The notes under the pieces were generated by a model. That model was not told the origin of the DNA and did not search any database. It worked only from the letters and a program-made list of their open reading frames with translations. From the NCBI GenBank assembly GCA_018435125.1, contig JAHDNZ010000012.1:1-40369 (forward strand): 40,369 nt of DNA. The letters run 5' to 3'. Source of the stretch: Bacillota bacterium (GTDB taxonomy: Bacteria > Bacillota > DTU065). The position numbers and the translations under genes were made by a program. Positions 1 to 40,369 of the stretch are shown here, piece after piece; within the stretch, counting starts at the first letter, position 1, and the number at the start of each line of letters is the position of its first letter.

Positions 1-489
1 CGAAGTCCTTTTCCAACGTTTTTTTATGCTCGACTTACCAAATTTTGCTTACATAAACTGTTAAAAACGAAGAGAATAAATTTGTTCAGCAACCCCTAGT
101 TAAAACAAGAAAGCAAGAACTATTATTATGTTTAAAAGAACATTCGGGTTTTTTGGTATAATTCCCCCATGGGAATGCGGTTCGCTTTTTTTAGAGATTC
201 TTATACCTCTAAAGAAGCGCTTCACATTGGCTGCAATTATTTTTAATCCAGCATAAAATCTGCCTTCGTACAAATAGTTCAGCTAATATTTGACCGATTT
301 TTGCTCCGGATATAATGCCTGCGATACCAGCTAGGGTTGAAAGACCCTTTGCCAGTTCTTCTTTAAGCACTTCATTCTAATTAATGAAGTCAGATAAGAG
401 TTTTCATTAAAGTTTAGTTGCTAACTGCTTTTTTAAATTACATCATTTCCCACTTTTAGTTAACCTTGGCGCTAAAATCATAGACAAAA
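1..489. other. mostly non-coding stretch downstream of recN
   Basis: Apart from the doubtful small frame at 209-370, this AT-rich stretch shows no gene I can support on either strand. No strong rho-independent terminator is visible directly after the recN stop. The extended -10-like string TGGTATAAT occurs on the plus strand near 153-161 but leads only to a 26-codon frame. Confidence 0.5.
209..370 (-). CDS. possible small ORF or gene remnant downstream of recN
   Basis: A 53-codon frame opens with GTG and ends in TAG. It encodes a Gly/Ala-rich stretch (GLSTLAGIAGIISGAKIGQI) followed by a Cys-containing tail (WIKNNCSQCEALL). I do not recognise the family. No good Shine-Dalgarno lies before the GTG, and an in-frame stop sits just upstream, so this may be the remains of a longer gene. 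It lies on the same strand as recN, 119 bases beyond the recN stop. A 7-bp inverted repeat (TTTAGAG/CTCTAAA, 190-213) overlaps its stop codon but has no T-run on the minus strand. Confidence 0.2.
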   Translation of the reverse strand: MLKEELAKGLSTLAGIAGIISGAKIGQILAELFVRRQILCWIKNNCSQCEALL

Positions 490-2235
490 TTACCTAGTGC
501 CTTTTACTTCAGCTTTAAAATCAGCGGCTTTTTTTAACATCTCATTAGCGTGTAGCAGAGTACTTTCAGAGTTGTCACCAGATAACATCCTGGCAACCTC
601 TACGCTTTTTTGTGTCTCTTCCAGCTGAGTCATTCTGGTAACAGTCCTATTTTGCTCTTCTTTCTTTTCGATGTAAAAATGCCTATCTGCCATAGCTGCT
701 ATCTGAGGGAGGTGTGTCACACACAGCACCTGATGATAATTGGCTATCCCGGTAAGCTTTTCGGCGATAGCTTGCCCAGTGCGCCCACCAATACCAGCAT
801 CAATCTCATCAAATATTAAAGTGGGAATCTGATCCGAACCGGCTAAGATCAACTTAAAAGCCAGCATAAGCCGTGATATTTCTCCTCCGCTAGCTATTTT
901 ACTCAGCGATTTAGGTTCTTCGCCAATATTGGCACTAAACAAAAACTCGATGTTTTCAAGACCGCCCATATGCGGAAGATAACTTGAACCAAAAGCAGGG
1001 ATTCCCTGTGGATCTTCTTGGCGCTCAAAGCGACATTCTAGTTTGGCATTTTCCATCATTAAACTTTTTAGTTCTCTCTCGACACCTTTTTTTATTCTTA
1101 AAAATGTCTCTTCGCGTAACCCGGTAAGTCTTTCTCCGGCTTCTCCAAGTTGAGCGGCTATAACTTGGATATCGGTATCTAGTGTGCCAGTCTTTTTATC
1201 GTCATCGATGAGAGTAGATAGTTCCTTTTCTTGTGAGGCGGCAAATTGCAAAAGCTCTTCAATCGAAGTACAGGTGTATTTTCTTTTTAGTTTTTCTATT
1301 AAATAAAGCCTCTCTTCCACCGCGTCTAGCCGCGAGGGATTAAATTCAACGTTTTCGGCATAGTTTTTCAAATCTCTGGCTAAATCCTCAAGTCTATATA
1401 AACAATCCTCTGCTTCTTCACTAAAAGAAGCTGTCTTGTCATCAATTCTGGCTAACTTTTTCAGATTCTCAACCACTTGGCGCATAGGATCTAGGATCTC
1501 AATTGTCTCAAAACCATCCTTAGAAAGTATCTCTGAGGCACTAAAACTCAACGTATAAAGAGCGTCGGCATTTTTCAGTCTTTCTTTTTCCTGTTCTAAC
1601 AAGGCCTCTTCTTCCTGGAGGAGATTCGCAGTAAGTATTTCATTAAGCTGAAACTCTAGCAGTTCTTTTCGTTTTTGCCTGTTCTCCTTAGCCTCCAGTA
1701 ATTTGGTTAATTGCCTTTTTAAATTTTGCCACTGATCATAGAGTCTTAAATAATCATGTTTGGCTTCTTCTAATGGTAAACCACCAAAATTATCTAAAAG
1801 TCGTAAATGGTTTTCCGAGTAGAGCAAAGATTGATGTGCGTGTTGACCATGGAGATCAACCATTCTCTTCCCTAATTCATAAAAAAATGTTACCGTTGAA
1901 GGTCTGGTATTTACCCAGCAGCGGCTACGTCCTTCCAAACTGATCTCTCGTGTCAAGATAAGTACACCTTCCGAAACATCAATACCTGCCTCAATACATA
2001 ACTCTTTTGCTTGAGGGAGGTTAGCGATCTCGAAGACTCCTTCAACACGTGCTGCGTCTTTGCCGGTGCGAATCATTTCTTTTTCAGCTCTAGCTCCAAG
2101 CAGCAGACTGACTGCGTCGAGAAGAATAGATTTTCCTGCACCTGTTTCTCCGGTAACAATATTCAACCCCGGAGAGAATTCTAGAGAAAGCTTGTCTATC
2201 AAGGCAAAATCTTCTACATTAAGTTCTAATAACAC
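490..2235 (-). CDS. recN: DNA repair protein RecN
   Basis: SMC-like ATPase of recombinational double-strand break repair that acts at DNA ends with the RecA pathway. The 581-residue length is typical of RecN. The Walker A motif GETGAGKS lies at residues 29-36, the ABC signature around SGGE at 449-452, and Walker B LIFDEIDAG near 473. A long central region rich in Glu, Lys and Leu fits the RecN coiled coil. The start is GTG, with AGGAG a few bases upstream. It is the last recognisable gene of the block, 15 bases after argR; argR-recN adjacency is standard in spore-forming Bacillota. Nothing appears odd. Confidence 0.97.
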   Translation of the reverse strand: MLLELNVEDFALIDKLSLEFSPGLNIVTGETGAGKSILLDAVSLLLGARAEKEMIRTGKDAARVEGVFEIANLPQAKELCIEAGIDVSEGVLILTREISLEGRSRCWVNTRPSTVTFFYELGKRMVDLHGQHAHQSLLYSENHLRLLDNFGGLPLEEAKHDYLRLYDQWQNLKRQLTKLLEAKENRQKRKELLEFQLNEILTANLLQEEEALLEQEKERLKNADALYTLSFSASEILSKDGFETIEILDPMRQVVENLKKLARIDDKTASFSEEAEDCLYRLEDLARDLKNYAENVEFNPSRLDAVEERLYLIEKLKRKYTCTSIEELLQFAASQEKELSTLIDDDKKTGTLDTDIQVIAAQLGEAGERLTGLREETFLRIKKGVERELKSLMMENAKLECRFERQEDPQGIPAFGSSYLPHMGGLENIEFLFSANIGEEPKSLSKIASGGEISRLMLAFKLILAGSDQIPTLIFDEIDAGIGGRTGQAIAEKLTGIANYHQVLCVTHLPQIAAMADRHFYIEKKEEQNRTVTRMTQLEETQKSVEVARMLSGDNSESTLLHANEMLKKAADFKAEVKGTR

Positions 2236-2250
2236 AGCTTTCTCTCCTTC

Positions 2251-2706
2251 CTAAACCCTCAACCCTTCCAGATCCTGGAGTACAGTGTTAACCGCTTCAA
2301 TAGGTTTAATCACGCAAAGAATACTATCGTCGCCGGCAACAGTTGCCAATATTCCAGTTATTCCCATATCGTCAATAACAGCAGCTACCCCTTGAGCTGT
2401 TCCTGTCAAGGTTTTAATGACAATTAGGTTAAATGAGGCGTCTATGCTTAAAACTGCTTCTTGAAATATCCGCCGGGCTCGTCTTAGCTCTTCCGGATTT
2501 TGCAAAGAATCCGGGGGGGGTGCATATCGGTAACGTCCATCACCAATTGGCACTTTAATAAGTCTTAGTTCCTTAACGTCGCGACTAACAGTGGCCTGGG
2601 TTACTTCAATGCCGATTAACTTCAAGCTCTCAGCTAATTGCTCTTGGGTATCAATGGCTTCTTTTTTTATAAGATCCAGAATTAAGGCTTGTCTTTTTGA
2701 CTTCAT
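2251..2706 (-). CDS. argR: arginine repressor ArgR/AhrC
   Basis: Hexameric arginine-dependent regulator of arginine biosynthesis and catabolism. The 151-residue protein has the N-terminal winged helix (about 5-55, with the recognition segment TQATVSRDVKEL at 36-47) and the C-terminal arginine-binding/oligomerisation domain with GTAQGV (102-107) and GDDSIL (125-130). The start MKSKRQALIL is canonical. Oddly, the strong GGAGGTG lies about 35 bases upstream inside the nadK end, and no good Shine-Dalgarno is directly before this ATG. It lies between nadK and recN, the usual order. In this setting it need not control its neighbours, and I see no clear ARG box. Confidence 0.95.
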   Translation of the reverse strand: MKSKRQALILDLIKKEAIDTQEQLAESLKLIGIEVTQATVSRDVKELRLIKVPIGDGRYRYAPPPDSLQNPEELRRARRIFQEAVLSIDASFNLIVIKTLTGTAQGVAAVIDDMGITGILATVAGDDSILCVIKPIEAVNTVLQDLEGLRV

Positions 2707-2733
2707 ATTATTGTGGCAAGATACTTTTGGATC

Positions 2734-3639
2734 TTACCCCCGCACCTCCTTTTTGCTCTGCCGGGCCTTTATTTCTTGATTGTTGTTAATGGGACAATCT
2801 CTATTTATTTGCAACCTATTACGTAAGACATCATAAAATGTCTTTGGGGTAAGTTTAGCGAAAAACAATTTCTGGGTTGAAGCTTTAACTACTAATTCAT
2901 CGTCTTTTTGTAACGAACCGCCTAAAATTCCATCCACAGTTAGCAGTACTTCTTCATCACTATGATAAACTTTGATCCTAACTGTATGTTGAACGCCTAC
3001 TACTACCGGACGAGCAGACAACATATGAGGACATATCGGTGTTAAAAGCATGCAAGAAACATCAGGATCAACCAAAGGCCCTCCGGCTGATAATGAATAG
3101 GCTGTAGAGCCAGTAGGTGAAGCTACTAAAATACCATCGGCAGGATATTGACCAACAAAATTTTCATCGACATAGACATCAAAATAAATCAGTCTTGCAG
3201 CAGCAGTACGGCTTAAAACTGCATCGTTTAAGCAAAATAAAGGTTTCTCCTTTTTACCCTCTACATATACTTCTAAAAGCAAGCGTTCTTCAATCGAGTA
3301 GGTTCCACTGACTATCTCTTCGATAAAATCATCTACTTCTTCGACTTCCAGTTCAGTTAAAAAACCCAAGTGACCGGTATTAATTCCCAAAAGAGGAATT
3401 TTCCTTAATCTTGCTTCCTGGGCAGCCTTTAGCATTGCTCCGTCTCCGCCAATAACAATAATAAGATCAGCCATTTTTAAGGGATCGTCAATTGTATATT
3501 TAACCAGTTCATTATCGGCAACCAACTCTTTGGGAAGCAGTACTTTGACACCTGATGCATCTAAAAGGGTAGCTAGTTTTTTGGCAATACTCATGGCTAA
3601 GGGTTTGCCTGTATGTGGAAGTATAGCAATAGTTCGCAA
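2734..3639 (-). CDS. nadK: NAD kinase
   Basis: Phosphorylates NAD to NADP in the cytoplasm, using ATP or polyphosphate. The 301-residue protein carries the diagnostic GGDG at 64-67, the following NTGHLGFL segment, and the conserved GSTAYSLSAGGPLVDP block that forms the NAD site. The start is TTG, chosen because GGAGG lies 7 bases upstream and because the next residues (MRTIAILPHTGKP) match the family start. The C-terminal roughly 25 residues are Lys/Arg/Asn-rich and look like an unconserved tail. It lies between tlyA and argR in the usual Clostridia order. Confidence 0.96.
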   Translation of the reverse strand: MRTIAILPHTGKPLAMSIAKKLATLLDASGVKVLLPKELVADNELVKYTIDDPLKMADLIIVIGGDGAMLKAAQEARLRKIPLLGINTGHLGFLTELEVEEVDDFIEEIVSGTYSIEERLLLEVYVEGKKEKPLFCLNDAVLSRTAAARLIYFDVYVDENFVGQYPADGILVASPTGSTAYSLSAGGPLVDPDVSCMLLTPICPHMLSARPVVVGVQHTVRIKVYHSDEEVLLTVDGILGGSLQKDDELVVKASTQKLFFAKLTPKTFYDVLRNRLQINRDCPINNNQEIKARQSKKEVRG

Positions 3640-3673
3640 CTAACTGCCTCCTCTCTCTATTACCATTTCGCTT

Positions 3674-4465
3674 TTATGTTTCCATTACCTTCTTATGAGC
3701 CTCCTCGAGAATAGCTCTAATATTTTCTGCAAAAGGAGGTGCGTTTTTATGCAGATTAAACCTGCCGAAAAACTCTAAATTACCACTGCCACCAAGAATC
3801 GGTGAATAAGTTAAGCCCCAAGTATAAAGGCCTGCTTGTTGTGCCTGCCAAACCACCTTATGCAAAACTTCGCTGTGAATTTGACTATCTTTTATAATGC
3901 CGTGTTTATCCACTTTATTTTTTCCGGCCTCAAACTGAGGTTTAATTAAAGCTACAATCTCTGTCTCTGGTTTCATAAATAGCGGCAATCTAGGCAGAAA
4001 TTTATCTAGAGAAATAAAAGAAACATCAATGGTAATGATGTCAAATTGACCTGTTTTAAGTGGTGATAAAGCTCGAATATTAGTCTTCTCTAAGGATATA
4101 ACTCTTGGATCCATTTTAAGATCCTTAGCTAGTTGATCTGTACCTACATCAACAGCAACAACTTCTCGGGCACCTTTTTTTAACAAGCAGTCTGTAAAAC
4201 CACCGGTTGAAGCTCCAATATCTAGGGCTCGCCAATCTTTTACACTAAATCCAAAGGTATCTAGAGCATGCTCAAGTTTTAGTCCTCCACGACTAACATA
4301 CCTGTTAAGATCATTCTCCAGAGTTATCTCTTCTGTGCCTGTGACAAGAAAGCTGGCTTTCGCCAGCTTTCCATTGACTTTTACCCTGCCTTTATCAATT
4401 GCTTCTCTGGCCTTAGTCCGACTTTCATAATAGCCCTTACTTGTTAAATAGAGATCGAGTCTCAT
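3674..4465 (-). CDS. tlyA: TlyA-family S4-domain RNA methyltransferase
   Basis: Member of the TlyA/YqxC family: an N-terminal S4 RNA-binding domain joined to an FtsJ-like Rossmann methyltransferase. In some bacteria TlyA 2'-O-methylates 16S/23S rRNA; the older hemolysin label is probably misleading. The S4 part starts MRLDLYLTSKGYYESR. The SAM site is ALDIGASTGGFTDCLL, with further conserved blocks KGAREVVAVDVGTDQL, TIDVSFISLDKFLP and ALIKPQFEAGK. I chose the internal ATG at 4465, not an upstream in-frame ATG at 4492, because AGAGGTGG precedes it and because ATG overlaps the dxs stop as ATGA, a coupling junction. Length is 263 residues. Confidence 0.92.
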   Translation of the reverse strand: MRLDLYLTSKGYYESRTKAREAIDKGRVKVNGKLAKASFLVTGTEEITLENDLNRYVSRGGLKLEHALDTFGFSVKDWRALDIGASTGGFTDCLLKKGAREVVAVDVGTDQLAKDLKMDPRVISLEKTNIRALSPLKTGQFDIITIDVSFISLDKFLPRLPLFMKPETEIVALIKPQFEAGKNKVDKHGIIKDSQIHSEVLHKVVWQAQQAGLYTWGLTYSPILGGSGNLEFFGRFNLHKNAPPFAENIRAILEEAHKKVMET

Positions 4466-6354
4466 TCTGCCGCCACCTCTGGAACTATACATAAAAGACC
4501 CAGAAATTGTTTAATAGTAATTAAAAGAGTAGCGACATCTAGCCCAACTTCCTGATAAAGATTATCACAATTACCAGAACCGACAAAAGTATTGGGCAAA
4601 CCAAGGGTTTTAACTTTTTGCAGGATCTCTCCTTTGGCCAGTACCTCTAATACGGCACTGCCCAAACCACCTGAAATTGTATTGTTTTCCACGGTTACAA
4701 GCGGAGCACTTTGAGCCAGATTTATAATAAGTTTCTCATCAAGAGGCTTGATAGAACGAATATTTACTACTCCTGAATCGATACCTTCTTTGGCCAGCTC
4801 AGCTCGAAGTTCACTCGCACGTTCAACCATAATTCCTTCAGCTAAAATATTCACATGTTTTCCAATTGCTAAAACTTCTGCTTTCCCAGGTGTTATATAT
4901 TTTCTGGCACTATACTCTAGTCCTTTAACCGTCTTGGCTTTGGGGTAGCGTATGGCCACAGGCTGTTCAAGTCTAAACGCTGTGTAGAGCATATCGGCAA
5001 GTTCCGGGCCATCTTTGGGCGAGAATATTACCAGATTAGGAATGCTACGTAGATATGAGAGATCAAACATACCATGATGAGTTGGACCGTCCGGGCCGAC
5101 TAATCCAGCTCTATCTATGGCAAAGACGACCGGTAGATTTTCTAGCGCGACATCGTGAACGATTTGATCATAGGCTCTTTGTAAAAAAGTAGAATAAACT
5201 GCAACTACAGGTTTCATGCCTTTTGCAGCCAAACCTGCTGCAAATGTAACTGCATGCTGTTCTGCGATTGCTACATCAAAGAATCTCTCCGGAAACTTTG
5301 CGGCAAAAGCACTAAGTCCTGTTCCCTCAGCCATGGCGGCAGTTATAGCCACAATCTTGGAGTCTCTTTTGGCTTCTTCAAGAATGGCTTTAGCAAAACA
5401 ATCCGTAAAAGACAAACCTCTTTTTTGCTTTCTTTGCCCTGTTTGCAGATCAAAAGGACCCACACTATGAAAACTCTCCGGAGCTTTTTCTGCGGGTTTG
5501 TAACCTTTGCCTTTCTTAGTTACAACATGAACTAAAACCGGTCCTTTTATATTTTGGGCTTCAGTTAAAACACGACACATCTTCTGAATATTATGCCCGT
5601 CAATAGGACCTAAATAAGTAAATCCCAGTTCTTCAAAGAAGATACCCGGAACAAGCATATACTTAAAGGCGTCTTTCATGTTTTCTACGGTTTTAGCAAG
5701 CCTCATACCAACTAAAGGAATCTTGGAAAGAAGATACTGCAGATCGGTTTTAAACTTAAAATAACCCGGATCCGTTCTCAAACTGGAAAGATAAGTTGAT
5801 AGAGCTCCCACATTTGGGGCAATAGACATTTCATTATCGTTTAAGACTACAGTCAGATTGGCTTTGAGGTGTCCAGTATGATTTAGAGCTTCCAGTGCCA
5901 TGCCTCCGGTAATGGAGCCATCGCCGATTACCGCAACTATTTGTCGATCTTCATGATTGAGATCCCTGGCCTTGGCCATGCCTAAGGCTGCTGAGATACT
6001 TGTCGAGCTATGCCCGGTAGCAAAAGCATCATGAATAGACTCCTCGGGCTTAGGAAAACCGGATATACCGCCATACTGCCGTAAAGAGAAGAAACTATCC
6101 CTACGTCCTGTTAAAAGCTTATGGGTATAAGACTGGTGTCCGACATCCCAGATAATCTGATCGATGGGACTGTTGTAAACTCTATGCAGAGCTATAGTAA
6201 GTTCTACCACTCCTAGGTTAGGAGCCAAATGGCCCCCATTTTGGGCCACAGTATGAATTATTTCCTGACGAATCTCCGCGGCTAGTTGATCTAGTTGGTC
6301 ATAAGAATAAGTTTTTAAATCTCCAGGTGCTGTTAGTCTATCAAGTAGTCTCAT
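4462..6354 (-). CDS. dxs: 1-deoxy-D-xylulose-5-phosphate synthase
   Basis: First enzyme of the MEP isoprenoid pathway: condenses pyruvate and glyceraldehyde 3-phosphate with thiamine diphosphate. The 630 residues match the family length. Visible blocks are the N-terminal DVGHQSYTHKLLTGR, the TPP/Mg motif GDGSITGGMALEALNH ending in NDNEMSI, the central transketolase pyrimidine domain with AIAEQHAVTFAAGLA, and the C-terminal transketolase domain with GLGSAVLEVL. Its 3' end overlaps tlyA as ATGA. It follows oapA by 27 bases and shares the transcript with ispA and the OLE RNA interval, so isoprenoid genes flank the RNA. Confidence 0.97.
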   Translation of the reverse strand: MRLLDRLTAPGDLKTYSYDQLDQLAAEIRQEIIHTVAQNGGHLAPNLGVVELTIALHRVYNSPIDQIIWDVGHQSYTHKLLTGRRDSFFSLRQYGGISGFPKPEESIHDAFATGHSSTSISAALGMAKARDLNHEDRQIVAVIGDGSITGGMALEALNHTGHLKANLTVVLNDNEMSIAPNVGALSTYLSSLRTDPGYFKFKTDLQYLLSKIPLVGMRLAKTVENMKDAFKYMLVPGIFFEELGFTYLGPIDGHNIQKMCRVLTEAQNIKGPVLVHVVTKKGKGYKPAEKAPESFHSVGPFDLQTGQRKQKRGLSFTDCFAKAILEEAKRDSKIVAITAAMAEGTGLSAFAAKFPERFFDVAIAEQHAVTFAAGLAAKGMKPVVAVYSTFLQRAYDQIVHDVALENLPVVFAIDRAGLVGPDGPTHHGMFDLSYLRSIPNLVIFSPKDGPELADMLYTAFRLEQPVAIRYPKAKTVKGLEYSARKYITPGKAEVLAIGKHVNILAEGIMVERASELRAELAKEGIDSGVVNIRSIKPLDEKLIINLAQSAPLVTVENNTISGGLGSAVLEVLAKGEILQKVKTLGLPNTFVGSGNCDNLYQEVGLDVATLLITIKQFLGLLCIVPEVAAE

Positions 6355-6381
6355 ATACTAGACAACCTTTCATTTATATCC

Positions 6382-6954
6382 TTATTCGGAACGTAGCTTT
6401 TTTTTAACGCTTTTTTTATTAGGAGTTAAACTCATGCCAGTTACATTTTCCAAATAGTAAAGGAGTCGGCCGGTTGAATAGATAATCTCTGTCGCTTTAT
6501 TAATCGCCAGAGATTTCTCCGCTCTTTTTAAACTTACCGTTAGAGCAGCAGTAATAGCTGCCAGAAATACTTTAAGCCATGTACTTGTACTGGATATATT
6601 AAAAGCTATTGTTGCTGCCGCTGCACCTGCAAGGGTGCCACTTATATCTCCAACTAAATCATTACAAAATGAAGCCACCCGGTCAGCATTTCTTACTAGC
6701 CAGATAGCTTGTTTAGCTCCGGGTATTTTATTCCCCGCCATCGCATGAAGAGGAGTTTCGCTGGCAGCTGCAACTGCTGTACCGACAAGATCAAATAAGA
6801 CACCCACACCGATTATAGCTATTAAAATTAAAAGAGACGGCCACAAACCAACCTTAGCAAGTGCTGAATTAGAACCAGCATTAAGAATAAAGCTTACTAC
6901 TAAAGTTAAAATAAAAGTTAATAAAACACTTCGCCAATGGTCTGACAACCACAT
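6382..6954 (-). CDS. oapA: OLE-associated membrane protein OapA
   Basis: About 190 residues, very hydrophobic. Likely membrane segments include LTFILTLVVSFILNAG, LWPSLLILIAIIGVGVLF, an Ala-rich stretch GTLAGAAAATIAFNI and VFLAAITAALTVSL, with a Lys-rich C-terminus (NKKSVKKKLRSE). Length, membrane character and position directly between a large non-coding RNA interval and dxs match OapA, the protein known to bind OLE RNA and hold it at the membrane. The ATG at 6954 is preferred over GTG at 6957 because GGAG lies four bases upstream. The assignment rests on synteny and general sequence character; an alignment was not run. Confidence 0.85.
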   Translation of the reverse strand: MWLSDHWRSVLLTFILTLVVSFILNAGSNSALAKVGLWPSLLILIAIIGVGVLFDLVGTAVAAASETPLHAMAGNKIPGAKQAIWLVRNADRVASFCNDLVGDISGTLAGAAAATIAFNISSTSTWLKVFLAAITAALTVSLKRAEKSLAINKATEIIYSTGRLLYYLENVTGMSLTPNKKSVKKKLRSE

Positions 6955-6999
6955 CACTCTCCAAAAAACTAACTGAAAAAAACCTGTTCAATATGTAAA

Positions 7000-7622
7000 A
7001 CCAGGGAGGTGACCGCCTTTTAAGTAAATTCTATGGCTTAAGGTCTAGTAGGCTTTCCCAGAAGTTCACTTGAGTGTCACCACTTAAGCGGTTCCCCTTT
7101 AAGAACTTCTCTGCTACGTCGCCGTTAGCAGGGCTAGATTACCACTGAGGCCATACTTTAATCCTTAGAAAGCGTCTTTTGGAACAGCCTAGGAGTTTTC
7201 CTCCACGCCGGAAATTCTATCTTCTAGCCTCTTTTGCAGAAAGGATTTCAAACAGCGGCGGGCAATTAACTGTGGTACCTTCAGTCAAAAGCTTGAACCT
7301 GTTCCCCCTCTATTTCCACTCAAGGCAGGCTACACTGCATGTAACAATCTGGCAATAAAGCTACTATATCACATTGCAGGTTAAATCCCAAGCCGTAGGT
7401 TAAACCTTGGTTTTTGCCCGCGCACTTGGGTCTCCACGAAGAAGGGTCAACGCCCACATGCCTTTGTGGATCGCCCCTCTTCTTAACCCCCAGCATCAGC
7501 CCAAAACTGGGCGTCTCAAGCCAACACCAGGGACTTCATCGATGTGCCCTTAAACGGATTTTTAGGCCCGTCTTCGAAGATAGCACCGGTGACTAGGATA
7601 CTGTGTCACCTCTGCCCTCAAT
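7000..7622 (-). ncRNA. ole: OLE RNA (ornate, large, extremophilic RNA)
   Basis: About 675 bases between a DUF212 gene and oapA hold no convincing ORF, yet are rich in stable stems. Read on the minus strand these include CTGCTA/TAGCAG (7111-7131), GAAGTTC/GAACTTC (7061-7109), a GAAGAGGG/CCCTTCTTC helix (7438-7482) capped by a CCACA/TGTGG stem, and GGTGAC/GTCACC (7588-7610). A GTCACC copy at the 3' end (7008-7013) could also pair with the 5' GGTGAC. OLE RNA is known to be about 600 nt, to occur in anaerobic or extremophilic Bacillota, and to lie between isoprenoid genes beside oapA, exactly this context. Known roles concern membrane association and tolerance to alcohol, cold and Mg stress. Ends are approximate. 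Confidence 0.85.
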
Positions 7623-7632
7623 TGAGAGTATA

Positions 7633-8079
7633 TCACCTACAAATAAGAAGTGCAACTAGTATGCCAATCAGCGCTCCGGCCATCACTTCAAAGGGACTAT
7701 GTCCTAAAAGTTCCCGTAGTCTTTCTTGTTTAAACTCGCCTTTATGAAAGAGCTCTTCAACCAGAATATTTAATATGGCCGCTTGTCGGCCAGCTGCTCT
7801 TCTTAGACCCGCAGCATCATACATAACAATCATTGATAATACAAACGAAATAGCAAAGTCGGTGCTTTCAAAGCCGTGCAAAAGTCCAACCGCAAAACTG
7901 AGACCACATACAAAGGCTGAATGCGAAGAAGGCATACCTCCCGTACCCAGAAAATACTTCCAGCTAAAGCCACCCCGTGGTCTAATGGCAGTAAAGCCCT
8001 TTAGAGTTTGAGCAATTGCCCAGGCGATAAGAGCTGAACGCAAAGCTAGGTTTTGCCAGATGGCCTCAAATATATTCAC
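7633..8079 (-). CDS. divergent PAP2 family (DUF212, YuiD-like) membrane protein
   Basis: A 148-residue integral membrane protein of the DUF212/YuiD family, distantly related to PAP2 phosphatases. Supporting blocks are AWAIAQTLKGFTAIRPRGGFSW-type text near the N-terminus, GTGGMPSSHSAFVCGL (the conserved G-MPSSHSA motif), MYDAAGLRRAAGRQA, and the C-terminal LLGHSPFEVMAGALIGI (GH-P-EV-AG). Four or so hydrophobic segments are visible. The start is GTG with GGAGG about 10 bases upstream. A lipid or polyprenyl phosphate substrate would fit the isoprenoid neighbours, but the family's reaction is not established, so that is inference. It directly precedes the OLE RNA interval. Confidence 0.88.
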   Translation of the reverse strand: MNIFEAIWQNLALRSALIAWAIAQTLKGFTAIRPRGGFSWKYFLGTGGMPSSHSAFVCGLSFAVGLLHGFESTDFAISFVLSMIVMYDAAGLRRAAGRQAAILNILVEELFHKGEFKQERLRELLGHSPFEVMAGALIGILVALLICR

Positions 8080-8109
8080 TGCTTTTTTCCTCCTCTAAAA
8101 GCTCTAGCT

Positions 8110-8976
8110 TTAGCTTTTACGACTTAATATATAGCTGGCCAAACCCAGAAGTATCTCTTCTCCAGGCAAACCAATAGCTGCTTTTTGTGCTCTGACACAA
8201 GCCTCTTTAGCAAGCTGCTTAGCTTTTTCAAGCCCATAAAGAGTGGTATAGGTGGATTTATTTAATATTACATCCTTACCAGGGGTTTTGCCTAAGGTGC
8301 TAGCCTTACCTTCTACATCGAGAATATCGTCAGTGATTTGGAAGGCTAAACCAATATTTTCACCATAAACTGTTAAACTCGCCAAAAATTTTTCTCTTTT
8401 GGCGGATAAAGCACCCATTTTTAAGGCAACTGTAATTAAAGCCCCTGTTTTTTTAGCATGTAAAGTTCCCAATTCGGCTGGAGTAAGCTTTTTATTCTCC
8501 GCCTCTAAATCCATTACCTGGCCTCCAACCATACCGGCTGCTCCAGCTGCTTTAGCTAACTCTAAACTTGCCATAAGCGAGTTATTTTTTAACTCCATAA
8601 CAGTTTCAAAAGCTTTCGTCAGTAAAGCATCCCCTGCTAAAAGGGCAATAGCTTCACCAAAAGCTATATGACATGAAGGTTTGCCTCTTCTGAAATCGTC
8701 ATTATCCATACAAGGGAGATCGTCGTGAATTAGAGAATAGGCATGTACCATCTCTACTGCACAAGCAGCAGGAATGGCTAATTCTTCTTCTCCGTAGGCA
8801 CCTAAAAAAGCAAGAGCTGCCCTAAACCTTTTACCTCCCCCTAAAAGTGCATACTGCATAGCTTGATAAAGTAGCGGAGGATTGCTTATAGCTAGATACC
8901 TTTTAAGATGAACTTCAATCTGAGTTACCACACTTTGTAAATATAAAAGAGCTAGATCCAAGTTATTATCGCTCAT
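8110..8976 (-). CDS. ispA: polyprenyl (geranyl/farnesyl diphosphate) synthase
   Basis: Trans-type prenyl transferase that adds isopentenyl diphosphate to DMAPP/GPP to make farnesyl diphosphate. The 288 residues fit the IspA class. The first Asp-rich motif is in HDDLPCMDNDDFRRGKPSCH, the second in ITDDILDVEG, with GGGKRFR upstream for diphosphate binding. A well placed GGAGG precedes the ATG. It follows xseB by 12 bases, the widespread xseA-xseB-ispA order, and shares its strand with dxs downstream, so both ends of the early isoprenoid route bracket the OLE locus. Confidence 0.95.
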   Translation of the reverse strand: MSDNNLDLALLYLQSVVTQIEVHLKRYLAISNPPLLYQAMQYALLGGGKRFRAALAFLGAYGEEELAIPAACAVEMVHAYSLIHDDLPCMDNDDFRRGKPSCHIAFGEAIALLAGDALLTKAFETVMELKNNSLMASLELAKAAGAAGMVGGQVMDLEAENKKLTPAELGTLHAKKTGALITVALKMGALSAKREKFLASLTVYGENIGLAFQITDDILDVEGKASTLGKTPGKDVILNKSTYTTLYGLEKAKQLAKEACVRAQKAAIGLPGEEILLGLASYILSRKS

Positions 8977-8988
8977 ATTAAGCCTCCA

Positions 8989-9219
8989 TCAAATGTTTGC
9001 TTCATCTTTTTCGTCATGACCTAAAACCGCTAATTCGTTAAGTCTGGCACTGGCTGAATCGAGGTTTTCTTTTAAATCGATTACCAGTTTTGAACCTTCT
9101 TCATAGAGTTTTAAAAGCTCATCTAAACTACTTTCTCCTGTTTCTAACTTTAAGACAATCTCTTCCAATCTATTTAAGGATTTTTCAAAGTTTTTCATCC
9201 CTACAGTTGTTTTTGCCAT
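8989..9219 (-). CDS. xseB: exodeoxyribonuclease VII small subunit
   Basis: Small subunit of exonuclease VII, which degrades single-stranded DNA from both ends to oligonucleotides. The 76-residue protein has the family signature FEKSLNRLEEIVLKLETGESSLDELLKLYEEG and is mostly helical. Its ATG lies 35 bases inside the end of xseA in another frame, with GGAGG about a dozen bases upstream, so translation of the two subunits is likely coupled. ispA follows at once. Confidence 0.94.
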   Translation of the reverse strand: MAKTTVGMKNFEKSLNRLEEIVLKLETGESSLDELLKLYEEGSKLVIDLKENLDSASARLNELAVLGHDEKDEANI

Positions 9220-10582
9220 TACCTTGCCAATCCTCCTTTTTTAGTGGTGATAAATCTTGCCATGTTTCCTCCACAATAGCCTTAAAACTTCCATCAGCTA
9301 AACCTATCATCAGTGACTGCCCTTTGGCCAGTTCGTTTATGCTTTGTATCAATTTTTTTTCTTTATAAACTAAAGCATAACCTTTTTTAAGTACCTTACT
9401 TGGATTTAAAAGATCCAAGCCATAGACAAGGCTGTTAAATTTTTCTTCTACTTCCTTAAACCTCTTTTGACTGACTGTATCTAAACGTAAAGAGTATTCC
9501 TTTAGCAATGCCTTATTTGCAGTTATATTCTTTTTAGGACTAGTGTCCTTAAATGCTTGGCTGAGAACAAAAAAAGCTTGTTTTTTTTGTTCCAGAGAAA
9601 AATGAGAACTTTTATTTAAGACCATCTCTAAAGTCTTAACACGTTCGGAGAGACGTTTTAATTCTTTTTTCGGTTCATGTTTTTCCACAGCTTTACTTAA
9701 TACCTCTACTCTTTTTACTCGAAAAAGCAGCTCCTGTTTAGCTATTTGACTTAGGTTTACGTTGAGATTATCTATCCGATTAGAGACTTCATTTAAATCG
9801 GGTACTGCTATTTCAGCAGCTCCCGATGGTGTTGGCGCAGCATAATCTGCTACCAAATCAACTAAAGTGCGATCTATTTCATGCCCAACCCCAGTAATAG
9901 AAGGGATTGGTGATTTATATAAAGTCCGTGCCAGCTGCTCATTGTTAAAAGGCCACAGATCTTCACTTGAACCACCCCCTCTTACCAGAAGAAGGACGTC
10001 TAGTTCAGCCCGATAGGCTTTATTTAAGGCTTCAATAATACTCTCTGATGCCTCGTCACCCGAAACAGTACATGGAAATAGCTTAATGATGGCCAGCGGC
10101 CAGCGTCTTCCTATAATGCGTCGAACATCAGCTAGAGCTGCCCCTGTTTTTGACGTAACTAAGCCTATGTTAAAAGGGAGTTTCGGCAAAGGTCTTTTTT
10201 GAGCAAAAAGGCCTTCTTTTTCCAGTCTTTCAGTTAACTCGACGAGTGCTTTTCTATAGGCTCCCATACCGGCACTCTCTACTGCAGTAGCTAAAAGCTG
10301 ATATGTACCCCTAGCCCGGTAAACAGAGACTGATCCTCTTACTAGTACTTCGATTCCAGAGGTAAGGATAAGTTTAAGATTGCTGGCTTGAGAGGCAAAT
10401 AAAACCACCTTTAAAATAGCGGTTTCATCTTTGAGATTAAAATACCAGTGGCCCATGCTTGATCGTGTACATTCAGCAATTTCACCCTTGACCCAAACAG
10501 CTTTTAAATCCGGTGCATATTCTACCTTTTGGGCTACTTTTTCTGTTAGTTCAGCTACTGTAAATACCCTCTCCTCAGTCAT
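9185..10582 (-). CDS. xseA: exodeoxyribonuclease VII large subunit
   Basis: Catalytic subunit of exonuclease VII. The 465 residues contain the N-terminal OB fold (FTVAELTEKVAQK, VWVKGEIAE, GHWYFNLKDE), then the catalytic region with IGLVTSKTGAALADV, LLVRGGGSSEDLWPFNNE and GVGHEIDRTLVDLVADYAAPTPSGAAE, and a long helical C-terminal region. The ATG has AGGAGG upstream. The end overlaps xseB. All the usual motifs are present. Confidence 0.96.
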   Translation of the reverse strand: MTEERVFTVAELTEKVAQKVEYAPDLKAVWVKGEIAECTRSSMGHWYFNLKDETAILKVVLFASQASNLKLILTSGIEVLVRGSVSVYRARGTYQLLATAVESAGMGAYRKALVELTERLEKEGLFAQKRPLPKLPFNIGLVTSKTGAALADVRRIIGRRWPLAIIKLFPCTVSGDEASESIIEALNKAYRAELDVLLLVRGGGSSEDLWPFNNEQLARTLYKSPIPSITGVGHEIDRTLVDLVADYAAPTPSGAAEIAVPDLNEVSNRIDNLNVNLSQIAKQELLFRVKRVEVLSKAVEKHEPKKELKRLSERVKTLEMVLNKSSHFSLEQKKQAFFVLSQAFKDTSPKKNITANKALLKEYSLRLDTVSQKRFKEVEEKFNSLVYGLDLLNPSKVLKKGYALVYKEKKLIQSINELAKGQSLMIGLADGSFKAIVEETWQDLSPLKKEDWQGNGKNNCRDEKL

Positions 10583-10602
10583 GGCAGTGCCTCCTAAAAA
10601 AG

Positions 10603-11196
10603 TTATTGCAAATGCAAGGTAGTATTTAGCGCTTTAACTCTATAACCTAACTCACCTAATACAATCCAAGAGACAGAGCAGTTATCGATTATTAATTTGG
10701 AACGTCTTTTGGCATCAATACCTAAAAGCTGACAAATCAGAGTTTTAATAATTCCGCCATGCGAAACAAGAATAATATTGTCATTACGGTGAGATTTATT
10801 AACATAGTCCCAAATATATAATACTCTTTTTTCGATATCAGCCCTGCTTTCACCACCGGGATAACCATCATTGTGGCCTTGACTGACCCAATCCGGAAAG
10901 GTTTTTTTTACCTCTTCCCATTTCAGGCCTTCTAACTGACCTACATCAACTTCACGCAGACCGGTAAGTATTTTTAGGCTCCGGTTTACTTCATTAGATA
11001 GATACTCTGCCGTCTCTCTCGCCCGTTTAAGATCACTAGTATAAATAATATCTATCTGTTTACCCTTAAAATACCGCTTTAATCGCTCAGCTTGTTCTTT
11101 GCCTTGTTGGCTTAGGGGTATATCAAGCTGGCCTTGAAATCTATTTTCTAAATTGTAATCTGTAACCGCATGTCTTACTAAATAGATATTTCCCAT
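10603..11196 (-). CDS. histidine phosphatase family protein
   Basis: About 197 residues of the phosphoglycerate-mutase-like superfamily. The catalytic LVRHAVTDYN lies at the N-terminus and the second histidine in IILVSHGGIIKTLI. The acid residue region GLREVDVGQLEGLKWEEV and the arginine-bearing SDLKRARETAEYL are also present. Such proteins include alpha-ribazole phosphatase (CobC), GpmB-like and broad phosphatases; no cobalamin gene is near, so the substrate is open. I chose the ATG at 11196, which forms a TGATG junction with the upstream TsaD-like gene; an in-frame ATG 18 bases earlier would add six unusual residues. Confidence 0.88.
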   Translation of the reverse strand: MGNIYLVRHAVTDYNLENRFQGQLDIPLSQQGKEQAERLKRYFKGKQIDIIYTSDLKRARETAEYLSNEVNRSLKILTGLREVDVGQLEGLKWEEVKKTFPDWVSQGHNDGYPGGESRADIEKRVLYIWDYVNKSHRNDNIILVSHGGIIKTLICQLLGIDAKRRSKLIIDNCSVSWIVLGELGYRVKALNTTLHLQ

Positions 11197-12119
11197 CAGC
11201 TGTTTTCCCCCCAATATATAGCAGTGGCAACACCTAAAGCATTATCACCCGAAGCTTTGGGTGAAGCAAAACAAAGTTTGGCTAAGCTAGAATGATGGAG
11301 ATCTTGCTTGAGTCTTTCCCTAATAATACCATTGGCCATTACTCCTCCTACCAGCAAAACATCAGTTACTTTAGTTGCAGCTATTAAGTTGGTAAGTACT
11401 CTCCCTACCGATTTAGCAACAGCTAAAAAAGCTGCATAGGCTATATACCTACCATCAATACCTTTTTGTATTAACTCTTTGGCTTTAGTCTCCGGACCCG
11501 AATAAGAAAGGCTACTTTCAATAACCTTTACCCCTAGGCGTAACTCAGTTGGCTTTGCCATCTCTTCGAGATATACTCCTGCAGGAAAAGGCAGCCCCAT
11601 AGCTACACCAACACGATCCAAAAATTGACCCGCACTAATATCGGTTGTACCACCTAATTCTTTAATTTTTAGCATCTTATTTTCCCAACTAACTAGAACA
11701 AACTCAGTAGTTCCACCGGAGATATGCCCCGCTATAAAGGGTTTTTTAATAAGATCAGGGTTTTCAGAAAGACCTGCCCAGATATGGTTTTCCTGGTGAG
11801 ATAAACATAGGTAACCTTGGCCTGCAGCTAAAGCTCTTGTAAAAGATTCTCCTACTAAAAAGCAAGGCATATAACTACCCTCTACAGGGCGCGGTTTATC
11901 GGTCACACCAAAACGCGTATCAAAAAGAGGGCCAAGTTCTTCCAAAATGGCACCTAAAGATTTTAAATGCTGAAACACCGCCTCTTGCTGCCTTAACCCC
12001 AGCTTACCTTGGGGTACATAAAGCAATTGACGGCGTTCAAACTCAATACAACCTGCTTCATCTAGCAGACAAACACTGGTTCGATAATTACTGGTATCTA
12101 TACCTAAATATTTACTCAT
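11196..12119 (-). CDS. TsaD/Kae1-like (ASKHA family) protein, probable paralog
   Basis: A 307-residue protein of the Kae1/TsaD fold (older name O-sialoglycoprotein endopeptidase). It begins MSKYLGIDTSNYRTSVCL, the family's nucleotide-binding start. It keeps a metal-binding HxxxH as HQENH (His108, His112), the Gly-rich HISGGTTEFVLV strand, LLVGGVMANG, and the C-terminal SGDNALGVA with its metal-ligand Asp. It is shorter and more divergent than true TsaD (about 335 residues), and the nusB-xseA position is not the usual tsaB-tsaE-tsaD locus. It may therefore be a clostridial paralog rather than the t6A enzyme. It overlaps nusB by 8 bases and the phosphatase gene by 1. Confidence 0.8.
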   Translation of the reverse strand: MSKYLGIDTSNYRTSVCLLDEAGCIEFERRQLLYVPQGKLGLRQQEAVFQHLKSLGAILEELGPLFDTRFGVTDKPRPVEGSYMPCFLVGESFTRALAAGQGYLCLSHQENHIWAGLSENPDLIKKPFIAGHISGGTTEFVLVSWENKMLKIKELGGTTDISAGQFLDRVGVAMGLPFPAGVYLEEMAKPTELRLGVKVIESSLSYSGPETKAKELIQKGIDGRYIAYAAFLAVAKSVGRVLTNLIAATKVTDVLLVGGVMANGIIRERLKQDLHHSSLAKLCFASPKASGDNALGVATAIYWGENS

Positions 12120-12528
12120 TTATTTCACGGACAACTCGTCCTAAAACTCCATTGACAAATTTGCCGGCTTCCTCACCACTAAATAGCTTAGCTAATTCCA
12201 CTGCAGCATCAATTGCTAGTGGAATTGGCGTAGCATCGTAGTTTATTTCATATAAAGCTAAGCGTAAGATACTACGCTCAACATAACCCATACGTTCCAA
12301 ACGCCATTCAAAACTAGCTGCTTGAATCAATTGATCCAGTGCTTCTCTTTTTTCCCAAACGTTTCTAACTAACTCCTTTTGTTTAGCTTTAACAGGAGGT
12401 TCAGCCAAAGAACAAATACTATCTAAGGTTTTACCGGTAATCTCAAGCTGATATAACAATTCCACTGCTCTTTGTCTTTTGCGGGGTTTGAGATTTGCTT
12501 TAATTTGATCGTTATCGTTATCTACCAT
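12112..12528 (-). CDS. nusB: transcription antitermination factor NusB
   Basis: All-helical RNA-binding protein that works with NusE (S10) at boxA in rRNA antitermination. The family blocks KRQRAVELLYQLEI, VRNVWEKREALDQLI, ERMGYVERSILRLALYEI and PLAIDAAVELAKLFSGEEAGKFVNGVLGRV are all present. I chose the ATG at 12528 (138 residues): it slightly overlaps the DUF2273 gene and gives a normal N-terminus. An upstream in-frame ATG at 12594 would add 22 residues that read the DUF2273 gene in another frame. The ribosome binding site before 12528 is weak (CAGGG), so the start is not certain. The end overlaps the TsaD-like gene. Confidence 0.93.
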   Translation of the reverse strand: MVDNDNDQIKANLKPRKRQRAVELLYQLEITGKTLDSICSLAEPPVKAKQKELVRNVWEKREALDQLIQAASFEWRLERMGYVERSILRLALYEINYDATPIPLAIDAAVELAKLFSGEEAGKFVNGVLGRVVREINE

Positions 12529-12748
12529 CCCTGTTTCGCCACAACCTTTCCCATAAATCAGGGAGTGTTTCCCTGCGATCCATCCTACGCCCAAGGTAAT
12601 ACCCGAGACTTATAAAAGCAGCTACCACTAGGGCCCGGAAAAAACCGTATTTTAAAATCATTATCCCTACAAAAAGGCCAAAGATTGTGCCAATAATTCG
12701 ACCTTTAATTGGAGAGAGCTGTTCTACTATTTCATTAAATTTTGACAT
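12518..12748 (-). CDS. DUF2273 small membrane protein
   Basis: A 76-residue protein with two hydrophobic segments (IIGTIFGLFVGIMILKYGFF and ALVVAAFISLGYYLG) followed by a charged tail (RRMDRRETLPDLWERLWRN). This is the DUF2273 pattern, small proteins regularly found with AmaP and Asp23 genes. I chose the ATG in MSKFNEIVEQLSP because GGAGG lies about ten bases upstream and the stop of amaP lies just before it; a longer in-frame start would overlap amaP by 89 bases. The function is unknown; the context suggests a membrane partner of the Asp23 system. Confidence 0.85.
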   Translation of the reverse strand: MSKFNEIVEQLSPIKGRIIGTIFGLFVGIMILKYGFFRALVVAAFISLGYYLGRRMDRRETLPDLWERLWRNRDGR

Positions 12749-12764
12749 AGCTAAAGCCTCCTTC

Positions 12765-13313
12765 TTAATTGAGGCGCGATTTAGGTTGGACTTCGATACC
12801 TGTAATGTTAACTTCAACCTTGGCAACTTTAGTGCCAACCGTATCAGCCACATAGTCTAAAACTCGCTCTTGGATTACTTTGGCAATGTCGCTAGTTTTA
12901 ACATCAGCTTTGGTAGTAAGATTTAAATAGATATTTAACCCCTCAGCGGTGTTTTTAACATTGGTCTTAACATCCACTACACCTTCAATGGTTTTGGCAG
13001 CTCTTTCCGCATAGGCCTTAATGACCTTTTCAGAAATACGAATGCTACCAAGCTCGGTGTCAATTATGATTAAGTCGTCTTCACTTTTGGTATTGCCAAG
13101 CCATCTGCCGGCTAGATAAAAACCAATAATAATAAATAGCCCGCCTAAAGTTACACTCCAAACTAGGCCAGACCCTGTATTTTGCATGTTTACATAAAGA
13201 TCGAGAAGAGACTGTTTAAGATTTATGCCTAAGCCTACTAAAAGAGAAGTAATGCCGACAACAACGAGAACCAGAGACGCCAAAAAAATCATAAACTTGT
13301 CCAACCAATGCAT
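12765..13313 (-). CDS. amaP: alkaline shock response membrane anchor protein AmaP
   Basis: A 182-residue protein with two N-terminal membrane segments (FMIFLASLVLVVVGITSLLVGLG and VWSVTLGGLFIIIGFYLAG), then an Asp23-like domain (about 85-175: GSIRISEKVIKAYAERAAKTIEG, NTAEGLNIYLNL, DYVADTVGTKVAKVEVNI). In staphylococci AmaP anchors Asp23 at the membrane. The ATG has AGGAG upstream. It lies between the Asp23 gene and the DUF2273 gene, the standard trio. Confidence 0.9.
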   Translation of the reverse strand: MHWLDKFMIFLASLVLVVVGITSLLVGLGINLKQSLLDLYVNMQNTGSGLVWSVTLGGLFIIIGFYLAGRWLGNTKSEDDLIIIDTELGSIRISEKVIKAYAERAAKTIEGVVDVKTNVKNTAEGLNIYLNLTTKADVKTSDIAKVIQERVLDYVADTVGTKVAKVEVNITGIEVQPKSRLN

Positions 13314-13380
13314 AAGAACTCCTCCTAAATTATTCCTTTAAGTAGAGTCATATTCCCTGCAAGTTTTGCTATAGCTCTAT

Positions 13381-13402
13381 GCCCCTCCTTGAATGGAGGG
13401 GC
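13381..13402 (-). other. intercistronic stem-loop between asp23 and amaP
   Basis: A perfect 8-bp GC-rich stem (GCCCCTCC/GGAGGGGC) with a 6-base loop lies 7 bases after the asp23 stop. The following bases on the minus strand are not T-rich, so it does not look like a classic terminator. It may be a transcript-stabilising or processing hairpin that sets asp23 mRNA above amaP mRNA. Confidence 0.5.
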
Positions 13403-13408
13403 GTAAAA

Positions 13409-13810
13409 CTATTTAACTCTAGGTTCTTCTTTTTTAGTTTCGGATTGAGGAAAATGAATCCCATGTACCTGCACATTTATTTCTACAACCTCTAAGCCCG
13501 TCATGCTTTCGATGGCTTTTTTTACATTTTCCTGAACTGAGGTAGCTACTTCGGGTACGCGGTAGCCATATTCTAAAACAATTGCAATATCAACAGCCAC
13601 TTCTACCTGGCCTACTTCAACCTTGACGCCTTTGGAAAAATTCTTGCGTCCCAGCATATCATAGATACCACCAGCTAAGCCACCACTCATGCTATAAACG
13701 CCTTCTACTTCTCCAGCGGCAAGACCAGCAATAATACCGACAACTTCATCGGCAATACGAACCTGGCCAAGGTCGGATCTTGCACTGTTTACCAATATCT
13801 GTTCACTCAT
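13409..13810 (-). CDS. Asp23/Gls24 family envelope stress protein
   Basis: A 133-residue cytoplasmic protein of the Asp23/Gls24 family, abundant near the membrane and linked to alkaline and envelope stress. Family blocks are GQVRIADEVVGIIAGLAAGEVEGVYSM, KGVKVEVGQVEVAVDIAIVLEYGYRVPEVA and VQENVKKAIESMTGLEVVEINVQVHGI. I chose the ATG at 13810, with GGAGG eight bases upstream; three in-frame codons before it belong to the leader. A strong stem-loop and then amaP follow. Confidence 0.93.
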   Translation of the reverse strand: MSEQILVNSARSDLGQVRIADEVVGIIAGLAAGEVEGVYSMSGGLAGGIYDMLGRKNFSKGVKVEVGQVEVAVDIAIVLEYGYRVPEVATSVQENVKKAIESMTGLEVVEINVQVHGIHFPQSETKKEEPRVK

Positions 13811-13875
13811 ATACCACACCTCCCGACCTATTTACAGTCTCATTTTAGTATACCAATTGATTTTGAAAATGACAA

Positions 13876-15225
13876 TTAGTGGTCTTTAAGAATATGCTTG
13901 GCAATGAAGGCTGTATCTAACTCTCCTTTAATAAAATGCTCGTTTTTCAAGACCTTTTTGTGAAAAGAAATAGTGGTTGCGATTCCTTCGACGATAAATT
14001 CATCTAAAGCTCTTTGCATACGCTTAATGGCTTCTTGACGATCTTCTCCCCATACTATAAGTTTAGCAAACAGTGAGTCGTAAAATGATTGAATTTCATA
14101 ACCAGCATAAGCAGCTGTATCAACCCTTACACCAAAACCCCCCGGTACTAGAAAACTTTCTATTGTCCCCGGCGAAGGCCGAAAATCTTTGTCAGGATCT
14201 TCAGCATTGATACGGCACTCAATCGCATGACCTCTAATTTGGATCTCTTCTTGACTAAACCTTAAAGGTAATCCATAAGCTATACGAATCTGCTCTTTGA
14301 TTAAATCTATACCGGTAACCATTTCCGTTATCGGATGTTCAACCTGAATACGGGTGTTCATTTCCATAAAATAAAAGTTGCCTTGAGCGTCGACTAAAAA
14401 TTCAACTGTGCCTGCATTAGTATATCCTGCTGCTAAAGCACCTTTTACAGCAGCTTTACCCATTTTTTCCCTTAAAACAGAATCGACTGCCATTGAGGGG
14501 GCCTCTTCCAAAACCTTTTGATGTCTTCTCTGTAAAGAACACTCTCGTTCACCAAGGTAGATTCCCTTACCGTATTCATCGATTAATACTTGCATTTCAA
14601 TATGTCTGGGGCTTTCTACATATTTTTCAAGGTAGACCTCAGGTGAATCAAAAGCAGCTTCAGCTTCACTTCTGGCCAAATCATAAGCCTTTTTAAGTTC
14701 AGCTTCCGTTCTAGCTACCCTCATACCCCGTCCACCGCCTCCAGCAGCAGCCTTAACAATTACCGGATAACCAATTTCATCCGCAAAGGCAGTAGCTTCT
14801 TTAAGATTTTTTAATTTGCCGGGAGAACCGGGTATAACCGGTACTTTGGAGCTTGCCATGATCTCTTTGGCTTTGGCTTTATCACCTAAGGTAGCAATAG
14901 CGTCTCCGGTTGGACCTATAAACTTAAACCCGTTGGCCTGACATAATTCAGCAAATCCCGCTTTTTCAGCAAAAAATCCATAGCCTGGATGAATTGCGTC
15001 TACACCTGCCACAATAGCTGCACTTATAATATTAGGGATGTTAAGATAACTCTTGCTTTGTTTGGCTGGTCCAACACAATAAGCCTCATCAGCTAGCTGA
15101 ACGTGTAACGATTCTTTATCAGCCTCGGAATAGATAGCCACGGTTTTAATACCCATCTCCTTGGCTGCTCTAATTACTCTAAGAGCTATCTCTCCGCGGT
15201 TAGCAATCAAGATTTTACGAAACAA
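13876..15225 (-). CDS. accC: acetyl-CoA carboxylase biotin carboxylase subunit
   Basis: ATP- and bicarbonate-dependent carboxylation of the biotin on AccB, first step of fatty acid synthesis. About 449 residues. Visible are FRKILIANRGEIALRVIRA, the ATP-grasp Gly-rich loop KAAAGGGGRGMRVA, the catalytic YLEKYVESPRHIEMQVL, GERECSLQRRHQKVLEEAPS, and FMEMNTRIQVEHPITEMVTG. I prefer the TTG at 15225, which gives the usual start next to ANRGE and has GGGGGTGG at a good distance. The upstream GTG at 15234 falls inside that ribosome site. accA/accD are not in the window. Confidence 0.95.
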   Translation of the reverse strand: MFRKILIANRGEIALRVIRAAKEMGIKTVAIYSEADKESLHVQLADEAYCVGPAKQSKSYLNIPNIISAAIVAGVDAIHPGYGFFAEKAGFAELCQANGFKFIGPTGDAIATLGDKAKAKEIMASSKVPVIPGSPGKLKNLKEATAFADEIGYPVIVKAAAGGGGRGMRVARTEAELKKAYDLARSEAEAAFDSPEVYLEKYVESPRHIEMQVLIDEYGKGIYLGERECSLQRRHQKVLEEAPSMAVDSVLREKMGKAAVKGALAAGYTNAGTVEFLVDAQGNFYFMEMNTRIQVEHPITEMVTGIDLIKEQIRIAYGLPLRFSQEEIQIRGHAIECRINAEDPDKDFRPSPGTIESFLVPGGFGVRVDTAAYAGYEIQSFYDSLFAKLIVWGEDRQEAIKRMQRALDEFIVEGIATTISFHKKVLKNEHFIKGELDTAFIAKHILKDH

Positions 15226-15238
15226 GCCAACCACCCCC

Positions 15239-15694
15239 TTACAATCTTTCTAGTAAGAATAGTGGCTGATTGTATTCGACAGGCTGACCATTTTCCGCCA
15301 AGATTTTTATAACACGGCCTTTCACTTCCGCGGTAATCTCGTTCATTAACTTCATCGCTTCTATGATACAAAGTGTATCCCCGCTTTCAACTACAACTCC
15401 CTCTTTTACAAACGGATCAGCATCTGGCGCAGGAGCTCGGAAAAATGTTCCTACCATAGGAGCATAGATGGTGAGCATCTCTTGCTCCAGATCGGTTTCT
15501 CTTATCTTGGCAACCAGTTTATCGTCATCAAATAATACCGCATCGGCTGCCTTTAATCTACTTGCTTCTTTTTTCTTTAAAACAGGTGCTTTTTCCAATT
15601 TCAGCTTAAACCCATTGGTATCTTCTAGTTCTAATTTAGCGAGGCTACTTTCATCTAAAAGCTTAATTAAATCGCGGATGTCTCTTAAGTCCAT
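15239..15694 (-). CDS. accB: acetyl-CoA carboxylase biotin carboxyl carrier protein
   Basis: A 151-residue BCCP. The C-terminal biotinyl domain has the EAMKLM motif at 112-117, with Lys115 the biotin site, and the thumb-like insertion typical of AccB. The N-terminal third ([34 protein letters not shown] in pattern) is the usual AccB start, followed by a Lys/Ala-rich linker. It sits directly before accC with only 13 bases between stop and the chosen accC start. Confidence 0.95.
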
Positions 15695-15808
15695 TCCAAG
15701 GCCTCCTTTATACTAGATCTATTGTTTGCTAAATATAATAATAAATTTCCTGCTAACTCATATTAGTAGTTGAATATAGAAGTTCGTTATAAGGAGGCTT
15801 AGTTCCTT

Positions 15809-16351
15809 CTAAATACTGGTAAGAACGATTTGTTCCCTATTAAAGGTAGTCATATTAAACAATATCTCCCCGATCGCTTCTACTTTGTCTTTAGTTAAAC
15901 TTTTAGCAACAACCAGAACTTTGCTTTCTTCGATAGAAATAACTGTTTCACCATAACCTTTAGCTTTGAGTATGCTTTCTAATTCTTCTTCCTGATTAAT
16001 TTTTTTATTTTGTGATAGTAATTCTAAAGAAGCCTCTGAATTGCCATCATTAGCTAATTTTTCTAAATCCAGTTTAACATTTTCTCTGGCAATATCACGG
16101 CTTAATCTATACTCGAGTAAGGGATCATAAAAGTTTGCGGTTTCTTCAGCCTGGGGTTGTTCTTTAGGATCAAAATCAATATTAATATCCAGAAAGTCAT
16201 CTTCGTTGTAGTAATCATGGTTAAGATTACCTGCAACAGACATGTCACCGGTATTTAAGGCGAAAATCTCACGCCCACGAAAATTCCACCAGATCGTTAA
16301 ACCGGCACTAAGAATCACTAAAACTACTAACCAACCCATTAGCCTTTTCAC
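15809..16351 (-). CDS. spoIIIAH: stage III sporulation protein AH
   Basis: Mother-cell membrane protein whose extracellular domain binds forespore SpoIIQ (or its functional equivalent) and forms part of the feeding-tube channel. It has one N-terminal membrane segment (LMGWLVVLVILSAGLTIWW) and an EscJ/PrgK-like soluble domain toward the C-terminus (EELESILKAKGYGETVISIEESKVLVVA pattern). About 180 residues. Two GTG starts are possible (16360 and 16351); the second has TGAGGTG at a better distance. It is the last gene of the spoIIIA operon. Confidence 0.9.
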   Translation of the reverse strand: MKRLMGWLVVLVILSAGLTIWWNFRGREIFALNTGDMSVAGNLNHDYYNEDDFLDINIDFDPKEQPQAEETANFYDPLLEYRLSRDIARENVKLDLEKLANDGNSEASLELLSQNKKINQEEELESILKAKGYGETVISIEESKVLVVAKSLTKDKVEAIGEILFNMTTFNREQIVLTSI

Positions 16352-16361
16352 GCTCAGCACC

Positions 16362-16868
16362 TCATTCCTTTCCTAATATCACTATACGTCCCAGGGGTAG
16401 ATCCCATAAGGCACGCACTGCCTCTATTAGCATTAGTTTTTGGGCTGTGGATATTTTTTTGTTTAAGGTTATTACTACTCCACTTACTTTAGCTGCCTGC
16501 CTCTGGAGAATATAGCCTGTTTCACCATTGTCTTGACGCATTCTTACAATTTCTCTATCCTCTTTAATCGACTTTACTTGATTCTTATCATACTCAGTTT
16601 CAGTCTTTATATCGGTAGCTAAATATAGCTTGCCGTTATCTGAATAAGTTATCATCACTTTTACACTACCAAGACCTAAAGTGGATAAAATCTCTTTGAG
16701 TTTTTCTTCATCATCTTGGGGTGGACTTTCTGCTGTAGTTTTTTCTATTTTGGTATTTGGACTAGAATGTCCGGCAAAACTCCCCCAAATAAGTAGCACT
16801 AGGCCTAAAATTCCAAAAAACACCAAAGGCCAGGGAATTTTTTGCAAATACTCTTTATAGGTTTTCAT
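16362..16868 (-). CDS. spoIIIAG: stage III sporulation protein AG
   Basis: A 168-residue membrane-anchored ring protein of the SpoIIIA-SpoIIQ channel. One membrane segment (WPLVFFGILGLVLLIWG) is followed by a short disordered stretch and then a ring-building-motif-like domain (EEKLKEILSTLGLGSVKVMITYSDNG, SGVVITLNKKISTAQKLMLIEAVRALWDLPLGRIVILG pattern). It is shorter than the 200 or more residues common in the family, mainly in the middle. The ATG overlaps the spoIIIAF stop as ATGA. Confidence 0.9.
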   Translation of the reverse strand: MKTYKEYLQKIPWPLVFFGILGLVLLIWGSFAGHSSPNTKIEKTTAESPPQDDEEKLKEILSTLGLGSVKVMITYSDNGKLYLATDIKTETEYDKNQVKSIKEDREIVRMRQDNGETGYILQRQAAKVSGVVITLNKKISTAQKLMLIEAVRALWDLPLGRIVILGKE

Positions 16869-17077
16869 GGTAACAACCCCTCAAGACTGATTTCCAAAAG
16901 CAGATCAGAAAGCTTTAAAATTTGCCAGATCGGATTTAAAAGCATAATCAAAAAGATCAAACCAAATACTAGGCGTACTGTTTTACCTAGTCGTTCTTCC
17001 TTAATTAATAAAGAACTTATTTCTTCAAAAAAGCAAAGCCCTATTAGCTGTGCCAAAGTCTGCCAGATTATCTCCAC
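16865..17077 (-). CDS. spoIIIAF: stage III sporulation protein AF, short form
   Basis: Only 70 residues: two hydrophobic stretches (IIWQTLAQLIGLCFFEEISS and VRLVFGLIFLIMLLNPIWQIL) joined by ERLGKT, which match the N-terminal membrane part of SpoIIIAF. The family is usually near 200 residues with a soluble C-terminal domain, absent here. The short stop seems natural because it overlaps the spoIIIAG ATG as ATGA. GTG start with GAGGTG upstream. It is identified by position in the operon and N-terminal pattern. Confidence 0.78.
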   Translation of the reverse strand: MEIIWQTLAQLIGLCFFEEISSLLIKEERLGKTVRLVFGLIFLIMLLNPIWQILKLSDLLLEISLEGLLP

Positions 17078-17081
17078 ACTA

Positions 17082-18149
17082 TCACCTCAAAAGTAAGCTC
17101 CCTAGAGCCGCCAAAACACCTATACTGATATAAAACATAATGGCAGTCAGAACAATTAGACTTAAAAAAAGAGTAACACTTTTTTCCATGGTCTCTAAAG
17201 CACCTAAAAAACGCGTTTCCACCACAGGCTCTATTAAGGCCTGCAAGAGTTTATAAACTAAAACCAGAGCCGAGAGCCTTATTATCGGAAAAAGGGTTGT
17301 AAAAAGTAAAAACAAAAGACCTGCAGATGTTGTTAAAGACTGAACAGCTTTAGTCGATGCTTGTAAAAGATCGGTGGAGCTTGCTACCTGCCCGCCAATT
17401 AAAGGGACAGTCCCAACTATAAACTTAGCGGTTCTGTAGGTGAGTGAATCCTGAGCTGCACTACCTATGCCAAGAGAGGTTATCAGGCCAAAAAAGACGG
17501 TATTGATTAGGCCGAGTAAAAAAAGACTAAACCAGCGGAAAAATCCTGAAAGGCGAGTCAGTCTCGGTTTTTTTGTTACATAGCTAGCCAAGCCCAATAC
17601 TCCGGAGGCAAGTGCGAGAGGTAAGATTATCTTTTCAAGCAGCACACTGACTGTGGCACTTAAGCCGATTATCAAAGGAGATATAGTAATAGTAGTTATT
17701 AGCTCTCCTCCCGCAGCCACAGTAGCTGCCACCAGAGGTACCAGAATCTTTACGATATTGCTCAAAAGGGTAATTGTGGCCTGGGTAAGCCTTACAGTCT
17801 CTTTTAAACTGGAGACCAAAAGCAGGACCAACACCAAGTAAGCAGCCAGAAAACCTGCTTCGCCCGCTTCTTTACTAAAAGATGCTGCTATCTCTTTAAA
17901 AATCGCTGCTAAAACTGCTATGATAATTATTTGCCCCATTAGTTTGGTATGTAGATAGACCTCCTGCCACAAGTAGCGCCAAATCTGTTGCACAACTTTT
18001 TGGGGAGTTGGATTTTGCATAATCTTTTTTATATTTAAGGGTTCAAGGGTATCGGGAATCAACTCCTCTAGTTCAGATGGAAGATCGAGTTCTGTTAGCG
18101 GTGCTCCTAAGGCTGAAACCGACAGAAAAAATACCAAGATCCAGATCAT
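17082..18149 (-). CDS. spoIIIAE: stage III sporulation protein AE
   Basis: A 355-residue multi-pass membrane protein of the SpoIIIA complex. An N-terminal signal-like segment (MIWILVFFLSVSALGAP) is followed by an acidic linker (PSELEELIPDTLEPLNIKKI) and about seven membrane spans, with family text VTKKPRLTRLSGFFRW and the polar GSAAQDSLTYRTAKFIVGT-type loop. The ATG overlaps the spoIIIAD stop as ATGA. Size and order agree with the family. Confidence 0.94.
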   Translation of the reverse strand: MIWILVFFLSVSALGAPLTELDLPSELEELIPDTLEPLNIKKIMQNPTPQKVVQQIWRYLWQEVYLHTKLMGQIIIIAVLAAIFKEIAASFSKEAGEAGFLAAYLVLVLLLVSSLKETVRLTQATITLLSNIVKILVPLVAATVAAGGELITTITISPLIIGLSATVSVLLEKIILPLALASGVLGLASYVTKKPRLTRLSGFFRWFSLFLLGLINTVFFGLITSLGIGSAAQDSLTYRTAKFIVGTVPLIGGQVASSTDLLQASTKAVQSLTTSAGLLFLLFTTLFPIIRLSALVLVYKLLQALIEPVVETRFLGALETMEKSVTLFLSLIVLTAIMFYISIGVLAALGSLLLR

Positions 18150-18535
18150 TTGGGCAGTACCTCCAACAATCCGGTAAGAACTGCTTTTAAGACTGGCAGA
18201 GACAGTACAGCTATTACAACTTTTCCTGCCAGCTCAATTTTAGCTGCTAAGGCACCTTCGCCACTATCTCTGGCAATATCGGCAGCTAAACCAGATAGAA
18301 AAGCTGTGCCTAGTACCTTACCCATCAATTCAAGATATGCGAATTTTATACCTGATATGTGGCCAAACTCTCTTAAGGAGTTCCACAAAATTACCAGCGG
18401 CTCAAATATTAACATCAGGATTAGTAAAAGACCGGCCAGCAATACCGGAAGAGAGGCCTCTTTTAATCTTTCATTGAGAATTAAGGTGGCTACCAGAGTG
18501 ATAAGACCAACCCCAACCACCTGCCAAACAACCAT
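18146..18535 (-). CDS. spoIIIAD: stage III sporulation protein AD
   Basis: A 129-residue membrane protein with about four spans (VGVGLITLVATLILNE, LPVLLAGLLLILMLIF, then two more), including the conserved RDSGEGALAAKIELAGKVVI block. The ATG has AGGAGG upstream. It lies between spoIIIAC and spoIIIAE, with ATGA coupling to the latter. Its known role is in the forespore-mother cell channel. Confidence 0.93.
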   Translation of the reverse strand: MVVWQVVGVGLITLVATLILNERLKEASLPVLLAGLLLILMLIFEPLVILWNSLREFGHISGIKFAYLELMGKVLGTAFLSGLAADIARDSGEGALAAKIELAGKVVIAVLSLPVLKAVLTGLLEVLPK

Positions 18536-18547
18536 GCTTCTTCCCTC

Positions 18548-18742
18548 CTAAAGATTAAAAAGAGAACGAACTTTACTAAACAGCTGAGCTACAAGCTCTA
18601 AAACCAAAACCAAACCGATAACCACTCCAGCAAGAGTTACTAATTGCGCCATCTCTTCCTTGCCGGCCTGTTTTAAAACCGAATGTGCCACAGCAGTTAA
18701 AAGCCCTAAACCTGCTAGTTGCAAGAGAAGTTCAACCTGCAC
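18548..18742 (-). CDS. spoIIIAC: stage III sporulation protein AC
   Basis: A 64-residue protein with two membrane spans (LLLQLAGLGLLTAVAHSVL and QLVTLAGVVIGLVLVLELVAQLF in pattern) joined by KQAGKEEMA, the family signature loop. GTG start with TAGGAGG upstream. Standard position between spoIIIAB and spoIIIAD. Confidence 0.93.
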   Translation of the reverse strand: MQVELLLQLAGLGLLTAVAHSVLKQAGKEEMAQLVTLAGVVIGLVLVLELVAQLFSKVRSLFNL

Positions 18743-18754
18743 GTAAATTACCTC

Positions 18755-19237
18755 CTAGCACGTAAGAAGTACTATTAGTAATGCGGTAAGCGGTGATAGC
18801 CAGCGCCACAGCGGAGTTACTTTCTGTAATCTTTCTCGGTATTTTAACCTGCTTGCTTCAAGGCGTGATAAAGCTTTGAGAATCAAGGCGGTTTGATCTT
18901 TTTCCGAACCTCTTCCGAGTCTGATACCTACTTCAAAAAGCAGCCTCTGCTCTTCTTCCTTAAAAGGCAAAAAATCAACATCAAACAAACAAGCTTCTCC
19001 ATTTTGGGCTCTTGTAGCAGCTTCGCTAAAAAAAGGCTTGGTCTTTTTTACTGCTTTGGCTGCCTGATTAAACGCCACCGGAAGTGGTTTGAGAGCAAAA
19101 GATATCTCATTTTCAATAATGGCCAAGCCTAACTGTAATTCTTCGATGAGATTAATATAATTTTCTTCACGTCTTATGCCCCACAGGCCAAAGATCAGAC
19201 CGGTAAAAAGAATCAGCAGCTGGCCTAGTATTTTCAT
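18755..19237 (-). CDS. spoIIIAB: stage III sporulation protein AB
   Basis: A 160-residue protein with an N-terminal membrane segment (LGQLLILFTGLIFGLWGIRR), a soluble helical part with YINLIEELQLGLAIIENEISF and LSRLEASRLKYRERLQKV, and a C-terminal membrane segment (LSPLTALLIVLLTC). This is the SpoIIIAB layout, related to type II secretion GspF folds. Its ATG lies 71 bases inside spoIIIAA, with GGAGGTTTG upstream of it. Confidence 0.92.
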   Translation of the reverse strand: MKILGQLLILFTGLIFGLWGIRREENYINLIEELQLGLAIIENEISFALKPLPVAFNQAAKAVKKTKPFFSEAATRAQNGEACLFDVDFLPFKEEEQRLLFEVGIRLGRGSEKDQTALILKALSRLEASRLKYRERLQKVTPLWRWLSPLTALLIVLLTC

Positions 19238-20069
19238 TTTTCAAACCTCCCACAAAAAACGGTTTTTCTCCTGGTGTGCCTCTAAGACAGACTCCTAACT
19301 CGAAAAAACTCCGAGGAATCTCTGTCCCATGCCAGGTTGCTAAAACCTTAACACCCATCTGACTCGCTTTTTGCATCACGCATAGATCCGCAGCAAAACC
19401 AATCTCATCAGTAGCAATTAGATCCGGGCGCATGCCTCTTAAAAGTATTTCAAAGCCTTCTTTTTTAGAGCAGCCTGTTAATATATCTACCGTAAAACCG
19501 ATATCAAAGGTAGGTTGGCCCTTAATAGAGGCTGCTATCTCACCCCTTTCATCAATAACACCGATGGTATAATATTTGCCTGCCAAATACCGGATTAAAT
19601 CCCTTAAGATGGTGGTTTTCCCTGAACCCGGTGGTCCCACAATTAAGGTGTTTTTTAAGCCGGTGTTATAAAACGGATATAAAAAAACTGCTGCGTTTGG
19701 TATATCCTTGGCTAAGCGAATGTTTAATGAACTAATATTTTTTTGCATTTTAACACCGTTTTCATCGCGACTAAGCTCGCCGGTAATTCCTACTCTGTTT
19801 CCTCCGGGCAGCATTAAATATCCCTGTCGCAGCTCCTGTTTATAAGCATATAAAGAAGCCTCTGTAATTTTGTCTACCGTTTCTGAAATATCTCTTGGAG
19901 TTACTATATAGGCCTCTTTAATAGCACAGATCCTCCCATCTAAAACTCCACACTCTTTAGCCAAAAAACGAATGGTAAGAGGCCTTCCCAAACGAAGCCT
20001 TATCTCGGTGGCTTCTTGCCACAGGTTTTGAATTTGTTTTTTTACACTCTCAGCCAAGTAGTGCTCCAT
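19167..20069 (-). CDS. spoIIIAA: stage III sporulation protein AA (ATPase)
   Basis: Type II/IV secretion-like ATPase thought to power the SpoIIIA channel. About 300 residues. Walker A is LIVGPPGSGKTTILRDLIRY, followed by YYTIGVIDERGEIAAS and LRGMRPDLIATDEIGF (Walker B region). The ATG at 20069 (MEHYLAESVKKQ) has GGAGGAAAAGAT just upstream, so an earlier in-frame ATG at 20144 is rejected. The C-terminus runs 71 bases into spoIIIAB and ends with an unusual tail (ENTRPAADSFYRSDLWPVG), longer than I would expect. Confidence 0.94.
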   Translation of the reverse strand: MEHYLAESVKKQIQNLWQEATEIRLRLGRPLTIRFLAKECGVLDGRICAIKEAYIVTPRDISETVDKITEASLYAYKQELRQGYLMLPGGNRVGITGELSRDENGVKMQKNISSLNIRLAKDIPNAAVFLYPFYNTGLKNTLIVGPPGSGKTTILRDLIRYLAGKYYTIGVIDERGEIAASIKGQPTFDIGFTVDILTGCSKKEGFEILLRGMRPDLIATDEIGFAADLCVMQKASQMGVKVLATWHGTEIPRSFFELGVCLRGTPGEKPFFVGGLKNENTRPAADSFYRSDLWPVGHKT

Positions 20070-20155
20070 ATCTTTTCCTCCGCTTTGCAAGGACAATCTT
20101 ATGCTAATACATATTAATCTCTCTCCTTGTTTATGCCAGCTCAAAACAGGGATTT

Positions 20156-20179
20156 CTTGTTATTTAGCCAAATAACAAG
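20156..20179. promoter_or_regulatory. perfect 10-4-10 palindrome between divergent genes
   Basis: Arms CTTGTTATTT and AAATAACAAG are exact inverted copies around AGCC. The site lies in the 145-base region between spoIIIAA (-) and the DUF4434-like gene (+). Neither strand has a T-run after it, so a dimeric regulator's operator is more likely than a terminator. I could not assign a convincing SigE promoter for spoIIIAA here. Confidence 0.45.
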
Positions 20180-20214
20180 GTAATGATTTGGATAGGTAAT
20201 ATGGAGGTAATTAA

Positions 20215-21189
20215 ATGATCACTGGTTCTTTTCTGGATTTTGTTCACCACAATCCTAAAGAAACTACCTGGAATGAACAGACCATAGCTTTTAGCGATAA
20301 AATGTGGGAAGCCAAAGTAGACGAGATGGCTGAAATCGGTATCGAATATCTGGTTGTGTTATCGGTTGCTCTAGACTACAAGTCTTTTTATCCCTCTAAA
20401 ATCTTTCATAAATGGGATCTTAAAGCCCAAGATCCCTTGGGAGCTGTTTTACATGCCGCGGAAAGAAACAAAATGAAGGTCTTTTTAGGTGCAGGTTTTT
20501 ATGGAGACTGGACCAAGCCTTGGGAAGCTTTTTCAGACCTTGGCGTACGCCAAAAAACCAAAGCCGCTATCGAAGAACTAGCCTTACAATATGGTGACTA
20601 TCGCAGCTTTTATGGTTTTTACTGGCCTAACGAGCTTGGAATTGACGGCTACTTCCCTCAGATCTTTATTGACCATGTTAACGAATGCAATAACTTGGCT
20701 AAAGCTAATCTACCCAAGGCTAAAACTCTGATTGCTCCTTATGGAACCAATAAAGCCATCCCCGATGCAACCTATGTCAAGCAATTAAAGGAACTGGGAG
20801 TTGATATAATAGCTTATCAGGATGAAGTCGGTGCCAGAAAAAGCAGACCCGAGGACTTAAGTAAAATCTTTTCGGCCCTAAAAAAAGCCCACCAACAAGC
20901 TGAGGTTTTACTGTGGGCCGATATGGAGATCTATGAATTTGCGGGTGAAATTTTAGTTTCACCGCTTTTACCGGGTAATTTCCAAAGAATTACAAAGCAA
21001 ATAGATGCCCTTTCCCCGCTGGTAGATGAGATTATCTGTTATCAATATTTAGGTATGATGAATAAACCAAATTCGTTGGCCTTTGCCGGTACTAAAGAAT
21101 CGAAAGAGCTTTATAAGGCTTATACCGCAAGATATAAAACCCAAAACGAAATCAAATTTTCCAAGTTTGCCAATGAGGTAAATGGTTAA
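20215..21189 (+). CDS. DUF4434-like TIM-barrel protein, possible glycoside hydrolase relative
   Basis: A 324-residue cytoplasmic protein with no signal peptide. It starts MITGSFLDFVHHNPKETTW, the pattern of DUF4434, a TIM-barrel family akin to glycoside hydrolases. Other barrel-like strand segments are EIGIEYLVVLSVALDY, KMKVFLGAGFYGDW, YGFYWPNELGIDGY (an acidic residue at a strand end), TLIAPYGTNKA, LGVDIIAYQDEVG and EVLLWADMEIYEF. Asp/Glu at strand ends could be catalytic, but no substrate can be named. GGAGG precedes the ATG by nine bases. It is divergent from spoIIIAA and followed by a bidirectional terminator. Confidence 0.7.
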   Translation: MITGSFLDFVHHNPKETTWNEQTIAFSDKMWEAKVDEMAEIGIEYLVVLSVALDYKSFYPSKIFHKWDLKAQDPLGAVLHAAERNKMKVFLGAGFYGDWTKPWEAFSDLGVRQKTKAAIEELALQYGDYRSFYGFYWPNELGIDGYFPQIFIDHVNECNNLAKANLPKAKTLIAPYGTNKAIPDATYVKQLKELGVDIIAYQDEVGARKSRPEDLSKIFSALKKAHQQAEVLLWADMEIYEFAGEILVSPLLPGNFQRITKQIDALSPLVDEIICYQYLGMMNKPNSLAFAGTKESKELYKAYTARYKTQNEIKFSKFANEVNG

Positions 21190-21198
21190 TTAAAGAAT

Positions 21199-21223
21199 AA
21201 AAGCGACCACTAGGGTCGCTTTT
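21199..21223. terminator. bidirectional terminator
   Basis: A 10-bp stem (AAAAGCGACC with GGTCGCTTTT) and 5-base loop lies between the plus-strand DUF4434-like gene and the converging csoR. A/T runs at both ends let it work in both directions; the csoR stop codon lies within its edge. Confidence 0.85.
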
Positions 21224-21503
21224 AATAATGCATAGCTTTCAGAGCTTTAATCAACTCTTTGACAGCCTCATTATCACTATCTTTCTCACTGGATTTTCGG
21301 AGACAATTTCTAATATAGTTTTCAAGTAAAATCTCGCCGGTTTTGTTTAAAGCAGCACGTGCGGCCCAGATCTGATGGAGAATATCCAAACAGTATTTTT
21401 CTTGGGCAATCATATTCTTAACACCACGGATCTGACCCTCGATACGGTTTAACCTGTTAATTAAACTATCTTTGATATTATCATCAGCCAACCTTTTTCC
21501 CAC
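21222..21503 (-). CDS. csoR: CsoR/RcnR-family metal-sensing repressor with altered ligand
   Basis: A 93-residue all-helical DUF156 protein with [16 protein letters not shown] at the start, the family's DNA-facing helix. In CsoR, Cu(I) is bound by Cys-His-Cys spaced 25 and 4 residues. Here Cys38 and Cys67 fall at the right spacing, but the histidine position is Tyr63 (ENYIRNC). The second-shell Tyr37 and Glu83 seem kept. It overlaps copA by 20 bases and is likely co-transcribed from the copA promoter. It could be a Cu sensor with modified ligation or a CstR-like thiol sensor, which also lacks this histidine. The operator upstream of copA supports CsoR-type regulation. Confidence 0.85.
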
Positions 21504-23913
21504 CCTTCAAATGCTGATAGGGGTTTTGCCACCTTTTAAGTTTTAAGGCGTTAGCAACTACAGATACTGAGCTAAAAGCCATGGCTGTTGCCGCTAAAAC
21601 CGGTGAAAGTAAACCCATGGCTGCCAGAGGAATACCTAACGAATTGTAAAACAAGGCCCAGAACAGATTTTCCCGAATATTTAGCATGGTTTTTTTACTT
21701 AAATCAATAGCTGCAGGTATTAAAGCCAAATCACCATTTAACAAAGTAATCTGAGCGGCCTCTATAGCAATATCTGTACCAGTAGCCAAGGCAATACCCA
21801 AATCGGCGGTAGCTAAAGCTGGAGCATCATTGATACCATCACCTACCATACCGACTACTAAGCCTGCCTCTTTGAGTCTTAATACCTCCTCAGCCTTTTT
21901 ATCAGGTAAAACCTCTGCCAAAACATTTTCAATGCCTAACTCTTTAGCCACAGCCTGAGCCGTTTGCCAGTTATCTCCCGTTAAAAGATACACTTGTATC
22001 TTAAGCTTTGTTAAAATATTTACTACTTCAGCTGCGTTCTCTTTAAGGGTATCTGCCACAGCAATAATGCCCTGCAGGGTGTTATCTATCCCTAAAAGCA
22101 TAACGGTTTTCCCTTCAGTTTCGAGGTGAGCTATTTGGGTTTCATAATCCTGGTAATTAACCTTTTCTTCCTCTAGCAACAGGCGGTTGCCAATTATGAC
22201 TTTTTCCCCATTAAGATAAGCATTTAACCCTCTTCCCGGTAGCGCAGTAAACTCTTCTACCTCAAAGAGCAAAGCTTCATTCGCTCTTTTTATGATTGCT
22301 TCAGCCAGAGGATGCTCTGATTTACTCTCTAAACTGGCTGCAATTTGCAGCAGTCTTTCCGTAGAGAGTTTACCCACTGAGATAATATCGGTAACCACAG
22401 GCTCTCCTTGGGTTAAGGTCCCTGTTTTATCCAGGACTAAGGCATTGATTTTATGGACTTTTTCCAGATATTCTCCACCTTTAATGAGAATGCCATTTTC
22501 TGCCCCTTTGCCTGTGGCCACCATAATTGAGGTAGGAGTGGCCAGACCAAGTGCGCAAGGGCAGGCGATAACCAAAACCGCTGTGAAGTTTAAGAGGGCC
22601 CTAGTTAAATCACCCCTTTGCAAGAAAAGAATCCAGAGTAAAAATGTCGCAACTGCTATTATAATAACTGCCGGTACAAAACGGGCAGCTACATAATCTG
22701 CGAAGCGTTCGATAGGTGCTTTTGAGCTTTGTGCCTCTTCAACAACTCTAATCACTTGGGCTAAAAAAGTATCTCCTTTAACCTTGGTAGCCTTAAAAGT
22801 AAATGAACCGGTTTTATTGATTGTCGCTCCAATGACATAATCTCCCACATTTTTTTCTATCGGCAAAGACTCTCCTGTTACCATGGATTCATCTATAGCC
22901 GATCGGCCTGAGACAATAACACCATCAACCGGAACTTTTTCTCCCGGTAAAACCTTAATCAGATCATCGGTCTTAACAGTATCAATAGCCACCTCAACAA
23001 AGTCTTCTCCTTGATAAACACGAGCTGTTTTGGCGGCTAAACCCAGCAGTTTTTTAATGGCCTCTGAGGTTTTCCCTTTAGCTAGGGCTTCCAGATACTT
23101 GCCTAAAATAATTAAGGTTATTATCAAGGCAGAGGTTTCAAAATAAACCCCACTAATACCCAGTTTTTCTCCCCAAAATAAGGATATAATACTATAAACA
23201 TAAGCCGAGGTCGTTCCCAAGGCAACTAAAACAGACATGTTAGCACTCCTGGCTTTAAGGGCATAGAAGCTATCGCGGTAAAACTGGTAACCAGCCCAAA
23301 ACTGCACCGGTGTGGCCAGTATCAATTGGAGATAATCGCTTTTTAACAAGGGATACAGTTTTACGTGTGTCATATGCAACATCATAATCAGTACCAGAGG
23401 TAAAGAAAAAAAGGCTGCTATAATAAATCTTTGTTTTTGCTTTTTCAGTTCCTTGGCATGGTGATTAGTCTTTGGATCAAATAAATTGTCTGCACTAATC
23501 TTCGCCTCATATCCTAGTCCATTAATAAAAGTCTCAATTTGTGCCGGGTCAATAAGACTAGGGTTATATATTACTCTAGTTTGATTGGTTGCAAGATTAA
23601 CCTGAGCTTTATTAATGCCTTCTAGGTTAAAAAGGCCCTTTTCAATCCGCGAAGCACAAGCTGCACAACTCATACCGGTAATATCAAAAACTGCTTTTTC
23701 ATTGGCTATACCATAGCCAAAATTAACTATTAACTTATCGATCTCTGCTTCCGAAAGTATTGCTTTATCATAAACTACCCAGGCTTTATTGGTCGCAAAA
23801 TTCACACTGCTATCAATAACACCTGGTAGATGTTTTAAACCCTCTTCCAGACGCAAAGCACAAGCTGCACAACTCATACCGGTTATTGTTTTTTCGAGCT
23901 TTACTTTTTGCAC
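21484..23913 (-). CDS. copA: copper-transporting P1B-type ATPase CopA
   Basis: About 809 residues. Two N-terminal heavy-metal domains each hold GMSCAAC. The membrane metal site is [11 protein letters not shown], the phosphorylation site [10 protein letters not shown], the ATP-binding region SEHPLAEAI (HP motif), and the hinge [14 protein letters not shown]. Late membrane residues [10 protein letters not shown] and [16 protein letters not shown] fit the Cu(I) P1B-1 class. It pumps Cu(I) out of the cytoplasm. I prefer the GTG at 23913 (GTGAGG about eight bases upstream) over the in-frame GTG at 23922. The gene follows a CsoR-type operator and overlaps csoR. Confidence 0.95.
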
Positions 23914-23934
23914 TTTGAACACCTCACTGCCTTA

Positions 23935-23964
23935 TTTATACCCTCCAAGGGTATCTCTAAGCAA
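23935..23964 (-). promoter_or_regulatory. copA-csoR promoter with CsoR-type operator
   Basis: On the minus strand a -35 TTGCTT (23959-23964) and -10 TATAAA (23935-23940) are 18 bases apart. The spacer holds the inverted repeat ATACCC-TTGGA-GGGTAT (23938-23954), the GC-block palindrome known for CsoR operators. A repressor here would block RNA polymerase, relieved by metal. Confidence 0.8.
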
Positions 23965-24126
23965 GTTTTTTAGATCTTAGCTTTTACTAAAATAGTATTA
24001 TTAATCCTACCAAGCATAGATCCATAATTCTTATATATTTCTAAGAAACCCCTTTTAAGTGGGGTAACTATGATACAATAACAGTAATAGCCTAGTTATA
24101 GAAAAGTTGCTAATGAGGTGATTTTT

Positions 24127-24795
24127 ATGTCCAAAAAAAGCTTCCTTGTTTACCTGATGTTACTTTGTTTTTCTGCTCTGACTTTAGCTGCTCCCAAACT
24201 TTTAGAAGGTTCACTTGAGTATCGGTCTACATTAATGAACATTGACATCACCTATCCTGTCTTAATTAGTGGTACAAATCAAGCCGCCATAGATAGAATC
24301 AACAGTACCATAAAACGCGATACCGATAACTTCTACCACTACTTTTTAAACTACCAAAAACAACCTATAAGAGAATCCTTAAAATATGATGGTCATATCT
24401 CTTACGATATCACCTTAAACGAAGCTGACCTTTTAAGTGTTAATATTACCTACTATGAATTTACCGGTGGCGCACATGGTACCTATGAGCTTGTTAACTA
24501 TACCTTCGATACAAAAACCGGAAAAAGGCTAACTCTCAAGGATCTATTCTTTGCAGAGTTTAACTATAAAGAATTTATCGAAAGTGTGATAGCTAAAGAA
24601 ATCGAGGCTAATAAAAGCGAGTATTTCGAAGATGCAATTCAAACCCTTGCTCAAAGCAACTTTTCTTTTTACCTTGAACCTGAAAAATTAGTGATCTATT
24701 ATGGACTTTATGAAATAACTCCTTATTGCAATGGCATTCCGACATTTAACTTGCCTCTTAGTCTTTGCCAAGATAAATTGCTCCTTAAATGGTAA
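24127..24795 (+). CDS. secreted DUF4163/DUF3298 (RsiV-like) protein
   Basis: About 222 residues with a signal peptide (KKSFLVYLMLLCFSALTLAAP) and then a region like the extracellular part of RsiV and PdaC: an N-terminal DUF4163-type part (NIDITYPVLISGTNQAAIDRIN) and a C-terminal DUF3298 part with EFTGGAHGTYELVNYTFDTKTGKRLTLKDLF. Here it stands alone, without an anti-sigma domain, so it is probably a soluble or surface exported protein of unknown role. ATG at 24127 is chosen because TGAGGTG precedes it. An extended -10 (TGATACAAT, 24071-24079) lies upstream. It is divergent from copA. Confidence 0.78.
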   Translation: MSKKSFLVYLMLLCFSALTLAAPKLLEGSLEYRSTLMNIDITYPVLISGTNQAAIDRINSTIKRDTDNFYHYFLNYQKQPIRESLKYDGHISYDITLNEADLLSVNITYYEFTGGAHGTYELVNYTFDTKTGKRLTLKDLFFAEFNYKEFIESVIAKEIEANKSEYFEDAIQTLAQSNFSFYLEPEKLVIYYGLYEITPYCNGIPTFNLPLSLCQDKLLLKW

Positions 24796-24877
24796 GGGAA
24801 AAAACGGAGGGAATTTGCCTTTTAGCCTAAGCTTTCTTTTTAACCTTTTCTATGTTAGCGACTTTAAGATTAAAAAA

Positions 24878-24908
24878 AATAACTGGCCTTAAAAGGCCAG
24901 TTATTTTT
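24878..24908. terminator. bidirectional terminator
   Basis: A GC-centred stem (AATAACTGGCC with GGCCAGTTATT) and short loop is flanked by A-run and T-run. It separates the converging secreted DUF3298 gene (+) and the CD1247-like gene (-), whose stop lies at its edge. Confidence 0.85.
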
Positions 24909-25324
24909 TAGTCTTCATCTTTAGTATCTACATCTACTACTTCTAAATCATCATCATCTTCATAGATGGAAACACCGCAATTAGGACAAACAATATCTTC
25001 ATCACCATAGAGCTTATAGGCAGAAATTAAAAAACTTTCACCACAATTATCACATTCCATTGTTAAGGTGTCATCATCGTCTTCTTCATAGTCATCTTCG
25101 TCACAAAATACCGTTTCTTCGACCTCAGCTAAATCATCATCGATGGAATCTACATACTCACCTAGATTGTCAAGGTCGTCATCAAGCATCTCTAACTCGT
25201 CGGCTATTTGTTCTAAAACCGCCATAACAGCATCCCAGAGTTTCTGATTTTTTTCACTCTCAAGCTCACCTAAACCTGCTAAAAGGCCTCGTAAATAAGC
25301 AACTTTTTCTTTCACTGCACTCAT
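24908..25324 (-). CDS. CD1247-like acidic protein with zinc ribbon
   Basis: A 138-residue protein. The N-terminal part (KEKVAYLRGLLAGLGE, then a helical LWDAVMAVLEQIADELEMLDDDLDNLGEYVD-type stretch) matches the CD1247 N-terminal family of Clostridia. A middle stretch is very rich in Asp and Glu. The C-terminal part has CDNCGESF and CPNCGVSI, a likely Zn ribbon. Function unknown. It follows efp with 33 bases between and may share its transcript; the ribbon suggests nucleic acid or ribosome contact, which is only inference. Confidence 0.8.
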   Translation of the reverse strand: MSAVKEKVAYLRGLLAGLGELESEKNQKLWDAVMAVLEQIADELEMLDDDLDNLGEYVDSIDDDLAEVEETVFCDEDDYEEDDDDTLTMECDNCGESFLISAYKLYGDEDIVCPNCGVSIYEDDDDLEVVDVDTKDED

Positions 25325-25357
25325 TTAATTTCCCCTCCCTTTTAAGGTATACTCATT

Positions 25358-25915
25358 CTAGACACGGGACAGGTATTCGTTAGTTCTGGTATCTACACGA
25401 ATTTTATCTCCGTTTTGCACAAAAAGCGGCACCTGAACTATCACACCAGTTTCAAGTTTAGCTGGTTTTGAACCACCGGAAGCGGTGTCACCTTTGATTC
25501 CGGGATCGGTTTCGGTAACAACTAAATCAGCATAAGTTGGCAAGTCCAATGAAATAGCTCTGCCATTATAAAACTGAATGACAACTGTATCGTTTTCTTT
25601 TAAATAGAATTTACCATTGCCAATAATATCCTCGGTTACAAAAGTTTGTTCGTAGGATTGGGTATCCATAAAATAATAGTTTTCTTCCATAGCATAAAGG
25701 TATTGCATTTCTCGTGATTGGACTTGTGCTCTCTCTAGCTTTTCACCAGCTCTAAAAGTTTTTTCTAATGTCTGACCTGTTTCCACATTCTTTAATTTAG
25801 TGCGTACAAAAGCCGCACCTTTACCTGGCTTAACATGTAAAAATTCAACTACCACCCAGACAGCACCCTCTAATAACAGAGTAGTGCCTGGTCTAACATC
25901 ATTGCTGGAAATCAT
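25358..25915 (-). CDS. efp: translation elongation factor P
   Basis: A 185-residue EF-P, the factor that rescues ribosomes stalled at polyproline. Domain I carries HVKPGKGAAFVRTKLKN, with Lys32 at the tip that other bacteria modify. Domains II/III include TFRAGEKLERAQV and the C-terminal GDTASGGSKPAKLETG and VPLFVQNGDKIRVDTRTNEYLSRV. No epmA/epmB or other known modification gene is next to it. The common Bacillota order pepQ-efp is kept. Confidence 0.97.
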   Translation of the reverse strand: MISSNDVRPGTTLLLEGAVWVVVEFLHVKPGKGAAFVRTKLKNVETGQTLEKTFRAGEKLERAQVQSREMQYLYAMEENYYFMDTQSYEQTFVTEDIIGNGKFYLKENDTVVIQFYNGRAISLDLPTYADLVVTETDPGIKGDTASGGSKPAKLETGVIVQVPLFVQNGDKIRVDTRTNEYLSRV

Positions 25916-25933
25916 TCTAACACATCCTTTGCC

Positions 25934-26989
25934 TCAGCATAAGACTATAAGTTCCTTAGAACTCAAGGAGAGCCGCCTTGCTCCCTCAGCTTCGACCACC
26001 ACTAAATCCTCTATCCTAACTCCACCTTTTTGGGGGAGATAGATACCTGGCTCAATAGTAATAATCATATTTTCTTCTAGGATTGTATCGGCTTGCGGCG
26101 AGATGCGGGGTTGTTCATGAATATCCAAACCCACACCATGACCCAAACCATGTCCAAAATTATCTCCATAACCCAAGTCCGTAATAATGTCTCTGGCTAT
26201 CTTGTCTATTTCGAAACCGCTTTTACCTACTTTAACAGCTTTAAGTGCTTCCTCTTGGGCTTTAAGTACGATCTCATAGATCTCTTTTAGAAAACCATCT
26301 CCATACCCCACAGCTACGGTACGGGTCATATCAGAGTGATACCCTTCATATACTGCACCAATATCTAGGGTTACAAACTCACCTGCTTTTATAGTTTTCT
26401 CGGAAGCCACACCGTGAGGCAGAGCGCCTCTTTCTCCGGAGGCCACAATAAAATCAAAGGCTACCTGACTGGCTCCTTTTCTTTTCATGGCAAATTCTAA
26501 CTCTCTAGCGATATCTTTCTCCCTAACTCCGGGTTTTATGAAATCGCAAACCTCTAAGAAAGCCTCGTCTGTTATCCGCGCAGCTTCCTCGATTAAGGCG
26601 ATCTCTTTTTGGTCTTTAACAATCCTTAGCTTTTCCACTATATCTTTAGTACCTGTGACTGCCGATGCAAGTTTTTCTTGCAGTTTTTGATAGTTTTCCC
26701 AGGTTAAATTACTGGCTTCAACCAAAAGGGTCTTAGCCCCTTTTGTCAATTCGGCTACACTGTCAAAAACAATTGGCTTGTGAATTACAATCTCTAAATG
26801 GGGACACTGCAGTTTAGCTTGTTCAGCATAACGGAAATCAGTTAGAAAGTAAGCCTCACTTTGATTTAAAAGCACATAACCGGAAGTACCGGTAAAACCA
26901 CTTAAATAGCGTACATTCTTGGGATCTGTAACGAAAAACCACTGGAACGGTGCCAACTCAGCTTGAATTTTTTCAACTCTTTTTTCCAC
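25934..26989 (-). CDS. pepQ: Xaa-Pro dipeptidase/aminopeptidase (M24)
   Basis: A 351-residue M24 metallopeptidase that cuts X-Pro bonds. The N-terminal creatinase-like domain (WFFVTDPKNVRYLSGFTGTSGYVLL) is followed by the pita-bread catalytic domain. Metal ligands are visible as LDIGAVYEGYHSDMTRTVAVG (two Asp), GHGLGHGVGLDIHEQPRIS (His), ITIEPGIYLP (Glu) and GGVRIEDLVVV (Glu). GTG start, sharing one base with the aroQ stop (TAGTG). It precedes efp, consistent with polyproline metabolism themes. Confidence 0.93.
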   Translation of the reverse strand: MEKRVEKIQAELAPFQWFFVTDPKNVRYLSGFTGTSGYVLLNQSEAYFLTDFRYAEQAKLQCPHLEIVIHKPIVFDSVAELTKGAKTLLVEASNLTWENYQKLQEKLASAVTGTKDIVEKLRIVKDQKEIALIEEAARITDEAFLEVCDFIKPGVREKDIARELEFAMKRKGASQVAFDFIVASGERGALPHGVASEKTIKAGEFVTLDIGAVYEGYHSDMTRTVAVGYGDGFLKEIYEIVLKAQEEALKAVKVGKSGFEIDKIARDIITDLGYGDNFGHGLGHGVGLDIHEQPRISPQADTILEENMIITIEPGIYLPQKGGVRIEDLVVVEAEGARRLSLSSKELIVLC

Positions 26990-27435
26990 TATTTGCCACC
27001 TCGAATAAGTTTAACAAGTGCATTTAACCCCAGTGAATAACCCCAGGTACCAAATCCGGCAATCAAACCATCACAAGCAGCTGCAGTAAGTAAATGTCTG
27101 CGCTCTTGTTCTCTTTTGAGTACTTTTGATATATGGACTTCAACCTTAGGTATACTAACAGCCCTTAGAGCATCATAGACAGCAAGGCTGTAATGGGAAT
27201 AGGCACCGGGGTTTATTAAAAGCCCGTGTGCTTTTAATCTTGCTTCCTGAATTAATGTCACAAGCTCTCCCTCACCGTTTTTTTGAAAAAAGCTTATACT
27301 AACCTCTTGTTGAAAAGCTTGTTCCCTTAAGATGTTTTCCACATCTTTTAAGGTTTCCCTGCCATAAATATCCGGTTCTCTTTCACCAAGTAAATTCAAA
27401 TTAGGCCCATTGAGGACCCAAATCGTCTCGTGCAC
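26989..27435 (-). CDS. aroQ: type II 3-dehydroquinate dehydratase
   Basis: A 148-residue type II dehydroquinase, third step of the shikimate pathway. Family marks are WVLNGPNLNLLGEREPDIYG, the QKNGEGELVTLIQEA helix, LLINPGAYSHYSLAVYDAL (active-site Asn) and VEVHISKVLKREQERRHLLT with conserved His. GTG start with GGGAGA upstream. It lies between aroB and pepQ. Confidence 0.95.
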   Translation of the reverse strand: MHETIWVLNGPNLNLLGEREPDIYGRETLKDVENILREQAFQQEVSISFFQKNGEGELVTLIQEARLKAHGLLINPGAYSHYSLAVYDALRAVSIPKVEVHISKVLKREQERRHLLTAAACDGLIAGFGTWGYSLGLNALVKLIRGGK

Positions 27436-27437
27436 AT

Positions 27438-28529
27438 TTAATCTCCCTTTCTAAGGCTAGCTATTGCTTTTCTAAATTCAGCAAAATCAACCTTTTGACC
27501 GTAGAGCGCTTGATAATCACTTGTAGGAAGCACCCAGTATACAATACCGGAGGCGCTTTTTTTATCACTAAAGGTCTTTTCCCACCAGATTTTAGGATCA
27601 ATATCACCAAAAGGCCTTAGCGGCAAGTTTAAGTTTTGTAACAGATTCTTAACCTGCAGATAGGTCTTTTCGTTTAGTAAACCACGTTCTAGAGCTATAC
27701 TGCAAGCTATCAATAAACCAATAGCCACCGCTTCTCCATGGTAGTATGTCTTATATGAGCCAATTTCTTCCAAAGCATGTCCGGCTGTATGTCCCAGATT
27801 AAGAAGAGACCTTAATCCTTTTTCCTTTTCATCCTGGGTCACAATGCTAGCCTTGATAGCCACATTCATTTTAACTAGTTCAGTTAAAAAAGTAGCTTCG
27901 CGTTTTAAAACTTTATCCTTATTTTCATCCAAAAAGTCAAGCAGTCCGCTGGATGGAATAATTAGACCATGCTTAACAATCTCAGCATAACCATTATAGT
28001 ATTCTCTTTCAGGTAGACTCATAAGAGTGACAATATCAGCAATAACTGCTTGAGGTTGATAAAAGGCTCCCACTAAATTTTTACCTTGGCGCAGGTTAAA
28101 ACCGGTTTTACCCCCTACCGAAGCATCAACCTGTGAGAGAAGAGTTGTCGGCACCTGGATAAAACCAATTCCACGCAAAAATGTTGCGGCGGCAAAACCG
28201 GTTAGATCGCCAACAACCCCTCCTCCTAAAGCAATTAAACCGCTTTGCCTATCCAAACCACTTTCAAGAGCTTTTTCCCATATCAACTCGATTGCGGCTA
28301 CAGTTTTATAGATCTCTCCTGCCGGAAGAGTTATTTGGGCAACATCCAAGCCCTCTTTAATTAAAGACTGCTTAGCCGTTTTAAGATACAGTGGACCGAC
28401 ATTACTGTCTGTTACCAAAAGGACCTTTTTAAACCCCAATTGAGAAACCTTAACTCCTAAAAGGTTAAGTAGATCTTTTCCGACCACAACCGGATAGCTT
28501 TTTAGACCTATATTAATGGTGATATCCAT
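27438..28529 (-). CDS. aroB: 3-dehydroquinate synthase
   Basis: A 363-residue NAD- and Zn-dependent enzyme, second step of the shikimate pathway. Visible are the NAD site ALGGGVVGDLTGFAAATFLRGI, QVPTTLLSQVDASVGGKTGFN, GYAEIVKHGLI, and the Zn ligands in LNLGHTAGHALEE and YYHGEAVAIG. It overlaps aroK by 22 bases. Confidence 0.96.
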   Translation of the reverse strand: MDITINIGLKSYPVVVGKDLLNLLGVKVSQLGFKKVLLVTDSNVGPLYLKTAKQSLIKEGLDVAQITLPAGEIYKTVAAIELIWEKALESGLDRQSGLIALGGGVVGDLTGFAAATFLRGIGFIQVPTTLLSQVDASVGGKTGFNLRQGKNLVGAFYQPQAVIADIVTLMSLPEREYYNGYAEIVKHGLIIPSSGLLDFLDENKDKVLKREATFLTELVKMNVAIKASIVTQDEKEKGLRSLLNLGHTAGHALEEIGSYKTYYHGEAVAIGLLIACSIALERGLLNEKTYLQVKNLLQNLNLPLRPFGDIDPKIWWEKTFSDKKSASGIVYWVLPTSDYQALYGQKVDFAEFRKAIASLRKGD

Positions 28530-28996
28530 AAAATAACCTCCCTGGCCACCTCAGTTGGGGTCTTTTCATCGGTATTAATAACATGCTTGGCGACTTCCAT
28601 ATAAAGCGGTTCGCGTTGTGCCAAGAGCTTTTTAAGGTCTTCATTAAGCAGCGGTCTTGAACCGGGAGCTTTTATAAGTCTGTTTTCTATCTCTAAAAGA
28701 CTTGTTTTTAAGTAGACTACAGGCATTCTGGCTAAAAATTCACGGTTTTGGGGTTTAGTTATAATACCTCCTCCGGTAGCAATAATACCACTAGCCGGAG
28801 TTTGAAGGAGTACTTGGGTTTCTCTCTTTCTAAAGCCAGCTTCCCCTTCTTTAGAAAAGATCTCAGAAATTGTAAGGCCGGATAGTTTTTCAATGCTTTG
28901 GTCTAAATCAATAAATGCTACCCCGAGTTTTTCTGCCACTAACCTACCTACAGTACTTTTCCCACTACCCATAAATCCCACCAGATATAAAACCAT
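28508..28996 (-). CDS. aroK: shikimate kinase
   Basis: A 162-residue P-loop kinase. Walker A is GFMGSGKSTVGRLVA, the shikimate-binding site FIDLDQSIEKLSGLTISEIF with GFRKRE, and ATGGGIITKP is the third conserved block; the lid holds PGSRPLL. ATG has AAAGGAG upstream. It is 2 bases from the aroC stop and overlaps aroB. Confidence 0.95.
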   Translation of the reverse strand: MVLYLVGFMGSGKSTVGRLVAEKLGVAFIDLDQSIEKLSGLTISEIFSKEGEAGFRKRETQVLLQTPASGIIATGGGIITKPQNREFLARMPVVYLKTSLLEIENRLIKAPGSRPLLNEDLKKLLAQREPLYMEVAKHVINTDEKTPTEVAREVILWISPLI

Positions 28997-28998
28997 GG

Positions 28999-30168
28999 TT
29001 AGAGCTCCTTTAATCTTTGCAGATAGCTGTTAAAATTAGCCCTACAATCGTTAATATTATCACTGCCGAATTTTAATAGTAGGTTTTTACCAAGCACCCA
29101 GGCTACCATGGCCTCTGCCACTATAGCTGCAGCACTAACGGCACAAGTATCTGATCTTTCCACTGAGGCTAGAACCTTTTTATGAGTTTTTAGTTCAACC
29201 GTTTTTAGAGGCTTATAAAGGGTTGGAATTGGTTTCATGGCTGCCCTTAAAAGGATCTCCTCACCGTTTGAGATACCTCCTTCAATACCTCCGGCCCGAT
29301 TGGAGTAGCGCTTATAGCCCTTATCATAACCTATTTCATCGTGGGCGAGACTACCAGAAAGAGTACTTAGAGCAAAACCGGCTCCAATTTCTACCCCTTT
29401 TATTGCTGGCACACTCATAACCGCTTGAGCTAGTTGCCCGTCAAGCCGTTGATCCCACTGTACATAACTACCTAAACCCGGCACTACTCCGGTAACCTTA
29501 ATCTCGAAAATACCTCCCAGAGAATCTCCCGTTTGTTTGGCTCTATCGATCTCTTGCATAAAGGGAGTAGGATCACCAAGTAATCTTAGGGGAGAGTTGT
29601 CTAATTGTTCTAAATCCCAATTTTGATAGTGGTTTTGATCGACTACACTGCCAATGGCCACTACCCTAGAAAAAGTCTTAATACCAAATTCTTTTACCAA
29701 AAGCTGAGCCAGTGCTCCTGCCAGTACTCTGGAAGCAGTCTCTCTGGCTGAGGCTCTTTCTATTACCGATCTTAAATCATCGAAGCCATATTTCATAGCC
29801 CCGGCTAGATCGGCGTGTCCCGGTCTTGGAGCAAAAGCTTTGGCGGTAAGCTTATTTAGTTTAGGATCTTGATCTATTTCTACCTCAGAGGTATCCAAAC
29901 CACTAAATACCTCTTGCCATCTTTTATGATCCTTGTTGGCAATTATAACACTAAGTGGTGAGCCAATAGTTTTTCCGGCAATCACACCTGAAAGAATTTG
30001 GGCTTGATCAGTTTCTATTTGCATACGACCTCCGCGGCCATAACCTTTTTGTCTTAATTTAAGACGATAGTTAATAAACTCCTCATCTATGGTAAGCCCT
30101 GAGGGTAAACCGTCAATAATAACATTTAACGCTTTACCATGGCTTTCTCCTGCTGTTAGAAACCTCAC
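28999..30168 (-). CDS. aroC: chorismate synthase
   Basis: Last enzyme of the shikimate pathway; FMNH2-dependent elimination from EPSP. The protein has GESHGKALNVIIDGLPSG at the start, RQKGYGRGGRMQIETDQ, FAPRPGHADLAGAMKYG, RASARETASRVLAGA and SNRAGGIEGGISNGE, all conserved. I chose the GTG at 30168 (MRFLTAGESHG), which has GAGGTGG upstream and the canonical N-terminus; an ATG seven codons earlier is also in frame. aroE, aroA and aroF are not found in this window. Confidence 0.95.
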   Translation of the reverse strand: MRFLTAGESHGKALNVIIDGLPSGLTIDEEFINYRLKLRQKGYGRGGRMQIETDQAQILSGVIAGKTIGSPLSVIIANKDHKRWQEVFSGLDTSEVEIDQDPKLNKLTAKAFAPRPGHADLAGAMKYGFDDLRSVIERASARETASRVLAGALAQLLVKEFGIKTFSRVVAIGSVVDQNHYQNWDLEQLDNSPLRLLGDPTPFMQEIDRAKQTGDSLGGIFEIKVTGVVPGLGSYVQWDQRLDGQLAQAVMSVPAIKGVEIGAGFALSTLSGSLAHDEIGYDKGYKRYSNRAGGIEGGISNGEEILLRAAMKPIPTLYKPLKTVELKTHKKVLASVERSDTCAVSAAAIVAEAMVAWVLGKNLLLKFGSDNINDCRANFNSYLQRLKEL

Positions 30169-30234
30169 CTCTATCACCACCTCATCCATTTTTCTCTAAT
30201 TTCGCTTGCTTGTAAAATAATTCCTGCTGATACC

Positions 30235-30295
30235 TTGACAACACTTTTATACTGCTTTATTATTGACTCATAGTTAATTAATTAATGAACTATGA
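30235..30295 (+). promoter_or_regulatory. cadC-cadA promoter and palindromic operator
   Basis: A near-consensus promoter: -35 TTGACA (30235-30240), 17 bases, -10 TATTAT (30258-30263). Just after it lies an inverted repeat TCATAGTT (30268-30275) and AACTATGA (30288-30295), centred over the transcription start and early leader. This is the SmtB/ArsR-type operator layout, so the repressor gene downstream is likely autoregulated. Confidence 0.8.
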
Positions 30296-30309
30296 ATGGA
30301 GGTTGCAAG

Positions 30310-30660
30310 ATGAGTAAAGACTGTTGTGATAGCTACAGTCCTTCTTCGGACTCTTTTAATGATATTAAAGAAAAGTTGCCTGTAATTGAATGCTTAGCGG
30401 AGATCTTTAAGATCCTAGGAGACCAAACACGGGTCAAGATACTTTATATTCTATCCCAAAAAGAGCTTTGTGTCTGCGATATAGCCAATATTCTTAATAT
30501 GAGTATGCCAGCTATCTCCAATCATTTAAGAATTCTGCGTGCTTTAAGACTTGTCAGCTACCGTAAAAAAGGACGTTCGGTCTATTACACTTTAGCAGAT
30601 AAACATATCGAAGATCTCATTAAAATCGCTCATGAGCACTTTGTCACTGAGGAGAACTGA
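30310..30660 (+). CDS. cadC: ArsR/SmtB-family metal repressor, CadC-like
   Basis: A 116-residue winged-helix repressor. N-terminal Cys pair (KDCCDS) and ELCVCD in the alpha-3 helix match the CadC Cd/Pb site. The DKH pair followed by HEHF in the last helix matches the alpha-5 Zn site of SmtB. The DNA-reading helix is MSMPAISNHLRIL. ATG at 30310 is preferred because GGAGG precedes it; the earlier ATG at 30292 lies within the operator. It is 5 bases ahead of the P-type ATPase, the usual cadC-cadA pair. Confidence 0.92.
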   Translation: MSKDCCDSYSPSSDSFNDIKEKLPVIECLAEIFKILGDQTRVKILYILSQKELCVCDIANILNMSMPAISNHLRILRALRLVSYRKKGRSVYYTLADKHIEDLIKIAHEHFVTEEN

Positions 30661-30665
30661 TTTAG

Positions 30666-32681
30666 ATGAAATACGATATTAATGGGTTAAACTGCCCTGC
30701 TTGTGCGGCTAAAATCGAAAATAAATTAAAGTTAGAACTAGATCCTAAAGCTGTAATCGATATAAATACTAAAACATTAACTTTAAGTGAAGATACCCTG
30801 CCATCTGCTACTAAGATAATTCAAAGTATCGAACCAACTGTAACTATCACTCCAAAAACAAAAGCCAAAAAATATCACTATCTAAATGCCAGCAACTATT
30901 CTTTAGTGGCCGCTGTAATCTCTTTTGGTTTAGGGTTTTTAGTCAGGCCTTTCTTTTTATTTGGGTTTATTTTAGCCGGCTATCAGGTGCTTTTTAGTGC
31001 CTTAAGAGGCCTTATCCGCCATGACTTTCTCGATGAAAAATTTCTGATGTCGCTTGCTACCATAGCAGCTATAGCTGTAGGTGAGTGGGCAGAAGCTGCT
31101 GCGGTAATGATACTTTATAGTATCGGCGAACTCTTTGAGGAACTAGCGAGTAATAAAACTAAGAAATCTGTAACCTCACTCATGGAACTTACCCCTGAAA
31201 AGGTACGTGTCATAAATGCTAATACCGAGGTGATAAAATCTCCCGGTGAGGTTTTGCTAGGAGATCTAATCCTGGTAAAACCAGGTGAGAGAATCCCTCT
31301 CGATGGTGTTATCCTAGAGGGAACGAGTTTAATTGATACCTCAGCCTTAACCGGAGAATCCTTGCCAAAAGCCATTCAAAAAGGCGAAACCGTTATGAGC
31401 GGAACAATTAATCAAACCTCTCCGCTTATTATTCAAGTTACTACCCTAGAAAGAGATTCAACGGTTACAAGAATGCTCAAACTTCTTGAAGAAGCATCTT
31501 TAAAGAAAGCTCCTGCTGAAAGATTTATTACTCGTTTCGCTCGTTATTATACACCCATAGTTGTAGCCGGAGCTTTAGTAGTTTTTTTGCTTTTTCCCCT
31601 TCTTGGCTTTGGCAGTTTCTCTGCTTGGGGGTATAGAGCATTAGTTTTGCTAATAGTTTCTTGTCCTTGTGCTTTAGTTATCTCTGTCCCCTTAGCTTAC
31701 TTTTCAGGCTTAGGACGAGCTTCGCAGTTAGGAATTTTAGTTAAAGGTGGCGAAGTCTTCGATAACCTAAATCAGCTTGATACCGCTATCTGGGATAAGA
31801 CCGGTACTCTAACCAGTGGCGAATTTGTAGTAGTAAATGTAAAACCAATGGCTAGCCAACCAAGAGACGAACTTCTAAGGCTGGCAGCCAGCCTTGAGCT
31901 CTACTCCAATCATCCTCTGGCTCAAGCTGTGGTTAAAGAAGCCCAAAATAGCCCACTTTATCCGGTAACTAACCTTACAGAGTTGCCTGGTTTTGGACTT
32001 GAAGGTTTTATCGAGGATCAGAAAATTTCAGTTGGCAGCCTAAAATATATCCGATCTCTAGGTTATGAATTAAATGAAGACTTTAGTAATACAGCTATCG
32101 CTGTAGTCTTTGATAATAAGCTTTTAGGAGTTATAGAGCTAGCCGACAAGCTTAAACCGACTTCAAAACAGGCTTTGCTTGATTTAAAAAGTATGGGTCT
32201 TAAAACCATAGTCTTAACCGGTGATCAAAAGCAGAGTGCTCTGGATACCTTAAAAGAAATAGACCTCGATGACATCAAAGCAGAACTTCTACCCGAAGAT
32301 AAACTCAATTATGTAAATGAGCTTTCTAAAAAAGGCGAGCGGGCTGTTTTTGTAGGCGATGGTATCAATGATGCCCCTGTTCTTGCCAGCTCTTATGTTG
32401 GTATTGCCATGGGGGGTATGGGTAGTGATGCTGCCATTAATGCCAGTGATGTAGTCTTAATAACTGATGATCCTAGTAAAGTTCCGCTCTTGCTGCAACT
32501 CTCTAAAGCAGTTAGAAAAAAGGTAGTAAGTAATATTGCCCTTACTTTGTCAGTTAAATTTGTAGTTATAATCCTTTCGCTTTTGGGCTATGCTTCCATG
32601 TGGCAAGCGGTAATAGCTGATGTAGGCATTACCATCATTGCTATTTTAAATGCCGCTTCTTTATTTAAGAAATTCAATTAA
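30666..32681 (+). CDS. cadA: Cd/Zn/Pb-exporting P1B-2 ATPase
   Basis: A 671-residue metal exporter. One N-terminal heavy-metal domain holds GLNCPAC (Cys10, Cys13). The membrane site is SCPCALVISVP (Cys333-Cys335), the phosphorylated Asp is in DKTGTLTSGE (Asp377), the HP motif is SNHPLAQAV, and the hinge is [14 protein letters not shown] Lys in the last membrane segment (SVKFVVIILSLLG) and a late Asp (ADVGIT) mark the Zn/Cd/Pb class rather than Cu. It follows cadC and ends at a strong terminator. Confidence 0.94.
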   Translation: MKYDINGLNCPACAAKIENKLKLELDPKAVIDINTKTLTLSEDTLPSATKIIQSIEPTVTITPKTKAKKYHYLNASNYSLVAAVISFGLGFLVRPFFLFGFILAGYQVLFSALRGLIRHDFLDEKFLMSLATIAAIAVGEWAEAAAVMILYSIGELFEELASNKTKKSVTSLMELTPEKVRVINANTEVIKSPGEVLLGDLILVKPGERIPLDGVILEGTSLIDTSALTGESLPKAIQKGETVMSGTINQTSPLIIQVTTLERDSTVTRMLKLLEEASLKKAPAERFITRFARYYTPIVVAGALVVFLLFPLLGFGSFSAWGYRALVLLIVSCPCALVISVPLAYFSGLGRASQLGILVKGGEVFDNLNQLDTAIWDKTGTLTSGEFVVVNVKPMASQPRDELLRLAASLELYSNHPLAQAVVKEAQNSPLYPVTNLTELPGFGLEGFIEDQKISVGSLKYIRSLGYELNEDFSNTAIAVVFDNKLLGVIELADKLKPTSKQALLDLKSMGLKTIVLTGDQKQSALDTLKEIDLDDIKAELLPEDKLNYVNELSKKGERAVFVGDGINDAPVLASSYVGIAMGGMGSDAAINASDVVLITDDPSKVPLLLQLSKAVRKKVVSNIALTLSVKFVVIILSLLGYASMWQAVIADVGITIIAILNAASLFKKFN

Positions 32682-32698
32682 AGCTAAGTTAACCTCAA

Positions 32699-32727
32699 CC
32701 AGGGTGCTTATTAGCACCCTGGTATTT
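32699..32727 (+). terminator. rho-independent terminator of cadCA
   Basis: A perfect 9-bp stem (CCAGGGTGC/GCACCCTGG) with a TTATTA loop, then TATTTTAG, 17 bases after the cadA stop. Confidence 0.9.
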
Positions 32728-32835
32728 TAGTTTATGAGCTGTTTTTTAAAAAATATTTTTCCTGATTAAGAAGGAAGGTTATGCTTGTCTCGTAAAATAG
32801 GTAATAGACAACAAGATTAGTTAGGTGGTGAAACT

Positions 32836-34827
32836 GTGAGCGTAAATCGCCTTAATATTTTAGGTTGCCAAGCCAACCATCCCCTCAATTATCTAAAAGC
32901 TATAGGCCTTCTAAAGATTATCTCCTTACAATTAGAGCCTTCGGTAAAAGGCTTTTATGACCATGACTCATTTATCCTTGAAACTAATTTATCTAAAGAG
33001 CAAATAGCTAACTTTTTTGTTCATAAATATATCCCTTCTCCCATCTTGTCACCCTTTTTAAGACTGAGAAACAATGTTCTCTTGGAAAATTTAACTCGAG
33101 CTGAAAATCCACGTCTCTCGTTATTTAGACAAGCCTACGAATATTTAAAAATGGCTCCTCCCAAAAAAAGGCAGTCTTTCCCCTCCGAAGAATGGTTACA
33201 GGATATTGCTAGCGAATTAAAATACCTTCATCCCAGTTCTGTTGGTTCTTATATAACTCTTACCCTTGCAGCCTATAGGCTTTGTGATCCCTTGAAAGAA
33301 TCATCACCCTCACCTTTTTTAATTAACTATCAAGATCAGTTCAAAGAATTTTATCTTGAGGAAAACTATCTTGGCGCACTCTCACAGTTAATAAGTTTTA
33401 AAACTGACACCCCCAAAAAAGAGTCCCTGGATTATTTGTTAGCTGCAATTTTTACCGAAAATAACTCTAAAGAGAGTTTTTTTAAGCTTGGTGATTTTTG
33501 CTCTTCATTTTTAGACAGAGCAAATTACCCTAACCGGCAAAATATTAAAGCTAACCCTTGGGATTATATACTGGCCTTAAACGGCTTTGTTGCAATCTGT
33601 TCACCTTATACTTTGAATGCAGAGGTTAGAGTTCCTTTTTGCCTTAGGGCAACTAGTTACGGCTGGGAAAACATTGATGCTAATCCTTTGCGCAAACTCG
33701 CTAAGCGCGAGATGTGGCTACCCCTTTGGAATCGGCCGCTTACCAATAACGAACTGGAAAAACTGCTGTTAAAACTGTTCGAAACCTTGGTACAATCTAG
33801 AATTAATTCAGCTTTAGATCTGGTAGCTGAGGCTACCATTTGGGGAACCAATCCTCTGCTTGCAAACTTCCTACGCCTTGGTCTTATTTTTGATATTAAC
33901 GCAACTCCCCTACCGGAGATAATTAATCTAAATAAGGTAGCCCTATCCAAAATACCGGAGGCTGAGTTGCTTTCTTCCACCAAAGCCTGGCTGGCTAAGT
34001 GGGATTTTATGCTTTTTAGCGGACCGAAAAGTCAAAAGCAAAAAGAAACTATTAAAGCTACCGAAGAAGCTCTTTTTTCCTATCTAACAAATCAAGACAG
34101 TTCTTTGACCAAGACCCTAATAAAACTAGGCCAGGCTGAAATAGGCTCTTCTTTGCTGCCTAAAGATGCCAGACCTGATCCACTAACTCTGCCTACCTTT
34201 TACCTGAAAAATGCCAAAGAAAACAGTCCTGAATATAGACTGGCTCTGGCTGTGGCATCTTTAGACAGTCACCTGCCGGTTAGATCACAGCTAGAACCGG
34301 TTTCATCTATTAGTGGCAAATGGTTTTGGAATGATTCTGTTTTGGCCCAAGGAGGAAATCTAACTGAAAAGTTAGCTTATCTCTTGGAAATGAGAGTAAA
34401 GTTTGCTACAGAAAAAAGGCTTCCCTTTGTACCGATAAATGCCGCTCATCCTGCTCAAATCAAGGATGTTGAACTTTACTTAGAAGGTAAAATCGATGAG
34501 AATTATCTTGGATCTCTCCTATATGGATTAATCCTCATAAACTACCCCTATCCCAAAGTTCAGCCTCTTGAAAACACTCCGGATAGCAATCTGCTTTGGC
34601 ACTATCGGCTTGTTAGAGAAGCCTTTTTATCAAAAGCTAATCATATCTCGCATTATCAGAATCTCCAGCAATTAATAATACGTCTACGCTTTGCTTCCTT
34701 AAACGAAGTGCTCCTTTTAGCTAAAAACCTGACTGGAAGCTCAGATTACCCCCTAGCACCAATTTTGCAGCCATCTGTAAATTTTAACAGGCGCTTATTA
34801 GCAGCTGCACTCTTCCATGCTATATAA
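32836..34827 (+). CDS. csx17: orphan Csx17/Cas8u2-like protein (type I-G CRISPR effector subunit)
   Basis: A 663-residue protein. Its start (LNILGCQANHPLNYLKAIGL, then GFYDHDSFILETNLSKEQI and YIPSPILSPF) follows the Csx17 pattern: a hydrophobic strand, GC-x5-LxxYLKAxGLL, a W/F-rich segment, and a P-TPI-xPW-like block. Csx17 is the large subunit (Cas8u2) of type I-G (formerly I-U) effector complexes. No cas7 (csb1), cas5-cas6 (csb2), cas3, cas1/2 or repeat array occurs in the window. GTG start with GGTGGTG upstream. No nuclease motif is seen. Single-gene context suggests either a remnant or a use outside CRISPR. The family call is from pattern memory, not a search. Confidence 0.72.
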   Translation: MSVNRLNILGCQANHPLNYLKAIGLLKIISLQLEPSVKGFYDHDSFILETNLSKEQIANFFVHKYIPSPILSPFLRLRNNVLLENLTRAENPRLSLFRQAYEYLKMAPPKKRQSFPSEEWLQDIASELKYLHPSSVGSYITLTLAAYRLCDPLKESSPSPFLINYQDQFKEFYLEENYLGALSQLISFKTDTPKKESLDYLLAAIFTENNSKESFFKLGDFCSSFLDRANYPNRQNIKANPWDYILALNGFVAICSPYTLNAEVRVPFCLRATSYGWENIDANPLRKLAKREMWLPLWNRPLTNNELEKLLLKLFETLVQSRINSALDLVAEATIWGTNPLLANFLRLGLIFDINATPLPEIINLNKVALSKIPEAELLSSTKAWLAKWDFMLFSGPKSQKQKETIKATEEALFSYLTNQDSSLTKTLIKLGQAEIGSSLLPKDARPDPLTLPTFYLKNAKENSPEYRLALAVASLDSHLPVRSQLEPVSSISGKWFWNDSVLAQGGNLTEKLAYLLEMRVKFATEKRLPFVPINAAHPAQIKDVELYLEGKIDENYLGSLLYGLILINYPYPKVQPLENTPDSNLLWHYRLVREAFLSKANHISHYQNLQQLIIRLRFASLNEVLLLAKNLTGSSDYPLAPILQPSVNFNRRLLAAALFHAI

Positions 34828-35035
34828 ATCATTTTCTTAAGTCTCTAACCCCACAAACTTATATAAAAAGCATGTACTTACTTCTCTTTACCTTGAAAAG
34901 ATATTCACTACTAAGCTTTTGAAAGCCAAAAATTCATTTAAGTCTATGGCTATTTAATCCCAGGAGTTATTTTCAACTAGGCTCCAATGTCTATATAACA
35001 AAACATGAAAAAGACCTCCAAAAGGTGGCGTGTCT

Positions 35036-35104
35036 ATGGAATTTACTTCCCTTGAAAAATTCGGCATAGTCGGTAGAAATATTAGCTATGCCATTTTTCC
35101 TTAG
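35036..35104 (+). pseudogene. possible 5' remnant of a shikimate dehydrogenase-like gene
   Basis: A 22-residue frame preceded by AGGTGG reads ...KFGIVGRNISYAIFP then TAG. The text resembles the N-terminus of some AroE proteins (KFGLIGKNISYS type). Only the first strand and loop remain. The same bases form the hairpin at 35063-35097, so the resemblance may be chance. Confidence 0.25.
35063..35097 (+). terminator. possible terminator downstream of csx17
   Basis: Inverted repeat GGCATAG/CTATGCC with a 16-base loop, followed by ATTTTTCC. The loop is long and it lies 235 bases past the csx17 stop, so the call is tentative. Confidence 0.35.
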
Positions 35105-35326
35105 TTTTACACCAAAATAAAGAAAAAAGCGTTGTAACCATTGTGCTCACTTGGTTATAGCTGGTTGTTGTTTTCTCACGAATTTATGACTTTATATTGA
35201 TACATTTGTCTTTAGATCATAACCAACAGGATACGATACAACTTTACAGAATAGACAATTAAAGCGTTGATAAAATAAGAAGAAACCGCTCTCTTCGCTG
35301 GGAATGGCAAAAATATAAATTAAACC

Positions 35327-35359
35327 TGACATACTGTTGTCATGAATATGCCATATAAT
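35327..35359 (+). promoter_or_regulatory. operator and -10 of the WYL regulator gene
   Basis: The 16-base palindrome TGACATACTGTTGTCA (35327-35342) lies 11 bases before a consensus -10 TATAAT (35354-35359). No good -35 hexamer is present at 17 bases; the palindrome covers that region, which suits an activator or autoregulator. Almost the same site recurs before the next gene. Confidence 0.7.
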
Positions 35360-35378
35360 GATAGTGAGAGGTGGCCCG

Positions 35379-36302
35379 ATGAAGATATCACGAATGGTTG
35401 AGATAATAACCGTATTATTGAATAAAAAAACTGTTACTGCGTCCGAACTTGCAGCACGTTTCAATGTGTCTGTACGCACAATTTACCGTGATATTGATGT
35501 TCTGTCCTCATCTGGTATTCCAATATACACAATACAAGGTGTAAACGGCGGTATATCTATTATGGAGGACTATTGCATTAACCGTACCATGCTCTCTGAC
35601 AGCGACAAGAACAGCATTCTTTTTGCACTGAACTCAATTCAATCTACGAAATATCCTGAGATTGATGCTGACCTTGAAAAGTTGGGCAGTATCTTCAAGA
35701 ATAACATTAGCGATTGGATATCAGTAGATTTTTCCCCGTGGGGGTCAAATCCCAACGCCTATAACAAATTTGTGGATATCAAAACCGCAATTCTGAAATG
35801 CTGTGTTATTGAAATTGACTACATAAATGCTCAGAACAAAAAATCTACGCGCAAAATTGAACCGTTGCGATTGGATTTCAAATATCAAGCGTGGTATCTG
35901 TGGGGTTGGTGCCGTGAACGTGGAGATTTTCGAACCTTCCGCATATCGCGGATAAAGCGTGTCTCGATACTTGATGAAGAATTTGAACGCGATAAATGCC
36001 TTTTGCGTACACCGAAACCACCGGATATAGGCAATCCAGGCATCTGGCAAAACCCCATTCACTGCGTTTTAGAGTTTACCGGAGGTGCGCTCTATCGTCT
36101 GTATGATGATTACGATGATACTGAAATCCATGATAATGGCGATGGCACATATACCCTTGAGGTTGATTTTCCCGAAGACGATTGGGTTTATGGATATATT
36201 CTTTCTTTTGGAACATATGTCAAGGTAATTGCTCCGGATCATCTTAGGCGGATTATAAAAGAAAAAAGCGTAAAAATTACTAAGTTCTATGAAAATATAT
36301 GA
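35379..36302 (+). CDS. YafY-type WYL-domain transcription regulator
   Basis: About 307 residues. The N-terminal winged HTH (ISRMVEIITVLLNKKTVTASELAARFNVSVRTIYRDID in pattern, about 3-45) is the DeoR/HTH_11 type. The middle has the WYL domain (about 130-200: CCVIEIDYINAQNKKSTRKIEPL, YQAWYLWGWCRERGDFRTFRISRI), a ligand-binding fold. The C-terminal WCX-like part follows. ATG at 35379 is chosen from AGAGGTGG upstream. The site it likely binds occurs in its own promoter and before the GyrI-like gene. Spelling and codon use differ from the core block, in line with transfer. Confidence 0.9.
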   Translation: MKISRMVEIITVLLNKKTVTASELAARFNVSVRTIYRDIDVLSSSGIPIYTIQGVNGGISIMEDYCINRTMLSDSDKNSILFALNSIQSTKYPEIDADLEKLGSIFKNNISDWISVDFSPWGSNPNAYNKFVDIKTAILKCCVIEIDYINAQNKKSTRKIEPLRLDFKYQAWYLWGWCRERGDFRTFRISRIKRVSILDEEFERDKCLLRTPKPPDIGNPGIWQNPIHCVLEFTGGALYRLYDDYDDTEIHDNGDGTYTLEVDFPEDDWVYGYILSFGTYVKVIAPDHLRRIIKEKSVKITKFYENI

Positions 36303-36331
36303 CACACTGTTGTCAGGTTTAGCGTTATAAA
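36300..36331 (+). promoter_or_regulatory. second copy of the WYL-cassette operator with -10
   Basis: Palindrome TGACACACTGTTGTCA (36300-36315) differs by one base from the site at 35327 and lies 10 bases before TATAAA (36326-36331). It overlaps the stop codon of the regulator gene and precedes the GyrI-like gene. Confidence 0.7.
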
Positions 36332-36355
36332 ATAAGGTAAAAATGGAGGTACTTT

Positions 36356-36796
36356 ATGAAAATAAAAAAGTTAGGTACTCTAAACCTTGTTGGTTTGATT
36401 GGCGACGGAAGTAAAACAACCGAGCTATGGAATCGCTTTGATGAAAAAACAATAACCGTAGCAGGTAACGCGTATGAAGTTCGCTTTTATCAAGAGGATG
36501 CATGCGACTGTTTTGTGGGAATAGAGGAAGACAGCTCAAAAAGTACCGGTTTAATGACTTTGATAATACCCGAAAGTGAATATGCGGTTTTTGATGTGCT
36601 TGTGGCAAACGGTTACGATAGTGAAAACGATAATATGGATAAATGGCTTGTTGCCAACAAAGCAAATTACAAACAAAAAGAAATGAATCACAAAAAGTAT
36701 GTAGTAGAGATTTTCAGCGAGCGATTTAACGAGGGTATTGTTGAAATATGTATACCGATTGAGCGGGTATGTAATGGAACAGAGGAATTATTATGA
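36356..36796 (+). CDS. GyrI-like small-molecule-binding protein
   Basis: A 146-residue protein with the SHS2-repeat fold of GyrI/AraC effector-binding domains: LGTLNLVGLIGDGSK, a LWNRFDE helix, CFVGIEEDS, LIIPESEYAVFDV and a C-terminal FNEGIVEICIPIERV strand with the acidic residue that contacts cationic ligands in relatives. Free-standing forms bind or hydrolyse xenobiotics or tune gyrase. GGAGG precedes the ATG. It follows the shared operator and overlaps the next gene by 4 bases (ATGA). The ligand is unknown. Confidence 0.85.
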   Translation: MKIKKLGTLNLVGLIGDGSKTTELWNRFDEKTITVAGNAYEVRFYQEDACDCFVGIEEDSSKSTGLMTLIIPESEYAVFDVLVANGYDSENDNMDKWLVANKANYKQKEMNHKKYVVEIFSERFNEGIVEICIPIERVCNGTEELL

Positions 36797-37530
36797 CCGA
36801 GCTTGAAAAGGTAAGCAGAGAAACCATGCGCTTCATGCGGGGTAAGTATGTTTTAGACGAGGTAGCAGGCAAGTATTACGACATCGATTGCCTGAAGTTC
36901 CGACAGGGTAAAAGAACTATTCTGTCTATCAACATACACGAGGATCATTATGATTTTCAGATTATTTTCGGCAAAGCCGAACGCGAAGTATTTGAGGCAC
37001 GGCTCGGCGAATTTCCAGAGACGATACAAGACCTTTATAACAAGTCTCATGTACTCCCCGACGGGTTATGGATGTTAATCCGGGTAGACAATTTGGAAAC
37101 GCTGGAAGCGGTCAAACAGATGATTTTGATAAAGAAAAAGCCTAACCGTAAACCGTTTCCAAAAGAACAGGCTGTTTACGGCGACTGCGGACATCGTTGC
37201 GACCTTTGCGTTCATTTTACCGGCGAAACAATAAGCGAAGAGTTCCGCAAAGAATTGCAAGAACGAGTAAGGTGCGTATACGGCTTGAGACCTGATGAAG
37301 AATTTCCGCCCTGCAATGGTTGTTCTAATGGAGGAATAACCGGAAAATTCGACTGCGATCAAATAAAATGCGCAAAAGATAAGGGTGTGCCACGCTGTAT
37401 GGATTGCGTCGACTATGACTGCGGTAAAGCGTCAGTGGGATGGAAACCTGCCATTGAAGCGCGGAGCATATCAGCTGATGATGTGACTTGGGCAATTTTA
37501 CCCTATGTTGATGGTCAATATGGTAATTGA
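36793..37530 (+). CDS. DUF3788-DUF3795 fusion, Cys-rich protein
   Basis: A 245-residue two-part protein. Residues 1 to about 118 fit DUF3788 (YYDIDCLKFRQGKRTILSIN, DGLWMLIRVDNLETLEAVKQMI), a fold thought to be near transcription-regulator effector domains. Residues about 128-212 are Cys-rich, DUF3795-like: GDCGHRCDLC (Cys132, 136, 139), CNGC (174, 177), Cys188 and 193, CMDCVDYDC (202, 205, 210). The spacing suggests a metal or Fe-S site. ATG overlaps the GyrI-like stop (ATGA), so the two are coupled. Function unknown. Confidence 0.8.
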   Translation: MTELEKVSRETMRFMRGKYVLDEVAGKYYDIDCLKFRQGKRTILSINIHEDHYDFQIIFGKAEREVFEARLGEFPETIQDLYNKSHVLPDGLWMLIRVDNLETLEAVKQMILIKKKPNRKPFPKEQAVYGDCGHRCDLCVHFTGETISEEFRKELQERVRCVYGLRPDEEFPPCNGCSNGGITGKFDCDQIKCAKDKGVPRCMDCVDYDCGKASVGWKPAIEARSISADDVTWAILPYVDGQYGN

Positions 37531-37577
37531 GGTGAGACTTAAAGAGTTGAAAGATGAGTATCATGAGGTAAAACAAT

Positions 37578-38423
37578 ATGAATAATGACGTTATTAACTG
37601 GCTACTTGAAGATAATAACCCTGCTATTAAATAACGCACACCAACCGAACTGCTGGAGCAATCTACCGATATATCCGAAGCGAAGTCATGGACTGTAGGC
37701 AAACTTCCTGAAAATTGGCAGAAAACAAATGGACTATGGTATACCTATTACATAAATTCTTTAGCGGAATGCGAATTGAGCTGTAATGAAATTAATCCAG
37801 AACGCCTTAAAAAAGCCTTCAACAGTTTAATTCAGTTTTTGATTGTAACTGCGGAGATTTTATGCTTCTACTGCTTTAGCAAAGTTAGGATGTTGTGGCA
37901 ATGAAACGGTTAAAAATACTATACAAAAATCCGGTGATTATATTCTTCCAGACAGCAGTTTTTTTGTGCTTGCATAGAGTAAGCAAATTGAAATACACGC
38001 CCAAAAGCTGTTACAAAGCAAATCTTCATGTCTTGCTTCTTGCAGCGGAATGTGTAAAGCAGAATATCAAGTGTCCATATAAAGATAAGCTTATCCAATA
38101 TTTTATCAATCATAATGTATTCTACCGGTCAGACAAGAAGGATACACTTGTTCTCAACACTCGTCACGGTTGGCGAACAGTTGATACATTTTATCCCTTT
38201 AAAGTAATGCGTGTAGGACTGAAAAATATGGTTGAAGCTTTTTGCAGATTGGGATTGGGAAACCAGCCGTGGCTATAGAAGGCATAGGGTATACTAAATG
38301 GTTATAAGGATGATTCCGGAAAGGTACTTTTGGAAGCTACACTTACAAAATCCGATTTGCCTAAAGAAAGTGTGGGAAAACCGAGTAAGTAGGCGACCTT
38401 CTATACAGAAAAGGAGAAAAGCT
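37578..38423 (+). pseudogene. decayed alpha/alpha-toroid (prenyltransferase-like) protein gene
   Basis: Joined across frames, the interval reads one protein: MNNDVINWLLEDNNPAIK, then ELLEQSTDISEAKSWTVGKL, LWYTYYINSLAECELS, GDFMLL/TALAKLGCCGNETV, GDYILPDSSF, FLCLHRVSKLKYTPKSCYKA, FYRSDKKDTLVLNTRHGWRT, TFYPFKVMRVGLKNMVEAF and LTKSDLPKESVGKPSK. This repeated helical pattern resembles a toroid family sometimes labelled prenyltransferase-like or, wrongly, NifH. Lesions: TAA at 37632, TAGs at 38276, 38285 and 38390, and frame changes near 37840, 37869 and 37955. The family name is tentative; decay is clear. Confidence 0.8.
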
Positions 38424-38969
38424 ATGCCAAAAAATGATAATGTAAAATCCATACGCCTTTATGAGAGTGTGAAAAACAATGTCAGTGAAGAAGCAGCTGA
38501 TAGCATTGCAGAGAAAGTATATCTGGCTAAATCTGCTGACTTTAAACGCAAGTTTAAATGGGCAAATGATGTTTGCAATTACCTTAAAATTAATTTTGAT
38601 GATGAGCAAATTAAAAAAATCCGCATGAGCTGCTCCTGCACCCCTCCACCAAAATATATAGAAGCTGTCAAGAAACTGTATCAGGCTTCCGAAAGCCTTG
38701 ATGAGTTCTGCCAAAAGTATAATACTACCTATGAGGGCAAGCACAGCGTTTGGTATGATGGAGACGTGTTGTTCTTCTCGTACCCGTCTTGTTATTGCGA
38801 TTGCGTTAAACGTGTTGACGGGCAGGTTCCAACAACATGGTGCCTGTGCACACTTGGCTACACCAAAAAGCTGTTTGATACTGTGCTCGATTACAATACT
38901 GAAGTCGAGCTTATCGAAAGCATTAAAACAGGCGGCATACGCTGTATAATGAAAATAACGAGGAAATAG
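38424..38969 (+). CDS. DUF6144-like Cys-rich protein
   Basis: A 181-residue protein. Ten cysteines include a CSC pair (70, 72), CYCDC (123, 125, 127) and WCLC (140, 142) followed by TLGYTKKLFDTVL. This matches my memory of DUF6144. The cysteine clusters suggest a metal or Fe-S site. The ATG at 38424 has AAGGAG seven bases upstream; longer in-frame starts run through the upstream pseudogene. It ends 2 bases before the radical SAM gene. Function unknown. Confidence 0.75.
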   Translation: MPKNDNVKSIRLYESVKNNVSEEAADSIAEKVYLAKSADFKRKFKWANDVCNYLKINFDDEQIKKIRMSCSCTPPPKYIEAVKKLYQASESLDEFCQKYNTTYEGKHSVWYDGDVLFFSYPSCYCDCVKRVDGQVPTTWCLCTLGYTKKLFDTVLDYNTEVELIESIKTGGIRCIMKITRK

Positions 38970-38971
38970 CC

Positions 38972-39856
38972 ATGCACTTTGTCAAAGCTAAAGGAATCCT
39001 ATCCTCTAAAAACGGAATGAATATCTATCGCGGCTGTACACACGGATGTATCTATTGTGACAGTCGCTCGAAATGCTATCAGATGAAGCATGATTTTGAA
39101 GATATCGAAGTCAAGCAAAATACTCTGGAGCTATTGGAAGACGCCCTTTACCGAAAGCGTAAAAAATGCATGATTGGCACTGGTTCTATGTGTGACCCAT
39201 ATATGCACTGTGAAGAAAAGCTGGGGCTTACCCGAAAATGCCTTGAAATTATTGATAAATGCGGCTTTGGAGCAACGCTAATCACTAAGTCAACCCGCGT
39301 TTTGCGTGATATGGATTTGCTAAAAAGCATCAACGAGAAGTCTAAAGCTGTTGTGCAGATGACACTTACTACATATGATGAAATCTTATGTAAAATTCTC
39401 GAACCAAACGTATGCACCACAAGAGAACGGTTCGACACCTTGAAAATTCTCCATGACAACGGTATTCCGACGATTGTGTGGCTGTCACCGCTTCTGCCAT
39501 TCATCAACGATACCGAGGAAAATCTGCGAGGGATACTGAATTATTGCTTTGAAGCAGGTGTAAAGGGTATCATTTGCTTTGGAATAGGTGTAACCTTGCG
39601 TGAAGGTAACCGTGAATATTTTTATAAAAAGCTAGACGAGCATTTCCCTGGCTTGCGTGAAAAATATCATCGTAAATATGGCTATTCCTATGAGATCACA
39701 AGTGACAATAACAATGCATTAATGAAAATATTCTATTCCGAATGCAAGGCGCATGGCATAATTAGTAGCGTCAGAGAAATATTTGAATATCTCAATGAGT
39801 TTCCTAAGCAGGAATACACTCAATTGAGCTTGTTTAAAGTTTGTAAAAAATCCTAA
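38972..39856 (+). CDS. SPL-family radical SAM protein
   Basis: A 294-residue radical SAM enzyme with the [4Fe-4S] motif GCTHGCIYC (Cys22, Cys26, Cys29), a GTGSMCDPYMHCEE block, LITKSTRVLRD, VVQMTLTTYDE, and WLSPLLPFINDTEENL. These follow the spore photoproduct lyase-like (Rv2578c-type) group. Most such proteins are not true photoproduct lyases; this one lacks clear evidence of that. AGGA precedes the ATG and the DUF6144-like gene ends 2 bases before, so they are likely co-translated and may share a substrate. Anaerobic lifestyle fits. Confidence 0.85.
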   Translation: MHFVKAKGILSSKNGMNIYRGCTHGCIYCDSRSKCYQMKHDFEDIEVKQNTLELLEDALYRKRKKCMIGTGSMCDPYMHCEEKLGLTRKCLEIIDKCGFGATLITKSTRVLRDMDLLKSINEKSKAVVQMTLTTYDEILCKILEPNVCTTRERFDTLKILHDNGIPTIVWLSPLLPFINDTEENLRGILNYCFEAGVKGIICFGIGVTLREGNREYFYKKLDEHFPGLREKYHRKYGYSYEITSDNNNALMKIFYSECKAHGIISSVREIFEYLNEFPKQEYTQLSLFKVCKKS

Positions 39857-40041
39857 CCTTTCATCTCTTGTCCTGTCAATATGGGTGAAAGCTTTCAAGG
39901 AGATCGAACAGATAACAAGATAAATGCAGTCTTTTGGCAAGTAATATATTTTTTATCCCATTATCGTTTATTCTGGATGCATGAAAGAGCTTGTCAACAA
40001 CTGAAATCTAAGTCTATTAAACGCAATGTTTTGATATAAAG

Positions 40042-40088
40042 AGACCAGTCATGCAACAATTATTTGTACATGACTGGTCTTTAGTTTT
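40042..40088 (+). terminator. rho-independent terminator
   Basis: A perfect 12-bp stem (AGACCAGTCATG with CATGACTGGTCT), 15-base loop, then TTAGTTTT. It lies 185 bases past the radical SAM stop and may end the cassette transcript. Confidence 0.8.
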
Positions 40089-40144
40089 GCACCGCTTGAG
40101 GGCTGTCACTCAAAAACTCCTGAGTTTTGCAGATAAATAGATGA

Positions 40145-40190
40145 AAATTACCCCTTAAGCACTGGAAATAAATGCTTTAAGGGGTAATTT
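40145..40190. repeat. inverted repeat upstream of the transposase
   Basis: Arms AAATTACCCCTTAAGCA and TGCTTTAAGGGGTAATTT pair with one bulge and an 11-base loop. Such hairpins upstream of IS transposase genes often limit read-through transcription; a part of the IS sub-terminal region is likely. Confidence 0.6.
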
Positions 40191-40206
40191 GTATATAACA
40201 TAAGTA

Positions 40207-40250
40207 TTGTAATATGTATTGTTATCTAGTATAATATGGGTAGGGAGGTG
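40207..40250 (+). promoter_or_regulatory. transposase promoter and ribosome site
   Basis: -35 TTGTAA (40207-40212), 17 bases, -10 TATAAT (40230-40235), then AGGGAGGTG (40242-40250) just ahead of the ATG. Confidence 0.75.
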
Positions 40251-40255
40251 TTAGC

Positions 40256-40369
40256 ATGAATCTGTATATTCAAAAGGCTTCTAATGGTTACCAATATGTC
40301 AAGATCATTCAAGGTTATCGAGATCCAAAAACCAAAAAACCTACTTATAAAGTTATTGAGAAGGTAGGA
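40256..40369 (+). CDS. IS1634/IS4-type transposase, 5' part only
   Basis: The first 38 codons of a gene cut by the window edge. The text MNLYIQKASNGYQYVKIIQG then YRDPKTKKPTYKVIEKVG is the standard opening of IS1634-group DDE transposases (a Y-x-I-x-E/Q-x-YRD-x-K start). A strong promoter and ribosome site lie upstream. Whether the element is intact cannot be seen. Confidence 0.75.
   Translation, partial: MNLYIQKASNGYQYVKIIQGYRDPKTKKPTYKVIEKVG

Follow-up and report, generated by a model that had tools for sequence, protein, structure and literature searches.

A full-length OLE RNA gene with a GGUACC L9.3 loop in an uncultivated Bacillota family

The locus described here lies on contig JAHDNZ010000012.1 of the Bacillota bacterium assembly GCA_018435125.1, of which positions 1 to 40,369 were analysed; this whole 40,369-nt stretch is referred to below as the window. 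On its minus strand the gene order xseA-xseB-ispA-DUF212-[gap]-oapA-dxs-tlyA-nadK-argR-recN was found, the last gene names being a reading of Pfam hits. The gap, bounded by the stop of DUF212 at 7633 and the start of oapA at 6957, is the non-coding interval of about 650 bases recognized in the original prediction, which had placed it, with OapA, between ispA/DUF212 and dxs; Pfam searches confirmed all of the named neighbours. These flanks, ispA-DUF212 on one side and oapA-dxs on the other, are the classical context of OLE RNA. The features of the locus are as follows:

8110..8976, minus strand: ispA (polyprenyl synthetase, polyprenyl_synt; PF00348, 183.6 bits)
7633..8079, minus strand: DUF212 gene (divergent PAP2), upstream neighbour (PF02681, 157.8 bits)
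6993..7625, minus strand: OLE RNA (ole), full length, 633 nt (RF01071, 487.1 bits; covariation over 43 sequences)
6382..6957, minus strand: oapA, 191 aa (start GTG at 6957, ATG at 6954 also possible; alignment A1; CNNM 22.6 bits, below the cut-off)
4462..6354, minus strand: dxs (DXP synthase), downstream neighbour (PF13292, 409.4 bits)

Two further loci were observed in the window. A spoIIIA sporulation operon, in which spoIIIAB and spoIIIAE were confirmed, occupies 15809-20144 of the minus strand, which also carries ole, and is situated some 8 kb upstream of it; a correlation of OLE with sporulation genes has been reported. On the plus strand, a type I-G CRISPR gene, Cas8g1/Csx17 (32836-34827; TIGR04113, 2e-58), looks like an orphan: no CRISPR array was found within 32.5-36 kb, and no cas neighbour was evident among the listed frames.

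OLE RNA is a large non-coding bacterial RNA, located at the cell membrane, that promotes survival under stress. To our knowledge, it ranks with the largest of the conserved bacterial RNAs for which no biochemical function is known. Assignment of the interval to this family, previously proposed from gene order and size, was borne out by the Rfam covariance model RF01071, which matched the minus strand at 7625..6993 with 487.1 bits (E 4.5e-140), 437 bits above the gathering score of 50 bits. The match spans model positions 1-616 of 616 and is not truncated, giving an RNA of 633 nt; the interval itself was correctly located, and the limits first given for it, 6975-7632, differ from the Rfam ends by 18 and 7 bases. 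OLE was the sole Rfam match across the whole window, and a search of the whole 2.55-Mb assembly found a single copy. The RNA has the full-length form (~600 nt) with P7-P9 present, and it belongs to neither variant 1 nor variant 2. The 764-nt OLE of genome G003, considered as a possible insertion, owes its extra length to Ns that fill an assembly gap.

The interval had also been described as stem-rich and free of any credible ORF, and both statements hold. For the 633-nt RNA the folding energy is -217.4 kcal/mol, compared with a mean of -196.0 for shuffled sequences (z -2.8), and none of 20 shuffles reached so low an energy. No coding frame is open through OLE: stops occur in all six frames in the window and in the three closest relatives, and the longest open stretch in the interval of the window is 71 codons. 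Neither of the outcomes named beforehand as refuting the prediction, a lack of a significant OLE covariance-model hit or a coding frame conserved in relatives, was therefore observed. At the OLE locus no promoter distinct from those in shuffled sequences and no intrinsic terminator were found, which is compatible with processing from a polycistron and is no proof of transcription.

Pairing was examined in an alignment (A2) of 43 OLE sequences, most of them the sole representative of a bacterial family, with the Rfam consensus mapped onto the window sequence and a terminal helix, P1, added:

7605..7612, minus strand: P1 5' strand (GAGGUGAC), pairs with 7006-7013
7006..7013, minus strand: P1 3' strand (GUCACCUC), pairs with 7605-7612

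Over the 43 sequences, standard pairs occupied 86.3% of the cells, compared with 39-46% when the partner was slid by 1-3 columns, and two-sided changes were present in 125 of 166 pairs, with a score of 0.443 versus 0.094-0.141 for the slid control, which is not fully neutral because the structure was taken from the model and one sequence. P1 was paired in 95.9% of its cells and showed two-sided changes in seven of its eight pairs, including a G-C to A-U change in the family of the window OLE. In this alignment P1 is among the best supported OLE helices. Its strands are left unpaired in the RF01071 consensus, and given this strong covariation the Rfam model could be improved. The end helix has presumably already been drawn elsewhere, since the published numbering starts the resolved domain at P3. 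A local hairpin formed by GGUGAC (7610-7605) and a GUCACC just downstream was considered as a possible competitor of P1 and set aside: it occurs mainly in this family and is likely to be of chance origin.

Three regions were compared with sites of protein binding:

7438..7482, minus strand: P6 arm, the bS21 region (alignment columns 142-200)
7118..7123, minus strand: GGCGAC loop, putative OapB-site element in the P12.2/P13 region (A2 alignment)
7076..7081, minus strand: GGUGAC loop, putative OapB-site element in the P12.2/P13 region (A2 alignment)

In the window OLE the P6 internal loop GGGCGAUC/GCGUUGACCC is intact, and in its family both strands of the lower P6 stem are shorter by one nucleotide. 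A CCUCC anti-Shine-Dalgarno mimic in P6, reported for bS21 binding in Halalkalibacterium halodurans, is absent from the window OLE and from most of the 43 sequences, and the published mutants M1-M3 indicate that the exact letters of the mimic are unnecessary for binding (PMC12054373). With so few sequences carrying it, the mimic is not general and is no defining feature of the OLE class. Both GGNGAC loops are conserved in alignment A2, and we infer that they belong to P12.2/P13.

The membrane protein encoded beside OLE had been named OapA, and this identification is supported by its alignment with 37 homologues from genomes that also contain OLE and by a sub-threshold similarity to CNNM, as published for OapA (PMC11332333). 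The protein is intact (191 aa), with the residues F55, D56, D100, G103, D104, G111, K144 and K148 invariant among the 38 OapA proteins of alignment A1; in a scan of named genomes, its nearest relatives were from uncultured Bacillota MAGs (47% identity). OapB is a 112-aa KOW-like protein encoded between map and infA; it was located by this position and then confirmed against the solved structure of OLE-associated protein B, 7K9B (4.3e-11). A Pfam KOW search was unsuitable as an OapB finder, as each genome yielded just one or two KOW genes and OapB was not among them; the KOW hit of genome G000 sits in a ribosomal protein operon. OapC is an 83-aa YbxF homologue encoded between rpoC and rpsL (YbxF match 1e-13), and bS21 is also encoded in the genome. 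OLE is thus conserved in sequence and structure, adjacent to oapA, and accompanied by homologues of all four published protein partners.

In a set of 61 related genomes, 47 carried OLE together with OapA and the other 14 had neither, which is full concordance (61/61; Fisher p 4e-14), with one of the 47, G017, carrying both in decayed form. No CNNM hit above the cut-off and no full-length CNNM/MpfA-type Mg exporter was found in the genome under study, compared with 12 of 14 control genomes that have one. Full-length MpfA-type proteins were found in 14 of 47 OLE-positive versus 10 of 14 OLE-negative genomes (p 0.01). These distributions of partners and MpfA repeat published patterns (PMC11332333). 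At the G017 locus (L047, G017:C15:391342-392328) OLE reaches only 170 bits, oapA is broken by stops and a full-length MpfA-type protein is present; the decaying pair beside this protein may represent a replacement in progress. In three genomes, G007, G015 and G055 (loci L046, L045 and L044), OLE and OapA are unlinked, lying on different contigs or far apart, and these genomes carry the lowest-scoring intact OLE RNAs.

The window OLE also departs from the common form in loop L9.3:

7266..7288, minus strand: P9.3 hairpin UUGACUG-AAGGUACCA-CAGUUAA (minimum-free-energy fold)
7274..7279, minus strand: L9.3 self-complementary loop GGUACC, candidate contact of bridge B3, the kissing loop (position corresponds to the GGCC loop in other OLE RNAs; palindrome test)

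In the cryo-EM homodimer of Clostridium acetobutylicum OLE, a symmetric L9.3 kissing loop forms bridge B3, and the states GGCC, GAUC and AGCU of the L9.3 tetranucleotide are given in the published covariation; GUAC is not among the states named in the main text (PMC12286853). In the window OLE the loop is AAGGUACCA, in which a self-complementary GGUACC replaces the usual GGCC. Within the same family, G003 also has GGUACC, and G001 and G004 have GGAUCC, so that both central bases differ between these genomes (UA versus AU). GGCC is the common state in Bacillota (98 of 138 segments when scored by an automated rule that is imperfect). Among the matches listed, GGCGCC was found in four families (f5, f66, f67 and f75), and a 6-nt palindrome was lacking in f13 (UUCGCCGAA), G006, G169 and f98. 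The loop is UGCGCGCA in f43, and UGCA occurs in L064 and G109.

A palindrome test was performed with one loop per lineage, a 6-nt threshold and shuffling of each loop. Among the matches listed, 9 of 13 non-GGCC lineages held a palindrome of at least 6 nt, compared with 2.1 expected by shuffling (p ~3e-5). It should be noted that the lineages were picked by eye among these matches, that the test was designed after the loops had been seen and that a single change may underlie GGCGCC in all four of its families. It replaced an earlier automated count with a floating centre (21 of 33 non-GGCC loops versus 14.6 expected), which was too permissive and mis-centred many GGCC loops. The palindrome series agrees with and extends the published covariation, lending modest additional support to the kissing-loop bridge. 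The expectation that a new representative would add covariation data was realized at the P1 end helix and at L9.3. Separately, in L032, L033, L039, L042 and L044, P9.3 is reduced to a few base pairs and the L9.3 kissing loop is consequently missing; these OLE RNAs would be either monomeric or joined by other bridges only.

Since the interval immediately precedes oapA, shares its strand and is separated from it by neither a promoter nor a terminator, it might also be a riboswitch-like, cis-acting leader of the oapA mRNA rather than a free-standing RNA. This is very unlikely, as the full OLE model is matched and the class is known elsewhere as an abundant processed RNA, and the separation of OLE from OapA in G007, G015 and G055 would be impossible for a leader. 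That ole could instead be a decaying relic is brought to mind by G017, in which such decay does occur, but the window OLE is full length at 487 bits beside an intact oapA, and three family members retain the pair and show compensatory changes in P1 and L9.3, so that we give this explanation almost no credence. The fragmentation of the assembly into 91 contigs and the missing CCUCC mimic of P6 were counted among the points against reading the locus as a functional OLE gene. Taken on its sequence, the locus very probably represents an intact, functional, full-length OLE RNA gene.

A further question concerns the GGUACC of this true OLE, which might be a chance palindrome without any role in dimer formation. 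Loops without a palindrome, as in f13, G006 and G169, and other lineages devoid of P9.3 speak for this and were counted against the kissing-loop reading; they imply that the bridge is dispensable somewhere. Nevertheless, non-GGCC loops hold palindromes of at least 6 nt at about four times the shuffled rate among the matches listed, and one family switches the centre between UA and AU by changing both bases, which makes a chance origin rather unlikely.

Compared with RF01071, the window OLE shares the full-length match, gene context, partner proteins and helices P1 to P14, and differs in having GGUACC instead of GGCC in L9.3, a P6 that is shorter by one nucleotide per strand and lacks CCUCC, and a G-C to A-U change in P1. 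With its full length, classical context and partner set, it is therefore an ordinary full-length OLE, here from an uncultivated Bacillota family. It resembles the H. halodurans OLE RNP (PMC9723947, PMC12054373, PMC11332333) in that oapA, oapB, oapC and rpsU (bS21) are encoded and MpfA is absent in both, and it differs in lacking the CCUCCU anti-Shine-Dalgarno mimic of P6. With the C. acetobutylicum homodimer, the window OLE shares the domain 1 architecture, a symmetric palindrome in L9.3 and an unchanged conserved CUAAAAAU loop, taken as the A-A bridge (L4) loop; the report has GGCC, GAUC and AGCU in L9.3, in contrast to GUAC in the window and GCGC and UGCA elsewhere (PMC12286853).

By analogy with these systems, we infer how the window OLE would be transcribed, processed, dimerised, placed at the membrane and employed under stress. 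As judged from H. halodurans and C. acetobutylicum, ole would be part of the transcript of the xseAB-ispA-DUF212-ole-oapA-dxs cluster, from which the RNA would be released by trimming. The RNA would fold into a P3-P9 and a P10-P14 domain, closed by P1, and two copies would join partly via the L9.3 kissing loop, GGUACC with GGUACC. OapA would anchor the dimer at the membrane, with OapB binding P13, OapC the k-turn near P5, and bS21 P6. The existence in cells of the dimer seen by cryo-EM is argued mainly from structure, and a dimer-at-membrane mechanism is somewhat favoured for this organism. The particle would aid tolerance of cold, alcohol, Mg2+ and poor carbon sources, and could plausibly substitute for the missing MpfA-type Mg exporter. 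The most likely picture would be a dimeric ribonucleoprotein that OapA holds at the membrane and that supports Mg2+ and stress tolerance.

The locus is otherwise one of several thousand known OLE genes. We tentatively suggest, from the loop sequences, that the dimer contact in this uncultivated family may have been rewritten to two palindromes, GUAC and GAUC, in which case the loop would set which OLE molecules dimerise: with GUAC and GAUC in sister genera, each OLE could self-pair but not cross-pair. If this is true, the sister-genus loops would give a direct test of dimer specificity, and the natural L9.3 series (GGCC, GGAUCC, GGUACC, GGCGCC and UGCA) constitutes a ready-made set of variants for testing loop pairing and its specificity.
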